Source: Gemmatimonadota bacterium
Lineage (GTDB): Bacteria > Gemmatimonadota > Gemmatimonadetes > Longimicrobiales > Gaopeijiaceae
Reading direction: 5' to 3'
Length of the DNA: 64,000 nucleotides
Assembly (NCBI GenBank): GCA_026706635.1
Contig: JAPOYJ010000075.1
Span: forward strand, 62,001-126,000
The first letter of the stretch is position 1. Each line of letters begins with the position of its first letter. Below, one piece after another: positions 1-64,000 of this stretch. A program made the position numbers and the translations under genes. The notes beneath the pieces are model-generated. The model was given only the letters and a program-made list of their open reading frames with translations, was not told the DNA's origin and did no database searches.

Positions 1-708
1 CGCAACGACCTCTCTGACTGGCAGAATCTGGCCCGTGAGGTTGATCATATGGCAGAGCAGAACCAGTCGCGTGCGGGGCCCGATCGCCTCCTCGAAGCTC
101 CTCACCACCACCTCGGGGTCCTCGGCGGGGACGGGCACCCGGACCAGCCGCATGACGATCCCCTCGCGACGCTCCCGCTGGCGGAAGGTGGTGATCATGC
201 GGCCGTAGTCCTGCGTGGTGGTGACGACCTCGTCGCCGGGCTTCAGGTCGTATCCGAGCTGACAGATCTGCAGGCTCTCGGAGGCGTTGCGGGTCAGCGC
301 CACCTCCTCTGGATGCACTCCCCACTCGCGGGCCAGGCGGGCGCGCACCCCCTCGCGCTGCGGCTCCAGCACCCGTCTCATCGTGTACGACGGTGCGGTG
401 TGCGAGTAGTCCAGGTGGCGCTTCATCGCCTCCTGCACGAAGGCCGGCGAGGGGCTGACGGCGCCGTTGTTCAGGTTGACCAGCGACCGGTCAACGGTGA
501 AGGCCCTGGCCACCGCGGCCCAGAAGGTCTCGTCGCCGGCTGTCTCGGCGGGGGACCCGGGGTGGGCGGCGAGCTCCCCGGCGATCTCCGTCGCGCTCGC
601 CGACAGCGCCGCCACATGGGCCGCGCCGAGCACCCCGACGGCCGAGCCGACGAAGCTCCGCCTGCCGATCGCCCTACCGGGGGCGGGGTTCAGTCGATCG
701 ATAGGCAT
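1..708 (-). CDS. Class V aminotransferase (isopenicillin-N epimerase-like), partial, Tat-exported
   Basis: The minus strand is open from an ATG at 708 to the window edge: 236 residues with no stop, so the C-terminal part lies outside. The N-terminus has a twin-arginine signal (RRSFVG near residue 17, then a hydrophobic run rich in A, V, G and L). The mature part reads as the N-terminal half of a class V PLP aminotransferase: a NNGAVSPSP segment, a TRNASES phosphate-binding segment, and a later hydrophobic strand with LLCHMINLTGQ. Exported class V enzymes of the epimerase/desulfurase fold are known. The PLP lysine is not in the window, so activity and substrate cannot be judged. Divergent from RNase Z with about 170 bp between them. 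Confidence 0.8.
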   Translation of the reverse strand, partial: MPIDRLNPAPGRAIGRRSFVGSAVGVLGAAHVAALSASATEIAGELAAHPGSPAETAGDETFWAAVARAFTVDRSLVNLNNGAVSPSPAFVQEAMKRHLDYSHTAPSYTMRRVLEPQREGVRARLAREWGVHPEEVALTRNASESLQICQLGYDLKPGDEVVTTTQDYGRMITTFRQRERREGIVMRLVRVPVPAEDPEVVVRSFEEAIGPRTRLVLLCHMINLTGQILPVREVVA

Positions 709-877
709 CGTGATGGGATCGTAGCACCGCCGCCAAAGGGTCGGCAAGGTCAGCCGCGCGAGGTTGTCCACCAACGGCGGACGAGCGAGGCGCGTTGCCA
801 AACGGGGCGTCCACGATAGAATTCGACCTCCCCGCTCACCCCGCACTCCGTCGCCATTGCGGCGAAATGCCGCCCTA

Positions 878-1792
878 ATGATCCGAATTCGCTTCCTCGG
901 CACCGCCGCCGCCCGCCCGACCGTGCGGCGCAACGTTGCCGGAATCGCCGTGCAGCGAGAGGGCGAGTCCTTCCTCTGGGACTGCGGCGAGGGCACACAG
1001 CGGCAGATGATGCGCTACGGCACCGGCTTCTCCTTCAACCACATCTTCATCACGCACGCCCACGCGGACCACATCCTCGGCCTGCCGGGACTGCTGCGCA
1101 CCATGGGGCTGCAGGGCAGGGAGGAGGGCATGACGGTCTATGGGCCCAAAGGGACGGAGGGGCGACTTAGGGAGGCGGTCCGGCTCGGTGCGCAGCGCTC
1201 GCCCTTTCCGGTCGAGGTGCGGGGACTCGAGGCCGGTGCCAGGGTGGAGTTCGAGGGCTGGGCGGTGCACGCCTACCCCGCGAACCACGGCGTGCCCGCG
1301 CTCGGCTACGCCCTGGTCGAGGAGGTCCGCCTCGGGCGCTTCGACCCGGAGGCCGCGCGGAGGCTGGGGGTGCCGGAGGGACCGCTCTTCGGGAAACTGC
1401 ACCGAGGCGAGGCGGTCGTTGTCGATGGCAGGGAGGTCGCGCCTGCAGACGTGGTTGGCCCCCCGCGACGTGGGCGCAAGGTGGTGTACAGCGGCGACAC
1501 GCGCCCCACCCGCGATACCGTCGAGATCGCGCGCGGCGCCGAGCTGCTGATCCACGAGGCGACCTTCGGTGCCGACGAGGTCGCTCGTGCCAGGGAAACG
1601 CGCCACTCCACCTCGGCCGAGGCTGCACGAGTGGCTCTCCGGGCCGGCGTTCAGGAGCTCGTCCTGACGCACATCTCGGCCCGCCACTCGGAGAATCCGG
1701 CGCGGCTGAAGGCTGGCGGCCGAAAGGTCTTCCCCGCCTGCAGGGTGGCCCGCGACGGCCTCGAGATCGAGATCGGATATCGGGACGGATAA
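878..1792 (+). CDS. rnz: Ribonuclease Z
   Basis: 304-residue metallo-beta-lactamase-fold endonuclease that matures tRNA 3' ends. The N-terminus MIRIRFLGTAAARPT is the usual RNase Z start, followed by a DCGEGTQRQM motif and the zinc-binding HAHADH (HxHxDH) at about residue 65. Further family signatures are the NHG near the exosite region, YSGDTRP at about residue 205, HEATF, the HSTS motif and a C-terminal THISARHS. The reading frame is open upstream, but the ATG at 878 gives the normal length and the canonical first strand. Distinguished from general hydrolases by GEGTQ, HEATF and HSTS together. Confidence 0.95.
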   Translation: MIRIRFLGTAAARPTVRRNVAGIAVQREGESFLWDCGEGTQRQMMRYGTGFSFNHIFITHAHADHILGLPGLLRTMGLQGREEGMTVYGPKGTEGRLREAVRLGAQRSPFPVEVRGLEAGARVEFEGWAVHAYPANHGVPALGYALVEEVRLGRFDPEAARRLGVPEGPLFGKLHRGEAVVVDGREVAPADVVGPPRRGRKVVYSGDTRPTRDTVEIARGAELLIHEATFGADEVARARETRHSTSAEAARVALRAGVQELVLTHISARHSENPARLKAGGRKVFPACRVARDGLEIEIGYRDG

Positions 1793-1810
1793 CTGTCCCC
1801 AGAGACGAGC

Positions 1811-1909
1811 CTCCCGCGGCGGCGAGTAGCGCCGCTTCCCAGCTGGACCGCTTTCCTCGACTGCCTACAGTGTAATGTGTGCTTTACAATATGTAATCCA
1901 TGGTTTACA
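1811..1909 (-). repeat. Intergenic repeat copy with twin TGTAA-N8-TTACA tip
   Basis: Copy of the dispersed repeat described in the findings, in the reversed orientation. 1811-1870 aligns with the core of the 40581-40695 copy (CTCCC.CGGC, then GCTGGAC.GCTT and CTCG.CTG in the same order). 1871-1888 and 1892-1909 are two 18-bp TGTAA-N8-TTACA palindromes separated by 3 bp. The outer GTGGACAAA box is not recognisable here. Confidence 0.7.
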
Positions 1910-1911
1910 AT
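1883..1911 (+). promoter_or_regulatory. Predicted sigma70-type promoter for aroA-cmk
   Basis: TTTACA (1883-1888) and TACAAT (1906-1911) are exactly 17 bp apart, close to the TTGACA/TATAAT consensus, about 60 bp before the aroA-cmk start. Both hexamers are formed by the right arms of the two palindromes in the repeat. No transcription data support it. Confidence 0.55.
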
Positions 1912-1969
1912 TCCCGTAAGGTGGCGTGAGATTGTCTAGGCAGTCCCCGTTGACCGGACCGTAGCGGCG

Positions 1970-4036
1970 GTGCCTTGGCGAATAGCCGTCCCCGCGGACA
2001 AGTCGATCGCCCAGCGCGCGCTGATCCTCTCGGCGATGGCGTCTGGCGAGAGCCTCCTGCGGGGGGCGCTCGGTGGGTTGGACACACGCTCCACGGCAGC
2101 CGCCCTCGCCGCCCTCGGCGCAGAGGTCTCGCGTCCGGGAGGGGGCGGCCCGGGCGACCTTCGGATCTTTGGGCGCGGCCTCGGGAGCTGGAGCGCTCCC
2201 GATGGGGTTCTCGAGCTGGGCAACAGCGGAACCGGGGCCCGGCTCCTGGCGGGTGCGATCGCCGCCCATCCGATCTCGGCGGTGCTGGCGGGAGATAGGT
2301 CGCTCTCCCGTCGGCCGATGGCCCGTATTGCGAGGCCGCTTGCTCGGATGGGCGCCGCAGTCGAGTACCTGGAGATGCCTGGGCGGCTACCGATGAGGGT
2401 GACGGGGGGGTCGCTCGCGCCGCTCGTCCACGAGAGCTCGGTGGCGAGCGCTCAGGTCAAGAGCTCGCTCCTGCTCGCCGGCGTTGGGGCGGGCGTGCCG
2501 ATCGAGGTGCGCGAGCCTACCCGGTCGCGCGACCACACCGAGAGGTTGCTCGAAGCGATGGGCGCGGCCGTGGCGGAGGGGGAGGCGGATGGCGGGTGGC
2601 GAGTCCGCGTGCCCCGGCCGCCGTCGCGTCTGGAGCCGATCGAGCTCGAGATTCCAGGCGATTTTTCGTCGGCGGCCTCCCTAGTCACGGCGTGGGTGCT
2701 TGGGCGTCCGGGCGACGCCATCGAGGTGAGGGGTGTGGGTGTGAACCCTACGCGCACCGGCTTCCTCGGCGTACTTTCCCGGATGGGCGTCAGCGTCGAG
2801 GTCGCGGAGCGCGAACGGCGGGCCGGAGAGGCGGTCGGAGAGGTGCGGGTGTGGGCACCCTCCGAGCGACTGCGGCCCGTGGAGGTCGGGCGCGACGAGG
2901 TCCCGGCCCTGATCGACGAGCTGCCGCTCGTCGCCGTCCTGGCGGCTCGCGCCGAGGGGGTTACCACGATCACCGGGGCGGGCGAGCTCCGGGTCAAGGA
3001 GAGCGACCGCCTGGAGACCCTCGCCCGAAACCTCCAGCGGGTTGGCGTAGCCGCCGAGGAGACGCCCGACGGACTCGTGGTCGAGGGCACCGGTCGTCGC
3101 CTGTGGGGCGAGGTACGCTCCTTCGGCGACCACCGCATCGCAATGGCCTTCGGAGCGCTGAACGCCGACCCCGGGTGCAGCGTGGAGGTGCTCGACGGGG
3201 AGGTGGCCGAGGTCAGCTACCCGGGCTTCTGGCGGGCGCTGGCGAGGATGCGGAGCGGGGAGGGCGGGGGCAGCCCCTCCCAGGCGACCGCTCCGGGGGC
3301 CGGGCCCGAGTTCGACGCGGCTGCCGAGGACACCCCGGAAGCGCGCCCCGATCCCGACTGCCTGGTCGTCGCAATCGACGGCGCCGCCGCCTCCGGCAAG
3401 TCCACGACGTCGCGCGAGGTGGCCGAACTTCTCGGGTACCGCCACCTGGATTCCGGGGCGCTCTACCGCGCCGTGGCCGCACAGCTCGTCGCCGATGGGA
3501 TGGGCGAGGGCGCCCTCGGCGAGATGACGGCCGAATGGGTGAACGGACTCGCGATCCAGCTCCTCTGGAAGGGAGGGCGGATGGAGCTCCGAAGCCGGGG
3601 CCGCCGGATCGCAGAGAGCGAGCGTCGCGACGAGCGGGTCAACGCCATCGTGTCGCAGGTGGCGGCCAGCCCGGTCGTGCGCGACTACCTGCTGCCGATG
3701 CAGCGCACCTCCGCCAAGGGCCCCGGCCTCGTCGCCGAGGGGCGCGACATCGGCACGGTGGTCTTTCCCGACGCGGCGGTGAAGGTGTTTCTCCAGGCCG
3801 ACGCCAGGGTGCGGGCGACGAGGCGCCTCCTGCAGAGGGGTGCCCGGCGGCCCAGCGAGGCCGAGGTCGGGGCCGAGGCCGCGAAGCTCCTCCTCAGGGA
3901 TCGGAGGGACGCGTCTCGCGCCGCTGCGCCGCTTCGCCGAGCCACCGACGCGGTTCTGATCGACACCACGGCCACGAGCCCGTCGGAGCAGGTACGGATG
4001 ATCGTCGAACTCGTTCGCGGTGCTCGCTCTTCCTGA
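1970..4036 (+). CDS. aroA-cmk: Fused EPSP synthase / cytidylate kinase
   Basis: A single 688-residue frame carries two enzymes. Residues 1-430 are 3-phosphoshikimate 1-carboxyvinyltransferase (shikimate pathway step 6): DKSIAQRALIL, NSGTGARLL, GDRSLSRRPM, SAQVKSSLLLAG, RDHTERLL, DELPLVAVLAA, RVKESDRLE and DHRIAMAFGAL are all present in order. A proline/glycine-rich linker of about 35 residues follows. Residues about 464-688 are CMP kinase: P-loop DGAAASGKST, HLDSGALYRA, GRDIGTVVFPDA and a RDRRDASR segment. No stop or restart separates the halves. Start taken as GTG 1970, which places the active-site DKS at residue 10; an in-frame stop lies at 1937. aroA and cmk are often neighbours, and fusions are known in some bacteria. 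No rpsA follows. Confidence 0.93.
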   Translation: MPWRIAVPADKSIAQRALILSAMASGESLLRGALGGLDTRSTAAALAALGAEVSRPGGGGPGDLRIFGRGLGSWSAPDGVLELGNSGTGARLLAGAIAAHPISAVLAGDRSLSRRPMARIARPLARMGAAVEYLEMPGRLPMRVTGGSLAPLVHESSVASAQVKSSLLLAGVGAGVPIEVREPTRSRDHTERLLEAMGAAVAEGEADGGWRVRVPRPPSRLEPIELEIPGDFSSAASLVTAWVLGRPGDAIEVRGVGVNPTRTGFLGVLSRMGVSVEVAERERRAGEAVGEVRVWAPSERLRPVEVGRDEVPALIDELPLVAVLAARAEGVTTITGAGELRVKESDRLETLARNLQRVGVAAEETPDGLVVEGTGRRLWGEVRSFGDHRIAMAFGALNADPGCSVEVLDGEVAEVSYPGFWRALARMRSGEGGGSPSQATAPGAGPEFDAAAEDTPEARPDPDCLVVAIDGAAASGKSTTSREVAELLGYRHLDSGALYRAVAAQLVADGMGEGALGEMTAEWVNGLAIQLLWKGGRMELRSRGRRIAESERRDERVNAIVSQVAASPVVRDYLLPMQRTSAKGPGLVAEGRDIGTVVFPDAAVKVFLQADARVRATRRLLQRGARRPSEAEVGAEAAKLLLRDRRDASRAAAPLRRATDAVLIDTTATSPSEQVRMIVELVRGARSS

Positions 4037-4421
4037 TCCGCCGAGGCGATCCGTGGGAGGTTAGATTCGAGTCCCGAAGGGTCTGGGCAGGCCGGGATCA
4101 GGGCCGTCCGCCACACGAATCGAGAGCGCACCCAGTCTTGCGCGGCTGGCGGGTGGTCCACACACTGCCAGCGTCCATCGGAAGTCTTCGGAGGGGGCGC
4201 TCCACTGGCGATATCCGCCGGGCCGCCCGCCGAATGCAAGAGCCGGTGCGAGCCGGTCGGCCAGTCCGTCCGCGCTCCCCGGCGAACAGGCGGGGGTTTC
4301 GCCCTTCCGGTGTTTCTCCTCACAACTGCCCGGCCTTGCCCGGCCGGGCCGGCGACAGAGACCATCGACGAGAGGAGCGCTGGCGATGCGGCCTGGCTGA
4401 ACCCTTCCGATTGCCCTGTCG
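4037..4421. other. 385-bp gap without a recognised gene
   Basis: No coding frame with recognisable content and no tRNA. The end of the gap carries a direct repeat of GCCCGGCC around 4327-4346 that merges into a CCGGCCGGG palindrome, able to form a strong hairpin. A purine-rich GAGAGGAG precedes an ATG at 4385 that opens only a few codons, so I do not call it a gene. The gap presumably holds the promoter of the beta-propeller gene. Confidence 0.5.
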
Positions 4422-5630
4422 GTGGCCGTGCGGCGAAAGAGCGGAGCTACGGCGAAGCTGACGGCCCCCGGCGCGGCCTGCGCTTCCGCGCTCCGCTGGG
4501 CGGCGGCGCTCGTGTCCGTAGTGGCGGCCTTCGTGCCGCAGCCCTCCCGAGCGCAGCCCGCCGACACGCTCGAGCGCCAGTGGGAGCGGGTGAGCTTCGA
4601 CACGCTGCCTCTCGTTCGGGCCTCTGTTCTGCTGGCGACGTCGTGGGGCGAGGTCTGGGTAACCGATGTCGGAGAACGCGCCGTCTTCCGGTGGTCCGCC
4701 ATGGGCGAGGAGCTGTCCCGCGTTGGCGGCGTGGGCGAGGGGCCGGGCGAGTACCTTCGCCCCGGACTCCTGATCGAGATGGACGGCGATTCCGTCGGCC
4801 TTTGGGACCGCCAACTGCAGCGGATCAGCTTCTTCGGGCCGGACGGGAAGTTTCTTAGCGCAAGGATAATCCCTGTGGCTATAGGTGCCCATGGGTTCGT
4901 AAGAGCCATGAGCTTGCGGGGCGACACGGTCCTGGCGATGACGATGACAAATCCTGGCGTTGAGCCATCTCCACGGGACAACCAGGCCGTGTTGTGGCGG
5001 TTTGTCGGTGCCGATCTCCGGCCCGACTCCCTGTTCGCCATGCGAGATGAGAGCGTGGTGACCAGTCGCGGCGACATACTAACGCGTTTCTGGGCTCCCT
5101 ATAATGGCAGGGCATACGCGTTCTTCTCGAATCAGGGAGGCGTCCTCGCAGGCCACGGCGAGGACAGTGCGCTGTCGGTGCTGGACGGTCGTGGGCGCGA
5201 GACGCGGCGGGTCGAACTGGACCTTCCCTCGCCCCTCGCGGTGACTAGCGCGTATCGGGAGTACTTCACGGACTCGCTGCGCCTAGCGCTTGCGGACGGT
5301 ATAACGCGAACGGGAGCTAGCCCCGCCGCCGTCGCCATGCTGCGAGAATCGCACAGGCACCTGCTTCCAAGTCTCGAGTTTCCCGACTACCACCCGCGCT
5401 ACACCGACGCGTTCCAGGACGCGACCGGCTCGCTCTGGCTGCGAATGGCCGCCCCGTCGGACGCGGAGCATGTCGAGTGGCGGGCTTACGACCATATGAC
5501 CGGCGACCATCTGCGGTCGGTGTTCCTGCCCAACGGTGCCTTCCTGAATACGCGAACCGACGGGACGGCGTTCTTCGTGACTCAGGCGGACGAGCTAGGT
5601 CGATCTTGGCTGGTGAAGTACGGACGGTAG
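4422..5630 (+). CDS. Secreted six-bladed beta-propeller protein (propeller 1)
   Basis: 402 residues beginning at GTG 4422. Basic N-terminus, a hydrophobic segment (WAAALVSVVAAFVP) and a likely cleavage at SRAQ near residue 45, so an exported protein. After that come repeated WVTD, VGLWD, FFGPDG-type strands typical of NHL/TolB-like six-bladed propellers, with the signature GGVGEGPGEY at about residue 105 and a C-terminal WLVKYGR blade-closing strand. It shares the GEGPGE signature and overall plan with the proteins at 33470, 51109, 52769 and 53979, but is otherwise divergent. It is followed 91 bp later by a Cys-rich secreted peptide, which suggests a functional pair. No catalytic motif; likely a binding or scaffolding protein. 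Confidence 0.8.
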   Translation: MAVRRKSGATAKLTAPGAACASALRWAAALVSVVAAFVPQPSRAQPADTLERQWERVSFDTLPLVRASVLLATSWGEVWVTDVGERAVFRWSAMGEELSRVGGVGEGPGEYLRPGLLIEMDGDSVGLWDRQLQRISFFGPDGKFLSARIIPVAIGAHGFVRAMSLRGDTVLAMTMTNPGVEPSPRDNQAVLWRFVGADLRPDSLFAMRDESVVTSRGDILTRFWAPYNGRAYAFFSNQGGVLAGHGEDSALSVLDGRGRETRRVELDLPSPLAVTSAYREYFTDSLRLALADGITRTGASPAAVAMLRESHRHLLPSLEFPDYHPRYTDAFQDATGSLWLRMAAPSDAEHVEWRAYDHMTGDHLRSVFLPNGAFLNTRTDGTAFFVTQADELGRSWLVKYGR

Positions 5631-5721
5631 GACGGTTGAGTTGAGAGAGTCCGGCCCGGTCTCTCCGGGGGGACGGACCCAGTGAGTGAACAGCCCGGAG
5701 GAGAAAAACAGGAGAGTCGAT

Positions 5722-6108
5722 ATGGGGATCAAGGCTGCAATCCTAGCAATGGCCATGGGGCTCGGCGGTCCATTCGCCAGCGCCGGACCGGCGTGGTCGT
5801 CGCTGCCCGGCGGCGACGATCTGCCAGTGAGTCTGGACCCGCCTTCCCTAGCGGTGGTGGTGTGTCCAGAAGCGGACCCGTTCTTCGATCCCGCAGAGGC
5901 CTTCCCCCACGAACGGGTCATTCTGATTCTCACCGAGTGTGAGGAGGGCGAGGTGGAATGCTGTCCAGATTGTTACAGGTGCTGTTCATCTGGCCCACCC
6001 GATTGGCCGGTGTGCTGCGGCAATTGTTTCCCGACTTACTGCTCTCCGGGAGATAAGTGTCCGAAGTGTAGGCCTGATATCATCGGAAGCGGCGGTCCTC
6101 TACGGTAG
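5722..6108 (+). CDS. Small secreted cysteine-rich peptide (13 Cys)
   Basis: 128 residues from ATG 5722, chosen because AGGAGA lies 7 bases upstream; the frame is open further upstream but without such a site. The first 25 residues form a signal peptide (MGIKAAILAMAMGLGG...). The mature chain is acidic and proline-rich, and its last 60 residues hold 12 of 13 cysteines, with CC pairs and CxxC spacings (ECCPDC, RCC, VCCGNC, DKCPKC). I do not recognise the family. The cysteine density implies many disulfides or metal binding outside the cytoplasm. It lies directly downstream of propeller 1, mirroring the peptide/propeller cluster at 50.8-56.5 kb. A hairpin follows the stop. Confidence 0.65.
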   Translation: MGIKAAILAMAMGLGGPFASAGPAWSSLPGGDDLPVSLDPPSLAVVVCPEADPFFDPAEAFPHERVILILTECEEGEVECCPDCYRCCSSGPPDWPVCCGNCFPTYCSPGDKCPKCRPDIIGSGGPLR

Positions 6109-6128
6109 AACACGCCGTGCCATTGGGA

Positions 6129-6155
6129 CCCGCCGGGAGACTGGAGCCCGGCGGG
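6129..6155 (+). terminator. GC hairpin after the Cys-rich peptide gene
   Basis: Perfect 9-bp inverted repeat CCCGCCGGG / CCCGGCGGG with a 9-base loop, 21 bp past the peptide stop. There is no T tract, so a factor-independent terminator is not certain, but it is well placed to end the propeller-peptide transcript. Confidence 0.5.
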
Positions 6156-6222
6156 CCCCACGGCGGGCAGATAGCTCCTCGACTTACCGCCCCCCGCCTG
6201 TCCAAGCCACGGGCACGAGCAT

Positions 6223-6342
6223 TGTAAACTATAGATTACACATTGTAAATCACAGTTTACAGTATGGACAGGCGGGCTACGCGGTCCAGCGGGGACGCAG
6301 TGCCCCTCCCGCCGCCATAGGGTTTGTCCACGCACTCCTAGG
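6223..6342 (+). repeat. Complete intergenic repeat copy
   Basis: Begins with two TGTAA-N8-TTACA palindromes (6223-6240 and 6244-6261, 3 bp apart), continues with a GGACAGGCG.GC..CGCGG.CCAGCGG core and ends in a TTTGTCCACG...CTCCTAGG box. It aligns in the same order with 22544-22664 and, reversed, with 31535-31657 and 40581-40695. It fills the space between two converging genes. Confidence 0.75.
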
Positions 6343-6348
6343 ATCTTC

Positions 6349-7176
6349 TCATCTCTCGAGGAGCGGCAGCTGTTCGCCGCGACTAGCGCTACGGAGCTTC
6401 GCCAGGTCGATCATCTCCGTCGGGTCGGTCGGGCTGGCCACCAGTACATCCCCCAGGTAGCCCCTCCTGGCCAGGGCGCTCCGCATCGTCCTCTCCGCGA
6501 GGCCGGGTCTGTTCGACTCCGCCGAGAGGTGGGCGAGCACGACCACGGCGAGCCTGGGGCCGAGCAGCTCGCAGACGAGCTCGGCCGCCGCGCGGTTCGA
6601 GAGATGGCCGTGACTCGAGGCGATGCGCGCCTTCACCTGCGGCGGGTAGGGGGCCGACCAGACCAGCGCCTCGTCGTGATTCGACTCGACTATGAGCGCG
6701 TCGCACTCGGCAAGCACGTGTCTGGCCAGCGCCGTCGGTCTCCCGAGGTCCGTGGCCACGCCCAGGCGCAGACCCGAAGCCCCCTCCACAACCGCCATCG
6801 CGACCGGATCGGCGGCGTCGTGCACGGTGGCGAATGGCTCGACTACCAGGTCACCCACCTCGAAGGGCCGGCCGGGCCGGTATGTCCTGAGCGTCTCCTG
6901 GCCCCTGAAGAGCTTGCCGCACGCCGCCAGCGTCCCGTCGGTAAGCGCCAGCGGGGTACCGTGCGCCCTGGCGAAGACCCCCGCGCCACGAACATGGTCG
7001 GTGTGCTCGTGGGTCAGAACCACGAGGTCGATCTCCTCGGGCGCCACTCCCATAGCCTTCATTCGCCGTGTCAATTCACGTCCGCTAAATCCTGCATCTA
7101 TAAGTAGATGAGTCGATCCGGCCGCAACCAGCGTCGCATTGCCGCCGCTACCGCTCCCGAGGACCGTGAAGCGCAC
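6349..7176 (-). CDS. YycJ/WalJ-type metallo-beta-lactamase-fold hydrolase
   Basis: 275 residues from GTG 7176. It opens with MRFTVLGSGSGGNATLV, the hallmark of the YycJ branch of the metallo-beta-lactamase fold. The metal motif THEHTDH is at about residue 55, a later HDAADP provides another metal histidine, followed by the GVATDLGRPT and SNHD segments and SSGHLSN near residue 190. Family members are cytoplasmic and probably act as nucleases or phosphodiesterases; a link to cell-wall stress is reported in Firmicutes. The substrate cannot be told from sequence. Runs in the same direction as the two sugar-nucleotide genes upstream but is probably unrelated to them. Confidence 0.85.
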   Translation of the reverse strand: MRFTVLGSGSGGNATLVAAGSTHLLIDAGFSGRELTRRMKAMGVAPEEIDLVVLTHEHTDHVRGAGVFARAHGTPLALTDGTLAACGKLFRGQETLRTYRPGRPFEVGDLVVEPFATVHDAADPVAMAVVEGASGLRLGVATDLGRPTALARHVLAECDALIVESNHDEALVWSAPYPPQVKARIASSHGHLSNRAAAELVCELLGPRLAVVVLAHLSAESNRPGLAERTMRSALARRGYLGDVLVASPTDPTEMIDLAKLRSASRGEQLPLLER

Positions 7177-7213
7177 CGGTCAGCCCCCCACGCCGAGCAG
7201 CGGCGAGATCCGG

Positions 7214-8509
7214 TCAGCTGTGCGCTTCACCGCCGCGCTGCGACCCCGTCTCCCGGAAGATCCGCCGATAGAGCCTCCGCATCCCCTCCCCCGGCTCGCA
7301 CCCCCTCCGCCCCATCACCCGGCCCGCCGTCTCGAGGAAGCGATCGATCTCGTAGTCGACCGCGCCCTCGGGACCGCACCAGGAGAAGGGAGGAACCTCC
7401 CTAGGGGCCAGCGTGCCGCCGAAGACATTCGACCCGGCACCAACGACTGCGCCCGTGTCGAGCAGGGTGCCGATTCCGGTCCGGACGTGGTCGCCGATCA
7501 GGCAGCCAGCCTTGGTCAGCCCGGTCTCGACCCGCCTGCCGCCCGCCTGCGAGCGCACCGGTCCGTAGCTGTTCTTGAGGTCGGAGTTGGTGGTGAGGGC
7601 GCCGAGGTTCACCCAGCGCCCGAGGACGGCGTGTCCCACGAAGCCGTCGTGCGCCTTGTTGGAGTAGCCGAGCACGATGGAGGACTCGATCTCGCCGCGC
7701 ACCTTACAGCGCGGGCCGATGCTCGAGGCCGTCAGCGTGCCCCCGAGGACGACCGAGTGGGCACCGATGAAAGTGGGGCCGCTGACCCGGCAGGGGGCCA
7801 TGATGCGCGCCCCTTCGCCAATAACGAGCGGCCCCTTCGTAGTGTCGATCACGGAGCCGGGCTCGACGACTGCGCCATCGCCGATGCAGAGGGGAGCATC
7901 GCCGACCCTGACGACCCCCGCGGGAGCGTCGGAGGGGGCGAACGACCCGGCGTCTCCCGCGATTCGCCCCGGATTGCCCCGCATCAGCATCCACGGAGAC
8001 TCGATCAGCTCTCCGGCAACGGCCACCGACGGCCAGCTGCGCCACTCCTCCCAGCTCGACCAGTCGCCCTCCAGGAGGCCGCGCCTCGGGGCGGAGCCGT
8101 CGGGGATCCAGGCGCCTACCGGCTGGCCGTCCCCCGTCGGCCCGCCGGCATCCGTCCGCATGCCAGCGTCTCCAACGTCCGCCAGGAGGACCGTAGCTTC
8201 CCCGAAATCGGCAGGATCACCGCTGCCTCGCACGGCGAAGCGGCTGCAGAGGAACAGCTTTCCCCCATCGGCCCCAACCTCGTCGCCCGGGATGCACGGT
8301 GGTGCCCCCGCTTCCGCGAAGCCGATGAGCCGCTCCCCGGCCAGGTGCCCTTCGCACCGCACCCCCCAGAGGCGCTCGGCGCTTGCCCGGAGCGTTCGCG
8401 TTCCGTAGAGCATCTCGCCCACAGGGCGCGTCACCGAGAAGGGCAGCCAGCCCCGCGCGGTCTCGTCGTCGTAGAGGAAGAGGCGTTGGATCCTCACGCT
8501 AGCTGTCAC
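7214..8509 (-). CDS. GlmU-like sugar-phosphate nucleotidyltransferase
   Basis: 431 residues from GTG 8509, whose start overlaps the manC stop in a 4-base GTGA. The N-terminal half resembles the divergent nucleotidyltransferase domain of GlmU-related proteins (LFLYDDE...WLPFSVTRPVGEM), without the GG.G.R.P nucleotide loop seen in ManC. The C-terminal half, from about residue 210, is a left-handed beta-helix with hexapeptide repeats (GDGAVVEPGSVID, IGEGARIMAPCRV, NLGALTTNSDLKN, IGDHVRTGIGT). The NLGA..NSDLKN segment is typical of this GlmU-related family. Likely makes a nucleotide-activated sugar for a cell-surface polymer together with ManC. Confidence 0.8.
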   Translation of the reverse strand: MTASVRIQRLFLYDDETARGWLPFSVTRPVGEMLYGTRTLRASAERLWGVRCEGHLAGERLIGFAEAGAPPCIPGDEVGADGGKLFLCSRFAVRGSGDPADFGEATVLLADVGDAGMRTDAGGPTGDGQPVGAWIPDGSAPRRGLLEGDWSSWEEWRSWPSVAVAGELIESPWMLMRGNPGRIAGDAGSFAPSDAPAGVVRVGDAPLCIGDGAVVEPGSVIDTTKGPLVIGEGARIMAPCRVSGPTFIGAHSVVLGGTLTASSIGPRCKVRGEIESSIVLGYSNKAHDGFVGHAVLGRWVNLGALTTNSDLKNSYGPVRSQAGGRRVETGLTKAGCLIGDHVRTGIGTLLDTGAVVGAGSNVFGGTLAPREVPPFSWCGPEGAVDYEIDRFLETAGRVMGRRGCEPGEGMRRLYRRIFRETGSQRGGEAHS

Positions 8510-9585
8510 AGCAGCTCCGGGGGCAGCTCGCCGAGCAGACGCTTGAGGTCGTGCGACAGCTCCCGGGGCATCACCAGGGTGGCCGTGTCGGTCTGCACCA
8601 CGACGAGGTTCTCCACGCCAAGAAGCACGATGCGCCCCGATGTCGCAGCCGCCACATTGCCGCTGGCCTCGACCACGTGCACCTCGCCCTGGCGGATGTT
8701 GCCGGCTTCGTCGGGCCGGTGGTTGCGGGCATACGCCTCCCAGCTCCCCAGGTCGTCCCAGCGGAAGTCGGCCTCGATGCACCCCACGCGGTCGCTCCGC
8801 TCGAGCACCGCCTCGTCGACGCTGATCGTGGGGGCGTCGCGAAAGAAGGCGTCCGGGTCGCCGGCCTCCAGCCGCGCGGAGGCAGCGGCGATCTCCGGAG
8901 CCCACGCCCTCACCTCGTCCAGGAAGTGTCCGGCCGACCAGACGAAGATCCCCGAGTTCCAGAGGAAGCCCTGCCTGAGGTACTTCGCGGCCGTATCGGC
9001 CCCGGGCTTTTCGACGAAGGCGGCGACGCGGCATGCCGTGCGTCCCCCGGGGGCTTCTAGTCGCACTCCCGGCCGCAGGTACCCGTAGCCCGTCTCGGGA
9101 CGGTCGGGAGGCACCGCGATCGTCATGAGGAGACGCTCCCGCACCGCGACCTCGACCGCGGCCGAGATCGTCCCCCGGAGCTGCCCGGCGGACTCGACGA
9201 AGTGGTCGGCGTGCAGCGAGACCATCGCCGCTCCGGGGTCGCGCCGAGCGATCTCCCAGGCGGCTCGGGTCAGCACCGGCCCGGTTCCCCTTGGGCGACT
9301 CTCGGTCAGGAAGGACGATGCCGGAAGACCGGTGGCTTCCCGGATCGGCCCCACCAGCTCGTAGCTGCAGAGCGCCAGCGTGCGCTCGTGGGGAACCAGG
9401 CCGTCGAGGCGCGCCAGCGTGTCCACGATGAGGGGGCGCGAGGTGGCGAGCGGCAGCAGCTGCTTGGGACGCCCCCGGGTGCTGAGCGGCCAGAATCTCT
9501 GACCTGCCCCCCCGGCCAGGACGACCGCCCAGAGGCTGGGACGGGCCGGAGAGGGGTCGCCGGAGGCGCCGCTAGGCGACTTCAC
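8506..9585 (-). CDS. manC: Mannose-1-phosphate guanylyltransferase
   Basis: 359 residues from GTG 9585. Forms GDP-mannose from mannose-1-phosphate and GTP. Signatures: nucleotide loop VVLAGGAGQRFWPLST, the pyrophosphorylase RPKQLL, SLHADHF, the ETGYGYL...VEKP segment with substrate lysine, and LWNSGIFVW. The frame remains open upstream to 9726, but GTG 9585 gives the family length and starts just before the catalytic domain; the longer version would run into the oppositely oriented lipoprotein gene. It lacks the C-terminal isomerase domain of bifunctional ManC/AlgA. Overlaps the next gene by four bases, so the pair is an operon. Confidence 0.92.
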   Translation of the reverse strand: MKSPSGASGDPSPARPSLWAVVLAGGAGQRFWPLSTRGRPKQLLPLATSRPLIVDTLARLDGLVPHERTLALCSYELVGPIREATGLPASSFLTESRPRGTGPVLTRAAWEIARRDPGAAMVSLHADHFVESAGQLRGTISAAVEVAVRERLLMTIAVPPDRPETGYGYLRPGVRLEAPGGRTACRVAAFVEKPGADTAAKYLRQGFLWNSGIFVWSAGHFLDEVRAWAPEIAAASARLEAGDPDAFFRDAPTISVDEAVLERSDRVGCIEADFRWDDLGSWEAYARNHRPDEAGNIRQGEVHVVEASGNVAAATSGRIVLLGVENLVVVQTDTATLVMPRELSHDLKRLLGELPPELL

Positions 9586-9621
9586 ATTGACCCCGTCGCC
9601 GCCGCTGCGGTAGGTTGGTAC

Positions 9622-10170
9622 ATGCGTGCACGATGTGTCTTCCTCGCTTTCTCGCTCGTCCCGATCTCGGCGTGCGGAGGCGATCCGTATCAGGTTCCCT
9701 GGTCGACCGACGTGGACACGGTGCATCTCTTCGCCCTGTCGCGTCCAGAACCCAACCTGGCGTCAGCCTTCGACTTCTACAACCGTCGTGGCCGTACGCT
9801 CGAGGCCGTCACGACCGGAACGCAGTGGGACCTGGTGGCGGACGAGGTGGATGGTGCCTTCCGCTGGCTTCCGCCCGGCACACTGGGCGTGAGCTCCGAC
9901 GCCGGACTCGCCACCCTGGAGGGCGAGAGCTTCGACGAGCTGGCCATCGCGCCCGACGACACCGCCAGCTACGAGAGCGACGAGCCGATCCCGATCCGCC
10001 TGGACGAGGTCTACGTCGTCCGCACCCGGAGGCTCCAGGGCAGCTTCGCCAGCTGCAACTACTTCGGGAAGATCGAGGTCCTCGAGACAGATCCTCTCCT
10101 GGGCATTGTGCGCTTCCGCTTCGACCTGAATCCGGTCTGCAACAACCTCGCCTTGATCCCGCCAGAGTAG
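9622..10170 (+). CDS. Small lipoprotein of unknown function
   Basis: 182 residues from ATG 9622. A short basic N-terminus, a hydrophobic stretch and the lipobox ISAC at about residues 16-19 indicate a lipid-anchored protein. The mature part has a beta-rich, acidic sequence (SYESDEPIPIRLDEVYVVRTRR) and two further cysteines, in SCNYFG and NPVCNN, which may pair. I do not recognise a family. Ends 24 bp before serS on the same strand. Confidence 0.65.
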   Translation: MRARCVFLAFSLVPISACGGDPYQVPWSTDVDTVHLFALSRPEPNLASAFDFYNRRGRTLEAVTTGTQWDLVADEVDGAFRWLPPGTLGVSSDAGLATLEGESFDELAIAPDDTASYESDEPIPIRLDEVYVVRTRRLQGSFASCNYFGKIEVLETDPLLGIVRFRFDLNPVCNNLALIPPE

Positions 10171-10194
10171 CGTACAGCCGGGAGCTGAGCTGAC

Positions 10195-11490
10195 GTGCTG
10201 GAGATCGGCAGGCTGCGCAGGGAGCCCGACCTCGTGGCCGCCGCGCTGGACCGTCGCGCCCTCCCCGGGGCGGCCGAGGCGGTGGCGGCGATCCTGGAGA
10301 GGGACCGCAGGCGGCGCGAGGAGCTCACTCGGCTAAATGGGCTCCGCGCCACCCGCAACCGGGTCTCGAAGGAGATCGGAGCGGCGAAGCGCGAGGGCCG
10401 GGACGCGGGCGCCGAGATCGAGCGGATGCGAGGACTCCGCGCCGAGATCGCCGAGATCGACGCCTCGATAGCGGCCTCCGGCGAGTGGATCGCAAGCGAG
10501 CTCGCAGGGCTCCCCAACCTTCCCGACCCCGAGGTGCCGACAGGCGGCGAGTCGGAGAACCTGGTGGTGCGGAGGAGCGGCGAGGCGCCGCCCTTCGACT
10601 TCGAGCCGCTGCCTCACTGGGAGCTTGGCAGCTCGCTCGGCATACTCGACACCGACGCGGGCTCCAGGGTCTCGGGATCGGGATTCCTGGTGCTGAGGGG
10701 CGCGGGCGCGGCGCTCCAGCGGGGTCTGATCGACTGGATGATCCGCCTGCACACCGGCGAGCACGGCTACACCGAGGTGCGCGTCCCGTATCTGGTCCGG
10801 GAGGAGGCGATGCACGGCACGGGGCAGCTGCCGAAGTTCGCCGAGGAGTCGTACGCGACCGCTCGCGACGGGCTCTGGCTGATTCCAACGGCGGAGGTCC
10901 CGGTGACCAACCTCCACCGGGGCGAGATCCTCCCCGGGGACTCGCTCCCCAGAAGGTACGTGGCGTACTCGCCCTGCTTTCGGAGGGAGGCGGGAGCGGC
11001 GGGGAGGGACACCCGCGGGATGCTGCGCGTGCACCAGTTCGACAAGGTCGAGCTCGTGCGCTTCGAGAGGCCCGATGACAGCCGCCGGGCGCTAGAGGTG
11101 CTGACCGGCGAGGCGGCGCGGATCCTGGAGCTCCTCGGCCTCCGCTACCGCGTGGTCACGCTGGCTAGCGAGGATCTTGGCTTCTCCGCCTCCCTCACCT
11201 ACGACCTGGAGGTGTGGTCGCCGGGGGTGCGGCAGTGGCTGGAGGTGTCGAGCTGCTCGACCTTCACCGACTTCCAGAGCCGGCGAGCCAACATTCGCTT
11301 CCGCCCCGTTCAGGGCGCCCCGACCGAGTTCGTGCACACGCTGAATGGCTCGGCGCTGGCGCTCCCCAGGCTGATGGCCGCGCTGCTCGAGAGCTGCCAG
11401 CGAGCCGACGGGTCGGTGCGGCTTCCGAGCGTGCTGGAGCCGGCGCTGGGCTTCGTCGAGATCCCGGCCGCTAGCCCGCCAGCGCGATGA
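10195..11490 (+). CDS. serS: Seryl-tRNA synthetase
   Basis: 431 residues from GTG 10195. Charges tRNA-Ser and, where a selenocysteine system exists, also tRNA-Sec, which is relevant to selB at 29534. The N-terminal coiled-coil arm (residues about 25-105) is followed by the class II catalytic core: HTGEHGYTEVRVPYLV, GTGQLPKF, the PTAEVPVTNLH motif, motif 2 CFRREAG and motif 3 LEVSSCSTFTDFQSRR, ending in NGSALALPRLMAALLE. Full length with no missing motif. Its stop overlaps the histidine-kinase start (ATGA). Confidence 0.96.
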   Translation: MLEIGRLRREPDLVAAALDRRALPGAAEAVAAILERDRRRREELTRLNGLRATRNRVSKEIGAAKREGRDAGAEIERMRGLRAEIAEIDASIAASGEWIASELAGLPNLPDPEVPTGGESENLVVRRSGEAPPFDFEPLPHWELGSSLGILDTDAGSRVSGSGFLVLRGAGAALQRGLIDWMIRLHTGEHGYTEVRVPYLVREEAMHGTGQLPKFAEESYATARDGLWLIPTAEVPVTNLHRGEILPGDSLPRRYVAYSPCFRREAGAAGRDTRGMLRVHQFDKVELVRFERPDDSRRALEVLTGEAARILELLGLRYRVVTLASEDLGFSASLTYDLEVWSPGVRQWLEVSSCSTFTDFQSRRANIRFRPVQGAPTEFVHTLNGSALALPRLMAALLESCQRADGSVRLPSVLEPALGFVEIPAASPPAR

Positions 11491-12695
11491 GATGGGGCCG
11501 GCTGCCCTCGCCAGCCAACCCGCGCACTTGGCCGGCGGCGCTTGCCCTCCTCCTCATGGCGCTCCTCGTCCTCTTCATGGTCTACGCGGGCCAGATCGTG
11601 CGCTCCCAGCAGGCGGACGCCGAGACCTTCACGCGCATCTACGCCGTGGCGCTCGAGGGGCTCACCAGCCAGGAGTCCGACGGCGCCCTGGCGGCGCTCA
11701 CCGAGCTCCAGAGCGAGCTCGTGCAGCTCGGTGTGCCCTTTGTGGTCACCTCCGAGCCCGGAGGGCGCTACAGCACCCATGCCAACCTCCCCTTCGCGGT
11801 CTCCACCCCCCCCACTCCCGACGAGGTGGCGCGCATCGTGCGCTACGCGGCCGAGCTCGACGCCCGAAACGCTCCCGTCGGCGATCCCGGAAGCCAGCTC
11901 GTGCACTACGGGATCACCCCGGAGGCCGCCCGCCTGCGCTGGATGCCCTGGATCTGGGCGACGGGTCTGCTCCTGACGATCCTCCTGGCGGCGGCTCTCC
12001 TCCGCTATCAGCGGCAGCGGCACGCCGAGCAGGCGTGGACGGCGATGGCCCGGGAGCTGGCGCACCAGCTCGGCACGCCGATCAGCTCGCTCCAGGGGTG
12101 GGTCGAGTTGCTGGCCCTTGACCCCGGAGAGCGGCCGGCCGAGATGGGAAGGGGAGAGATCGCGGCGGCGATCGAGGAGGACCTGGTCCGGCTGGAGCGG
12201 GTGAGCCGCCGCTTCGAGCTAATCGGCCGGGAGCCTGAGCTGGAACGGATCTCCCTCGGCGCGGTGGTCGACGAGCTGAGGGGGTACATGGAGGCGAGGC
12301 TGCCCCGCCTCGGCCCCGGGGTGGCGCTGCACGTCGATGTCCCCCACGACCTCCCGGAGGTGCGTGGCCACCAGGTGCTCCTCGCATGGGCGTTGGAGAA
12401 TGTGGTGAAGAACTCCCTCGACGCGATGGCGGGCGGAGGGGGGGCGATCACCATCTCGGCGAGGGCCGAAGGGGGCTGGGTCATCCTCTCGGTGCGCGAC
12501 ACCGGACCGGGGGTGCCGGCCGATATCCGCGACCGCGTCTTCGACCCGGGGGTGACGACCAAGGCGGGGGGGTGGGGGGTGGGGCTGACTCTCACCCGGA
12601 GGATCGTCGAGGGCGTGCACCGCGGGCGCATCGAGCTGAGGGACCGGGACGATCGCGGCGTCATCTTCCAGTCCCGGCTTCCGCAGGCGCGGTAG
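11487..12695 (+). CDS. Membrane sensor histidine kinase (orphan)
   Basis: 402 residues, ATG overlapping the serS stop. Transmembrane segments at about 16-36 and 152-172 enclose an extracytoplasmic sensor region. The HisKA box ELAHQLGTPISS places the phospho-accepting His near residue 192, followed by the ATPase motifs ENVVKNSLDAM (N box), DTGPGVP (G1) and GGWGVGLTLT (G2). The architecture is that of a two-component sensor, but no response regulator lies next to it, so its partner is elsewhere. Translational coupling to serS is unusual and may mean only compact packing. Confidence 0.88.
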   Translation: MRWGRLPSPANPRTWPAALALLLMALLVLFMVYAGQIVRSQQADAETFTRIYAVALEGLTSQESDGALAALTELQSELVQLGVPFVVTSEPGGRYSTHANLPFAVSTPPTPDEVARIVRYAAELDARNAPVGDPGSQLVHYGITPEAARLRWMPWIWATGLLLTILLAAALLRYQRQRHAEQAWTAMARELAHQLGTPISSLQGWVELLALDPGERPAEMGRGEIAAAIEEDLVRLERVSRRFELIGREPELERISLGAVVDELRGYMEARLPRLGPGVALHVDVPHDLPEVRGHQVLLAWALENVVKNSLDAMAGGGGAITISARAEGGWVILSVRDTGPGVPADIRDRVFDPGVTTKAGGWGVGLTLTRRIVEGVHRGRIELRDRDDRGVIFQSRLPQAR

Positions 12696-12726
12696 CGCTG
12701 CACTCGGTCTGGACGGAGCGAGCATC

Positions 12727-14997
<2,271 letters not shown>

Positions 14998-15000
<3 letters not shown>

Positions 15001-15055
15001 CAGCCCGTGGACAAACCTCCCACGGCACGAGCAGCGCTGCATCCAGAGCCTGGAG
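14998..15055 (-). repeat. Partial intergenic repeat (box plus core)
   Basis: Reversed partial copy: from the pcrA TAG onward, about 30 bases are identical to the reverse complement of the box end of the 22544-22664 copy (CAGCCCGTGGACAAACCTCC and onward), followed by the GCAGCGCTGCATCC core. The palindrome tip is missing. The pcrA stop codon itself lies in the repeat. Confidence 0.65.
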
Positions 15056-15076
15056 TCTGCTACCTTTCCCTGGGAA

Positions 15077-15466
15077 ATGCCCACCTACGACTACAGATGC
15101 ACGGCCTGCGGGCGCGACTTCGAGCTATTTCAGCGGATGAGCGACCGCGCCGAGGCCGAGTGTCCCGGCTGCGGGAGGGAGGCCGAACGGCTGATTTCCG
15201 GCGGGGCGGGCTTCCTCTTCAGGGGGGATGGCTTCTACATCACCGACTACAGGTCGGAGGACTACCGCAAGCGGGAGCGCGCCGAGGGGGAGGCTGGCGG
15301 CTCCAAGGAGGGCGGCAAGGAGCGCGCCGAGAGTACCGGTAGCGATACCGCCGCAACCTCCGGGAAGGAGGCCGGCTCGGAGCAGGGAGCCCCCAGGAAG
15401 GGCGCTGGCAAGGGGGCGGGGAAGTCACCGAAGCCGAAGGGGACTGGCGACGCAGGGGACGGCTAG
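15077..15466 (+). CDS. FmdB-family zinc-ribbon protein
   Basis: 129 residues from ATG 15077. The first 45 residues are the FmdB/CxxC zinc ribbon: [12 protein letters not shown], then CPGCG, binding one zinc, with the expected FE..Q and a basic R following. The remaining 80 residues are a low-complexity tail of G, K, E, A and S, probably disordered. Members of this small family occur widely and were first reported as regulators near formamidase/amidase genes; their biochemical role is unsettled. Sits between pcrA and argS without obvious partners. Confidence 0.85.
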
Positions 15467-15491
15467 CGCCCCCGTGTCCGCCCTTGACTGA

Positions 15492-17180
15492 ATGACAGCG
15501 GAGCGAATCGCAGCCGCGCTGCGCGAGGCCGCCGCGGGCCTCGGCGCGCCGGGTGCCGATGTCCAGCTGGAGCGTCCCAAGGATCCCTCCCACGGCGATC
15601 TCGCCTCCAACCTTGCCCTCGCCCTCGCCTCGCGCCTTCGCCGCGCCCCCCGCGAGATCGCCGCCGATCTGAAGGGGCGTCTGGACGGCCTCGCTGGAAT
15701 CGACCGGATCGAGGTTGCCGGACCCGGCTTCCTGAACTTCTTCCTGGAGCTGCGCGCCGTGGGCGAAGCGTTGGGGCGCATTCTCGCCGAGCGGAGCGAC
15801 TACGGTCGCAGTCGGGAGGGGGAGGGCAGGCGGATAATGGTCGAATTCGTCTCCGCCAACCCCACCGGACCGCTCCACCTGGGGCACGGGCGCCAGGCGG
15901 CTCTGGGCGACGCTCTGGCCTCGCTCCTGGAGTGGTCGGGGTGGAGCGTCCACCGTGAGTTCTACTTCAACGACGCGGGCCGCCAGACCGAGCTCCTGGC
16001 GGAGAGCGTGCTGGCGCGCTACCGGCAGCTCCTGGGCCACGAGGATCCGGTCCCCAAGGGGGGCTACCAGGGGGAGTACGTCGCCGAGATCGCACGTGCG
16101 CTCCTGGAGCGCGACGGGCTGCGGTACGAGGACGACGCAGGCGGAGCGGAGCTCGAGGCGATCCGGCGCTTCGCGATCGAGGCCATGCAGGAGACGCAGA
16201 AGAGGTACCTCGCCGCCTTCGGAGTCCGCTTCGACGAGTACTTCGCGGAGACCGCCCTCTACCGCGAAGGCCGCGTCCGGGCGACGCTCCAGGCGCTGGA
16301 CGAGGCCGGGGTCGTCTACGAACGCGATGGCGCCACCTGGCTCCGCACCGCGACCTTCGGCGACCAGAAGGACCGCGTCATGCTCAAGAGCGATGGATCG
16401 GCCACCTACTTCCTCCCCGACGTTGCCTACCACGTCGGCAAGTGGGAGCGCGGCTTCCGCGATGTGATCAATGTGCAGGGCGCCGACCACCACAGCACCG
16501 TCGACCGGGTGCGGGCCGGCCTCCAGGCGCTTGGCATCCCGGAGGGCTACCCGGAGTACCTCCTGCACCAGATGGTGACCGTCGTCAGGGGCGACGAGGA
16601 GGTGCGCTTCTCCAAGCGCTCGGGCTCCTACACCACGCTGGGCGAGCTCATCGAGGAGGTGGGAGTCGATGTGGCGCGCTACTTCTTCCTGATCCGGCGC
16701 CCCGAGGCCCACCTGGTCTTCGATCTGGAGCTCGCGCTCGACCAGTCCGACAAGAACCCCGTCTACAAGGTCAAGTACGCCCATGCCCGCCTCTGCCGCC
16801 TATCGCGGATCGCTCGCCGGAGGGGCTGGGACGGGATGGACGGACCCGACGCCCCGGAGGCCGACGCCTCGCTACTCTCGGCACCTTCGGAACGAGAGCT
16901 GACCAAGCGTCTGGCGGACTTTCCGGCGACGCTTGGACGGGCGACGAAGGCCCGGGCGCCGCACATCCTCTGCGACTACCTGGAGCGGACGGCCGGAGTG
17001 GTCAACTCCTGGTACCAGGCCGGGCACCCTTCGCGCGATCCGGAGGCGAGCGCTCTCGTGGAGGACGAACCCACCAGGCGGGCCAGGCTGACGCTGGCCG
17101 TCGCGGCCCGCATCGTGCTCGCCAACGGCCTCCAGGTCCTCGGCATCGAGGCGCCCGCACGGATGACCCGCGGCTCTTGA
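15492..17180 (+). CDS. argS: Arginyl-tRNA synthetase
   Basis: 562 residues, class Ia enzyme that charges tRNA-Arg. Signatures: an N-terminal additional domain, then NPTGPLHLGHGRQAALGD (HLGH version of HIGH) near residue 118, YFNDAGRQ, the DYxxxD-like region VINVQGADHHSTVDR, and the ArgRS-specific RFSKRSGSYTTL in place of KMSKS. The C-terminal DALR anticodon-binding domain includes YAHARLCRL, ending at ARMTRGS. Start ATG 15492 is 26 bp after the FmdB gene. Confidence 0.95.
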   Translation: MTAERIAAALREAAAGLGAPGADVQLERPKDPSHGDLASNLALALASRLRRAPREIAADLKGRLDGLAGIDRIEVAGPGFLNFFLELRAVGEALGRILAERSDYGRSREGEGRRIMVEFVSANPTGPLHLGHGRQAALGDALASLLEWSGWSVHREFYFNDAGRQTELLAESVLARYRQLLGHEDPVPKGGYQGEYVAEIARALLERDGLRYEDDAGGAELEAIRRFAIEAMQETQKRYLAAFGVRFDEYFAETALYREGRVRATLQALDEAGVVYERDGATWLRTATFGDQKDRVMLKSDGSATYFLPDVAYHVGKWERGFRDVINVQGADHHSTVDRVRAGLQALGIPEGYPEYLLHQMVTVVRGDEEVRFSKRSGSYTTLGELIEEVGVDVARYFFLIRRPEAHLVFDLELALDQSDKNPVYKVKYAHARLCRLSRIARRRGWDGMDGPDAPEADASLLSAPSERELTKRLADFPATLGRATKARAPHILCDYLERTAGVVNSWYQAGHPSRDPEASALVEDEPTRRARLTLAVAARIVLANGLQVLGIEAPARMTRGS

Positions 17181-17256
17181 GCTATCGTGCACTGGTGGTG
17201 CGGGCAGCCCGTGGACAGACGGCCCACGGTGAATTCCGGGGTGGTCTTCCAAATGG

Positions 17257-17282
17257 TGACAGATTCGAGGGGTTATTTGTCA
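17257..17282. promoter_or_regulatory. Operator TGACAGAT-N10-ATTTGTCA upstream of the PfkB kinase
   Basis: Same half-site spacing as at 12728 and 21498, with one mismatch in the right half. It lies about 30 bp before the kinase start, in a locally AT-richer stretch that stands out from the GC-rich surroundings. Confidence 0.55.
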
Positions 17283-17298
17283 TGATGAATGCATGATT

Positions 17299-17324
17299 GG
17301 ACAGATTACATGCCTATTTTGTCA
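17299..17324. promoter_or_regulatory. Second, weaker operator overlapping the kinase start
   Basis: GGACAGAT-N10-TTTTGTCA, three mismatches from the consensus, begins exactly 42 bp (four helical turns) after the previous site and covers the ATG at 17310. The phasing suggests a tandem site for one dimeric regulator. Confidence 0.4.
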
Positions 17325-18260
17325 CTGGGAACGATCGCCCTAGATCGCGTCTCCACCCCGGCGGGCCGGGTGGAGGAGGCGGTCGGGGGCTCGGCCGTCT
17401 TCTTCTGCGCGGCGGCTTCGCTGCTCTCCGAGGTGCGGGTCGTCGGCGTGGTGGGGGACGACTACCCGCTCCTCGAGCTCGACTTCCTGAGGGAGCGCGG
17501 TGTTGACTTCGGCGGGGTCGCGCAGCTGCCCGGGCCGAGCTTCTTCTGGTCCGGGGAGTACAGCGAGGACTTTCGGAGCCGAACGACGCTGGAGACCCGC
17601 CCCGGTGTGCTCGCGGACTTCGACCCCCGGGTGCCCGAGGGATGGCGCGACTCCACGATGATCTTCCTGGGCAATACCGACCCGGGATTGCAGCTCGCCC
17701 TTCTGGATCGCACCGAGGGCCCCTCCCTCGTGGTCGCCGACACGATGAACTACTGGATAGAGGAGACGCGGGAGGCTCTGATGCGGCTTCTGGCGCGGAT
17801 CGACGTGCTGCTCGTCAACGACGAGGAGGCCGTCCAGCTCTCCGGCGCGGACGACCTGGCGAAGGCAGCCGCCTGCATCAGGTCGCTGGGCCCCAGCGTC
17901 GTCGTCATCAAGCGGGGCGAGGCGGGGGCGACGCTCTACGGCGCGGGGTGGTCGCACTCCTGCCCCTCCTTTGCGCCGGACCGCCTGCGGGACCCCACCG
18001 GCGCGGGCGACGCCTTCGCGGGGGGCTTCATGGGGCGGCTGGAGAGGGAGGGCCGCCACGACCGGGTCGCCCTCTGCCGCGCTGCCGCCTTCGGAGCGGC
18101 GGCTGGCTCCTTTGCGGTGGAGGACTTCTCGGTCGAGCGCTTCCGATCGCTCACCGTGGACGAGCTCGCGGCGCGCGCCCGGGCGATCGCGCTTGCGGCC
18201 CCGCCACCGGCAGGAACGAGCGGGGCGGAGGCAGCCCGGCTCAGTGGAAGGCAGCGATGA
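17310..18260 (+). CDS. PfkB-family carbohydrate or nucleoside kinase
   Basis: 316 residues from ATG 17310 (MPILSLGTIALDRV). An earlier ATG at 17289 is in frame but would encode the second operator as protein, so the later start is preferred. Ribokinase fold: the N-terminal substrate-binding strand, a GGSAVFF segment near residue 28, and the catalytic and ATP-binding signature DPTGAGDAFAGGF near residue 230 with the base Asp. PfkB enzymes phosphorylate sugars, nucleosides or related alcohols; the substrate cannot be predicted here. Its stop overlaps the purM start (ATGA), so purine context is possible but not proof. Confidence 0.85.
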   Translation: MPILSLGTIALDRVSTPAGRVEEAVGGSAVFFCAAASLLSEVRVVGVVGDDYPLLELDFLRERGVDFGGVAQLPGPSFFWSGEYSEDFRSRTTLETRPGVLADFDPRVPEGWRDSTMIFLGNTDPGLQLALLDRTEGPSLVVADTMNYWIEETREALMRLLARIDVLLVNDEEAVQLSGADDLAKAAACIRSLGPSVVVIKRGEAGATLYGAGWSHSCPSFAPDRLRDPTGAGDAFAGGFMGRLEREGRHDRVALCRAAAFGAAAGSFAVEDFSVERFRSLTVDELAARARAIALAAPPPAGTSGAEAARLSGRQR

Positions 18261-19291
18261 CCGAGGGGCTCACCTACCGGGACGTCGGGGTGGATCTCGC
18301 CTCGGCCGATCGCGCCAAGAGGGCGATGGCGCCGCTGCTCCGGGGTGCGAGCGACGAGAACACCCTCTCCGGGCTCGGGGCCTTCGGGGGGCTCTACGCC
18401 ATGCCGGCCGACCTCTCCGAACCCGTCCTCGTCGCCAGCGCGGACGGGGTGGGCACCAAGCTGAAGGTCGCCTTCGCCACCGGTAGGCACGACACCGTCG
18501 GCCGGGATCTCGTCAACCACTGCGTCAACGACATCCTGGTCCAGGGCGCCAGGCCGCTCTTCTTCCTCGACTATCTGGCGGTCGGCGACCTGGACGAGTC
18601 CGTGGTCGAGTCGGTCGTCGGCGGAGTTGCGCGGGGGTGCCGCGAGAACGACTGTGCGCTCCTGGGCGGCGAGACCGCCGAGATGCCCGACTTCTACGCC
18701 CCCGGAGAGTACGACCTGGCGGGCTTCGTGGTCGGGGTGGTCGAGCGTTCCCGCCTCGTGGACGGCGCCTCCGCGAGGGAGGGGGACACCCTGATCGCGC
18801 TCCCCTCCTCGGGACTCCACACCAACGGCTTCACACTGGCGCGCTCGATCGTCTTCGAGCGGATGGGCCTCGGTGTGGACGACCCCTTCCCAGGCGAGTC
18901 CGCCACCGTCGGCGAGGTGCTGCTCCGGGAGCACAGGTCGTACCTGGGGGAGCTCCGGCCCCTCCTGGAGCGGGGGTGGGTGCGGGCGCTGGCGCATGTG
19001 ACGGGCGGCGGTATCGGAGGCAACCTGCCCCGCGTCCTCCCCGACGGCCTAGGCGCCCGGATCGATCTGGGCTCCTGGCGAGTGCCGAACGTCTTTCGCA
19101 TCCTTGGCCAGGGCGGGGGCGTGGCGGAGGAAGAGATGTACCGGGTCTTCAACATGGGGGTGGGGATGATCGTGGTGGTGGCGCCGGAGAACGGGTCGGG
19201 GGCGCTGGCCGCGCTTGGGGAGGGCGCATGGCCGATCGGCGCGGTGGTCGCCGGCGAGGGTGTGGAGCTTGACGGGCAGGTGCGGCGGTAG
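18257..19291 (+). CDS. purM: Phosphoribosylformylglycinamidine cyclo-ligase
   Basis: 344 residues from ATG 18257, overlapping the kinase stop. Catalyses ATP-dependent closure of the aminoimidazole ring in purine synthesis. The N-terminus TYRDVGVDL, VASADGVGTKLKVA, NDILVQGARPLFFLDY, the GGETAEMPDFY motif and LPSSGLHTNGFTLAR are the family core; ATP site and dimer loops look intact. Other pur genes are not adjacent. Confidence 0.95.
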   Translation: MTEGLTYRDVGVDLASADRAKRAMAPLLRGASDENTLSGLGAFGGLYAMPADLSEPVLVASADGVGTKLKVAFATGRHDTVGRDLVNHCVNDILVQGARPLFFLDYLAVGDLDESVVESVVGGVARGCRENDCALLGGETAEMPDFYAPGEYDLAGFVVGVVERSRLVDGASAREGDTLIALPSSGLHTNGFTLARSIVFERMGLGVDDPFPGESATVGEVLLREHRSYLGELRPLLERGWVRALAHVTGGGIGGNLPRVLPDGLGARIDLGSWRVPNVFRILGQGGGVAEEEMYRVFNMGVGMIVVVAPENGSGALAALGEGAWPIGAVVAGEGVELDGQVRR

Positions 19292-20283
19292 TGGCGCGGC
19301 TTCGCGCCGCGGCCGCGGTGAGTCTGGCCATGGTCGCACTGCCCGGAGCGGGGGCGGCGGGGCAGCTGCCGCTGGGACGGGCCGAGCCCGAGGGGGTGGC
19401 GGAGCTCGCCGAGGCGTGTGGCGCCGCCGCCCAGGAGGCCGTCTGCCGGGAGCTGGCTCTCGCCGCCCTCGCCGTCCAGCGGGGCGTGGGGCTGGCATCG
19501 GCGCTCGGGAGCGACATTCCGGGGACTGCGAGCACTGTGGGGCTCCGCATGGGATCGACGCCGCGCCTCTCCCTCTCGGTGGGAGCGGCCGGGGCGTGGG
19601 TCGGAAGGCCGTTCGTCGGCGCGGACGCGGGCGCACTCGGGCGGTCGATGACTGCCACCGGGGTGCGCGGGGCCGCCGCGGTCGGGGTGAGCGAGGGAAT
19701 TCGCTTCGGGCCGGGGATCGGGGGGTTCCTGTCGCTCGACGCGACGCTCCACCTCTCGCGCATCTGGCTCCCTCGGGGGGCGGGCTTCGGATCCGCCTCC
19801 ACTGGGGTGGGCATCGGGGGGCGGATCGGGATTCTGAGCGAGTCCTTCACCACGCCAGGGATATCGGTCTCGGTGGCGCGCCGCTGGCACGGCGCCATGA
19901 CCGTCGCCGACTCCGCAGGGGGGAGCGGCAAAGAGGTCGAGACCGGAGTGGAGGTGACCTCGATCCGGGGGGTGGTGGGGAAGAACTGGTTCGTCGTGGG
20001 GCTGATGGCCGGTGTGGGGTGGGACAGCTACGGGGGCGACGCGGCTCTCGGGATCGCCGGAGGTCCGGGCACCGAGGCTGGCCCATCGGGCCGGGTGGCG
20101 AGCGCCCGTGCGCTGTACTTCGTCGGAGGATGGCTCAATTTCCTCGTCTCGCAGCTCTCGGCCGAGCTCGGGGTGGCGGACGGCGCTCTGGACCCCCTCG
20201 ACGGGGCGGCCGATCGCCAGCTGGGGTACGACCCGACGCGGCGGGACTTCTTTCTCCTCGTCTCGATGCGCGTGACTCCATGA
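19291..20283 (+). CDS. Predicted outer-membrane-type protein of unknown function
   Basis: 330 residues from a GTG overlapping the purM stop (TAGTG). A signal peptide (LRAAAAVSLAMVALPGAGAAG) is followed by a glycine-rich chain with alternating hydrophobic/polar strands (RLSLSVGAAGAWVGRPF, SSASTGVGIGGRIGI-like turns, GISVSVARRWHG), ending in FFLLVSMRVTP, an aromatic-containing last strand compatible with outer-membrane beta-barrel insertion. No named family recognised. It sits between purM and ribD with overlaps on both sides, so it is co-transcribed with them. Confidence 0.6.
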   Translation: MARLRAAAAVSLAMVALPGAGAAGQLPLGRAEPEGVAELAEACGAAAQEAVCRELALAALAVQRGVGLASALGSDIPGTASTVGLRMGSTPRLSLSVGAAGAWVGRPFVGADAGALGRSMTATGVRGAAAVGVSEGIRFGPGIGGFLSLDATLHLSRIWLPRGAGFGSASTGVGIGGRIGILSESFTTPGISVSVARRWHGAMTVADSAGGSGKEVETGVEVTSIRGVVGKNWFVVGLMAGVGWDSYGGDAALGIAGGPGTEAGPSGRVASARALYFVGGWLNFLVSQLSAELGVADGALDPLDGAADRQLGYDPTRRDFFLLVSMRVTP

Positions 20284-21500
20284 CGCTTCGGAGACGATCG
20301 GCCCAGGCACCGAGTCGCACCCGGTCGGCCAAAGGGATTCCCCTCGACTCCCTCTCGCCGCTCGACCGGCGGCTCCTGGAGCGGGCCGTGGCGCTCGGGC
20401 GCAGGGGATGGGGGCGGGTTCACCCGAACCCGATGGTCGGAGCGGTGGTGGCGCGCGACGGATCGGTGATTGCCGAGGGGCACCACGGAGAGCTGGGGGG
20501 GCCGCACGCCGAGGCACGGGCGCTGGCGGAGCTCGCCGGAGAGGTGGGTGCCACCCTCTACACGAGCCTCGAACCGTGCAGGCACCGGGGGAGGACGCCG
20601 CCCTGCACCGAGGCGATCGTCGGTGCCGGGGTGGCCAGAGTCGTCTACTGGGCAGCCGATCCGAACCCGGAGGCCGGGGGCGGCGGCGATTGGCTGCGCG
20701 GGCGGGGCGTGCGGGTGGAGGGCCCCTTCGGCGAGGAGGGCGACTGGGCAGCCGAGAACCCCCTCTTCCACCACCGGGTCGCGGCCGCGGCGGATCCGGA
20801 GCCCCGGCCGTATCTCGCGCTCAAGCTGGCGATGAGCGTAGACGGAAAGATCGCGCCCTCTGGGGGAAGGCGGGTGTGGCTCACCGGACCGGAGGCGCGC
20901 GCCGAGGTGCACCGGCTGCGCGCGGGCTTCGGCGCGATCCTGGTGGGCACGAGGACATGGCAGGCCGACAACCCGGCGCTGACGGCGAGGGGCGCGGTCG
21001 CGCCGCTGCGGCCACCGATCCCCGTCCTGCTCGACCGTCGAGGCGAGGCGACGCCGGAGCTCCGGGCTCTGGGCAACCGCGCGGCGCGGGCGATAGTGGT
21101 GACCGAGCCTTCGGCGCGCGCTCCGCTGGGGGAGCGCCTGCGGGGACGCGCCGAGGTGGTGGCGGTGCCCAACGGTCCAGGTGGCCTCGACCTGTCAGGG
21201 GTGCTCGGGTCGCTCGGTGAGCGGGGAGTCGAGAGCGTCCTCTCGGAAGGAGGAGGCGTGCTCGGAGCATCTCTCCTCGCCCACGGGCTCGTCGACCGCC
21301 TCTACCTCTTCGTCGCCCCGGCGGTGATCGGCCCCGGCGGGGTGGAGGCGTTCCCGTCGCCGACATCGCCGGGAGGCGACATGGTCGACTCCTTGGCGGG
21401 TTGGCGGCAGCGCCTCGAACCGGTCAGATTCGGCAGCGACACGCTGATAGTGCTCGACCGCGAGGTGTCCAGCATCCCCGCAACCGGAGCGAAATCGTGA
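20280..21500 (+). CDS. ribD: Riboflavin deaminase/reductase
   Basis: 406 residues from ATG 20280 (ATGA overlap). Bifunctional enzyme of riboflavin synthesis. The N-terminal deaminase has HPNPMVGAVV, the zinc motif HAEARAL and SLEPCRHRGRTPPC (HAE...PCxxxxxxPPC). The C-terminal reductase starts at about residue 180 with LKLAMSVDGKIAP and contains AILVGTRTWQADNP, EGGGVLGASLL and the closing LDREVS segment. Full length. First of the rib genes; the operator and promoter that precede ribE lie at its 3' end. Confidence 0.94.
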   Translation: MTLRRRSAQAPSRTRSAKGIPLDSLSPLDRRLLERAVALGRRGWGRVHPNPMVGAVVARDGSVIAEGHHGELGGPHAEARALAELAGEVGATLYTSLEPCRHRGRTPPCTEAIVGAGVARVVYWAADPNPEAGGGGDWLRGRGVRVEGPFGEEGDWAAENPLFHHRVAAAADPEPRPYLALKLAMSVDGKIAPSGGRRVWLTGPEARAEVHRLRAGFGAILVGTRTWQADNPALTARGAVAPLRPPIPVLLDRRGEATPELRALGNRAARAIVVTEPSARAPLGERLRGRAEVVAVPNGPGGLDLSGVLGSLGERGVESVLSEGGGVLGASLLAHGLVDRLYLFVAPAVIGPGGVEAFPSPTSPGGDMVDSLAGWRQRLEPVRFGSDTLIVLDREVSSIPATGAKS

Positions 21501-21523
21501 CAGATAGTGGCCATAATCTGTCA
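21498..21523. promoter_or_regulatory. Operator TGACAGAT-N10-ATCTGTCA upstream of ribE
   Basis: Both 8-bp halves match the pcrA site exactly. It overlaps the last codon of ribD and lies 14 bp upstream of the predicted -35 element at 21538, a position from which a bound protein could activate or interfere with the promoter. Confidence 0.6.
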
Positions 21524-21525
21524 AA

Positions 21526-21566
21526 TGTAATCTACAGTTTACAGTGTGTCAACTCACCATTACATA
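21526..21566 (+). promoter_or_regulatory. Palindrome pair acting as predicted ribE promoter
   Basis: TGTAA-N8-TTACA at 21526-21543 and a one-mismatch copy (TGTCA-N8-TTACA) at 21547-21564, 3 bp apart, as in the dispersed repeat but without its core. Read rightward they give TTTACA (21538-21543), 17 bp, TACATA (21561-21566), some 50 bp before ribE. Confidence 0.55.
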
Positions 21567-21617
21567 GCGAGGCGTCCCGCTTCGTCGCTCGCGTGGGCGA
21601 TCCCTCGGGCGGCTGAG

Positions 21618-22223
21618 ATGTTCACCGGAATCGTAGAGTCGGTCGGCGAGGTGCTCGATGTCGGGGATGAGCCTGGTGCCAGGAGCCTCGCTATCGCCAC
21701 TCCCTGGTCGGGCGAGCTCGTCCTGGGCGAGTCGGTGTCGGTCGACGGAGCGTGCCTCACCGTCGACGCCCTCGGCGACGATGCCTTCTCGGTCCTGGCT
21801 GGGAGTGCGACGCTCGAGCGCACCATCGCCGGTGGCTACGAGCGCGGAACTCCGGTCAACCTGGAGCGGGCCGCGAGGGTGGGCGACCGGCTTGGCGGCC
21901 ACTTCGTCCAGGGACATGTGGACGGAGTCGCGGTGCTGGAGGAGACCCGGAAGGCGGGTGCCACGAGGCTTCTCACCTTCAGGCTTCCGGCGGAGGTGTG
22001 GGCAGTCACCGCCCTGCACGGATCGATCGCACTGAACGGAGTCAGCCTCACGGTGAACAGACTGGGCCGGGCCCGGATCTGCGAGGTGGCTCTGATCCCC
22101 CACACCTGGGAGCACACGAATCTCCGCCACCTGCGCGTGGCTAGCCCGGCCAACGTCGAGGCGGACCTGATCGGCAGGTACGTGCAGCGTCTGGTGCGTG
22201 GAGATGCCCGGAGTTCGGCCTGA
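21618..22223 (+). CDS. ribE: Riboflavin synthase alpha chain
   Basis: 201 residues from ATG 21618 (MFTGIVESVGEV). Catalyses dismutation of 6,7-dimethyl-8-ribityllumazine to riboflavin. The two internal lumazine-binding repeats are visible: GESVSVDGACLTV...FSVLAGSATLERT and HGSIALNGVSLTV...CEVALIPHTWEHT, with GGHFVQGHVD between them. The upstream in-frame ATG at 21546 lies in the promoter palindrome and is rejected as start. Separated from ribD by the operator and promoter, so it may be transcribed from both. Confidence 0.95.
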   Translation: MFTGIVESVGEVLDVGDEPGARSLAIATPWSGELVLGESVSVDGACLTVDALGDDAFSVLAGSATLERTIAGGYERGTPVNLERAARVGDRLGGHFVQGHVDGVAVLEETRKAGATRLLTFRLPAEVWAVTALHGSIALNGVSLTVNRLGRARICEVALIPHTWEHTNLRHLRVASPANVEADLIGRYVQRLVRGDARSSA

Positions 22224-22236
22224 CACCGGGGAGGGA

Positions 22237-22455
22237 GCAGTCCGTGGATAATCTCGCGCGAGCACCGAGAGCGGCGAAGCGCTCCGCTGGCAAGGCGCGA
22301 CGAAGCGGTCCGTCGATCCGCCCGGGCGAGCACAGAGAGGGGCGAAGCGCCGTGCTGGCAAGGCGCTTCGCGGGGCGCATGGCAGAGCCATTCGCCCAAG
22401 AAGCAACGCAGAAGCGAAGCGATCCAGCGCGGATGCAGCGCCCCTCGAATGCCGC
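22237..22455 (-). repeat. Composite block of intergenic repeat modules
   Basis: Starts with a reversed box (TCCGTGGATAAT), then two successive reversed copies of a module containing GCTGGCAAGGCG (about 22245-22300 and 22318-22375); the forward form GCCTTGCCAGC recurs at 36769 and 56891. It ends with a forward core (CCAGCGCGGATGCAGCGCC, CTCGAATGCCG) seen also at 22544-22664. No coding frame. Together with the next copy it fills the 475-bp gap between ribE and ribB. Confidence 0.6.
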
Positions 22456-22543
22456 TAGGGTGCATCTGCGGGCCGCAAGGGCCAATAGCCGTAGCGCTAT
22501 TGGCTCAAGGAGCAACACAGAGCGAAGCGAGGGACACTGGCAT

Positions 22544-22664
22544 TGTAAACCGTGGATTACACATTGTAAGGCGTAGATTACAGTATGGACAGGCGAGCAA
22601 AGCGGCCCAGCGGAGATGCAGCGCCGCTCGAATGCCGTGGGAGGTTTGTCCACGGGCTGCTAGG
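22544..22664 (+). repeat. Complete intergenic repeat copy upstream of ribB
   Basis: Palindromes at 22544-22561 and 22565-22582 (3 bp apart), then GTATGGACAGGCGAGC, core CCAGCGGAGATGCAGCGCC, and box TTTGTCCACGGGCTGCTAGG. Rightward hexamers ATTACA (22556) and TACAGT (22579), 17 bp apart, could promote ribB 115 bp downstream; leftward the same tip gives CTTACA-17-TACAAT. Confidence 0.75.
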
Positions 22665-22698
22665 GTGTTGCGCTGGTTCGGGTGCCGTACCTTGGGAA

Positions 22699-23358
22699 AT
22701 GCCCTTCGACTCCGTAGACGACGCGATCCGCGACATCGCCGCTGGCCGAATGGTGATCGTCGCCGACGACCTTCACCGCGAGAACGAGGGCGACTTCGTG
22801 TGTGCGGCCGAGAAGGTGACGCCGGATCTGATCAACTTCATGACGAAGCACGGGCGAGGTCTCGTCTGCGCTGCGCTGACCGGGGAGCGTGCCGACACCC
22901 TCGCCCTCCACCCGATGACCGACCGCAACACCGATCCCCACGGCACCGCCTTCACCGTCTCGGTTGACGCGCACCGCCGCTTCGGAGTCACGACCGGCAT
23001 CTCCGCGCACGATCGTGCGCGTACGATCCAGCTTCTCGTGAACCCGGGCACCGCGCCCGCCGACCTTCGCCGTCCCGGGCATGTCTTCCCGCTTCGGGCG
23101 CAGGAGGGTGGGGTGCTCAGGCGGGCTGGCCAAACCGAGGCGGCAGTCGATCTCGCCCGTCTGGCGGGACTCCGCCCGGCTGGCGTCATCTGCGAGATCC
23201 TGAGCGAGGACGGGACCATGGCCCGCCGGGACGAGCTCTGCGGCGTGGCACGGAAGCACGGCCTCCGCTTCATCTCGGTCGAGCAGCTCGTCGCGTACCG
23301 GCTTGGCGGCGAGGATGAGGGCACCGCGGACGACGACCCGTGGGGAGATCGCTCCTAG
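22699..23358 (+). CDS. ribB: 3,4-Dihydroxy-2-butanone 4-phosphate synthase
   Basis: 219 residues from ATG 22699 (MPFDSVDDAIRDI); the in-frame ATG at 22585 is inside the repeat. Makes the four-carbon precursor of lumazine from ribulose 5-phosphate. Signatures: DDLHRENEGDFVCAAE (acidic metal loop), FMTKHGRGLVCAAL, DRNTDPHGTAFTVSVDA, GVTTGISAHDRA and GHVFPLRAQEGGVLRRAGQTEAAVDL. It ends where the GTP cyclohydrolase II domain would begin in RibBA, so it is monofunctional; ribA must be elsewhere. Confidence 0.95.
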   Translation: MPFDSVDDAIRDIAAGRMVIVADDLHRENEGDFVCAAEKVTPDLINFMTKHGRGLVCAALTGERADTLALHPMTDRNTDPHGTAFTVSVDAHRRFGVTTGISAHDRARTIQLLVNPGTAPADLRRPGHVFPLRAQEGGVLRRAGQTEAAVDLARLAGLRPAGVICEILSEDGTMARRDELCGVARKHGLRFISVEQLVAYRLGGEDEGTADDDPWGDRS

Positions 23359-23804
23359 TGCGAATCGCCCTCCTCGTGGCCCGTTTCAACAGCCTCGTCA
23401 CCGAGGAGCTCCTCGATGGAGCGAGGACCAGGTTGCTGGAGCGCGGTGTCGAGGCCGAGAAGATAGCGACGCTCCGGGCACCGGGGGCGTGGGACCTTCC
23501 GCAGGCGGCAAAGCGGGCTGTGGACTCCGGCAGGTACGACGCGATCGTCGCCATCGGCTGCGTGATCCGAGGCGAGACCGCCCACTTCGACTATGTGGCC
23601 GGGAATGCGAGCGAGGGGCTCGGGAGGGTCGCGCTGGACTCCGGCGTGCCCGTCGTCTTCGGGGTCCTCACCACCGACACGGCCGAACAGGCCAGGGAGC
23701 GCTCGAACCTTCACGGATCGAACCGGGGTGCCGAACTCGCCGACGCGGCTCTGGAGCTGCTGGAGCTCTTTGCGGCGCACCCGCCGGGGGGGCGCTCGCA
23801 GTGA
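23358..23804 (+). CDS. ribH: 6,7-Dimethyl-8-ribityllumazine synthase
   Basis: 148 residues from GTG 23358, overlapping the ribB stop by one base; GTG 23340 would add six residues. Condenses the butanone phosphate with the pyrimidine to lumazine. Signatures: LLVARFNSLVTEEL, the APGAWDLPQAAKR phosphate loop, AIGCVIRGETAHFDYVA (catalytic His) and FGVLTTDTAEQARER. Overlaps nusB by four bases. Confidence 0.94.
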   Translation: MRIALLVARFNSLVTEELLDGARTRLLERGVEAEKIATLRAPGAWDLPQAAKRAVDSGRYDAIVAIGCVIRGETAHFDYVAGNASEGLGRVALDSGVPVVFGVLTTDTAEQARERSNLHGSNRGAELADAALELLELFAAHPPGGRSQ

Positions 23805-24238
23805 GGCCTCGGGGTCGGCGTGACCGGACCCGCTCGCGGGCGTGGTTCCTGCAGGTGCACTACCGCTGGGAGGCGGCCGGCGACGACACCTCGCTCATCG
23901 ACGCCCTCGATGTCACGATGGCCGGGCGGATGGTCGCACCGGAGCGGGCGGGCTACCTGCGCCGCCTCGTTGGCACCTTCGCCGAGCATCGGACGCTCGT
24001 CGAGGAGGCGCTGAGCTCCAGCCTCGAGAACTGGCGGCTGGAGCGGCTCTCGGTCATGGACCGGGGCGTTCTGCGCCTCGGTGCCACCGAGATCCTCTGC
24101 CTGGCCGACCTGCCCGGCAAGGTGGCGATCCAGGAGGCGGTCCGGCTCGCGGAGCGCTACGGAGGCGAGGAGTCGCCGCGCTTCGTCAACGGTGTCCTCG
24201 ACGCGGTCTACCGGGGCCGCCGGGCCGGCGAGGATTGA
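23801..24238 (+). CDS. nusB: Transcription antitermination factor NusB
   Basis: 145 residues from GTG 23801 (GTGA overlap with ribH). Binds boxA RNA with S10 in rRNA antitermination. The N-terminus RRDRTRSRAWFLQVHYRWE fits the NusB RNA-binding helix, and the C-terminal half has WRLERLSVMDRGVLRLGATEIL, PGKVAIQEAVRLAERYGGEESPRFVNGVLDAV, the strongest family segment. The ribH-nusB pairing is common across bacteria. Confidence 0.92.
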   Translation: MRPRGRRDRTRSRAWFLQVHYRWEAAGDDTSLIDALDVTMAGRMVAPERAGYLRRLVGTFAEHRTLVEEALSSSLENWRLERLSVMDRGVLRLGATEILCLADLPGKVAIQEAVRLAERYGGEESPRFVNGVLDAVYRGRRAGED

Positions 24239-24247
24239 CAGCGGCCC

Positions 24248-25366
24248 ATGCTGGAGATACTGGTCGTCAACTGGCTGGACCGCGAGAATCCGCAGGCGGG
24301 GGGTGCCGAGGAGCACCTGCACCAGGTCTTCGGCAGGCTGGCGGTCCGCGGGCATCGTGTGACGCTGCTCTGCTCGGGGTGGGTGGGCGCGCCGCGTGTG
24401 GCCGAGCTGGACGGCATTCGGATCCTTCGGGCGGGGAGCCGCTACACCTTCAATGTGGCGGCACCTATCCACTACGGACGGCACCTCGGGGGCGAGCGCT
24501 TCGACATCGTCGTCGAGGATCTGAACAAGGTCCCCATCCTCGCTCCACGGTGGGCCGAGGCGCAGAGCGGGCTCCTCCTGGTCCACCACCTCTTCGGCGC
24601 GACCGCCTTCCGGGAGGCGAATCTGGCGCTTGCGTCCGCCACCTGGCTCCTGGAACGCATGATCCCGTCGGTGTACCGGGGGATGCCGTGCGTGGCAGTC
24701 TCGGAGAGCACCCGCGACGACCTCGTCCGGCGCGGCCTGGATCGCGCCAGCATCTCGGTGGTGCGAAATGGCCTCGATACCGAACTCCTCCGCCCGGCAG
24801 CGAGTCGCTATCCGAAGCCGACGGTGGTCTATCTCGGCCGCCTGAAGCGCTACAAGCGGATCGATCTGGTGCTCAGAGCGGTGGCGCGGCTGCGAGCCAA
24901 CGGCATCGCGGTGCGGGTTGTCGTCGCCGGAAAGGGGGACGCGCGTCCGGAGCTGGAGGAGCTGACCCGGAAGCTGGGGCTCTCCGGTCGCGTGCGGTTC
25001 GCTGGCTTCGTCTCCGAAGCCGAGAAGGTGGAGCTCCTCTCGCGAGCGTGGGTGCATGTGCTGACCTCGCCAAAGGAGGGGTGGGGAATCGCCAGCATGG
25101 AGGCGTCGGCGTGTGGTACGCCGACGGTTGCATCCGACTCGCCCGGGCTGAGGGAGACGGTCCGCCACGGCGAGACGGGGCTACTAGTCTCCCACGGCGA
25201 TCTCGAAGCGCTGGCGCAGGCCATCGGCTGGGCGATCGAGCCTTCCAGGCGCGACCGCCTCGGCAGGGCGGCCCGCCGCATGGCCGAGGCGTTCTCCTGG
25301 GACGGAGTCGCCGACGCCTTCGAGGAGCTTCTCCTTGAGCTGCACGCCCGGAGATCCGGTGGGTAG
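24248..25366 (+). CDS. GT4-family glycosyltransferase
   Basis: 372 residues, GT-B fold retaining glycosyltransferase. The N-terminal domain has GGAEEHLHQVFGRLAVRGH; the C-terminal nucleotide-sugar domain has VVYLGRLKRYKRIDLVLRAV and the EX7E motif in SPKEGWGIASMEASACGTP, then the GLRETVRHGETGLLV loop. No transmembrane segment, so probably cytoplasmic or membrane-peripheral, building a surface glycan or glycolipid. The donor cannot be predicted. Follows nusB closely but is likely independent in function. Confidence 0.88.
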   Translation: MLEILVVNWLDRENPQAGGAEEHLHQVFGRLAVRGHRVTLLCSGWVGAPRVAELDGIRILRAGSRYTFNVAAPIHYGRHLGGERFDIVVEDLNKVPILAPRWAEAQSGLLLVHHLFGATAFREANLALASATWLLERMIPSVYRGMPCVAVSESTRDDLVRRGLDRASISVVRNGLDTELLRPAASRYPKPTVVYLGRLKRYKRIDLVLRAVARLRANGIAVRVVVAGKGDARPELEELTRKLGLSGRVRFAGFVSEAEKVELLSRAWVHVLTSPKEGWGIASMEASACGTPTVASDSPGLRETVRHGETGLLVSHGDLEALAQAIGWAIEPSRRDRLGRAARRMAEAFSWDGVADAFEELLLELHARRSGG

Positions 25367-25518
25367 CATCCCGCCCACCGGCCCGAGGAGGAACGCAGAG
25401 CGAAGCCACGGGTAGGAAGTTCCCCTCGGGGTGGGGCGTGGTATCTTTCTCTCGCGCTCCGGTAGCACATCCGGGCGCGGACTCGTGCCGGTTACCGCCA
25501 TGGAGGCAGCCACCCTTG

Positions 25519-25836
25519 ATGCCAACGCGAATTACCGCGCAGGGATGCGAAGTGGACGACGGGTTGCGACGGCGTGCGCAGGCGATTTCCGAGCGCTGGC
25601 CCCGCTTCGACACCGACATGATGGAGGCGAGCGTCGTCTTTCGGCTCGAGGGCCGCGAGCACTCGGTCGAGGCGATCGTGTCCAGACGCCGTCGCCAGGC
25701 GCTGGTTGCGGCTGGCACCGGCGGCGACTTTCGGGCCGCGCTGGACGACCTCGATGCCCATGTCAGGAGGCGTCTGAGGCGTGACCGATCCAGGCTCAGG
25801 GACCGCCGCCATGGGTCCCCAAGTCCATCGTATTGA
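25519..25836 (+). CDS. hpf: Ribosome hibernation promoting factor (short HPF)
   Basis: 105 residues from ATG 25519. Matches the HPF/RaiA fold: RITAQGCEVDDGLRRRAQAISERWPRF, then ASVVFRLEGREHSVEAIV and a GGDFRAALDDLDAHVRRRLRRDR helix. Binds the ribosomal decoding region in stationary phase. The long-form dimerisation domain is absent, as in short HPF. The C-terminal tail is highly basic and serine-rich. Its 3' end overlaps the probable metK start. Confidence 0.8.
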   Translation: MPTRITAQGCEVDDGLRRRAQAISERWPRFDTDMMEASVVFRLEGREHSVEAIVSRRRRQALVAAGTGGDFRAALDDLDAHVRRRLRRDRSRLRDRRHGSPSPSY

Positions 25837-27034
25837 GCAGGCAGCCACCTTGAGCCCGAGTCTCTTTACCTCCGAGTCGGTGACGGAAGGCCACCCGGAC
25901 AAGGTCGCAGACCAGATCTCCGACGCGGTGGTCGACGCCGTCCTCGCCGAAGACCCGGAGGCGCGCGTGGCATGCGAGACGCTGCTCGCGGCGAGCGCCT
26001 TCATGGTGGCGGGCGAGATCGCCCTGTCGGGGGAGCTGCCGGAGGTGCCACGGCTGGTTGAGAGCGTGCTCGCCGAGGTCGGCTACGACCCGAAGCTGTA
26101 CGCCGCCGAAGGGGCGGGCCGGGTGGCGCTGGCGAGCCAGTCGCGCGAGATAGCCGCCGGGGTGGACGGCGGTGGCGCGGGGGACCAGGGCATGATGTTC
26201 GGGTACGCGTGCGACGAGACGCCGAGCCTGGTACCGGCCCCCATCGCGGCTGCCCATGCCCTCGCATTTCGGCTCGCCGAGGTGCGGAAGTCCGGCGCCG
26301 TCGGGTGGCTGCTCCCCGACGGCAAGTCGCAGGTCACCTACGAGTACGAGGGCGGCAGGCCGGTGCGAATTGCCACAGTGGTGGTCAGCGCCCAGCACGC
26401 GGCCGAGCACCTGGGGAGGCCACTCTCCCAGGCCGAGATCCGCGACGAGCTGATCTCCGAGGTCGTCGAGCCAACCCTCCCACCCGCTCACTTCGACCCC
26501 GAGTGCACGGTCGTGCATGTAAACCCGAGCGGCAGCTTTGTGCTCGGCGGCCCTGCGGCGGACGCCGGGCTGACCGGACGCAAGGTCATCGTGGACACAT
26601 ACGGCGGGATGGGGAGGCACGGCGGCGGTGCCTTTTCGGGGAAGGACGCCACCAAGGTCGACCGCTCCGGGGCCTATGCGGCCAGATGGGCGGCGAAGAA
26701 CCTGGTGGCCGCAGGTGCCGCCTCCCGGGCCGAGGTGCGACTCGCCTACGCGATCGGCCGACCCGACCCGGTGCAGATCTGGGTGGACTCCTTCGGCACC
26801 GGGGCGCGCCCTGACGGCGAGCTATCCAGCGGAGTCGCCGAGGTCTTCGACTTCACCCCGCGGGCGATCATCCGCGACCTCGGGCTGGGAGCGCCGGTAT
26901 TTCGCTGCACGGCGGCGTACGGCCACTTCGGGAGAACCCCGCGGACGGTGGAGCGGGGGGGGCGCGCCCTGAGCCTCTTTGCCTGGGAGCGCACCGACCG
27001 TGCAGATGACCTCAGGACGGCGCTAGGTCTATGA
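25811..27034 (+). CDS. metK: S-adenosylmethionine synthetase
   Basis: 407 residues if ATG 25811 is the start (26-bp overlap with hpf); GTG 25781 and TTG 25850 are alternatives and the conserved region begins only at SLFTSESVTEGHPDKVADQ. Makes SAM from methionine and ATP. Signatures: GHPDKVADQISDAVVDA, GGGAGDQGMMFGYA, the central IGRPDPVQIWVDSFG, and GGGAFSGKDATKVDRSGAYAARW near residue 265. Full length. No SAM riboswitch is visible upstream. Confidence 0.95.
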   Translation: MGPQVHRIEQAATLSPSLFTSESVTEGHPDKVADQISDAVVDAVLAEDPEARVACETLLAASAFMVAGEIALSGELPEVPRLVESVLAEVGYDPKLYAAEGAGRVALASQSREIAAGVDGGGAGDQGMMFGYACDETPSLVPAPIAAAHALAFRLAEVRKSGAVGWLLPDGKSQVTYEYEGGRPVRIATVVVSAQHAAEHLGRPLSQAEIRDELISEVVEPTLPPAHFDPECTVVHVNPSGSFVLGGPAADAGLTGRKVIVDTYGGMGRHGGGAFSGKDATKVDRSGAYAARWAAKNLVAAGAASRAEVRLAYAIGRPDPVQIWVDSFGTGARPDGELSSGVAEVFDFTPRAIIRDLGLGAPVFRCTAAYGHFGRTPRTVERGGRALSLFAWERTDRADDLRTALGL

Positions 27035-27043
27035 TGCGGGACG

Positions 27044-27150
27044 GCCGATCCAGCACCCCGTGGACACTCGCGCGCGGAGACCGAGAGCGTCAAAGCGCCC
27101 AGTTGGGCAGGGGAATTGCGAATCATGAATGTCCGCGGACTGCTGGGGAA
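27044..27150 (-). repeat. Degenerate intergenic repeat between metK and the BFN gene
   Basis: A reversed box-like CCGTGGACA (27056) is followed by GCGCGCGGAGACCGAGAGCG, resembling the reversed module at 22250, and a forward box-like TGTCCGCGGACTGCTGGGG at 27128. Both ends of the short gap therefore carry box remnants in opposite orientation. No palindrome tip. Confidence 0.4.
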
Positions 27151-27155
27151 CGACG

Positions 27156-27665
27156 GTGATCGAGGTCTCAGTCAAGAGCCTGGCGCTGGACCGTGCCTCG
27201 AAGTCGCCGGTGGTGATACTGCGCGAGGTCGGCAGCGACCGGATACTCCCGATCTGGATCGGCCCGCGCGAAGCGAGTGCCATCGCCATGCATATGGGTG
27301 GCTACTCCTTTCAGCGGCCGCTGACTCACGACCTCCTCGCGGCGGTCGTGAGTGGAATGGGGGGGAGTCTGCAGCGGGTGCTTATCACCAGAGTCGAGGA
27401 GAGCACCTACTTCGCCGAGATGATCATCGACCGGGGCGGAAGCCTCATCTCGGTCGACGCGCGCCCCTCCGATTCGATCGCCCTCGCACTGCGCCTGGAG
27501 GCGCGCATCTTCGCCGACGACTCCCTCCTGGCCGAGGTCGGCGGGTCGGTCGAAGTCGTGGAGGGCGAGGAGGACGGCGAAACCGAGAGCCAGATGAGCG
27601 CCGATCAGCTTGCCGAGCACCTCAGGCACCTTCGTCCGGAGGACCTCGGCCGCTTTGAGGCGTAG
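27156..27665 (+). CDS. Bifunctional nuclease family (DUF151) protein
   Basis: 169 residues from GTG 27156. The first 130 residues match the DUF151/BFN family: VSVKSLALD, PVVILREVGSDRILPIWIGPREASAIAMHM, RPLTHDLLAAVV, and the RPSDSIALALRLEARIFADD segment that is the family hallmark. Homologues bind or cleave nucleic acids; some are described as having both RNase and DNase activity. The C-terminal 40 residues are acidic (VEGEEDGETESQ) then a short helix, a common extension. Overlaps the next gene. Confidence 0.87.
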   Translation: MIEVSVKSLALDRASKSPVVILREVGSDRILPIWIGPREASAIAMHMGGYSFQRPLTHDLLAAVVSGMGGSLQRVLITRVEESTYFAEMIIDRGGSLISVDARPSDSIALALRLEARIFADDSLLAEVGGSVEVVEGEEDGETESQMSADQLAEHLRHLRPEDLGRFEA

Positions 27666-28809
27666 GCTGCCCGGCACGCGCGAGATTGTCCACGGACTGC
27701 TGGTCGCCGCCGGGATGCTCTCCGCCTTCGCCACCGGGGGCGCGGAGGCGCAGCTGCGCGGCACCCTAGGGGGGCAGGTGATGATCGGCGAGGTGCCTGC
27801 CGATACCGGGACGGTCGTGCTGCACCGGGTCTCGGCCGCCTTCTCGGGGAGCGTGGACAGCGTCCGGGTGGGCCGGGACGGAGCATTCGAGCTGCCGATC
27901 CCCGCGACTACCGAGCCCGGCGAGCTCTTCTTTGCGGCGATCCACCACCAGGGCGTGCTCTATTTCGGGCCTACCTTCAACGGGGCTCCGGAGACCCGGC
28001 CCTACCTGATCCAGGCGTATCCCGCTCTCCGATCAGGCCCCGCCAATCCCGCTGAGCTGCGCGCCCGAAGCATCTTCGCGACGCGCACGGACTCCACCGG
28101 GTGGCAGATCGCAGAGCTCTTCGAGCTCCATAACGGCTACGGCGCCACCCTGGTCTCGGAGAGCGGCGTGGCTGCCTGGTCGCACGCCCTTCCGGCCGAT
28201 GTCGCCGACGTGGATGTGGGGGCGAGCGGGATGGGCACCGTCGTTCCCGTGCTCGAAGCTGGCCGGATCGCCATCGTGGAGCCGCTGCCGCCCGGCGCGA
28301 ACGTCTTCTTTGTGCGCTACGCCATTGCGGCGAGCCACTTCGAGATTCCGCTGGAGGTGCCGACTGGCTCGATGGAGATCCTGGTGCGCGAGCCGGCCGA
28401 CGATGTAGCAGTTGTGGGACTGCTCGACGCCGACCCGGTCGAGGTGGACGGCTCGCTCTATCGTCGCTTCGCGGCGCGCGATGTGGCCCCCTCCATGGTG
28501 ACGGTGCGGGCAGGCTCCGACGGTGCGGGGGCCGAGGCGACCGCGTGGACGGCAGTGATCGTGGCGCTCGTCCTGGCGGGGATGGGAGCGGCGCTGGCGG
28601 CGCGGCAGCGGCCACGACATGGCGGCGAGCAGCGGCGAGGCCCGAGTGCCCGGAGACGCGAGGCGGTGACGGCGATTGCGCGGCTCGACGCCGATCGGGC
28701 GGCGGGGCGGATCCCGGAAGAGGAGCACCGCCGCCGCCGTGGAGCGCTCCTGGAGGAGATCGGACGCGCCCACGCGGCCGGCGGCGAGTGCGGCGCATGT
28801 CCCGAGTAA
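27655..28809 (+). CDS. Exported single-pass membrane protein, unknown function
   Basis: 384 residues if TTG 27655 is used (overlaps the BFN stop); an upstream in-frame ATG exists at 27610. Signal peptide ending near GGAEAQ. The exported part begins with a beta-sandwich-like segment that reads as a carboxypeptidase-regulatory or Ig-like fold (TVVLHRVSAAFSGSVDSVRVGRDGAFELPIP). A transmembrane helix (AWTAVIVALVLAGMGAALAA) near residue 300 is followed by a basic, helical cytoplasmic tail. The DNA coding for the signal peptide contains a match to the dispersed box (ATTGTCCACGGACTGCTGG). Function unknown; followed by recO. Confidence 0.6.
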   Translation: MRRRLPGTREIVHGLLVAAGMLSAFATGGAEAQLRGTLGGQVMIGEVPADTGTVVLHRVSAAFSGSVDSVRVGRDGAFELPIPATTEPGELFFAAIHHQGVLYFGPTFNGAPETRPYLIQAYPALRSGPANPAELRARSIFATRTDSTGWQIAELFELHNGYGATLVSESGVAAWSHALPADVADVDVGASGMGTVVPVLEAGRIAIVEPLPPGANVFFVRYAIAASHFEIPLEVPTGSMEILVREPADDVAVVGLLDADPVEVDGSLYRRFAARDVAPSMVTVRAGSDGAGAEATAWTAVIVALVLAGMGAALAARQRPRHGGEQRRGPSARRREAVTAIARLDADRAAGRIPEEEHRRRRGALLEEIGRAHAAGGECGACPE

Positions 28810-29537
28810 CGACGCCCGCAGTGCTCCTTCGCTCCCATCCGTACTCGGAGACCAGCCGGGTGCTCCGGTTCCTCACCCGCGACCTCGGCCTGGTGGGTGT
28901 GATGGCGAAGGGAGTGCGCCGCCGGGCCTCGCTGGGCGAGGGGGCGGTCGGCACCTACGCCGAGGGCACGGCCGTGATCGCGCACCGCGAGGGCCGCGAC
29001 CTGCAGACGCTCGTCGAGTTCACCCCCACTGACCTGCAGATGGGACTCGCCACCGACTTTCGCCGCCTCTCGGGCGCCTCCGTCGCAGCCGAGCTGATCC
29101 TCCGGCACGGGGGACAGGAGCCGAACCCATGCCTCTATCGGGCGCTGACCGACGGCCTTGCACGGCTCGCCCGGAGCTCGCCCGGCGACATCGCCGGGGA
29201 GGTGCTTGCGCTCTGCTGGAGGATGGTCGAAGTGCTGGGCTTCGGGCCGGAGCTGCGCACCTGTACAGCCTGCGGCGGGGGACTCGGGGAGCGCGATATG
29301 GCTCGCTTCGATATCGCAGGTGGAGGCGTGGTGGGGCCGGAGTGTCGGCACCCGCCTGGATCGCGGCGAGTGGGACCGCTGGCCCGGGGCCATCTCGACC
29401 TCCTGCTGCGCGGCGACGTCCCCGGCGACCTCCGCGGAGTGCGCGCCCACCTCTCGCTCCTGCAGGACTTCACCGCCCATCACCTCCTGGGCGGGCGCCC
29501 GCTCGCCTCGCTTCGCTTCCTAGCTCCATCAGCGTGA
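28797..29537 (+). CDS. recO: DNA repair protein RecO
   Basis: 246 residues from ATG 28797. Loads RecA at gaps with RecF and RecR. An N-terminal OB fold ([23 protein letters not shown], then GVMAKGVRR) is followed by a helical domain. A CTACGG zinc-finger half is present, but only one further cysteine (PECRH) is seen, so the zinc site may be incomplete. The end overlaps selB by four bases. The annotated upstream gene overlaps the start by 13 bp. Confidence 0.85.
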
Positions 29538-31450
29538 CCGGCGACCGAGGTGCGCCTGCGGGGGGGCTGATTCTTGGCACCGCTGGGCACATCGACCACG
29601 GAAAGACGGCGCTCGTGCGCGCACTCACCGGGGTGGACACCGACCGACTCGCCGAGGAGAAGCGCCGCGGAATCACTATCGAGCTGGGCTTCGCCCGCTA
29701 CGAGACGGGGCCCGGCACATCCTTCGGGATCGTCGATGTGCCCGGCCACGAGGGCTTCGTGCGCACGATGGTGGCTGGGGCGACCGGGATGGACATCGTC
29801 CTGCTCGTCGTGGCTGCCGACGAAGGCGTGATGCCGCAGACGCGCGAACACCTGGCGATTGTCCAGTTGCTGCAGGTCGATGCAGTGGTGGTCGCCCTGA
29901 CCAAGGCCGACCTGGTCGAGGCGGAGTGGATGGATCTGGTCCGCGAGGAGGTGGAGGAGCTGCTGGCCGCGACCCCCTACGCCGACGCTCCGATCGTGCC
30001 CACATCGGTTGCAAGCGGAGCCGGCATCGCCGAGCTGAACGAAGCGCTGGTGATTGCGGCCGCCGAGGCTGGAGGGCAGCCGGTGGACGATCTTGCGCGA
30101 CTCCCGATCGACCGGGTCTTCACCATCGAAGGGGCCGGCACGGTGGCGACCGGCACACTCTGGTCGGGGCGGATCGGGAGCGGAGCGACGGTGCGCATCC
30201 TCCCACTCGGCGCCGAAGCCCGCGTCCGCGCCGTCGAAGTGCACGGAGTGGGGGTCGGCGAGGCCTTGGCGGGCCAGCGGGCGGCTCTCGCGCTGACCGG
30301 GGCGGCGGTGCGGCGCGGCCTCGTCGGCCGGGGCGATGTGCTCGTCACCGACCGGAGCTGGTCGAGCTCCATGATGCTGACGGTGTCCATGCAGATGCAC
30401 CCTGAGAGCGGCGCGCCCGTGGAGCACGGGCAGCGCCTCCGGGTCCACCTCGGCACCGTCGAGGTCATGGCGCGCGTTGCGCTCCTGGAGGGCGACCGGA
30501 TAGTGCCTGGGGAGTCGGCGCTCGCCCAGCTTAGGCTGGAGGAGGCCGTCGTGGCCCGCGCGGGCGATCTCCTCGTCCTGCGCCACTACTCCCCTCCCCG
30601 CACGATCGCGGGCGCACAGGTCCTGGAGCCCGCCCCGCCCAAGCGCAAGCGGGTGTCGCCGTCGATAGGGGACGCCCTCGACGACCTCTCCCAGGGGGGC
30701 TTGCATGCGGTGGCGGGTGCGGTTGCGCTCGCCGGATGGGAGGGGGTGGATCGGGAGCTGCTCGCGGTGCGGGCGGGGTGGGCCGGGGCGCACGACCACG
30801 CGGTCGAGCTCGCAGCCGCCGAACACGGCATCCGCCTCCTCGACGGCGCACTCTTCGGTCGCCACGTCGCCAGCCGTGGAGAGAGACTAATCCTGGCCGC
30901 CACGGAGGCCCACCATCGCCGCCGCCCCCTGGAGGCGGGAGTGCCTCTATCGGTGCTGCGGGCCTCCCTTCCACCCCACGCGCACGCGTCGCTCGCCGAC
31001 TCTCTGGCCCGGGAGCTCGCGGAGAGGGGCGAGCTGGTGGTCGAGGGGACAACCGCCAGGATCCCGACCTTCGAGGCGGAACTCTCCTCTGCGCAGAGGG
31101 CCATGGCGCGGACAATCCTGGAGGCTCTGGGAGAGGTCGGCCTGGAGGGTCTCACTTCGGCCGAACTGGTGGAGCGCGGCCCGCGGGCTGAAGCGGCCGA
31201 CGTGCTCGCCTTTCTGGCCGAACGGAAGCGGGTCCGGCTGATCGCCGACACCTTCTGGGTAGCCGCCGAGGCGCTCGATCGCGCCACCAAGCGGATCGAG
31301 GACGAACTGGGGGGGCGCGAAGGACTGGGGCCAGCCGACTTCCGGAGGGTGCTGCCCCTATCGCGCAGACGTCTGATCCCGATCCTGGAGCACCTGGACG
31401 CGCTCGGCGTAACCGAGCGGGGCGAGGCGGGGCGGCGGGTTCGTCGCTGA
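29534..31450 (+). CDS. selB: Selenocysteine-specific elongation factor SelB
   Basis: 638 residues from GTG 29534 (GTGA overlap with recO). Delivers Sec-tRNA to UGA codons marked by a SECIS hairpin. The GTPase domain has [41 protein letters not shown] and TKADL; the GHIDHGKT and ITIELGFA forms are those of SelB rather than EF-Tu. Domains II and III follow ([20 protein letters not shown]). The C-terminal third contains winged-helix repeats, ending in [23 protein letters not shown], the SECIS-binding arm. Presence of SelB implies that this organism decodes some UGA codons as selenocysteine. selA, selC and selD are not in the window. Confidence 0.95.
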
Positions 31451-31534
31451 CAGAGGAGCCGACCGGCTGGATCTCCAGTCGTGCCACAGTGGCCGAATGG
31501 GTTGAATGGAGGGGGCGGGGTGGTCCTCGTCACA

Positions 31535-31657
31535 CCTAGCAGCCTCGTGGACAAAATCCCCCCGGCATTCGAATGGTGGTGCTCCTGCGCTGCCAGCTTT
31601 GCTTCACTAGTTCACAATTGTAAAGTATACATTACACTATGTAATGTATGTTATACA
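31535..31657 (-). repeat. Complete intergenic repeat copy, reversed, left of the integrase
   Basis: Begins with the box (CCTAGCAGCCTCGTGGACAAA), a diverged core with GGCATTCGAA and GCGCTGCCAGCTTTGCT, then palindromes at 31619-31636 and 31640-31657 (right arm ATACA). The tip points toward the integrase and gives ATTACA (31631), 17 bp, TACATT (31654). More AT-rich than other copies. Confidence 0.65.
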
Positions 31658-31786
31658 TTTTGTCTCTCCAAGGCTGCGATCAGCGTTGCTCTTCGGGCAA
31701 GTAGCGCTGCAAGTCGGACGCTCAGAATCCCATGATGTCCGGCATCGTCCATAGCAGTTCGTAACATCCTGTATTCACAACGCTTT

Positions 31787-31806
31787 AGGTAGGATTCCTC
31801 CTACCT
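31787..31806. promoter_or_regulatory. Perfect palindrome upstream of the integrase
   Basis: AGGTAGGA-TTCC-TCCTACCT: 8-bp arms around 4 bases, 55 bp before the integrase ATG. Not followed by a T tract, so an operator for integrase control or a recombinase arm site is more likely than a terminator. The rest of the 31658-31861 gap shows nothing recognisable. Confidence 0.4.
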
Positions 31807-31861
31807 TGTCCGTCCAGCGACGGCTCTTGCTATCCCGCACCATCCCGGTTACGATTAGGGG

Positions 31862-33073
31862 ATGGATAATGGTAACAGAACCCCCGTGAAACGCCCGCCG
31901 GGCAAGCCCCGGGGCCGTCATCCACACAAGCGGCTCTCCGCCCCCTTCGTGCGCTCCGCTCCGCCCGGTCGCCACTGCGACGGGAACGGACTCTACCTCT
32001 ACGTCCAGAAGACCGGAACCCGCAGCTGGATTCAACGTCTCGTCATCCGAGGACGCAAGCGCGAGCTCGGACTCGGGAGCGTCGAACTGGTCTCGCTGGC
32101 CGAGGCCCGCGAGCAGGCGCTCGCCAACCGGAAGCTCGCCCGTTCGGGCGGCGACCCCTTGGCCGAGAAGCGGCGGCTGGTCGGCATCCCCACCTTCGCC
32201 GAAGCCTCGAAGCGGGTGGTCGAGCAGAAGCGGGCCGGGTGGCGGAGCCCGGCCTACGCCAAGGAATGGTTCCGAAACTTGGAGATCCACGCTTTCCCGC
32301 GCATCAGGGACGTGGCTGTCTCGGAGGTCACGAGCGGCGACGTGCTGGAGATCCTCACTCCCATCTGGCACGCCAAGGGTCCCACGGCCCGGTTCGTCCA
32401 CATGCGCATCCGGGCGGTCCTGGAATGGGCCATCGCCATGGAATGGAGAACGGACAACCCCTGCGACCGGATTCTTCACCTGCTGGGGCCGCAGCACGAT
32501 GTCGTCACCCACCACAAGGCCCTGCCTCACGGCGAGGTCGCCGCGGCCGTCGCGAAGGTGCGGGCGGCGGATCCGGGGAGGGTGGACACGTTGGCCTTCG
32601 AGTTCCTTGTCCTGACGGCGGCGCGGGGCGCCGAGGTCCGTGGCGCGGTGTGGAGCGAGATGGATGAACGCTCGGGTGTTTGGACGATCCCCGCAACCCG
32701 GATGAAGACCGGGCGCGAGCAGCGGGTGCCGCTGTGCGGGCGGGCGCTGGAGATTCTGGAGGCGGCCCGAAAGCTGGAGGGCGGGAAGAATCCGGTCGTG
32801 TTCGTGAACGAGCGCGGGAGGACGCTGGACGGGAAGCGGCTGAACCGGCTCTTGAGGAAGCACGGGATCGCGGCGGTGCCGCACGGGTTCCGGTCGTCGT
32901 TCCGGGACTGGGCGGCGGAGAAGACGGATCATCCCCGCGAGGTGGTAGAGGCGGCGCTGGCGCACGTGGTCAAGAGCAAGGTCGAGGCCGCGTACCGGCG
33001 CACGGACCTGTTCGAGCGGAGACGCCGCTTGATGGCCGACTGGGAAGCGTATCTCGCAAGCCGGAGGTCCTGA
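31862..33073 (+). CDS. Tyrosine-type site-specific integrase (P4-like)
   Basis: 403 residues from ATG 31862. The N-terminus has the DUF4102-like arm-binding domain (DGNGLYLYVQKTGTRSWIQRLVIRGRKRELGLGS-type strands), then a core-binding domain and the catalytic domain: Arg in TAARGAEVRGAVW, HGFRSSFRDW (HxxR), ALAHVV replacing the second His box, and the nucleophile Tyr in VEAAYRRTDLFERRR. All catalytic positions are present. Prophage- or island-type integrases of this class usually insert at tRNA genes, but none is visible next to it; selB is the upstream neighbour. Confidence 0.92.
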   Translation: MDNGNRTPVKRPPGKPRGRHPHKRLSAPFVRSAPPGRHCDGNGLYLYVQKTGTRSWIQRLVIRGRKRELGLGSVELVSLAEAREQALANRKLARSGGDPLAEKRRLVGIPTFAEASKRVVEQKRAGWRSPAYAKEWFRNLEIHAFPRIRDVAVSEVTSGDVLEILTPIWHAKGPTARFVHMRIRAVLEWAIAMEWRTDNPCDRILHLLGPQHDVVTHHKALPHGEVAAAVAKVRAADPGRVDTLAFEFLVLTAARGAEVRGAVWSEMDERSGVWTIPATRMKTGREQRVPLCGRALEILEAARKLEGGKNPVVFVNERGRTLDGKRLNRLLRKHGIAAVPHGFRSSFRDWAAEKTDHPREVVEAALAHVVKSKVEAAYRRTDLFERRRRLMADWEAYLASRRS

Positions 33074-33469
33074 CGCCCCCGCGACGGGCTCAGGGGCCGT
33101 TTCGGGGCTTTCCAGAGGCTTTTCGGGTATCCTACGGGCCACAGGATCGGCGGAGAGCGACGATCTCGGGTCCGGGAGGGGTACGGGGGTAGGGGGTAAG
33201 GCGGGGCTCGATAGAGCGCGCCGCCGTCGCCCTCGCCGTCCTTGAGACCGGCGACGACGAGGCGGTGGACCCTGCCCGCGATCATCCGGTCGAGACTGTT
33301 CCGGGCGATGCCCGGCGGGCGTTTCGCGGGTGCCCCGCGTGGCTGGCTTGGCCACGCTAAGGTGGACAAGCCAGCGTACCCTCCGTATTACACGGTGGGG
33401 CTGGCGGGGGGCTCTGCCCCCTCGACCCCGAGAAGCCCGTGTAGTCGCGCTTGAAGATCGCGGGCCACG
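33074..33469. other. 396-bp gap after the integrase
   Basis: No convincing gene. A minus-strand open frame here (start 33369) is low-complexity and runs antisense into the integrase end. A GGGGGCTCTGCCCCCTCGACC motif at about 33407-33428 can fold on itself (GGGGGC.../GCCCCC) and may act as terminator between the converging integrase and propeller genes. A box-like CTTGTCCACC is on the minus strand near 33363. Confidence 0.45.
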
Positions 33470-34696
33470 TCAATCCTTCGACGGCTCCGGACGGCGGGAG
33501 GTCCGCCGCAGCCGCTTCACCACCACCGTCTCCACGTCCATTTCGTCCCGTTCGATGAACGCGGCCAAGCCCTCTGGACCGAAGGCGTCCGGCAGCGCGA
33601 TCGAGCCAGCCGGATAGGTTCCCAAGTAGCGCCCGTCGGAGGTCAGAACGTCGATGGGGCCAGCGTTGCCGCCGGGCTCCTCCCCGCGCCGTTGCACCCA
33701 GATCTCGCCGTCCCAAGTCGCGGTCAAGGCTTGGATGACCGAAAGCTCGGGGTAGAAGGAGACATCGACGCGTCCCAAGCTCCTCCATCCCGCCCGCTCG
33801 GCTCGAACCCGATCCGCAGCCCGCTGCTCCTGCCAAGCCCTCCGTATCGCCGGGGTCACCGGTTGTGGGCTGATGGGTCGGATAACGACACGCTCTACGC
33901 GCGCGCCGCCATCGGATGACGCGAGCTTGAGTCTGTAGGTGGTTGAGTCGCTGAACACGATGGTGCCATCCGGCAGCACCCCGTACAGGAGTTCGGGCTC
34001 GAAGATGGCGGGCATGGATACGGAACCGAATCCCATGCTCCTTGCCTCGTCCAGTACCGAACGTTCCGGCAACCAGCCCTCGGCGACGCTTTCCGCGTGC
34101 GCTACAGCGCCCGCGAGGGACAATCTCAAAATCGGGCGAGAGGTCCATCCGTGCATGCCTGTCGCGGAAGCCTCGGTCAGGAGGTTCCCACCACGAGGAT
34201 CGCCTTGGGTGTTCGTGTTCATCTGAATGTCTTCGGGCATGCGCACGCTACGGACGTAGCTGCCAGCCGGGTCGAAGATCTGATAGGCCCTGCTCCGGAC
34301 GTTACCCACAACCGTCGTTCCGTCCCGCATGACGACGTAGGCATTGGGCCAGTTGAACTCGCCCGGCCCTTCCCCCATCCGACCGAACTCCCGCTGGAAT
34401 CCTCCTGCCGCGTCGAAGACGAGGACGCGCAGGCTCGTCGGGAGTGCAAGCTGATCCGGCAAGCCCGCCATCAGGATTCCATCGAAGACGTAGAGGTTGC
34501 CGCCCTCGTCGAACGCGAGCTTGACGATGGTCGTGAACTGCTCCCAAGGCTCACCCATGGTCGCCCCGACCCGGAACACTTCCTCGAAGCCGGCTTCCAA
34601 GTAGCTGTCTTCGACCGGAAGCTGGATCACCTCTTGGCCGCCGAGCGGCACGGCCAAGCCCGCAATCGCGGCCAAGGCGATCATCGTTCGTCTCAT
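33470..34696 (-). CDS. Secreted six-bladed beta-propeller protein (propeller 2)
   Basis: 408 residues from ATG 34696. Signal peptide [20 protein letters not shown], mature start [12 protein letters not shown]. Blades include [43 protein letters not shown] (the shared GEGPGE signature near residue 112), [13 protein letters not shown] and IWVQRRG strands. The C-terminus is unusually basic ([16 protein letters not shown]) compared with the other propellers. Lies alone within the accessory block between integrase and DUF262 gene, without a Cys-rich peptide or redox gene beside it. Role unknown; probably periplasmic or surface-exposed binding protein. Confidence 0.78.
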
Positions 34697-34891
34697 GGGT
34701 GAGCTTCCACAGCGCAGGGGGCAGTCCCGAAGTCAGGTCACCGCCCAAACGTAAGGCGTGCGCCTACCCCACGTCACCAAGCATTTCGCCAGTGGGTTGC
34801 CGTGGAACGAGCGGGTGGGGGCGGAATGCCGTTGGTGCAGCCGATGGCCGGTCGTCGCTTGGGCGGGCGGCGGATCGGTGCCCGGGGGTCA

Positions 34892-34968
34892 AAGGGGGCG
34901 GAGCGCCCCTTGCCAGACCGCCACGTTCAACGTGGCGTCGGCTGGCTGACGCCCCTTTTTCGGGGCGT
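34892..34968. other. Cluster of three hairpins between divergent genes
   Basis: Within 77 bp: an imperfect AAGGGG...CCCCTT hairpin (34892-34911), a perfect CGCCACGTT-c-AACGTGGCG (34919-34937) and a perfect ACGCCCC-TTTTTC-GGGGCGT (34949-34968). They lie in the 495-bp space between propeller 2 (minus) and the DUF262 gene (plus). They could be terminators, an attachment site remnant or a structured RNA; the sequence does not decide. The rest of 34697-35191 holds nothing I recognise. Confidence 0.5.
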
Positions 34969-35191
34969 GAGGCAGCCCCCCGGCTCCGAGAATCTCGGGC
35001 CGCGCGAAGTCGCTTGGGCGCGGAAAGCGCGGGTTCTACGAGCAGCGAGTCGTACGCGTGCCAAGCCCACATCTCCCGCCGAGTGCGGCAGGAGAGTAGC
35101 TTAAGTGGGTGCTCCGAAACCCTGCGGTTGACCGCCCCCGTGCTGCCGGTGCGTGGGTTGCTGGCCTCTTCTTCCCCAAGTGAACCTCCAG

Positions 35192-36562
35192 ATGATTTCG
35201 ACTACGAAGCAACGAACCGTCAAGCAGATTCTCGACCTACAGAAGAACAAGCTGCTGGAGGTGGACCCCGAGTACCAGCGTGGCCCCGTATGGACGCGCC
35301 TCCAGAAGCAGTATTTCGTGGACTCGATTCTCCGGGGATACCACATCCCGCTGATCTACATGCACTTCAAGAAGGGCAGCGAAGTGGGTGGACTCCAAGT
35401 CGGAGATCGGCTGTACATCATCGATGGACAGCAGCGGGTTCGGGCGCTCTACGAGTTCTCCGAGGGGGCCTTTCCCCTCCTTGATCCCAAGGACCACCCG
35501 GGGCGTTTTCCGAAGTCGCTGATCGAGGCCCCGTGCGAGTGGGCCGCGCGAGACATGCACCAACTGGATGATGGGACACGCGACCGCTTCTTCCAGACGC
35601 CCCTCTCCGTGGTCTACATCGAAACGGAAGACCAGAACGAGGTCCGCGACCTCTTCATTCGGTTGCAGGGCGGGAAGCCCCTGACGCCCCAAGAGCAGAG
35701 GGACGCTTGGCCGGGAGCCTTCGGCGCGTTCGTCTGCCGGGTGGCTGGCAAGAGGGGCGTGGCCAAGTATCCAGGACACGACTTCTTTCGAAAGCTGTTG
35801 CGGGCCAACGTTCGGGCCAACACTCCCAAGGGGCGTCAGCTTGCCGCCCAGATGATCATGTTGTACGCCAAGTACCGAGAGGACCGAGGGTTCTGCGACA
35901 TCAAGCGCAACTCCGTCGATTCGTACTACGTCAAGCACATGGACTTCGACAGCGGCGCTCCGCTCGCCACCGAGTTCCTAGCGGCGCTCACTGAGGTCAC
36001 CGAGTTGCTGGGCGATGGGAAACGACCGCTGTTGGTCGGGCATCAGGCGATCCATCTGGTGCTGCTGGCCGGCACGTTGCTTGATCCTCGATACGTCCCC
36101 GAGTCGTGGCGGACGACGTTTGCTGACGCGTTCGATCACTTCACTGAGCGCCTCGCCCGAGCCCGAGCCCGTGAACGTGCCGGGCAAGGGGAAATGGAGC
36201 CCGAGGACTTCGAGTACATGCGTCAGTACGGCTACAAGGCGAGAACCAGTACCGACGCAGCCCATACCATTCGCGACCGCCATCTCTTTTTCGCCGCCAA
36301 GATGCTGGAGCACATGCAGCCGAAGGTCCGGGATGACCGGCGAGTCTTGGGTCCCTTGGAGCGCGAGATAGTCTACCGGAGGGATGGGAAGCAGTGCCGG
36401 GTCTGTAGCAAGGAAGTCGTTTGGAACGAGGCGGAGTTCCATCATGTCGATCCGTACACGGACGGAGGTCCGACTACGATCACCAACGCCGCGCTCGTGC
36501 ACCGCGCGTGCCACCCGCGCAGCGAAGCGGAAGTGAAGCGCTTCGCTGCGCTACAAACGTGA
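35192..36562 (+). CDS. DUF262 (GmrS-like) protein with C-terminal HNH nuclease motif
   Basis: 456 residues from ATG 35192 (GTG 35180 also possible). The N-terminal 200 residues are a DUF262 domain: EYQRGPVWTRLQKQYFVDSIL, a YHIPLIYMH strand and the ParB-like DGQQRVRAL motif near residue 80, later FIRLQGGKPLTPQEQRDA. DUF262 is the nucleotide-hydrolysing half of GmrSD and SspE defence proteins. The last 60 residues carry an HNH module: CRVCSKEVVW, FHHVDPYTDGG and NAALVHRACH. The combination in one chain suggests a restriction-type nuclease. GC content is visibly lower than in the core genes. It is the last gene before the right-hand repeat of the accessory block. Confidence 0.8.
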   Translation: MISTTKQRTVKQILDLQKNKLLEVDPEYQRGPVWTRLQKQYFVDSILRGYHIPLIYMHFKKGSEVGGLQVGDRLYIIDGQQRVRALYEFSEGAFPLLDPKDHPGRFPKSLIEAPCEWAARDMHQLDDGTRDRFFQTPLSVVYIETEDQNEVRDLFIRLQGGKPLTPQEQRDAWPGAFGAFVCRVAGKRGVAKYPGHDFFRKLLRANVRANTPKGRQLAAQMIMLYAKYREDRGFCDIKRNSVDSYYVKHMDFDSGAPLATEFLAALTEVTELLGDGKRPLLVGHQAIHLVLLAGTLLDPRYVPESWRTTFADAFDHFTERLARARARERAGQGEMEPEDFEYMRQYGYKARTSTDAAHTIRDRHLFFAAKMLEHMQPKVRDDRRVLGPLEREIVYRRDGKQCRVCSKEVVWNEAEFHHVDPYTDGGPTTITNAALVHRACHPRSEAEVKRFAALQT

Positions 36563-36757
36563 CCGACCAAGGAGGCGGTGGCTGTCTGCGGACCGCTGGC
36601 CCGACTCCCGACAGTGTCCACCCACGTCCGGCGAAGTCGCACGGAATCCCGTGTAGGAATGGGGATGTAAAAAGGGGATGAACGCTACGTCAACTTACAT
36701 AAATCATTGCAATATATACAATTTACGAAATATTCGCAGAATAGCGCTGCTATTCCC
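36563..36757. other. AT-rich spacer at the right edge of the accessory block
   Basis: No gene. Positions about 36690-36735 are strongly AT-rich (TTACATAAATCATTGCAATA and neighbours), with half-site-like TTACA, TGCAA and TTTACG words that resemble a decayed palindrome tip of the dispersed repeat but do not keep its spacing. A box-like TGTCCACCCACG occurs near 36616. Confidence 0.4.
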
Positions 36758-36831
36758 CCGTCGTCGCGCCTTGCCAGCCCGGCGCCTCGCTGCTCCCGGT
36801 GCGCGCACGGCTTTATCCACGGACCGCTAGG
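36758..36831 (+). repeat. Intergenic repeat module plus box
   Basis: GTCGTCGCGCCTTGCCAGCC, then CGGTGCGCGCACGG and the box TTTATCCACGGACCGCTAGG. The same order occurs at 56881-56950 and, reversed, at 22237-22300. It lies 79 bp before the AI-2E permease gene and faces the opposite way from the copy at 31535-31657. Confidence 0.6.
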
Positions 36832-36909
36832 CTGCTAGAATCAAGGGCCGATACCGACCCGACGGGACGCTCCAGGCGCTACTAGACACTGGAGCCTAAC
36901 CCCAAGCCG

Positions 36910-38019
36910 ATGGCTCTCGACCAACTCGATCAGCGTCCCGGCCTGCGCTTCCTCTTCACTGTCGCGGTCGGCTTCGTCCTCGTGCAGGGCCTGCGCTTCG
37001 CCGAGCCGATCCTCCTGCCGATCGCGCTTGCAGCCTTCCTCGCGGTCATCTGCCTTCCCGCAGTCCTCTGGCTGCAAAGGAGGGGCATCCCCTTCGTGGT
37101 CGCCATCCCGGCGACGGTCCTGGCCGTGGCCGGTGTCCTCGGGCTCCTGATTCTGGTCGGCATCCAGCAGCTGGACGAGCTGCAGTCCCGCATCGTAGCG
37201 CAGGGGTTGGCGATCCGCCCCGAGCTGGACGCCTGGCTGACCGGGATCGAGACCCGCTTCTCGCTCCTGGAGGAGGGCGACATACGCGGCACGGTCCTGG
37301 GTCTGATCGACATTCCGACGCTGGCATCGCTCGCTACCGACGCCACAACCTGGGCGCTGTCCTTCGTCTCCGGGGTCTTCATCGTGCTCTTGCTGCTGGG
37401 GTTCACCCTGGGCGAAGCGGCGGTACTCCCGAGGAAGCTGGAGCGTGTGGCGGGCAATGTGGTCGCCTCCAACGAGAGGATGACGGGCATCGTCGCCGAG
37501 GTTCAGGGGTACCTCGTGATCAAGACGGTCGCCAGCCTTGCCACCGGGGTGCTGCTCGGGCTCTGGACATGGTCGATGGGGGTCGAGCTCCCGATCCTGC
37601 TGGGGCTGATCGCCTTCGTGCTCAACTATGTCCCCACCATCGGGTCGATCATGGCGGCGATTCCGGCGATCGTGCTGGCGCTTGTGGAGGTCGACGTGGC
37701 CACGGGGGACTTCCTGGGGGTGAATGCGCAGCGGACGATCGTGGTGGGACTCGGCTACCTGGCCGTCAACGTCTGCATCGGGAATTGGCTGGAGCCAATG
37801 GTGATGGGTCGGCGCCTGGGGCTCTCGACTCTGGTCGTGGTGCTCTCGCTGCTATTCTGGGGTTGGCTCTGGGGGCCGATCGGGGCCGTCCTCTCGGTGC
37901 CCCTGACAATGGTGGCGAAGATCATGCTGGAGCACACCAGCGATCTGAAGTGGCTGGCCACGATGCTCGGCAAGGCGCCCGGGCCGGACGATGCCGCTGG
38001 CACGGAGGGGAAGGCGTGA
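36910..38019 (+). CDS. AI-2E transporter family (PerM/TqsA-like) permease
   Basis: 369 residues from ATG 36910. About eight transmembrane helices arranged as in the family: two N-terminal (FLFTVAVGFVLVQGL, LPIALAAFLAVICLPAV), a large extracytoplasmic region, then LGLIAFVLNYVPTIGSIMAAIPAIVLAL and the PMVMGRRLGLSTLVVVLSLLFWGWLWGPIGAVLSVPL signature near the C-terminus. Members export varied small molecules or ions; the name AI-2E does not prove autoinducer transport. The stop overlaps the next gene start. Confidence 0.88.
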   Translation: MALDQLDQRPGLRFLFTVAVGFVLVQGLRFAEPILLPIALAAFLAVICLPAVLWLQRRGIPFVVAIPATVLAVAGVLGLLILVGIQQLDELQSRIVAQGLAIRPELDAWLTGIETRFSLLEEGDIRGTVLGLIDIPTLASLATDATTWALSFVSGVFIVLLLLGFTLGEAAVLPRKLERVAGNVVASNERMTGIVAEVQGYLVIKTVASLATGVLLGLWTWSMGVELPILLGLIAFVLNYVPTIGSIMAAIPAIVLALVEVDVATGDFLGVNAQRTIVVGLGYLAVNVCIGNWLEPMVMGRRLGLSTLVVVLSLLFWGWLWGPIGAVLSVPLTMVAKIMLEHTSDLKWLATMLGKAPGPDDAAGTEGKA

Positions 38020-38516
38020 TGCCCGCCGACTTCGAGAGTCTCCCCGACAGCTCACGGCTCTGGGTGTACGCCTCCCGCAGGGAGTTGGCCCCGGACGAGG
38101 CCGCGGCGCTGCTCGCCGCGATCGATGCATTCCTCGCCGAATGGAGCGCGCACGGCTCCCGCCTGAAGGCGGCCAGGTCGCTGCGCCACAACCGCTTCCT
38201 CCTGATCGCGGCCGACCCCGGGGCCGTGCCGCCTTCGGGTTGCTCCCTCGATGCGCTCGCGGGGGAGCTACGCAGGCTAGGGGGACGGCTGGGGACCGGC
38301 CTCTTAGGCCATGACGGCGTCTGGTACCGCGATGGTGGTGGCGCGGTGCGACACGCCACGCGGGGCGACTTCCGTGCCCAGGCCCATGCCGGCGCGGTGA
38401 CGCCCGCCACCGTCGTCTTCGACAACTCGATCACGACGCTTGCGGAGCTGAGGGCGGGCGAGTGGGAGGGACCAGCCTGCGACCGTTGGCACGCGATCTT
38501 CTTCGATGCTACATAA
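38019..38516 (+). CDS. Conserved cytoplasmic protein of unknown function
   Basis: 165 residues from ATG 38019, whose A is the last base of the permease stop (TGATG). Begins LPDSSRLWVYASRRELAPDEAAALLAAIDAFLAEWSAHG, then RHNRFLLIAADP and a SGCSLDAL segment. This pattern (PDSSR.W.Y, WxxHG, RFL.I..D....SGCSID) is a conserved family also found in Bacteroidetes, sometimes mislabelled as an ABC transporter ATPase; it has no Walker motif. A Cys in SGCS is conserved in memory of the family and might be functional, which is inference only. Confidence 0.65.
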   Translation: MPADFESLPDSSRLWVYASRRELAPDEAAALLAAIDAFLAEWSAHGSRLKAARSLRHNRFLLIAADPGAVPPSGCSLDALAGELRRLGGRLGTGLLGHDGVWYRDGGGAVRHATRGDFRAQAHAGAVTPATVVFDNSITTLAELRAGEWEGPACDRWHAIFFDAT

Positions 38517-38522
38517 ACGCAA

Positions 38523-38585
38523 GTGAGGCCGACGGTTAGCTCCGTCGACCTCACATTGAGTCGGATCGGCCATGGTGCCGATCCG
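38523..38585. terminator. Two hairpins between converging genes
   Basis: GTGAGG.CGACGG / CCGTCG.CCTCAC (38523-38554, one mismatch pair) and CGGATCGGC / GCCGATCCG (38562-38585 region). They separate the 38019 gene from cspA on the other strand and can serve as a bidirectional terminator. No T tract. Confidence 0.55.
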
Positions 38586-38614
38586 GGGTCAGTTAGCGCT
38601 GGCTGTTCGCGTTG

Positions 38615-38833
38615 TCAGGACACCTCGGCAACGCGGGTCACGTTCTCTGCTGCGGGCCCCTTGGGGCCATTCACCATGTCGAACTCGACCTGGTCTCCCT
38701 CGGCCAAGCTCCTGAAGCCATCCCCCTCGATGGCCGAATAGTGCACGAAACAGTCTCGCTCCCCGGCCGCCGGGCTGATGAAACCGAATCCCTTCGCGTC
38801 GTTGAACCACTTGACGGTTCCCGTCGTCCGCAT
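38615..38833 (-). CDS. cspA: Cold-shock protein
   Basis: 72 residues from ATG 38833, chosen because GAGGAG lies 7 bases upstream. Single cold-shock domain: [15 protein letters not shown] (RNP1), DCFVHYSAI (RNP2), the QVEFD strand and [10 protein letters not shown]. Binds single-stranded RNA or DNA and melts RNA structure. The region upstream, toward the divergent tolC gene, is more AT-rich and includes a TACTATACTT word, a possible -10 region. Confidence 0.93.
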
Positions 38834-39016
38834 CCGTCCACTCCTCATGGTAAGCTGTACTATACTTCGGCGCTGACGATCGCACTCGCGATCGCACGAG
38901 CCGCACGGCGGAAGCAGGCGCACACACTCCAGGGCAGCCTTCCCGCCAACTCAAGATCCTCTGACCCTACCCGGTTGAGAGGCGTAGGTCAAGTGCCTGC
39001 AACGCCAAGGCAAGGA

Positions 39017-40576
39017 ATGCGACTGAAGACGAAGCAAGCCGAATCGCCCGAGAGCGCCACCCACCCTGCACGCCGGGGCAGCGGCTCCCGCAGGATGCGA
39101 TGGCGGTTGCTGGTTTCCGTGGCCCTTGCGGCTGGAGCTCCGGTAGCGGCGACGGCGCAGGACGCCCGTCGGCCCGCCGATGCCGGGGCTAGGCTAGTGG
39201 ACGCCCCCGCTCTGCTCAGCGAGGTGCTGCGGGCGGCTCTGGAGGGCAACCCGGATATCGTAGACGCCGCTCTGGAGGTCGAAGTCGCGCGGGAGCAGGT
39301 CTCCGAGGCGCGGAGCGGTCTCTACCCGACGATCGATCTCTCGTCCTCCTTCACCCGCAATGTCAAGCCTCCGATCAGCTTCCTGCCAGCGGAGTTCTTC
39401 GGCGGAGAGCCAGGGGAGTACATCCAGGTACGGTTCGGTGCCGACAACAACTGGCAGCTCTCGATCGACGCCGAGCAGCCGCTCCTGGACATGAGGGCCG
39501 TCATCGGGCTGGGGGCTGCGGACGGGCTGGTGCAGATCAGCCGCGAGGCAGCGCGCGGGCGCACTCAGGATGCCGTGACTCGGGTGCGCATCGCCTTCTA
39601 CGATCTGCTCCTGGCGCGCGAGGAGGTTCGCCTGATCGAGCGCTCGCTCGCAAGGGTGCAGCAGGTGCTCTCCGACACCAGGGCGATGCAGGGGGCCGGG
39701 CTGGCCTCCGAGTACGACGTGCTTCGCCTGGAGGTGGAGGTGGCGAGCCTGGAGCCGGACCTCAGGCGGGCACGGAACCGTCACCGGTCGGCGAGGCGGA
39801 CGCTGGCGGTTGACCTGGGCCTCGAGCCCGGCGCAGAGATCGAAGCGGCCGGGTCGCTCGCGGAGATCGACCTTGACGATGTGGAGGCCAACTCGGCTGG
39901 AAATCGGGACATCCTGGCGCTCCAGGGAGTGGCTGCGACGGATGAGGCGGGCACTCGGAGTCTCATGGAGCGAGGTGTGCGCGGGCGCGCCGACGTCAGG
40001 CAGCTCGCGGTTTCGGAGCGCCTCCGCTTGGCGGAGCTTCGGCTCGAACAGGTCGAGTATCTGCCGAAGGTCTACGCATTCGGCAGCTACGGCCTCTCGG
40101 CGCAGCACGATGGCGCGCCGAAGTTCTTCGGGAGCTCGCAGGAGCGGACCGAGTCGCGTCTGGTTGGGCTTCGGGTCACCATTCCGCTCTTCTCCGGCCT
40201 GAGCCGCGACGCCAGGATCGACCAGCGCCGAGCCACGCTGCGACGCATTCGGAGTCAGTCCCAGGCGGCGGTGGATCGTGCGCAGGCGGAGCTGCTGGAT
40301 CTGCTCGGCCAAGTCCAGGAGGCGCGCTCGCGCGCCTCGGCCCAGCACCTCGCCGTCGCCCAGGCTAGCCGCGGCTTCGAGATCGCGGCCGCACGCTACC
40401 GCGAGGGCACGGGCAGCCGATTCGAGCAGACCGACGCCGAGGTCGCCCTTCGGAGGAGCGAGTTCAACTACGCGCGGGCCGTATACGACTATCTTTCGGC
40501 GAGAGCCCGTCTCGACCTGGCCAGCGGACGGGTGCCTTTTGTCGATGTGGGTGCCGCCGGCGTTCCGCTCGGCTGA
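39017..40576 (+). CDS. TolC-family outer-membrane efflux protein
   Basis: 519 residues from ATG 39017 (AAGGCAAGGA precedes it); ATG 39095 is an alternative nearer the signal peptide (RLLVSVALAAGAPVAATAQ). Two OEP repeats with long helices: EVLRAALEGNPDIVDAALEVEVAREQVSEARSGLYPTIDL-type in the first half, and ERLRLAELRLEQVEYLPKVYAFGSYGLS, TIPLFSGLSRDARIDQ, YREGTGSRFEQTDAEVALRRSEFNYARAVYDYLSARARLDLA in the second. Forms the outer-membrane channel for the MFP and RND proteins encoded next. Confidence 0.9.
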   Translation: MRLKTKQAESPESATHPARRGSGSRRMRWRLLVSVALAAGAPVAATAQDARRPADAGARLVDAPALLSEVLRAALEGNPDIVDAALEVEVAREQVSEARSGLYPTIDLSSSFTRNVKPPISFLPAEFFGGEPGEYIQVRFGADNNWQLSIDAEQPLLDMRAVIGLGAADGLVQISREAARGRTQDAVTRVRIAFYDLLLAREEVRLIERSLARVQQVLSDTRAMQGAGLASEYDVLRLEVEVASLEPDLRRARNRHRSARRTLAVDLGLEPGAEIEAAGSLAEIDLDDVEANSAGNRDILALQGVAATDEAGTRSLMERGVRGRADVRQLAVSERLRLAELRLEQVEYLPKVYAFGSYGLSAQHDGAPKFFGSSQERTESRLVGLRVTIPLFSGLSRDARIDQRRATLRRIRSQSQAAVDRAQAELLDLLGQVQEARSRASAQHLAVAQASRGFEIAAARYREGTGSRFEQTDAEVALRRSEFNYARAVYDYLSARARLDLASGRVPFVDVGAAGVPLG

Positions 40577-40580
40577 CGTT

Positions 40581-40695
40581 GGTAACCTGTGAACAAATCT
40601 CCCACGGCAGGGGCGGCGCTGCATCCCCGCTGGACAGCTTCGCTCGCCTGTCAAACTGTAAGGTACGCTTTACAATGTGTAATCCGTGGTTTACA
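40581..40695 (-). repeat. Complete intergenic repeat copy upstream of the efflux adaptor
   Basis: Reversed: degenerate box (ACCTGTGAACAAATCTCCC), core GGCGCTGCATCCCCGCTGGA, GCTTCGCTCGCCTGTC, then palindromes 40657-40674 and 40678-40695, 3 bp apart. It separates tolC from the adaptor gene. Confidence 0.75.
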
Positions 40696-40697
40696 AT
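40669..40697 (+). promoter_or_regulatory. Predicted promoter for the MFP-RND genes
   Basis: TTTACA (40669-40674), 17 bp, TACAAT (40692-40697), both formed by the repeat palindromes and identical to the hexamers upstream of aroA-cmk. About 90 bp before the adaptor start. Confidence 0.55.
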
Positions 40698-40784
40698 GCC
40701 TACGAAACTAGTGGCGGGAGCGATCCCAAATCGAATCTGCACCTGGTCTGGAGTCGTTCGGTGAGCGAAGGGGAGCATCTGGGC

Positions 40785-41876
40785 ATGGCTGACCACCGGT
40801 TCGTATTCGGGACGCTGCTTGCGCTGGCACCGCTGGCCTGTGGCGGCGCCGAGGGAGAGGGGACGGAGACGGCGGAGGCGGCGGAGTTCCATCGCGTCGT
40901 CAACGTCGAGGTCGAGACGGTCGCCCCCCGTCCGTACGCCGTTTCGGTGCGCGTGACCGGTATGGCGGCGGCGCTCAGGGACGTCGTGGTGGCGGCCGAC
41001 GAGACCGGCGTCGTGAGCGAGATCCTCGCGGAGCAGGGGAGCGAGGTGGAGCTGGGTGCCCCCATCCTGAAGCTCGACGACGAGATCCTCCGTGCGCAGC
41101 ACCGGGTGGCCAGCGCGCGTGCCGAGTACGACGAGGGTTACTGGGAGCGCACGAGGAGGCTCTACGAGGAGTCCGGGATCGGGTCGGAGGTGGCGTACCT
41201 GCAGGCCAAGCGCGCGGCCGAGGAGAGCGCGGGCAACCTGGCCGTCCTCGAGACCAGGCTCGCGCACGCGACGGTGCGGGTGCCCTTCGACGGCATTTTG
41301 GACAGCCGTCTCGTCGAAGTGGGGAGCTTCGTCGCACCCGGCACGCCGGTGGCCCGCGTGGTGCAGATCGACACTATCAAGGTCCTCGCGGGGGTTCCCG
41401 CCAGATTCGCCGCGCTCGTTGGGAGCGGTACCAAGGCCACGGCGCACTTCGGTGCCGACGAGATGTCCCTGAGCGGAACGGTCGCATACGCGGGCGCCAC
41501 GGTGGATCTTCGGACCCGGACGATGCCCATCGAGCTGACCTTCCCCAACCCGGGTCGCCGGATCAAGGCGGGAGGTGTCGCCGACGTGGTCCTCACGGTC
41601 GACGAGGTCCCCGACGCGCTGGTCCTTCCCCGCATGGCGCTCATCTCGATGGAGGAGGGGCAGGCGGTCTTCGCGGTCTCCGACTCCGGCGAGCACGCTG
41701 TCGCCGAGGCAAGGCAGGTGCGAGTCGCCAGCTGGCAGGGCAACGAGGTCGTAGTCGAATCGGGGGTCGCTCCCGGAGACCGCGTGGTGGTGGTCGGCCA
41801 GCGGGGGCTTACCCACGGCGACTGGGTCAGGGTCGTGACCCCGCCCGCGGCGTCGGCGGGGACCGAGGGGAAGTGA
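40785..41876 (+). CDS. RND efflux periplasmic adaptor (membrane fusion) lipoprotein
   Basis: 363 residues from ATG 40785 with GGGGAG nine bases upstream. Lipobox LAPLAC near residue 18. Barrel-sandwich, hairpin and beta-barrel domains as in AcrA-type proteins: VVVAADETGVVSEILAEQGSEVELGAPILKLDD, a coiled-coil hairpin, ATVRVPFDGILDSRLVEVGSFVAPGTPVARVVQID, and a membrane-proximal VLPRMALISMEEGQAVFAV segment. Links the RND pump to TolC. Overlaps the pump gene by four bases (GTGA). Confidence 0.92.
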   Translation: MADHRFVFGTLLALAPLACGGAEGEGTETAEAAEFHRVVNVEVETVAPRPYAVSVRVTGMAAALRDVVVAADETGVVSEILAEQGSEVELGAPILKLDDEILRAQHRVASARAEYDEGYWERTRRLYEESGIGSEVAYLQAKRAAEESAGNLAVLETRLAHATVRVPFDGILDSRLVEVGSFVAPGTPVARVVQIDTIKVLAGVPARFAALVGSGTKATAHFGADEMSLSGTVAYAGATVDLRTRTMPIELTFPNPGRRIKAGGVADVVLTVDEVPDALVLPRMALISMEEGQAVFAVSDSGEHAVAEARQVRVASWQGNEVVVESGVAPGDRVVVVGQRGLTHGDWVRVVTPPAASAGTEGK

Positions 41877-44800
41877 GCGAACCCTCCGCAGGGAAGGCGG
41901 GGAGGAGAGTCCCCGCGGCTCGCGACGAGAGGTCCTTCAAGGAGTTCCCGCTCACGACGCTGGCGATCCGGAATCGCACCTCGGTGCTGGTCCTCTTCGC
42001 CTTCGTTACGATCGGCGGCCTGGTCTCCTACAACGCCATCCCCAAGGAATCGTTCCCGGAGATCGAGATCCCCTCGATCGCTGTCAACACCTTCTATCCG
42101 GGGGTCTCGCCGACCGATGTGGAGAGTCTGGTCACCCGGAAGATCGAGGAGGAGCTGAACACGATCAGCGGCCTCAAGGAGCTGACCTCCACCTCGATCG
42201 AGGGCTACTCGTCGGTGGTCGCCGAGTTCGAGACCTCCACCAATATGGACGAGGCGCTTCAGAAGGTCAGGGAGAAGGTCGATCTTGCCCGGCCCGAGCT
42301 CCCCCCCGACGCCGACGATCCCGCGATCTACGAGTTCAATGTGGACGACTTCCCGATGATGCAGGTCAACCTCGCGGGGGCGTACGGGCTGGTCCGGCTC
42401 AAGGAGGTCGGCGAGGATCTCCAGGATCGTCTCGAGGCGATCCCGGCGGTGCTCAGGGTGGACCTGCGCGGCGGCCTGGAGCGCGAGGTCCGGGTCGATG
42501 TCGATCTCTCGCGGCTGCAGTACTACAACGTATCCTTCGACGACGTGCTGACAGCGATCCGCGAGGAGAATGTGAACATCCCCGGCGGGTCGATAGATGT
42601 CGGCGGGGTGAAGTACCTGGTGCGAGTCGACGGCGAGTTCGACGATCCCTCCCTGGTGGGCGACCTCGTCGTGACGACCGTCGACGGGCGTCCGATCTAT
42701 GTGAGCGACCTCGCCGAGGTGGAGTTCGGCTTCGCGGAGCGGGAGAGCTACGCACGGCTCTCCGATGAGCCGGTCATCACCCTTGACGTGGTGAAGCGCT
42801 CGGGACGCAACATCATCGAGACAGCGGATGCCGTCCGGGCCGAGATCGACGCTATGCGTCCGTTCCTGCCGCCCTCCACCATCGTCTCGATCACCTCCGA
42901 CATGTCGGCCGACATCGGCGACATGGTCAGCAGTCTGCAGAACAACATCATCTCCGGGCTGATCCTGATCGTGGGCGTCCTCCTCTTCGTCCTGGGGCTG
43001 CGCACCTCGATCTTCGTCGCGATCTCGATACCGACCTCCATGTTCCTGACCTTCGTCCTCCTGCGGGTACTGGGGGTGTCGATGAACATGGTGGTGCTCT
43101 TCTCGCTGATCCTCGCGCTCGGGATGCTGGTCGACAACGCGATCGTGATCGTCGAGAACATCTACCGCTTCGTCGAGGAGGGGTGGGACCGGAGGACCGC
43201 GGCTCGCAAGGCGACCGGCGAGGTGGCTGTGCCGGTTGTCGCGGCCACCGCAACCACCCTTGCCGCCTTTACTCCGCTCCTCTTCTGGCCGGGCCTGGCG
43301 GGTCAGTTCATGCGGTACCTGCCCCTCACCCTCATCGTCACCCTCTCGAGCTCGCTCTTCGTGGCGCTCGTGATCGTGCCCACCCTCTGCTCCTTCTTCC
43401 TGGATCCGGCAGGGGCGCGGCCGCGGCGCCAGGGGCGGCGAAGGCGCGGCCCGATCCTGGGTATCCTCGGTGTGGGACTCCTGCTCGTGGGGCTTGCCAA
43501 CCCGCTTACCGCGGTGCTCCTGGCGGTCGTGGGCGGCGGCCTCTGGCTTCTCCATGTCAGGGTGCTGGAGAGGGTGGGCGCGGCCTTCATGGCACACACC
43601 TACGTTCGCCTGATTTCGTGGTACGAAGGGCGTCTGAGCTGGGCGCTCGACCACCGCCCGCTTGTGCTCTTCGGCTCGGTGGCCGCCTTCGTCGGCACGA
43701 TCGTCGTCTACGGGCTATTCGCGAGGCCGGTGGAGTACTTCCCCGAGGACGTTCCTCCCCGCACGCTGGTCGTCAGCGTGGACGCGCCCGTGGGCACCTC
43801 CGCAGATGTGACGGACGGATACGCGCGCCGACTGAAGGCCGATCTGGCCGGCATCGAGGGACTTTCCGACGCCGAGACCGTGGTGACGACGGTGGGTGCC
43901 GGCGGCGGCGGGGGTGGATTCATGGCCAGCGGCCCCTCCGGACCCGAGGCGGGGCGCATCACCGTCGACATGGTCGAACCCCAGGACCGGAGCCACGACG
44001 TATTCGCCACTCTGGCCGAGATGCAGCGGCGGGTCGGTGCCGAGCTGGCCGGTGCGGAGGTGCGGGTCGACAAGGTGGAGGAGGGGCCGGGGTCGGGGCC
44101 TCCGGTCAACATCGAGATCGGCGGCGAGGACCCGCAGCTCCTGGCGGCCTTCGCGGAGGAGGCGATCAATCTGATCGAAGGTGCGCCCGTCTACTCGCGG
44201 CTAGTCGGTCTGGAGAGCGACATGGACGACGCCCGCGCCGAGCTGCAAGTCGAGGTGGACCGGGAGCGGGCGAGCCTCTACGGACTCTCGACCAACGATG
44301 TCGGCTTTGCGGTCCGGGGAGCGATCAACGGGCTGGAGGCCGCAAAGTACCGTACCGGCAACGACGAGTTCGACATCGTGGTCCGACTCCGCGAGGAGGA
44401 CCGGAGGGAGCTGACGGCCCTCGACGAGCTGACCGCCCTCGCCGAGGGCACCCAGGTGCCGCTCGTCTCGGTCGCCGAGTGGAGAGTAGGCAAGGGGTAC
44501 GGCTCGATCCGGCGCAAGGACATGGACCGGGTGGCCACCGTGAGCGCCGAGGTCACCTCGGGGCAGAACCCCAACGCGGTCCTAGGCGAGGTCAGAGGGG
44601 TGCTGGCCGACTTTGCCGCCTCGCTGCCCCCAGGCTACACCCTCGCCTTCACCGGCGAGCAGGAGGAGCAGCAGGAGGCCCAGGCCTTCCTGATGGGCGC
44701 CTTCCTGATCGCGGTCGGGCTGATCGCCTTCATCCTGGTGTCGCAGTTCAACTCGGTGGTGAAGCCGCTCATCATCCTGTCGTCGGTGGTGATGTCGACG

Positions 44801-45277
44801 ATTGGCGTGCTCGTCGGCCTCCTCGTCTTCAAGATGCCATTCGTGATTATCATGACCGGCGTGGGTGTGATCTCGCTCGCCGGGGTCGTTGTGAACAACG
44901 CGATAGTCCTCATCGACTACATCGACGTGCTCAGGAGGAGGGACGGCCTCTCGTGCCGGGACGCAGTGACGATGGGGGGAATCACCCGCCTGCGCCCGGT
45001 GCTCCTGACCGCGATCACGACGGCGCTGGGGCTGGTTCCGCTCGCCATCGGCCTGAACTTCGATTTCTTCGGCTTCTTCTCGAGCTTGGCGCCGGAGATC
45101 TACTGGGGAGGAGAGCAGGCGGCGTGGTGGAGCCCGATGGCCGTGGCGGTCATTGTCGGGATCATCTTCGCGACCTTCCTGACGCTGATCCTGGTGCCGG
45201 TGCTCTACACCCTCGCCGACGACCTGGCCAGCTTCGTCAGCTCGAAGCTCTCGTCGCCGCCGACAGCGTCTCGGTAG
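41873..45277 (+). CDS. RND-superfamily efflux pump, inner-membrane component
   Basis: 1134 residues from GTG 41873. Typical HAE-RND layout: TM1 after a soluble N-terminus (TSVLVLFAFVTIGGLVSYNAIPKESFPEIEIPSI), two large periplasmic loops, TM2-6, a second half starting near residue 580 and TM8-12. The proton-relay region LALGMLVDNAIVIVENIYRFVEEG in TM4 and the matching LAGVVVNNAIVLIDYID in the second half are clear. A glycine-rich insert (GAGGGGGGF) sits in the second periplasmic loop. Substrate unknown. The last 41 bp overlap the 3' end of glnS on the other strand. Confidence 0.93.
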   Translation: MSEPSAGKAGRRVPAARDERSFKEFPLTTLAIRNRTSVLVLFAFVTIGGLVSYNAIPKESFPEIEIPSIAVNTFYPGVSPTDVESLVTRKIEEELNTISGLKELTSTSIEGYSSVVAEFETSTNMDEALQKVREKVDLARPELPPDADDPAIYEFNVDDFPMMQVNLAGAYGLVRLKEVGEDLQDRLEAIPAVLRVDLRGGLEREVRVDVDLSRLQYYNVSFDDVLTAIREENVNIPGGSIDVGGVKYLVRVDGEFDDPSLVGDLVVTTVDGRPIYVSDLAEVEFGFAERESYARLSDEPVITLDVVKRSGRNIIETADAVRAEIDAMRPFLPPSTIVSITSDMSADIGDMVSSLQNNIISGLILIVGVLLFVLGLRTSIFVAISIPTSMFLTFVLLRVLGVSMNMVVLFSLILALGMLVDNAIVIVENIYRFVEEGWDRRTAARKATGEVAVPVVAATATTLAAFTPLLFWPGLAGQFMRYLPLTLIVTLSSSLFVALVIVPTLCSFFLDPAGARPRRQGRRRRGPILGILGVGLLLVGLANPLTAVLLAVVGGGLWLLHVRVLERVGAAFMAHTYVRLISWYEGRLSWALDHRPLVLFGSVAAFVGTIVVYGLFARPVEYFPEDVPPRTLVVSVDAPVGTSADVTDGYARRLKADLAGIEGLSDAETVVTTVGAGGGGGGFMASGPSGPEAGRITVDMVEPQDRSHDVFATLAEMQRRVGAELAGAEVRVDKVEEGPGSGPPVNIEIGGEDPQLLAAFAEEAINLIEGAPVYSRLVGLESDMDDARAELQVEVDRERASLYGLSTNDVGFAVRGAINGLEAAKYRTGNDEFDIVVRLREEDRRELTALDELTALAEGTQVPLVSVAEWRVGKGYGSIRRKDMDRVATVSAEVTSGQNPNAVLGEVRGVLADFAASLPPGYTLAFTGEQEEQQEAQAFLMGAFLIAVGLIAFILVSQFNSVVKPLIILSSVVMSTIGVLVGLLVFKMPFVIIMTGVGVISLAGVVVNNAIVLIDYIDVLRRRDGLSCRDAVTMGGITRLRPVLLTAITTALGLVPLAIGLNFDFFGFFSSLAPEIYWGGEQAAWWSPMAVAVIVGIIFATFLTLILVPVLYTLADDLASFVSSKLSSPPTASR

Positions 45278-47570
45278 CCACGCGACTGACTGCCTGCGGG
45301 TCGGCACGGCCCCCCGTGGCCCGCATGGCCTCGCCGACGAAGAACCCCAGCAGTCCGCTGCGCCCCGCGCGGTAGTCGGCCGCCTTCTCCGGGTTGGCGG
45401 CCACGATGCCCTCGACCACTCGGCGCAGGGTTTCCTCGTCGTCCACTTCGGCGAGGTCCAGCGACAGGCGCACCTCCTCGAAGTCGCCACCCCCTTCGAG
45501 GAGCGCCTCCAGCACCCTGCGCCCCTGCCGGTGCGAGAGATCGTCGGCCTCGACGGCGCGTACGAGATCTGCCAGCGCCTCAGGCGCCAATCGTCGGATA
45601 GCGAGCGTTGCGCTCCGTCGGACAAGTCGCGCCACGTCGTTGACCAGCCAGGAGGCTATGGCACCCGCGCTCGCGGGGTGGCTGGCGCTGGCCTGGTGGA
45701 AGAGATCGAGCGCTGGCTGAGATCGGACAAGGCTGACGGCGGTCGCCTCGCCGACTCCCAGGGATCGCAGCTCCCTGAAGCGGTCTCGCTCCAGTCCGGA
45801 GGAGAGCGACGCCTCCGGGGAGCGTGCGGCGTTGGCGTCCACATTGCGCGTGCGCGCTCCCCGCTCGGGGTCTGCTGCGGCCGGGGCGGAGGCGCGACCG
45901 GTGCCGCTCCCCTCCCTTCGCAGCCTCTCCGCCCAGCTGTCGCGGAGCGTGACGACCCGGTTGAAGACCAGCCGATCCGGACGCGAGTCCGCCGGATCGG
46001 TGAAGAAGTAGCCGAGCCTCTCGAACTGGTAGTGCGTGCCAGGGGCGGCACCAGCGACACCAGGCTCGACCAGACCCGTCACAGTGCGCTCCGAATCCGG
46101 ATTGAGGGCGCTTGGCAGGTCGTCGAGCGGCGGATCGGGCACCGCAAACAGGCGGTCGTAGAGGCGCACCTCGGCGGGCACGGCGTCGGCCGCCGAGAGC
46201 CAGTGGATCGTGCCGGGCACGCGACGGCCCTTGGGCGCGACCCCGCCCAGCGTCCCGGGGTCGTGGGAGCAGCGCAACTCGATGATCCGGCCTCCGCCGT
46301 CCCGGACGACCTCGTCGCAACGAATCGTAAGGGCGTACTTGAGCCTGACCTCCCCGCCCGGACGGAGCCGGTGGAAGCCAGGCGGGGGATTCTCGGCGAA
46401 GTCGCCGCGCTCGATGTAGATCTCGCCGCGTAGCGACAAGTCGCGCTCCTCCTGCGTGCCGTCGTCGGAGCCCGGCATCGTCGGGGCCGTGAGCGACACC
46501 AGCCTGCCAGCGTCGAAGTCCGTCAGCACGACCTTTAGCGGGTCCAGGATGCAGAAGGCGCGCGGTGCCCTCCGGTTGAGGTCGTCGCGTATCGCGAACT
46601 CGAGCTTCCCGTGGTCGACACGCGAGTGGGCCCGGGAGACGCCGACCATCTCGCAGAAGCGGCGGATCGCCGCCGGGGTGACGCCACGCCGCCTGAGCCC
46701 GGCGATCGTCGGCATGCGCGGGTCGTCCCAGCCCCGCACCGCCCCCGCTCCAACGAGCTCCTTCAGCTGGCGCTTGCTGGTGACGACGTGCTCGACGACC
46801 AGGGGGGCGAACTCGGTCTGCTCGGGACGGGGGAGCGGCGCATCCACCTTCGCGAGCAGCCAGTCGTAGATCTCGCGGTTGTTCTCGAACTCGAGTGTGC
46901 AGAGCGAGTGGGTCACGCGCTCGATCGAGTCCGAGAGGCAGTGCGCGAAGTCGTACATCGGGTAGATCGGCCACCCGTCGCCCTGGCGGTAGTGGGTCGA
47001 GTGGCGGATGCGGTAGAGTAGGGGGTCCCGCATGACCATGTTGGGGTGGGCCATGTCGATCCTGGCCCGAAGTACATGGCTGCCGTCGGGAAACTCCCCC
47101 GCCCGCATCCGCTCCAGCAGATCCAGGTTCTCCGCGACCGGGCGATCACGCCATGGGCTCTCCACGCCGGCCTTGGTCACCGACCCCCTTCGGGCGCGGA
47201 TCTCCTCCTCGGTCGAGGAATCCACGTAGGCCAGCCCTCGGCGAACGAGCAGGACCGCGTACTCGTACAGCTTGCCGAAGTAGTCGGAGGCGTGGTAGAG
47301 ATGCTCGCCCCAGTCGTGGCCCAGCCACCGGATGTCGCGCTTCATCGCCTCGACGTACTCGGATCTCTCGGTCTCCGGATTCGTGTCGTCGAGGCGCAGG
47401 TGGCAGCGCCCGCCAGGGTGCTCGGAGGCGATCCCGAAGTTGAGGTGAATCGCCTTGGCATGGCCTATATGCAGGTAGCCGTTGGGCTCCGGCGGGAAGC
47501 GGGTGACGACGCTGCCTCCGTACTTCCCGGTCTCCTGGTCCCGGGCTATCATGCTCCTGACGAAGTCCAT
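45237..47570 (-). CDS. glnS: Glutaminyl-tRNA synthetase with C-terminal YqeY/GatB-like tail
   Basis: 777 residues from ATG 47570, longer than the usual 550. Residues 1-550 are GlnRS: RFPPEPNGYLHIGHAKAIHLNFG (HIGH), RLDDTNPE, the TSKRQLKEL (KMSKS equivalent) near residue 265, WDDPRMPTIAGLRRRG, and the anticodon-binding beta-barrels. After an alanine/arginine-rich linker, residues about 595-775 form a GatB/YqeY domain (WLVNDVARLVRR, GLLGFFVGEAMRATGGRADP), an arrangement known from Deinococcus GlnRS, where the tail helps bind tRNA. Having GlnRS suggests direct charging of tRNA-Gln. Ends inside the converging RND gene. Confidence 0.93.
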   Translation of the reverse strand: MDFVRSMIARDQETGKYGGSVVTRFPPEPNGYLHIGHAKAIHLNFGIASEHPGGRCHLRLDDTNPETERSEYVEAMKRDIRWLGHDWGEHLYHASDYFGKLYEYAVLLVRRGLAYVDSSTEEEIRARRGSVTKAGVESPWRDRPVAENLDLLERMRAGEFPDGSHVLRARIDMAHPNMVMRDPLLYRIRHSTHYRQGDGWPIYPMYDFAHCLSDSIERVTHSLCTLEFENNREIYDWLLAKVDAPLPRPEQTEFAPLVVEHVVTSKRQLKELVGAGAVRGWDDPRMPTIAGLRRRGVTPAAIRRFCEMVGVSRAHSRVDHGKLEFAIRDDLNRRAPRAFCILDPLKVVLTDFDAGRLVSLTAPTMPGSDDGTQEERDLSLRGEIYIERGDFAENPPPGFHRLRPGGEVRLKYALTIRCDEVVRDGGGRIIELRCSHDPGTLGGVAPKGRRVPGTIHWLSAADAVPAEVRLYDRLFAVPDPPLDDLPSALNPDSERTVTGLVEPGVAGAAPGTHYQFERLGYFFTDPADSRPDRLVFNRVVTLRDSWAERLRREGSGTGRASAPAAADPERGARTRNVDANAARSPEASLSSGLERDRFRELRSLGVGEATAVSLVRSQPALDLFHQASASHPASAGAIASWLVNDVARLVRRSATLAIRRLAPEALADLVRAVEADDLSHRQGRRVLEALLEGGGDFEEVRLSLDLAEVDDEETLRRVVEGIVAANPEKAADYRAGRSGLLGFFVGEAMRATGGRADPQAVSRVATETLSAATRASS

Positions 47571-47578
47571 CCAGTCCT

Positions 47579-48664
47579 CTACCTCCCTCCGACCGTCTCT
47601 CGAATGCGCCCACCCCCTAGCACCCGGTCTCCCTCGAAGAAGACGCTCGACTGCCCGGGTGCCACAGCCATGGCACCCTCCCTGAAGGAGAGACCCACCG
47701 CGTCGTCGTCGATCTCCTCGACTGTGCAGCGGTGCACCGGCGCACGGTAGCGGATCTGCACTCCGAGCCGGCGACCCGGAACCGGGGGCGGTCCCAGCCA
47801 GTTGAGGTCGCCGACGACCGCACCGCCGACCTCGAGCAGGTGGCGCGGCCCGATCACCACCTCCCGCGTCGCGGGTCTGATCTCGATCACATGGTAGCGC
47901 TCGCCTCGCCCGCCGCCGATACCCCTGCGCTGCCCTACGGTGAAGCCCGCGTAGCCGCCGTGCCGCCCTAGGACGCGCCCGCCGGGGTCGACGATCGGGC
48001 CGGGCGAGAGCGCAGCGTGGGTGGGAAGGAGCCTGTCGGCGAGCAGATCCCGGTAGTTGCCGGTCGGCACGAAGCAGATCTCCTGCGACTCCGGCTTGTT
48101 CGCGGTGACCAGCCCAAGGGCGCGCGCGCGCGACCGCACCTCGTCCTTCGCAAGCCCGCCGACCGGAAAGTGCAGCTTCCAGAGCATCTCGGTGGGAAGC
48201 CCCCAGAGGAAGTAGGACTGGTCCTTGGTCCGATCCGCCCCACGCAGCAGTCGAGGCGTCGATCCAGTATTGTCAATGCGTGCGAAGTGACCGGACGCAA
48301 CACCTTCGCAATCAAGAACTTGACCGCGCACGAACAAGTCCCCGAACTTGGTGTTCGAGTTGCACTGAACGCACGGATTCGGCGTGCGGCCATTCGCGTA
48401 TTCCGAGACGAAGTCGTCGATCACGTCGCGGGTGAAACCTTCCTCCACATCGAAGACATAGTGGGGAATGCCCAAGCGGTCGGCCACTTGGCGTGCGTCC
48501 GCGATCCCCTCGAGCCCGCAGCAGCTTCGCTTGGAGGCGGCCGCGTCGCCGCTGTAGCAGAAGGTCTTCATCGTCGCCCCTACGACATCGTGCCCGGATT
48601 CCACCAGCATCGCGGCTGCCACCGAGGAGTCGACTCCGCCCGACATTGCGACCAGTATCCTCAT
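47579..48664 (-). CDS. mnmA: tRNA-specific 2-thiouridylase MnmA
   Basis: 361 residues from ATG 48664 (MRILVAMSGGVDSSVAA). Thiolates U34 of tRNA-Lys, Glu and Gln. PP-loop SGGVDSS, the catalytic cysteines in NPCVQCN and ESQEICFVP, plus DQSYFLW and GQRRGIGGG are all present. The sulfur donor, a cysteine desulfurase, is the next gene upstream, 16 bp away, so the two form a functional pair. Ends 8 bp before the glnS start; tRNA-Gln is one of its substrates. Confidence 0.95.
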   Translation of the reverse strand: MRILVAMSGGVDSSVAAAMLVESGHDVVGATMKTFCYSGDAAASKRSCCGLEGIADARQVADRLGIPHYVFDVEEGFTRDVIDDFVSEYANGRTPNPCVQCNSNTKFGDLFVRGQVLDCEGVASGHFARIDNTGSTPRLLRGADRTKDQSYFLWGLPTEMLWKLHFPVGGLAKDEVRSRARALGLVTANKPESQEICFVPTGNYRDLLADRLLPTHAALSPGPIVDPGGRVLGRHGGYAGFTVGQRRGIGGGRGERYHVIEIRPATREVVIGPRHLLEVGGAVVGDLNWLGPPPVPGRRLGVQIRYRAPVHRCTVEEIDDDAVGLSFREGAMAVAPGQSSVFFEGDRVLGGGRIRETVGGR

Positions 48665-48680
48665 CTGCCCCGACCGCCCT

Positions 48681-49895
48681 TCACGGGTTGCCAGCGGTGC
48701 CGAGCGCCCGCGCCCGCTCGGCTGCCCCCACGACGAGCTCCGCAATCCGCTCACCGGACTGGGCGGCGTTCAGGCGACCGAAGCTCAGTCGCACCACGGC
48801 GCCGGAATCGTCCGGTTGAAGCGCCTCCACCGCGCGGCTGCGTCTCCCCGACCCGCTGGCGCACGCCGATCCTGCGGAGGCCGCGACGCCCACCCGGTCC
48901 AGAGCCGCCAGGAGCACATCCGAGTCCGCGCCCGGTATTCTGAGCGACGAGATGTGCGGTGCCCTAGGCGCCTCGCTGGCAATTGCCCGCGCTCCCGGGA
49001 CTCCGGCCAGCACCTCGGCCTCCACGCGATCCCGCAACCTCTTCAGTCTTCTCGCCTCGCTCCGCTGCTCGCCGACCGCAAGGCGCACCGCCTCCGCCAG
49101 CCCGACTGCGCCGACCACATCCTCGGTGCCGGGTCGAAGTCCCCTCTCCTGACCCCCGCCGAAGTGGAGCGGCTCCAAGGTGCCGCGCTCCCGAACCAGC
49201 AGGGCCCCGGCGCCCTTCGGTCCGTAGAGCTTGTGTCCCGTCAGGGTGAGCATGTCAGGGGACAGCTCGTCTGCCTCCACCGGGAGCTTTCCCACGGCCT
49301 GCACCGAGTCGCTATGAAGCTGGACGCCGTGGTTGCGGCACATCTCGCCGACCTCGCCGATCGGGAGCTCCAGGCCCGTCTCGTTGTCGACCCACATGAA
49401 CGAGGCCACGGAGGCTCCCTGCCGGAGCGCCGTTGCAAGCGCGCCAACGTCCAGGCCGAGCCCCGAGAATCGCACCACTGTGTGCCGTCCTCCCTCGGCG
49501 GCAACTCGCCGTGCCGCCTCGAAGACGGAAGGGTGCTCGATCGCCGAGGTAATCACACGCGCTCTCGTGCCCCGCGCCGCATCGTGTCGCGCCCGCCCAA
49601 GTATCGCCAGGTTGTTCGACTCCGTCCCGCCACGCGTAAAAACAACGCACTCAGGCGACGTACCGAGCGCGTGCGCCAGCGTGCTGCGCGCCTTCTCCAG
49701 GAGAGTCCGCGCTCTGCGCCCCCACGCATGCGTGCTCGACGGGTTGCCGAAGTTGTCCTCGAGAGCCAGCTGCATCGCCGTAGCCACCTCTGGACGCACT
49801 GGCGTGGTGGCGGCGTGGTCCAGGTATACGGGCACAGAATTGGCGGGCAACGGCGCAGGTCTCCGGTTCGGGGGACAATTCCCAATATCGCGCAA
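48681..49895 (-). CDS. Cysteine desulfurase (IscS/NifS family)
   Basis: 404 residues from ATG 49895; a GTG at 49835 would start nearer the conserved VYLDHAATTPV and gives the usual length of about 384. PLP enzyme that moves sulfur from cysteine to acceptor proteins such as MnmA. Motifs: FGNPSSTHAWG, RGGTESNN, SAIEHPSV, DSVQAVGKLPV, TGHKLYGPKG (PLP Lys) and the active Cys in SAGSACASGS, within the SSxxAC loop of group I enzymes. If selenoproteins are made here, such an enzyme could also supply selenide, which is inference. Confidence 0.93.
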   Translation of the reverse strand: MRDIGNCPPNRRPAPLPANSVPVYLDHAATTPVRPEVATAMQLALEDNFGNPSSTHAWGRRARTLLEKARSTLAHALGTSPECVVFTRGGTESNNLAILGRARHDAARGTRARVITSAIEHPSVFEAARRVAAEGGRHTVVRFSGLGLDVGALATALRQGASVASFMWVDNETGLELPIGEVGEMCRNHGVQLHSDSVQAVGKLPVEADELSPDMLTLTGHKLYGPKGAGALLVRERGTLEPLHFGGGQERGLRPGTEDVVGAVGLAEAVRLAVGEQRSEARRLKRLRDRVEAEVLAGVPGARAIASEAPRAPHISSLRIPGADSDVLLAALDRVGVAASAGSACASGSGRRSRAVEALQPDDSGAVVRLSFGRLNAAQSGERIAELVVGAAERARALGTAGNP

Positions 49896-49919
49896 TGCGG
49901 CCCCGAGGTGGGACGGCTA

Positions 49920-50144
49920 CTACCCGGCCTCTCGGCGCACTCTTGCGAAGCGCCCGCCCTCCCGCTCTACGCCGCGGCTCCCCTCGACCGACGCCTTGCG
50001 CTGGGACTTCTCGCGACCGCCGAGAAACTCCGTGACCTCGGCCTCCAGGACCTCCTGGATGAACTCCTGAACCTTGCCGCGGACCAGATCCTCCAGCCCG
50101 CGCCAAGAGAGCTGCGCTGGACATGCCCCCGGCCGTTTCCTCAT
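49920..50144 (-). pseudogene. IS256-family (Mutator) transposase N-terminal remnant
   Basis: 74 residues from ATG 50144. The stretch SWRGLEDLVRGKVQEFIQEV, then EAEVTEFLGGREKSQRKA matches the N-terminus of Mutator-type transposases (LEAEVTEFLGR.....R). The rest, including the DDE catalytic core, is gone; the sequence ends in an R-rich tail and stop. A decayed insertion sequence at the left edge of the peptide/propeller cluster. No terminal inverted repeats were found. Confidence 0.6.
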
Positions 50145-50149
50145 AATGG

Positions 50150-50744
50150 GTAGGAACGAGAGTTCGATGTGCCGCCCCGCCGAGGGGCGTGGCTGGCGCG
50201 ACGAACGAAGGGCGAACTTCATTGACTTGACTGGAGCGAGCTCGATGGGTGGAACCGGAAGAGCGAGGCCCGACCCGGCGGGGCCGGTGGGGGAAGTCCC
50301 GGAGGACTTGGTCGAGAGGTGGAAGCAACACAGGGACCGCATGCTGGGCGCCGCCCGTGGCTACGCAGGGCAGGCCACCACCGCCGCGACCCGCCCTTCC
50401 CGGTGTGGAGGATCGGCGTCGACGCGAGTATTGTCGCATGGATGCAGCCGGACCGTCTCCCGGCGAGTGCCCCCGAACGAGAGCCTCGTCCGTACTGGAT
50501 GGGTTTGAGTGCGCTCTCCGTCGCCCCCGGCGTCGTTCACGTCGTTGCAGACCTGACGAGCGACGATCGCCTGCTGATTACGTACAACGAGGACGGTCGC
50601 GTGCTGTCCAGCAGAGTCGTTGAGGGCCCCTTCGGTCTCATCGCAACGGCCTCGCGCGCCCAAGTCCTCGCGGCGTTGCGGGTGTTCTCGACGAGCGAAA
50701 TCGTGATGTATTCCTGGCGGTGGCGACTCCGCGCCCCCGCCTGA
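50150..50744 (+). pseudogene. Degraded C-terminal part of a beta-propeller-like gene
   Basis: Two frames share the content: one reads EVPEDLVERWKQHRDRML (about 50293-50347), and after a frame change near 50390 another reads PPFPVWRIGVDASIVAWMQPD, VAPGVVHVVADLTSDDRLLITYNEDGRVLSSRVVEGP and ends at 50744. The end part resembles the last blades of the propellers downstream, including the helix preceding the final blade, but no signal peptide or GEGPGE motif remains. Probably cut by the adjoining IS256 remnant and frameshifted. The intact part could also be a short unknown gene. Confidence 0.4.
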
Positions 50745-50776
50745 ATGTGGATCACTTCCCGAAAGGAGAATCCTCG

Positions 50777-50992
50777 ATGCGTATTCCGAAGGGTCCCATC
50801 CCCGCGGTCCTCGCGGCGCTGGTCGCGACCGGTGTGCTGGGGACGCCGGAAAGCGTGGCCGCGCAATCGCCCGATTTCTGCGTTAGATGAAACCGACAAG
50901 CCCCCGTTTCCGGGGATGTCGCCAACAACTTGCATAGCGCGACCCATGAGAATGGCTGCGCTCTCGGGAGTGGCTTCTGGGTTGGGTACTGA
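50777..50992 (+). CDS. Small secreted peptide, interrupted by in-frame UGA (candidate selenopeptide or pseudogene)
   Basis: ATG 50777 has AAGGAGA ten bases before it. 37 codons encode a signal peptide (PAVLAALVATGVLG...SVAAQ) and SPDFCVR, then UGA at 50888-50890. The same frame continues for 33 codons (including NNLHSATHENGCALGSGFW) to a second UGA at 50990. A strong stem-loop at 50894-50921 begins just after the first UGA. With selB in this genome, readthrough as selenocysteine would give CVRU, a CxxU pair, in a 71-residue peptide. The plainer alternative is a nonsense mutation in a peptide gene. Position directly before a propeller gene matches the intact peptide/propeller pair at 52329-53998. 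Confidence 0.4.
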
Positions 50993-51108
50993 CAGCGGGT
51001 GGCCGGGCAGAGATGCTTCCGGCAGCGGCAGCGCAGCGTGCGGCATCGCCACTGCCAAACGGCATTATTCACTCGCGAGAATAGCCGAAATACGGGCCGG
51101 GCTTCAGC

Positions 51109-52263
51109 GTGTCACCATCTGATACCGCTCTGGTTCGGTGGGTCCTCTTTTGCACGGCCCTACTCGCAGCGTCGCCTTGCGTCGCCGCCGCCCAAGTCGA
51201 GCAGTGGACCTTGGAGCGCACCGTCACGATTGGCGAAGCGCTTGATGACCAGGAGACTGGACTGACCAGGGTTGGCGATGTCGTCGTCCTCGAGGGGCGC
51301 CTGTTCGTGGCGCAGCCACGGGAGCGTTGCCTTCGCATCTTCTCTCTAGCGGGCGAGTTTCTTGGCGTCGTTGGCCGCGAGGGCGAAGGACCGGGCGAGT
51401 TCGGTTATGTGAACGGCCTGGGCGTCCGCGACGGACTTCTGTGGGCTTCGGACAGCTTCCTCGGACGCGTGCAGTACTTCGACCCAGGAGGCCAATACGT
51501 CTCCTCGCTACGGATTCGCGGCCACCCCACGCTTCCCATCATCGGTCTTGAAGTACTCGCGGTCCTCGCGGATGGGTCCATGTTGGCCAGAGACCCGCCC
51601 GGTGCCAGCCAGCAGGCAGCCTTTCCCGATCGACCAGAACATGTGATTCGGCTCGACGAGCGTGGATCGCTCCGAGACACCGCGTCGGTGCTCGTGGGAT
51701 CTCCCAGCGTAGTGGCGCTAGGGGAGACCAGCCGTGGAGGAATCAGCTATACCATGTTGCCCGAGTCCTACCGCTCACAGTTCAGCCCAAGTCCAGACGG
51801 GACGGGGTTCGTGGTGCTTCACCGCGAGGCCGCCAGGCGCGCCGAGCCACACACGTTTCGCGTGATCCGGTTCGACGCCGGTGCGGATACCGTGTGGGCG
51901 CGCGACATTCAGTATGATCCGATCCCGGTCACTTCCGCGTGGCGGTCGCAACATCTGAAGGAGCGCGATGACTTGAACGCCCCTATGCTGCGGGAGCTTC
52001 GGCGTGCCTATCGAAGACTGGAGTTCTTTCCTCCCGTGCGGCAAGCAAAGGCCGGGGCGGATGGCACGACCTGGCTGCGCATCCGCACGGGCGTTGATGC
52101 GTGGGAGTGGGAGGTACTGGACCGGTCCGGCCGTTCCATCGCACGCGTTGGGATGTCGCCGCAAGGCTGGTTGAAGTGGGCGGGCACCGACACACTTTGG
52201 TTCCTTGACCATGACGAGTTTGATGTTCCGTACCTGGTTAAATACACGATCCGGCGGCCGTAA
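51109..52263 (+). CDS. Secreted six-bladed beta-propeller protein (propeller 3)
   Basis: 384 residues from GTG 51109. Signal peptide WVLFCTALLAASPCVAAA, mature start QVEQWTLERTVTIG. Blades: VVVLEGRLFVAQPRERCLRIFSLAGEFLGVVGREGEGPGEFGYV (signature near residue 95), LWASDSFLGRVQYFDPGGQYVSSLRI, a WLRIRTGVDAWEWEVLDRSGRSIARVG blade and the closing VPYLVKYTIRRP. Close paralogue of propeller 4 (52769), aligning from QxExWTLERTxTIG to the end, so a local duplication. Preceded by the interrupted peptide and followed by an intact one. Likely exported and functionally tied to the peptides. Confidence 0.8.
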   Translation: MSPSDTALVRWVLFCTALLAASPCVAAAQVEQWTLERTVTIGEALDDQETGLTRVGDVVVLEGRLFVAQPRERCLRIFSLAGEFLGVVGREGEGPGEFGYVNGLGVRDGLLWASDSFLGRVQYFDPGGQYVSSLRIRGHPTLPIIGLEVLAVLADGSMLARDPPGASQQAAFPDRPEHVIRLDERGSLRDTASVLVGSPSVVALGETSRGGISYTMLPESYRSQFSPSPDGTGFVVLHREAARRAEPHTFRVIRFDAGADTVWARDIQYDPIPVTSAWRSQHLKERDDLNAPMLRELRRAYRRLEFFPPVRQAKAGADGTTWLRIRTGVDAWEWEVLDRSGRSIARVGMSPQGWLKWAGTDTLWFLDHDEFDVPYLVKYTIRRP

Positions 52264-52328
52264 GCGGCCCACCGGTGGCCTCGCAAGACAACTACCGACC
52301 GCCTAGAACAAGAGGGAGAGATCACCTG

Positions 52329-52772
52329 ATGACCAATTCACTGACTCGGCTGTCCTTTTTATTTTCGAGCGTGCTCGCGTTCGCATGTTTGGGCGTGCCG
52401 ACGATCGCCATGGCTCAAGTGTCTCGGAGTCCATACTGCTACAACCGCGAAGTCCAAATTGAGGATGAAGATAGTTGGTTTGAGTGCTTGTCATCGAATA
52501 AGAAAGCGACTATCGGTTACCTGGAGTGCACGCTGCACAACAACGGTCAATACGAAACAAGCTCCGAAGGAACTACCGGTGGGCATGACTGTATGGTCCC
52601 AATGGCCTTGAACGGACGGGTCGTGACGGATACGGAATGGGTGCCGTGGCCCCGAGCGGTCGCGACGGGGGCGGCTACCCGGCATGAGTGCACCGGAGGG
52701 ATCATCACAAGACCCAATTCCCGAGGGCAGATCGCTGAAATGCGTTCGGTCCTCAGGCATGTCAGAATATGA
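52329..52772 (+). CDS. Small secreted cysteine-containing peptide
   Basis: 147 residues from ATG 52329, preceded by GGGAGAG at eight bases; an upstream GTG at 52275 lacks such a site. Signal peptide SFLFSSVLAFACLGVPTIAMAQ, then about 118 residues with five cysteines (PYC, FEC, LEC, HDC, HEC), acidic at first, with HNNG and GGHDC segments. No family recognised. The codons are noticeably more AT-rich than those of its neighbours. Its stop overlaps the ATG of propeller 4 (ATGA), so the two are translated together. The odd Cys number leaves one thiol free or for linkage. Confidence 0.65.
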   Translation: MTNSLTRLSFLFSSVLAFACLGVPTIAMAQVSRSPYCYNREVQIEDEDSWFECLSSNKKATIGYLECTLHNNGQYETSSEGTTGGHDCMVPMALNGRVVTDTEWVPWPRAVATGAATRHECTGGIITRPNSRGQIAEMRSVLRHVRI

Positions 52773-53998
52773 GATTGCCGCCGGTAGTCGCCTCCTTGTT
52801 CGATGCCAACATGCGGCGGTGTCTTCCCATCGGCCGACGGCACTGGGAGCGAGCCGCCGTTCTGGCCGTCTTCTGCGTGGCCGTCCCCTTCCCAGCCTCG
52901 GGACAGATGGAGCGTTGGACGCTTGAGCGCACGATTACTATCGGTGATGCGATGGGCTCGGAAGCGGGACTCACGCGGGTAGGAACGGTGATCGTCCGGG
53001 ACGACCGGCTGATCGTGACGCAACCCCGGGAGCGGCGGCTCCGGATCTTTTCCCTCATTGGAGATTTCCTCGGATTCATCGGTCGCGACGGAGAAGGGCC
53101 AGGGGAGTTCAGGGCGGTTGGCCGTATGGGCCTGCTGGCAGACGGCCGGTTGTGGGTCCACGATCCCCAGTTGCAACGGATTCAGCACTTTGATCTCGCG
53201 GGGCGTGTCGTGTCGACTGAGCGGGTTAGGGATCATCCGGCGTTGCGTGGGTGGGGTAGCGTGCGAGGACTTCTTGAGGATGGGTCTCAGCTCGTCTGGT
53301 ACTCCGCGTCGTCGTCCGAGCTGGTTAAGTCTCCGCAGCTGCCCGAGCCAGTGGTGCGATTTCCAGAGGACGGGCAGCCGCCGGACACGGTCGCCATGAT
53401 CGTCGGGCGAAACGACATCTTGGCGCTGTCCGACGGCACCGCGGGGGTGAGAGTTCTTGCGCTCCATCCGCTGTCGTACCGCTCGCGTCTTGCCGTCGGG
53501 GCGGACGGATCGGGGTTCGTGGTTGTTCACCGGACCGGTGCCACAAGTGACGAACGACACACCTATAGCGTGATCGGGTTCGACGGCCGCGCGGACACCG
53601 CTTGGGTGCGGGAGGTCCCGTACGACCCAGTCCGCATTCCGGAAGGGTGGCGGCAGCGGCGTGTGGAGGAGCGTATTGGCTACCCAGATCGCCTGCACCC
53701 CAGTGTTTCCGAACGACACTTTCGGAATGTGTTGAAGCGTGCCTATGGCGGCCGTGCTTTCTTTCCTCCCGTTGAGCTTGTCGTACGAGCCGCAGCGGAA
53801 GGGACCACTTGGCTTCGGTTGCGTACGGGGGTCGAGTCGTCGGAGTGGGAAGTGCTGGACAAGTTCGGCCGTTCGGTTGCGCGTGTCGATCTACCTCGAG
53901 GCAGCATCAACTGGATCGGCAGGGAGTCGGTGTGGGTCACGGAGCGAGATGAACTCGATATTTCGTACCTGGTTAGATATGTCATCCACCGTCCCTGA
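52769..53998 (+). CDS. Secreted six-bladed beta-propeller protein (propeller 4)
   Basis: 409 residues from ATG 52769, overlapping the peptide stop; ATG 52811 is an alternative start. Signal peptide near residues 25-45 (RAAVLAVFCVAVPFPASG), mature start QMERWTLERTITIG. It contains VTQPRERRLRIFSLIGDFLGFIGRDGEGPGEF, LWVHDPQLQRIQHFDLAGRV, TTWLRLRTGVESSEWEVLDKFGRSVARVD and ISYLVRYVIHRP, matching propeller 3 blade for blade. Overlaps propeller 5 by 20 bp. Tight coupling to the peptide gene argues for a joint role. Confidence 0.82.
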   Translation: MRLPPVVASLFDANMRRCLPIGRRHWERAAVLAVFCVAVPFPASGQMERWTLERTITIGDAMGSEAGLTRVGTVIVRDDRLIVTQPRERRLRIFSLIGDFLGFIGRDGEGPGEFRAVGRMGLLADGRLWVHDPQLQRIQHFDLAGRVVSTERVRDHPALRGWGSVRGLLEDGSQLVWYSASSSELVKSPQLPEPVVRFPEDGQPPDTVAMIVGRNDILALSDGTAGVRVLALHPLSYRSRLAVGADGSGFVVVHRTGATSDERHTYSVIGFDGRADTAWVREVPYDPVRIPEGWRQRRVEERIGYPDRLHPSVSERHFRNVLKRAYGGRAFFPPVELVVRAAAEGTTWLRLRTGVESSEWEVLDKFGRSVARVDLPRGSINWIGRESVWVTERDELDISYLVRYVIHRP

Positions 53999-55271
53999 CC
54001 GGTCGCCTGATGGCACGGCGATTCCTCTACTAGGCGGCCTTTATGGCCATCACTTTGCTGGGGTCGCGAAGGGCATCAGGTTGTACCTGTGTCCGTTGCT
54101 GGCCGTGGCGGCTGGCTGGACCTTGGCTGGCCAGGAGCCCATTCTGCGTGGAGATGTCGATTGGGTCATCGGGGGAGTTCTGGACGGTGATCCAGCATAT
54201 CTGTTCGACGAGGTGCGGGCGCTTGCGCAGGACGCTGAAGGCCGTGTTTACGTTCTCGACTCAGGGTCCCGGACGGTTCGCGTCTTTGAACACCGCGGCA
54301 GCCACCTCTACAGTATCGGGGGACCGGGGGAGGGCCCTGGCGAGTTCAAAATACGGCACCTTTGCGGACTGGCGCTCGATCCCGACGGCCGCCTTTGGGT
54401 GAATCAGCTGATTTCCTTTGAGATCTTCGAAGTACGCGCTGATGGCGGGGCTTACTTCGGATCTCTCGTCGTCCGCGACGGTGCCACAGCGGCGCTCTGC
54501 GGCAACCCGATGTTCGCCGGACCGACCGGCATTACGGTTCCGCGCAGGGGGAGGAACATCTTCGGAGGGAAGAACGAGCACGTTCAGGTGACAATGGACG
54601 GCAATGTATGGGGTCGAGTGGCCAACTTTCGCACTCCTCCGGATTTTGGAGAGTGGGAATGGCCCACGGTGGTGGTACAGGACCGGAGTGAGGGGCCTCG
54701 GGAGAACTTCATCACGCCGCCGTTTGCGGCAAGGGTCTTTGTGGCTAGCGCTCCGGACGGTGGTTTCGCCACGGCCTTTTCGCCGGTCTACGACATTGGG
54801 GTTCATGGGCCGGATGGCACGGAAAAGACCAGGTTACGGCGCGAACTACTCGGGCCCGTGATCACCGACGCGGAAGCACGGGAGGGCTACGAAGAGCTGG
54901 CTAGGATCCGTGACCGGTATGGGGACGGGGTTACGAGCTGGCCCGAGCTGGTGGAATTCCCGGACGACTACCGAATCCCGGAGAGGAAGCCCGTAGTCTA
55001 CCGAATGTGGTACGACGACGACGGTCGCCTGTGGGTCTGCTTGTGGCCTGAGGAAGGCGACACCATGCATCGTGCCCATGTGTACGATGGGGACGGCGTG
55101 TTCTTACATGAAGCCGAGTGGCCGCGGGGGATCACCATTTGGTATGGCGGGTTGCGGGGCGACGTGGCCGTGGGAGTGCGGAAGGTGGAATTCGACGTTG
55201 AGCAGGTGGTGCGGCTCATATTCCGGCCGCAGCCCGCTGCGAACCCGCCCGGAGAAGGGGAAACGCTTTGA
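53979..55271 (+). CDS. Secreted six-bladed beta-propeller protein (propeller 5)
   Basis: 430 residues from ATG 53979, inside the end of propeller 4. A hydrophobic segment IRLYLCPLLAVAAGWTLAG (residues about 33-51) is the signal or anchor; the start could therefore be a TTG near 54080. Then VRALAQDAEGRVYVLDSGSRTVRVFEHRGSHLYSIGGPGEGPGEFKIRH (signature near residue 125), LDPDGRLWVNQL, and a C-terminal DDDGRLWVCLWPEEGD blade. More diverged from propellers 3 and 4 and longer by about 30 residues. Its stop overlaps the MauE-like gene by three bases (TTGA), so the redox genes belong to the same transcript. Confidence 0.78.
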   Translation: MSSTVPDRSPDGTAIPLLGGLYGHHFAGVAKGIRLYLCPLLAVAAGWTLAGQEPILRGDVDWVIGGVLDGDPAYLFDEVRALAQDAEGRVYVLDSGSRTVRVFEHRGSHLYSIGGPGEGPGEFKIRHLCGLALDPDGRLWVNQLISFEIFEVRADGGAYFGSLVVRDGATAALCGNPMFAGPTGITVPRRGRNIFGGKNEHVQVTMDGNVWGRVANFRTPPDFGEWEWPTVVVQDRSEGPRENFITPPFAARVFVASAPDGGFATAFSPVYDIGVHGPDGTEKTRLRRELLGPVITDAEAREGYEELARIRDRYGDGVTSWPELVEFPDDYRIPERKPVVYRMWYDDDGRLWVCLWPEEGDTMHRAHVYDGDGVFLHEAEWPRGITIWYGGLRGDVAVGVRKVEFDVEQVVRLIFRPQPAANPPGEGETL

Positions 55272-55890
55272 TTTCGCAGCCCCTCGCTCCCGAAACGGGT
55301 GACATCACCGCCTTGGGCCGGATGTTCCTCGCCGTCGTGCTCGGCGTTGCGGCCTGGGCCAAGCTCCGCGACTGGAGCGGGCTTCGCGGCGTGCTTCGCT
55401 TCCTCATCCCCCGGGTCCCTGTGGCGGGGATTGCGGCGATCGGGGTGGCCGTCGTGGGCGTCGAGGCGTTGCTGGCTGGCCTACTGGTCGCGGGCTTCTG
55501 GACGGACGTGGCGGCCTGGGGCACGGTGGCGTTTCTGTGTGTCGGGACGACCGCGCTCCTCGTGCTCCGCCGACGCGGTTACGAGGGGGGCTGTGCCTGC
55601 TTCGGGGACCATGCCGCGGCAGGCCCCCGGGCTTCTTGGACCTCGGTAGAAATGCGGCGCTCATCTCCGTCTCGCTCGCCGTCGCTCATACTTCGGCGGA
55701 AGTCCAGCCGCTGTGGGCGTTCCCGCCCGCGACGATCGCACTCCTTGCCGCGACCACGGTGGGGGTGCTTCTCTCGTACGGCATGGTCACCGCGGTGGTC
55801 GCCGTGCGGGCCGCAGGGGAGCCCGGCCGGGGTGGGCAAGTCGCGGTCCCTCTACAACCGCGCGACGAAGCGGGAGGCCGTGCAGCGTGA
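55268..55890 (+). pseudogene. MauE/DoxX-like membrane redox protein, frameshifted
   Basis: The first frame (TTG 55268, or ATG 55322) has transmembrane segments FLAVVLGVAAWAKLRDW, VAGIAAIGVAVVGVEALLAGLL and WGTVAFLCVGTTALLVL, then the CACFG motif typical of MauE-like proteins. At a run of five C (about 55624-55628) the matching sequence moves to another frame: LGRNAALISVSLAVAHTS, then PATIALLAATTVGVLLSYGMVTAVVAV (last helix), ending 55890. One extra C would join them into a 208-residue protein. Either a sequencing error or a recent mutation. In methylamine dehydrogenase maturation, MauE acts with MauD in forming disulfides; here the following gene is a MauD-like thioredoxin. Start/stop overlaps on both sides. 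Confidence 0.75.
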
Positions 55891-56453
55891 ACTCATTGCT
55901 CTGGATCAGCTACGGCATCCTGTGGGTGGTGGTGCTCCTTCTTGGGGCGGGCATGATCGTGATGCTGAGGGAGCACGCCGATCTGATGCTCGGCTCCCGC
56001 GAGGGCCGGTCCCGCGTGCACGGGCCTCCAGAGGGCGCGACCGCGCCCGGTCTCGAAGGAGAGGAGGTGGTGCTCGCCGCTACGGCGACCGAGCGTCCGA
56101 GGGTGGTCCTGTTCATGGCGGTCACGTGCGATCCGTGCTGGCGCCGCATACCGCAGGTCTCGCACTTCGCGGCCGACCAGGCGGAGGCGGTGGAGACCCT
56201 CGTGTGCTGTTCCGGACCCGTCGAACGCGTCCGCGAATTCGCCGGGGAGCTGGGTCCAGAGGTGTCCGTCATCGCGGATCCCGCCGGAGACGCGGCCGGA
56301 TCGTGGCGCGTGTACATGACGCCCTTCGCGGTCGGCGTGGATCGGGACGGGATCGTGCGCGGTAAGGTCGCAAACCCGGCCTACGACAATCTCACGCTCC
56401 TTTCGCGCCTTCTCGTGGCCGGGGCGGGGGATGAGCCCACGCGGGCAGCGTAG
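55887..56453 (+). CDS. Membrane-anchored thioredoxin-like protein (MauD/TlpA type)
   Basis: 188 residues from GTG 55887, overlapping the end of the MauE-like frame (GTGA). One N-terminal helix (LLWISYGILWVVVLLLGAGMIVML) anchors a periplasmic thioredoxin fold: PEGATAPGLEGEEVVLAATATERPRVVLFMAVTCDPCWRRIPQVSHF, with the redox pair CDPC near residue 82, and a TPFAVGVDRDGIVRGK cis-Pro segment. The N-terminal anchor, EGATAP and long spacer match MauD. Two more cysteines (VCC) follow. Probably forms or reduces disulfides in exported proteins, the obvious clients being the Cys-containing peptides of the cluster. Confidence 0.83.
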   Translation: MNSLLWISYGILWVVVLLLGAGMIVMLREHADLMLGSREGRSRVHGPPEGATAPGLEGEEVVLAATATERPRVVLFMAVTCDPCWRRIPQVSHFAADQAEAVETLVCCSGPVERVREFAGELGPEVSVIADPAGDAAGSWRVYMTPFAVGVDRDGIVRGKVANPAYDNLTLLSRLLVAGAGDEPTRAA

Positions 56454-56837
56454 ATCCGCCTTGCTCCGAGCCGGCGGTCTCGGTTCGCTTACCGCGTGGA
56501 CTCGGCCCCCTCCAGATCCACGAGCGGTGCCGACTACTCCCCCGAGAAGCACGCGGAGCAGAACGTTCCCCCTCCGTCACCGCCTTCACCATCCCGTCGA
56601 GCGACAGGTACCCCGGTGAGTCCCCCCCCCAGGTCGGCGGCGATTTCGTGGTCCGCAGATGCTCCCTATTCCGACGATTCCGATCACCGATTCCGGAGCA
56701 ATCCGATCACCCGTTGCGAGCGAAGGTCCCGGCGGTGCTGGATGGTCTTGTGGTGAGGGTTGAAGCTATGGCTTGAACTGAAGTGGTCCTGGTCGAGTGC
56801 GGCGTTTCCGCCCGCGGGGTGGCCGCTCGCGGCCATG
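56454..56837. other. Gap after the redox genes with repeated GATTCCG/CCGATCACC words
   Basis: No gene recognised. Around 56665-56715 the words ATTCCGA, CCGATCACC and ATTCCGGA recur in tandem (GATTCCGATCACCGATTCCG), a pattern reminiscent of the terminal multiple repeats of some insertion sequences (IS21-like). No transposase accompanies it. A run of eight C is at about 56615-56625. Confidence 0.4.
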
Positions 56838-56950
56838 GGAGATTCGAGGCGCGCTGCATCCGCGCTGGACCGCTGTGCGCTTCGTCGCGCCTTGCCAGCC
56901 CGGTGCTTCGCGCCTCTCGGTGCTCGTCAGGGTTCATCCACGGACTCCTA
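56838..56950 (+). repeat. Intergenic repeat: core, module and box
   Basis: ATTCGAGGCGCGCTGCATCC and GCGCTGGACCGCT (core in reversed sense), then TTCGTCGCGCCTTGCCAGCC, TCTCGGTGCTCG and box TTCATCCACGGACTCCTA. Shows that the core and the box-module can be joined in either sense. No palindrome tip. Confidence 0.6.
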
Positions 56951-57129
56951 CACGGCGTAGGCAGCCTCGCTGGCGTGGGTACAAGACCGGGGCTCGCGAG
57001 GGGGCTCCCCTTCGATCCCTCGGCAAAGCCTGACGCCCACCTGTCTTCGGCGCGGACTGGGCGCAGGCTGCAAGCGGCTAGGTGAGCGGTCAGCCCCACG
57101 GCCCCGAGGGGCGCAGGCTGGCGTGCCGG

Positions 57130-57300
57130 TGTATCCGCATGGCGCAGTTCATCGCCGACCAGCGGGCAGCGGGCGACGATCCCCCGCAGGACCCCGGCGG
57201 CCATCCAGTCGGCGAAGCGTCCGATGTCCGCCCGGTAGTTGCGGCGGGTGGCCGCGCTCCCGGCAGCGTCGCGCCAAGAGATGCTTGCCGTGCACCCGCT
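57130..57300 (-). pseudogene. Possible tyrosine-recombinase N-terminal fragment
   Basis: On the minus strand a short frame reads SWRDAAGSAATRRNYRADIGRFADWM, resembling the SAM-like core-binding domain of phage integrases (S..T.R.Y..D...F..W). No start codon precedes it in frame and no catalytic domain follows; downstream text is unrelated. Low-confidence relic, the other 57301-57433 sequence being the leader of sucC. Confidence 0.3.
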
Positions 57301-57433
57301 TCCGAGTAACTTCCTGACGTGCGGACCGGCACCGCACCTAGTAGACTATCCCCGAAGAATACCCCGCCAGCCCAAGACTCTCCCCGCGCCAGATCGGGGG
57401 CGAGTCACCCCCTTTCCCCAGGACCTCCTTTCG

Positions 57434-58567
57434 GTGAACCTGCACGAATACCAGGCCAAGGATCTCTTCCGCGCCGCCGGCATGGCGGTGAATCCGGGCG
57501 AGGTCGCCGAGAGCCCCGAAAGAGCCCGCGAGCTCGCGGAAGGGTACGGCGGTCGCGCCGTCGTCAAGGCCCAAGTGCATTCGGGGGGACGGGGGAAGGC
57601 GGGCGGGGTCAAGCTCGCTCGCTCTCCGGCCGACGCCGAGAAGCACGCCGAGGCCATACTGGGCATGAGCATCAGTGGGCTCGTCGTCCACCGAGTTCTG
57701 GTTTCCCCCATCGAGGAGATCGAGTCGGAGGCCTACATCGGGGTGCTGATCGACCGCGAGCACCAGCGCCCGGTCCTCATGGTATCGGCGGAGGGCGGAG
57801 TCGACATCGAGGAGGTGGCGGCCGACAACCCGGAGGCCATTCACCGGCTGCGCGTCGATCCTCGCTACGGACTGCTTCCGCACCAGGCGTACGGACTGGC
57901 GACTCGGCTGTACGACGAACCGAAGCTCGCCTCCCAGGGTGCCCGCGCAATAGCGCAGCTGTACCAGGCGTTCGTGGACAACGGCGCCTCGATGGCGGAG
58001 ATCAATCCGCTCATAGCCACCTCCGCGGGGCAGGTAGTTGCGATCGACGCCAAGGTCAGCATCGACGACAGCGAGCTCTTCCGGCACCCGGAGCTGGCGG
58101 CGCTCCGCGATCCGACCACCGAGACCGCTGCAGACCGGCGTGCGCGCGAGGCTGGACTCAGCTTCGTCAAGCTCGGCGGAAACGTGGGTTGCTGCGTGAA
58201 CGGCGCCGGCCTGGCGATGGCGACGATGGACCTGGTCAAGTTCTACGGCGGGGAACCCGCCAACTTCCTGGACATCGGAGGGTCGTCAAATCCGGACAAG
58301 GTGGTTGCCGCCCTCGAGATCATCACCTCGGATCCGGGCGTCAGGGTCATCCTCTTCAACATATTTGGAGGAATCACGCGCTGCGACGATGTCGCCAACG
58401 GGATCGTGCAGGCGGTGGAGCGCATCGGCTTCGAGCTCCCCTTGGTGATCCGTCTCACGGGGACGAACGAAGAGCCGGCGCGCCGGATCCTCTCCGGGGC
58501 GGGTCTCGCCGCGGCGGCGTCGATGGACGAAGTTGTGGAGAAGGCAGTTCAGCTAGCAGCTGGGTAG
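57434..58567 (+). CDS. sucC: Succinyl-CoA synthetase beta subunit
   Basis: 377 residues from GTG 57434 ([12 protein letters not shown]), the canonical start; the frame is open far upstream but without conserved content. ATP-grasp domain with [21 protein letters not shown], then [23 protein letters not shown] and [36 protein letters not shown] and [14 protein letters not shown]. With SucD it converts succinyl-CoA to succinate in the TCA cycle, making ATP or GTP. sucD follows 19 bp later. Confidence 0.95.
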
Positions 58568-58586
58568 GCGGCCGAGAGACAACCAG

Positions 58587-59474
58587 ATGTCGATATTTGT
58601 AGACGAGAAGAGCCGCGTGCTGGTCCAGGGGATCACCGGGCGCGACGGCTCCTTCCACGCCCGCCAGATGATCTCCTACGGGACGCGGATCGTGGCTGGC
58701 GTGACCCCGGGGAAGGGTGGGCGGGACTTCGCCGGGCCGGGTGGAGAGGTGGTGCCGGTCTTCGACACAGTCGCCGATGCGGTCGCCGAGACCGGCGCGG
58801 ACTGCTCGGTCGTATACGTGCCGCCAGCCTTCGCCGCCGGAGCGGTCATGGAGGCCGCCGACGCGGGGATCGACTTCATCGTGTGCGTCACCGAGGGCGT
58901 TCCGGTCCTCGACATGACCCGCACGCACGCCTTCGTGCAAGACCGGGGCTGCCGCCTGGTGGGCCCCAACTGTCCCGGCATCATTTCGCCTGGCAAGACC
59001 AGTCTCGGGATAATTCCGGGCTCGATCGTGGCCAGGGGGCCTGTCGGGGTTATTTCGCGCTCGGGCACTCTCACCTACGAGGCCGTGCGCCAGCTGACGG
59101 AGAGAGGCCTGGGGCAGAGCAGCTGCATCGGCATCGGCGGGGACCCGCTGATCGGCACGAGCTTCGTGGAGTGCCTCGCGGCCTTCTCGGAGGACCCGGA
59201 GACCGAGGCGGTCGTGCTGATCGGAGAGATCGGAGGCACCGCAGAACAGGAGGCAGCGGCCTGGATCGGCGAGCACCTCGAGGTGCCGGCGATCGGCTTC
59301 ATCGCAGGCCGCTCGGCACCGCCCGGGACGCGGATGGGCCATGCGGGTGCGATCATCAGTGGGTCGTCCGGCACCGCGGAGGTGAAGACCAGGGCGTTCG
59401 AGGACAACGGCGTCCGCGTGGCGATGCGTCCGCGCGAGATTTCGTCGCTCGTACGGGAGCTGATCGGAGGCTAG
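58587..59474 (+). CDS. sucD: Succinyl-CoA synthetase alpha subunit
   Basis: 295 residues from ATG 58587. CoA-binding Rossmann domain ([31 protein letters not shown]), [13 protein letters not shown], and the phosphohistidine loop [13 protein letters not shown] near residue 250. [17 protein letters not shown] is the power-helix region. Complete and adjacent to sucC, as usual. Confidence 0.95.
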
Positions 59475-59482
59475 CAGCTAAT

Positions 59483-60040
59483 ATGTCAACCATTCCTGAG
59501 CAGTTTGATTTGGAGCCTGAGGTCGCAGCACGTAGCTTGGCGTCCGACCACAAAGTCCTGGTCGACCTGAGGGTGAAGAATGTGCTCACTCCGCTTAGTT
59601 ACCGGATCTACCCGGACACGCCTGTTGCCGAGATCCTGAACCTCATGTTGCGAAGAGGGGTCTCGGCGGTGCCGGTGGTCGGCGCGGACCATGAGCTCCT
59701 GGGCGTCGTTACCGAGGCGGATCTGCTGCGATGCATGCTTCCAGAGCGTCAGGCGCAGTGGCCGATAGCGCGCGGCAGCATTCCGGCGAGCGAGGTGATG
59801 TTCCGCTCGGTGCTCTGCGTTTCGGAGGACGAGTCCCTGCTCGAGGCTGCCCGATCGATGGGCGCACGGGGCGTGCCCCTCCTGCCAGTCGTGCGAGACG
59901 GCGAGCTCGTTGGCTTCCTGGAACGCCGGGTGGTGATGCGCACCCTGGCCCGCGCGACCGCGCCCGAGGAAGCCTCAACCCCGCCTGCCCGTTCAGACCA
60001 CTGGGGCGGAGAGCCCCAGCGGCGAGGGCTCAACCTGTGA
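59483..60040 (+). CDS. CBS-domain pair protein
   Basis: 185 residues from ATG 59483. Two CBS motifs: VKNVLTPLSYRIYPDTPVAEILNLMLRRGVSAVPVVGADHELLGVVTEADLL and SEVMFRSVLCVSEDESLLEAARSMGARGVPLLPVVRDGELVGFLERRVVM. Such stand-alone Bateman modules bind adenine nucleotides and sense energy state, often in larger regulatory networks; no partner domain is attached. It overlaps ndk by four bases (GTGA) and follows sucD by nine, so a nucleotide-sensing role in this energy-metabolism operon is plausible. Confidence 0.85.
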   Translation: MSTIPEQFDLEPEVAARSLASDHKVLVDLRVKNVLTPLSYRIYPDTPVAEILNLMLRRGVSAVPVVGADHELLGVVTEADLLRCMLPERQAQWPIARGSIPASEVMFRSVLCVSEDESLLEAARSMGARGVPLLPVVRDGELVGFLERRVVMRTLARATAPEEASTPPARSDHWGGEPQRRGLNL

Positions 60041-60450
60041 ACCACACCCTGGCAATCATCAAGCCCGACGCCGTTGCGGGGGGCAGGACCGGGCTGATCG
60101 TCGCGCACCTGGAGGGGGCTGGCTTTAGGCTCCTCGCGGCCCGGCTTCTCACACTCACTCGCGCCGACGCGCGAGCCTTCTACGCCGTACACCGGGAGCG
60201 TCCCTTCTACGATTCCTTGGTTGCCTTCATGACTTCGGGGCCCTGCCTTCCGGTCGTGCTCGAGGCCCCCGGCGCAGTCGCGAAGCTGCGGGAGACGATC
60301 GGCTCGACCGATCCGGCCGAAGCTGCGGTGGGGACGGTCCGACAGCGCTACGCCGAATCGAAGGAGCGCAACGCGGTGCACGGCTCGGACTCGGACGCGA
60401 ACGCACTACGCGAGATCGGCTTCTTCTTCGCGGAGCGCGAGTGGCGATGA
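60037..60450 (+). CDS. ndk: Nucleoside diphosphate kinase
   Basis: 137 residues from GTG 60037 (NHTLAIIKPDAVAGG). Exchanges the gamma phosphate among nucleoside triphosphates. Active His in NAVHGSDS near residue 115, the TxxxxxR base-stacking region, and VGTVRQRYAESKERN (replacing the usual GTIRGDF) are visible. The latter is a known variant of the family. Functionally linked to SucCD, whose GTP or ATP product it equilibrates. Confidence 0.93.
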   Translation: MNHTLAIIKPDAVAGGRTGLIVAHLEGAGFRLLAARLLTLTRADARAFYAVHRERPFYDSLVAFMTSGPCLPVVLEAPGAVAKLRETIGSTDPAEAAVGTVRQRYAESKERNAVHGSDSDANALREIGFFFAEREWR

Positions 60451-60462
60451 TCCGGGAGTACC

Positions 60463-60993
60463 ATGGTGCAGGTTGACCTGCTGGGCTTGCGGCGCAGTGG
60501 CACGGTGCCGGTGAGAGGCGAGATCGCGAGTGACGACGATATCTGGGCGGGCTCGGAGCTGAGTCTGGCGACGGCGGTGCAGCTCTCGGGGTCGGCAGCC
60601 GCGACGGCCACGGGGGGAGTAGTCGTCCGCGGGAGCTGGCGGGCGCTGCTGCGGTACGACTGTGGGCGCTGCCTGAGGGAGCTGCTCCTGGAGTTCGAGA
60701 GGCCCGTGACGCTCCACTATCACGCAGCCCACGATCACAGCGTGGCGGAGCTGGACGGAGACCCCGACGTGCGCACGGTGAGCGCCCACGAGACGGCCAT
60801 CGACCTTGCCGAGGCGATCCGGGAGGAGGTCGTCCTCGAGGTGCCGCGGTACATGGTCCCAGCCGAGGGGGTGGACGGCAGCTGCGGCGAATGTGGGGTC
60901 CCGGTGCGAGATTACATTTGCAATAGGGCAGAGCGGCACGACGCCGAAGTCGACGTCCGATGGTCGCCGCTCGCGGCCCTCGGACCCAACTAG
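60463..60993 (+). CDS. DUF177 / YceD-family protein
   Basis: 176 residues. The family (YceD, DUF177) is almost always encoded before rpmF and is implicated in 23S rRNA accumulation or ribosome assembly. The two zinc-like pairs CGRC (residues about 68-71) and CGEC (about 145-148) and the DLAEAIREEVVLEVP signature are present. Start taken at ATG 60463; rpmF begins 18 bp after the stop. Confidence 0.88.
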   Translation: MVQVDLLGLRRSGTVPVRGEIASDDDIWAGSELSLATAVQLSGSAAATATGGVVVRGSWRALLRYDCGRCLRELLLEFERPVTLHYHAAHDHSVAELDGDPDVRTVSAHETAIDLAEAIREEVVLEVPRYMVPAEGVDGSCGECGVPVRDYICNRAERHDAEVDVRWSPLAALGPN

Positions 60994-61010
60994 GAGGTAG
61001 GAGCGGAACC

Positions 61011-61193
61011 ATGGCCGTCCCGAAGAAGCGCGTCTCCAAGCAGCGCAAGCGCAAGAGAAGGACTCACTACAAGGCCGCAGAGGCCACGCTCGGAAGCTGC
61101 TCCGCCACCGGCGACCCGACGCTGCGCCACCGAGTCTGCCCCACCTCTGGGATGTACCGCGGCAAGGAGGTCTTCGAGCCGCCTTCGGAGTAG
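61011..61193 (+). CDS. rpmF: 50S ribosomal protein L32
   Basis: 60 residues from ATG 61011, preceded by AGGAGGTAGGAG. MAVPKKRVSKQRKRKRRTHY is the L32 N-terminus. The zinc site is partial: only two cysteines (GSCSATG and RVCP) are present instead of four, so this is the C-minus form. Lies in the standard DUF177-rpmF-plsX-fab order. Confidence 0.95.
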   Translation: MAVPKKRVSKQRKRKRRTHYKAAEATLGSCSATGDPTLRHRVCPTSGMYRGKEVFEPPSE

Positions 61194-61225
61194 GCAGTCT
61201 TGGCTGCTTCGGGGAATCGCCCCTC

Positions 61226-62206
61226 ATGAGAATCGCACTGGATGCGATGGGGACCGACTGCGCTCCTAGGAGCGAGATCGGCGGTGCCGTGTCTGCGCTC
61301 GAGGCGAATTCGGAATTGGAGGTCGTCCTAGTAGGCGACGAACGGATTCTCGCGAAGCCCCTGCGACCATACTCGAAGCTGGGCCGGCTTTCCGTCGTTC
61401 ACGCGCCCGACCGGGTCTCGCCCGCCGACTCGCCAGCCAAGGCGCTCCGCCGGTGGCCTCGTTCCTCGATCAGCGTGGGGCTGGGGCTCCAGGCCTCTGG
61501 CGATGCGGATGCCTTCGTCTCGGCCGGCTCGACCGGAGCGGTAATGGCTGCGTCCCTTCAGCGGCTGGGCCCTCTCAAGGGGGTCGACCGACCCGCTATC
61601 GGCACGCCATTTCCAACCGAGGGCGGACTCACCCTGGTCCTCGACATAGGCGCAAACGTGGGGTGCAAGCCCCACCAGCTGGTCCAGTTCGCACGGCTGG
61701 GCGCCATCTACATGCAGGACCTGAGAGGGGTGGATTCGCCCAGGATCGGACTGCTGAACGTCGGTGCCGAGGCAGAGAAGGGCACGGAGACCGAGCAGGC
61801 CGCGCACCAGCTGCTCGCGGAGAGCGACCTGAACTTCGTCGGCAATATCGAGGGACGCGACATCCTCTCGTACACCTGCGACGTCCTGGTGTGCGACGGC
61901 TTCACCGGTAACATCCTCCTCAAATTCTACGAATCGGTCGCCGCCTTCGTGGCGCACCGGCTCGCCGATCGCCTGCGGACCAACGGCGTGAGCGACGAGG
62001 TCGCCGACCTGCTGCGCGAGTTCGACTACGCCGAGTACGGTGGCGCACCCCTCCTTGGAATCAACGGCGTTTCCGTGATCTGTCACGGCCTCTCCTCCTC
62101 CCGCGCGATCTCCGCTGCCATCGGTGTGGCCGCGCGGGCGGTCCGGCGGGCGATGGTGTCGCACATGGCCCGCGATCTTGCCCAGCCCACGGCGAGCATG
62201 GCGTGA
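61226..62206 (+). CDS. plsX: Phosphate acyltransferase PlsX
   Basis: 326 residues from ATG 61226. Converts acyl-ACP to acyl-phosphate for phospholipid synthesis. MRIALDAMGTDCAPRSEIGGAV, SAGSTGAVMAASL, VLDIGANVGCKPHQLVQFA, IGLLNVGAEAEKGTE, CDGFTGNILLKFYES and GGAPLLGINGVSVICHG are the family motifs. The start usually reads DAMGGDHAP; here it is GTDCAP, a small deviation. Confidence 0.94.
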   Translation: MRIALDAMGTDCAPRSEIGGAVSALEANSELEVVLVGDERILAKPLRPYSKLGRLSVVHAPDRVSPADSPAKALRRWPRSSISVGLGLQASGDADAFVSAGSTGAVMAASLQRLGPLKGVDRPAIGTPFPTEGGLTLVLDIGANVGCKPHQLVQFARLGAIYMQDLRGVDSPRIGLLNVGAEAEKGTETEQAAHQLLAESDLNFVGNIEGRDILSYTCDVLVCDGFTGNILLKFYESVAAFVAHRLADRLRTNGVSDEVADLLREFDYAEYGGAPLLGINGVSVICHGLSSSRAISAAIGVAARAVRRAMVSHMARDLAQPTASMA

Positions 62207-63198
62207 ACGCCGCCCAGCCTACCGCCAAGATCACGGCCACGGGCCGCTTTCTCCCCGATCGCGTGCTGACCAACAGGGATCTGGAGCAGATGGTCGACAC
62301 GACCGAGGAGTGGATTGTGGAGCGAACTGGCATCGTGGAGCGTCGCATCGCCCCAGCCGAGATGGGCGTGACCGAGATGGGCGCACGCGCCGCCGAGCGG
62401 GCCCTCGCCAAGGCGGGGATCGAGGCGAGGGACATCGACCTCCTGATCGTGACGACTGCGACGCCGGACCGGTGGCTGCCGTCGACGTCGTGCGAGATAC
62501 AGGCTCGGATCGGGGCCATCGGCAAGTCTGCGGCATTCGACCTGCACGCGGCCTGCACCGGCTTCCTCTATGCGCTCACCATGGCCGAGGGGCATGTGGC
62601 GGGGGGCAGGGCCGACACGGTCCTGGTGGTGGCGGCGGAGAAGATGTCGTCGATCATTGACTGGGACGACCGGTCCACCTGCATCCTCTTCGGCGACGGC
62701 GCCGGAGCTGCGATCGTGCAGCGCTCGGAGAACGGCGAGGGCATTCTCGCCAGCCACCAACGCTCGGACGGCAACTTCGCCGACCTTCTCGAGCGGCCGG
62801 CCGGTGGTGCCGCCAATCCCCTTGACGTCGAGGGGCTCCGGGCGAAGGAGCATCTGATGAAGATGTCCGGGCGCGAGATCTTCAAGCTGGCCGTGCGCCG
62901 GATGGCGGACGCCGGGAGGCAGGTGCTTCGCGACGCGGGGCTGAAGGGGGAGGATGTGGACCTGCTGGTTCCTCATCAGGCGAACGTCCGCATCATCGAG
63001 TCGACCGCAAGGTACTCGCGGATCCCGATGGAGAAGGTCTTCGTGAATCTGAACCGTTACGGCAACATGTCGTCCGCATCGATTCCGGTCGCGTTGGACG
63101 AAGCGGTGGAGCAGGGGCTTGTGGGACCAGGCTCCGTGGTGCTGACGGCGGCCTTCGGTGCCGGGCTGACGTGGGGTGCCGCGGCGATTCGCTGGTAG
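62203..63198 (+). CDS. fabH: 3-Oxoacyl-ACP synthase III
   Basis: 331 residues from GTG 62203 (GTGA overlap with plsX). Initiates fatty-acid synthesis. The catalytic triad is intact: Cys in DLHAACTGFLYAL, His in VPHQANVRII and Asn in NLNRYGNMSSASIP. WIVERTGIVERRIA and DGAGAAIVQRS are further KAS III signatures. Followed by fabD. Confidence 0.95.
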   Translation: MNAAQPTAKITATGRFLPDRVLTNRDLEQMVDTTEEWIVERTGIVERRIAPAEMGVTEMGARAAERALAKAGIEARDIDLLIVTTATPDRWLPSTSCEIQARIGAIGKSAAFDLHAACTGFLYALTMAEGHVAGGRADTVLVVAAEKMSSIIDWDDRSTCILFGDGAGAAIVQRSENGEGILASHQRSDGNFADLLERPAGGAANPLDVEGLRAKEHLMKMSGREIFKLAVRRMADAGRQVLRDAGLKGEDVDLLVPHQANVRIIESTARYSRIPMEKVFVNLNRYGNMSSASIPVALDEAVEQGLVGPGSVVLTAAFGAGLTWGAAAIRW

Positions 63199-63221
63199 GC
63201 GGCCGCGAGCGACGCGCCACC

Positions 63222-64000
63222 GTGAGGACCGGACTACTCTTTCCCGGGCAGGGGTCCCAGCATGTCGGGATGGGGCGGGGACTCGCCGAGAGCTTCGAGG
63301 AGGCGCACGACACATTCGCCGAGGCCGACGAGATCCTGAGCTTCCCCCTCTCGCAGATCGCCTGGGAGGGGCCCGACGAGGAGCTCACCGCCACGGAGAA
63401 TGCGCAGCCCGCCCTCTACGTGCACTCCATCGCCGCCTTCCGGGTGGCACAGTCCATCCTGGGGACGTTGGTTGGCGCCGCGGGCCACTCGCTCGGCGAG
63501 CTCACGGCGCATGCTGCGGCTGGCAGCTACGCCTTCGCCGATGGGTTGCGCGCGGTCAGGCGTCGGGGCGAGCTGATGGCCAGCGCCAGCGAGATCGCCG
63601 CCGGGAAAATGGCGGCGGTGCTCGGACTGGAAGCCGAGGTTGTCCACGACCTCTGCCGCGACGCCGAGGCGCGGGGACATGTCGTCGTTCCCGCCAACTT
63701 CAACGCTCCCGCTCAGGTCGTGCTGAGCGGCGACGCCGAAGGGGTGGCGTGGGCTGCGCAGGAGGCTCGAGAGCGCGGGGCCAGGCGGGTGATGCAGCTC
63801 AGGGTGGCCGGAGCCTTCCACTCTCCGCTGATGCGGCCTGCAGTCGCCGAGTTCGAAGCGGCGCTCGCGGGTGTGGTCTTCGAGCGGCCCGACTTCCCCA
63901 TAGTGGCGAACGTCACGGCCGAAGCCGCCGGGGAACCGGCCGCCGTACCCGGCCTCCTGGCGCGGCAGCTCACCTCGCCGGTGCGCTGGGTCGAGTGCAT
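63222..64000 (+). CDS. fabD: Malonyl-CoA:ACP transacylase, partial
   Basis: 259 complete codons from GTG 63222 (RTGLLFPGQGSQHVGMGRGL) running off the window end without a stop. Transfers malonyl groups to ACP. FPGQGSQ, the nucleophile in GHSLGELTA near residue 88, the catalytic His in GAFHSPLM and PANFNAPAQVVLSG are present. The C-terminal 40-50 residues are missing. Fits the fabH-fabD order of the cluster. Confidence 0.95.
   Translation, partial: MRTGLLFPGQGSQHVGMGRGLAESFEEAHDTFAEADEILSFPLSQIAWEGPDEELTATENAQPALYVHSIAAFRVAQSILGTLVGAAGHSLGELTAHAAAGSYAFADGLRAVRRRGELMASASEIAAGKMAAVLGLEAEVVHDLCRDAEARGHVVVPANFNAPAQVVLSGDAEGVAWAAQEARERGARRVMQLRVAGAFHSPLMRPAVAEFEAALAGVVFERPDFPIVANVTAEAAGEPAAVPGLLARQLTSPVRWVEC

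Follow-up and report, generated by a model that had tools for sequence, protein, structure and literature searches.

Tandem palindromic operators are familiar from the XRE-family phage regulators Cro and CI, whose HTH_3 dimers bind short palindromes in tandem and cooperatively, overlapping the repressor's own promoter. The paired ARG boxes bound by ArgR are 18-bp palindromes separated by a 3-bp spacer, giving a period of 21 bp, and ModE, the molybdenum-responsive regulator of modABC, belongs to a DNA-binding type different from XRE. Precedents also exist for repeats bearing promoters or IHF sites: the Correia repeat enclosed elements of Neisseria are dispersed intergenic repeats that contain promoters and an IHF site (PMC2649163; PMC10969869).

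Here we analyse a 39-base double palindrome, referred to as the tip, that recurs in the window (the whole 64-kb stretch of DNA analysed, 68% G+C), in the genome to which it belongs and in related genomes. On the sequence evidence below, the tip is probably (about three chances in four) the tandem operator of a one-component regulator combining XRE-HTH and PBP_like domains, an operator that spread through the genus and underwent amplification in the window's own species.

The double palindrome and its carrying repeat

Six tandem pairs of TGTAA-N8-TTACA boxes with a 3-bp spacer occur in the window (Table 1). They account for all 12 boxes found there at ≤1 mismatch, compared with 0.02 single boxes expected from shuffled sequence. 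The window forms part of contig 5 of a 2.8-Mb genome (G000), in which exact pairs number 140, rising to 187 when 1 mismatch is allowed and to 256 when up to 3 are; a control search of it with the reversed pattern returned none. In a 451-kb sample of unselected stretches of this genome, 84 of 85 perfect boxes had a partner box (≤2 mismatches) within 80 bp, nearly always at an offset of exactly 21 bp (83 such offsets were counted). Among 54 tips sampled, 52 were intergenic. The six window pairs and the 83 offsets confirm the architecture put forward in the earlier note, namely two 18-bp palindromes with a fixed 3-bp spacer and a 21-bp period. The promoter-like hexamers are likewise where that note had placed them: TTTACA or ATTACA is followed at 17 bp by TACAAT (pairs starting at 1871 and 40657), TACATA (21526), TACAGT (22544) or TACATT (31619). 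Tips supply 4 of 5 promoter-like hits in window positions 30000-42000 (0.8 expected).

Table 1. Tips and associated elements in the 64-kb window.
Feature	Position	Strand	Context
Tip, amplified type	1871..1909	+	60 bp before 688-aa ORF named aroA-cmk in the earlier note
Tip, amplified type	6223..6261	-	Convergent gap, therefore no start codon downstream
Flank module of carrying repeat	6262..6314	-	Beside 6223 tip
Tip, native type, 1 mismatch	21526..21564	+	Flanks not amplified repeat; 53 bp before lumazine-binding (riboflavin synthase-type) gene
Tip, amplified type	22544..22582	-	116 bp before ribB (DHBP_synthase)
Flank module of carrying repeat	22583..22629	-	Beside 22544 tip
Tip, older subfamily, 1 mismatch	31619..31657	+	291 bp before tyrosine integrase gene (31949-33073)
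Left flank module of carrying intergenic repeat	40605..40656	+	Adjoins 40657 tip
Tandem operator (tip; predicted), amplified type	40657..40695	+	Between outer-membrane efflux gene (39197-40576) and MFP gene (40761-41876)
Promoter-like TTTACA-N17-TACAAT inside tip	40669..40697	+	10 of 12 matches

Most copies in the window's genome lie in one repeat, in which a left module, GCGGCGCTGCATCCCCGCTGGACCGCTTCGCTCGCCTGTCCATAC, is followed by the tip and then by a right module, ATGCCCGTACCCGTGGCTTCGCTCTGCGTTGC. GCTTCGCTC flanks the tip module on both sides in this carrying repeat, and GCAGYCCGTGGA has 53 matches in the 451 kb. Because many repeats without a tip join CGCTTCGCTC directly to TGCGTTGCTCC, the tip is, as judged from these junctions, a module inserted into a mosaic intergenic repeat. 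CTAGCAGYCCGTGGA-like ends are found in many repeats, and the tip itself is internal to the repeat. The N8 centres are near-fixed in this genome (consensus TGTAATSTAYGCTTTACAATATGTAATCCATGGTTTACA) because most copies stem from one amplified repeat. Relative to tandem genes, amplified tips showed no orientation bias (14 in the same and 10 in the opposite orientation in the 451-kb sample). The mosaic repeat with CTAGCAGYCCGTGGA-like inverted ends was also observed at 22231-22366, 36739-36829 and 56842-56950 of the window and at many sampled loci.

The carrying repeat, with its CTAGCAGYCCGTGGA-like ends and many tip-less copies, is what might be expected of a selfish REP/MITE-like repeat whose arms are needed by a mobilising enzyme and not by a regulator. 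A 68-bp tip-containing segment present in the relative G002 and absent from the relative G015 at one locus, without a clean duplication, would also fit such an element, as would the 3'-biased loci described below, which resemble neutral insertions. Nevertheless, we consider this explanation improbable: the native sites of relatives mostly have no common flank, sites are linked to, and missing together with, a regulator gene, and arms have been kept at orthologous fixed loci after the species split. Separately, a 1.26-kb length difference beside one tip, considered as a possible cassette, turned out to reflect an ordinary beta-propeller gene that G015 has and G002 lacks.

Another dispersed palindrome, TGACAGATW-N8-WATCTGTCA, is 26 bp long and has the same 8-bp centre length as the tip. 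Copies occur at 12728-12753, 17257-17282 and 21498-21523 of the window and at loci L096, L106, L110 and L114, with a handful in the 451 kb; some lie within a few bases of a tip, as the 21498 copy does beside the 21526 tip. It is possibly another regulator's operator.

A candidate regulator and its home site

A 384-aa protein encoded beside a site in the sister genus carries HTH_3/HTH_31 and PBP_like domains; the HTH of the regulator matches CylR2 and 434 Cro chains. The gene order is regulator-modA-modB-modC, the last three forming the modABC genes for molybdate uptake; in the window's genome the regulator gene lies outside the window (G000:C53:3484-4269). Homologues were present in every tip-bearing member of the genus sampled, including one in which the gene is split over two contigs (G005). 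A tandem pair (≤3 mismatches) is found 32-110 bp upstream of the regulator in the window's genome and in all 21 other genus genomes from which the gene was fetched. Our assignment of the tip as a putative operator rests on this linkage, with a pair preceding the regulator in all 22 gene-bearing genomes of the genus, and on G009, which has neither. G009 is the sole sampled genus member without tips and without the regulator (0 pairs, 0 boxes and no regulator match), a single natural case. It retains modABC, including modA, between the same neighbours, with regulator and operator missing there. A modA tree placed neither G009 nor the window's genome, and the sites of G009 were either lost or never present.

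Sites are widespread in the genus and rare beyond it. Each of 21 of the 22 other genus species sampled has 5-60 pairs at ≤1 mismatch, with variable N8, and no pairs were found at this threshold in the one sampled genome from another genus of the family or in 16 genomes of the order. Across 249 genomes of the phylum, exact pairs were confined to this genus apart from one occurrence in a sister genus. The regulator is present in each of the six sister-genus species examined, alongside 1-3 pairs, a state of regulator plus one or a few sites that was probably the starting point of the expansion in the genus. Two of the six have one of their pairs at the regulator. An exact pair lies 98-105 bp before the regulator in two sister-genus records, one of which matches genome G182, and G125 has a 1-mismatch pair 94 bp upstream. 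Three sister-genus species (G081, G238 and G106), by comparison, have a home site that has decayed or changed its spacing, which counts against the operator assignment. Three further genera encode homologues that are 37-40% identical, with 5-7-mismatch double palindromes 11-29 bp upstream; 15 of 400 random 189-bp windows reach ≤7 mismatches, 12 of these being real sites with ≤2. Most of the named relatives that share the pattern are Gemmatimonadetes MAGs, and isolate names suggest that many of these come from sponges.

On the complete chromosome of G021, sites extend from 11 kb to 4.15 Mb, and a search for clustering revealed no obvious domain. At one locus of G021 (L227:2080-2616), a 249-bp tandem repeat contains three identical tips. 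The exact tandem pair was also seen in eleven viral contigs (loci L085-L095), with scattered matches.

At the home site, the pair overlaps promoter-like hexamers in two registers, (T/C)TGACA-N16-TGTAAT/TATAAT and TTTACA-N17-TACAnT. Given this overlap, autorepression of the operon by the regulator is the most likely reading. In the window's genome the regulator gene is an open 261-aa frame with an intact HTH and a PBP_like match over profile positions 3-78 of 193 alone. It is divergent and lacks much of the sensor domain, yet the number of sites is the highest of all, a combination that also weighs against the operator reading. The link between the shortened sensor and the largest expansion is suggestive and comes from one MAG. 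In this genome a perfect tip also directly abuts the 3' end of modC (L199:1112, contig 53), leaving the mod operon with tips on either side.

The paired ARG boxes bound by ArgR in E. coli have the same spacing geometry as the tip (18-bp palindromes set 3 bp apart), which made ArgR a candidate binder. The ArgR domain was not found in the window's genome, which has the most sites, unlike in all 39 other sampled relatives, and it is present in genera without sites. We therefore rejected ArgR and give this possibility almost no weight.

Constraint and placement of dispersed copies

We compared 17 orthologous tips between G002 and G015, including loci located by DNA search and not by pattern. Changes affected 5 of 340 arm positions (1.5%), 52 of 272 N8 positions (19%) and 7 of 51 spacer positions, with divergence elsewhere between the two genomes of 11.2% at fourfold-degenerate sites and 6.8% in other intergenic DNA. 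Because arms change at 1.5%, versus 19% for N8 and 11% for fourfold-degenerate sites, these substitution patterns indicate that the arms are kept by selection. Paralogous copies in the window's genome gave similar values: copies located by one flank alone were 2.8% off consensus in the arms, 15.8% in the flank and 19.4% in N8, and those anchored on the opposite flank 1.3%, 16.7% and 18.2%, respectively. N8 is at least unconstrained, and appears to change faster than neutral, in bursts at a few sites. That it outpaces fourfold-degenerate sites is a point against the operator reading, as simple binding does not account for it. At three pairs of loci (L116/L136, L122/L157 and L125/L142), up to 10 of 16 positions of the N8 centres differ between G002 and G015, with flanks 92-95% identical.

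The N8 of relatives varies, though with a mild leaning towards the palindrome WSYNNRSW. A search for N8 covariation found none, and complementarity at the three outer pairs equalled or fell below that of shuffles. Recognition of double-stranded DNA by a protein would give such a pattern of soft palindromes without covariation. A hairpin or RNA-level element, such as a terminator or RNase site, might be suspected from the closeness of the palindromes to gene 3' ends; given the lack of compensatory pairing in N8, the weak stems of just 5 bp with 8-nt loops and the absence of an Rfam match, it is very improbable. The earlier note had proposed checking whether N8 is free while arms and period are conserved: the arms and 21-bp period are conserved and N8 varies in relatives, but N8 is near-fixed in the window's genome. 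Its proposal of a two-dimer operator on a dispersed repeat gains support from the fixed period and the selected arms.

In relatives, pairs lie mostly at gene 3' ends or between convergent genes and not at promoters. Tip-bearing gaps included 25 convergent and 11 divergent gaps, compared with 17 convergent and 47 divergent tip-less gaps at the same loci (Fisher P = 5e-5; gene calls came from our own codon-model script and are approximate). The tips of G021 have a median distance of 25.5 bp to the nearest stop codon and 86 bp to the nearest start. In the window's genome, placement is proportional to the availability of gaps (8 convergent versus 11 divergent tips, against 25 versus 32 available gaps; P = 1), and arms are equally intact in convergent gaps and elsewhere (451-kb sample).

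These distributions bear on the suggestion of the earlier note that the tip is a portable promoter, kept and spread for giving neighbouring genes a sigma-70-type promoter. In its favour, TTTACA-N17-TACAAT matches the consensus at 10 of 12 positions and home-site arms often shift towards TTGACA and TATAAT, as in G006 and G010, in which they deviate to TTGTCA and TATAAT. Amplified copies are also nearer the consensus than native ones (mean 2.79 versus 3.49 mismatches), but they descend from one ancestor and hence are not independent. Fixed arms with random filling already give 3.6-4.1 mismatches, versus 6.0 for random DNA; as the arms alone bring a sequence about two mismatches nearer the consensus, the resemblance in dispersed copies is largely a by-product. 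The enrichment of relatives' tips in convergent gaps and at gene ends, and their depletion in divergent ones, fit a promoter poorly as the reason for keeping sites, and neither the proportional placement nor the intact convergent-gap arms in the window's genome favours it. Thus, the overlap of operator and promoter-like hexamers at the home site stands, whereas retention of dispersed copies as promoters seems unlikely. Among genes beside dispersed sites, neither a molybdenum theme nor a recurrent family stood out. The missing molybdenum theme is a further point against the operator reading, and flanking genes without a common function disfavour a classical regulon.

A probable dispersed operator and its precedents

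Under the operator reading, two regulator dimers would bind the predicted operator on the same face of the DNA, 21 bp apart. At the home site, the regulator heading modABC would cover its own promoter, leading to autorepression. Within the genus the operator would then have reached tens of sites, chiefly at the ends of genes; in the window's species an intergenic repeat would have captured it, and amplification brought it to about 256 pairs. At gene ends, protein bound to the dispersed copies would most likely serve as roadblock, insulator or loop anchor; these copies may also buffer free regulator by titration, with occasional promoter effects. As a tentative and rather doubtful extension, a local metabolic regulator could have become a chromosome-wide binder, with tetramers at tens to hundreds of gene ends blocking read-through or forming chromosome loops; in the window's species, loss of much of the sensor domain would have accompanied this and made a nucleoid-like protein of a molybdate switch.

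If the operator reading is correct, a pathway operator at more than 250 selected sites, with an identifiable regulator, would make the turning of a local repressor into a genome-wide binder observable, with a naturally regulator-less species (G009) at hand for comparison. It would also give this uncultured, sponge-associated lineage a testable operator and regulator candidate for its uptake of molybdate. Our literature search found no paper on this XRE-HTH plus PBP_like regulator type or on operator amplification.

Compared by organisation and not by sequence, the tip resembles Correia elements in being part of a dispersed intergenic repeat with promoter-like hexamers and a protein-binding site that can affect neighbours. 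It differs in being, most likely, the operator of one pathway regulator, with arm-specific selection, a location mainly at gene ends and no known nucleoid protein. ARG boxes share the geometry of the tip but have a different half-site, and ArgR is absent from the window's genome. As with ModE, the regulator is encoded at a molybdate transport operon, but here it is of the XRE plus PBP_like type. Finally, whereas phage Cro and CI operators comprise a few sites, tips number from tens to 256 per genome.
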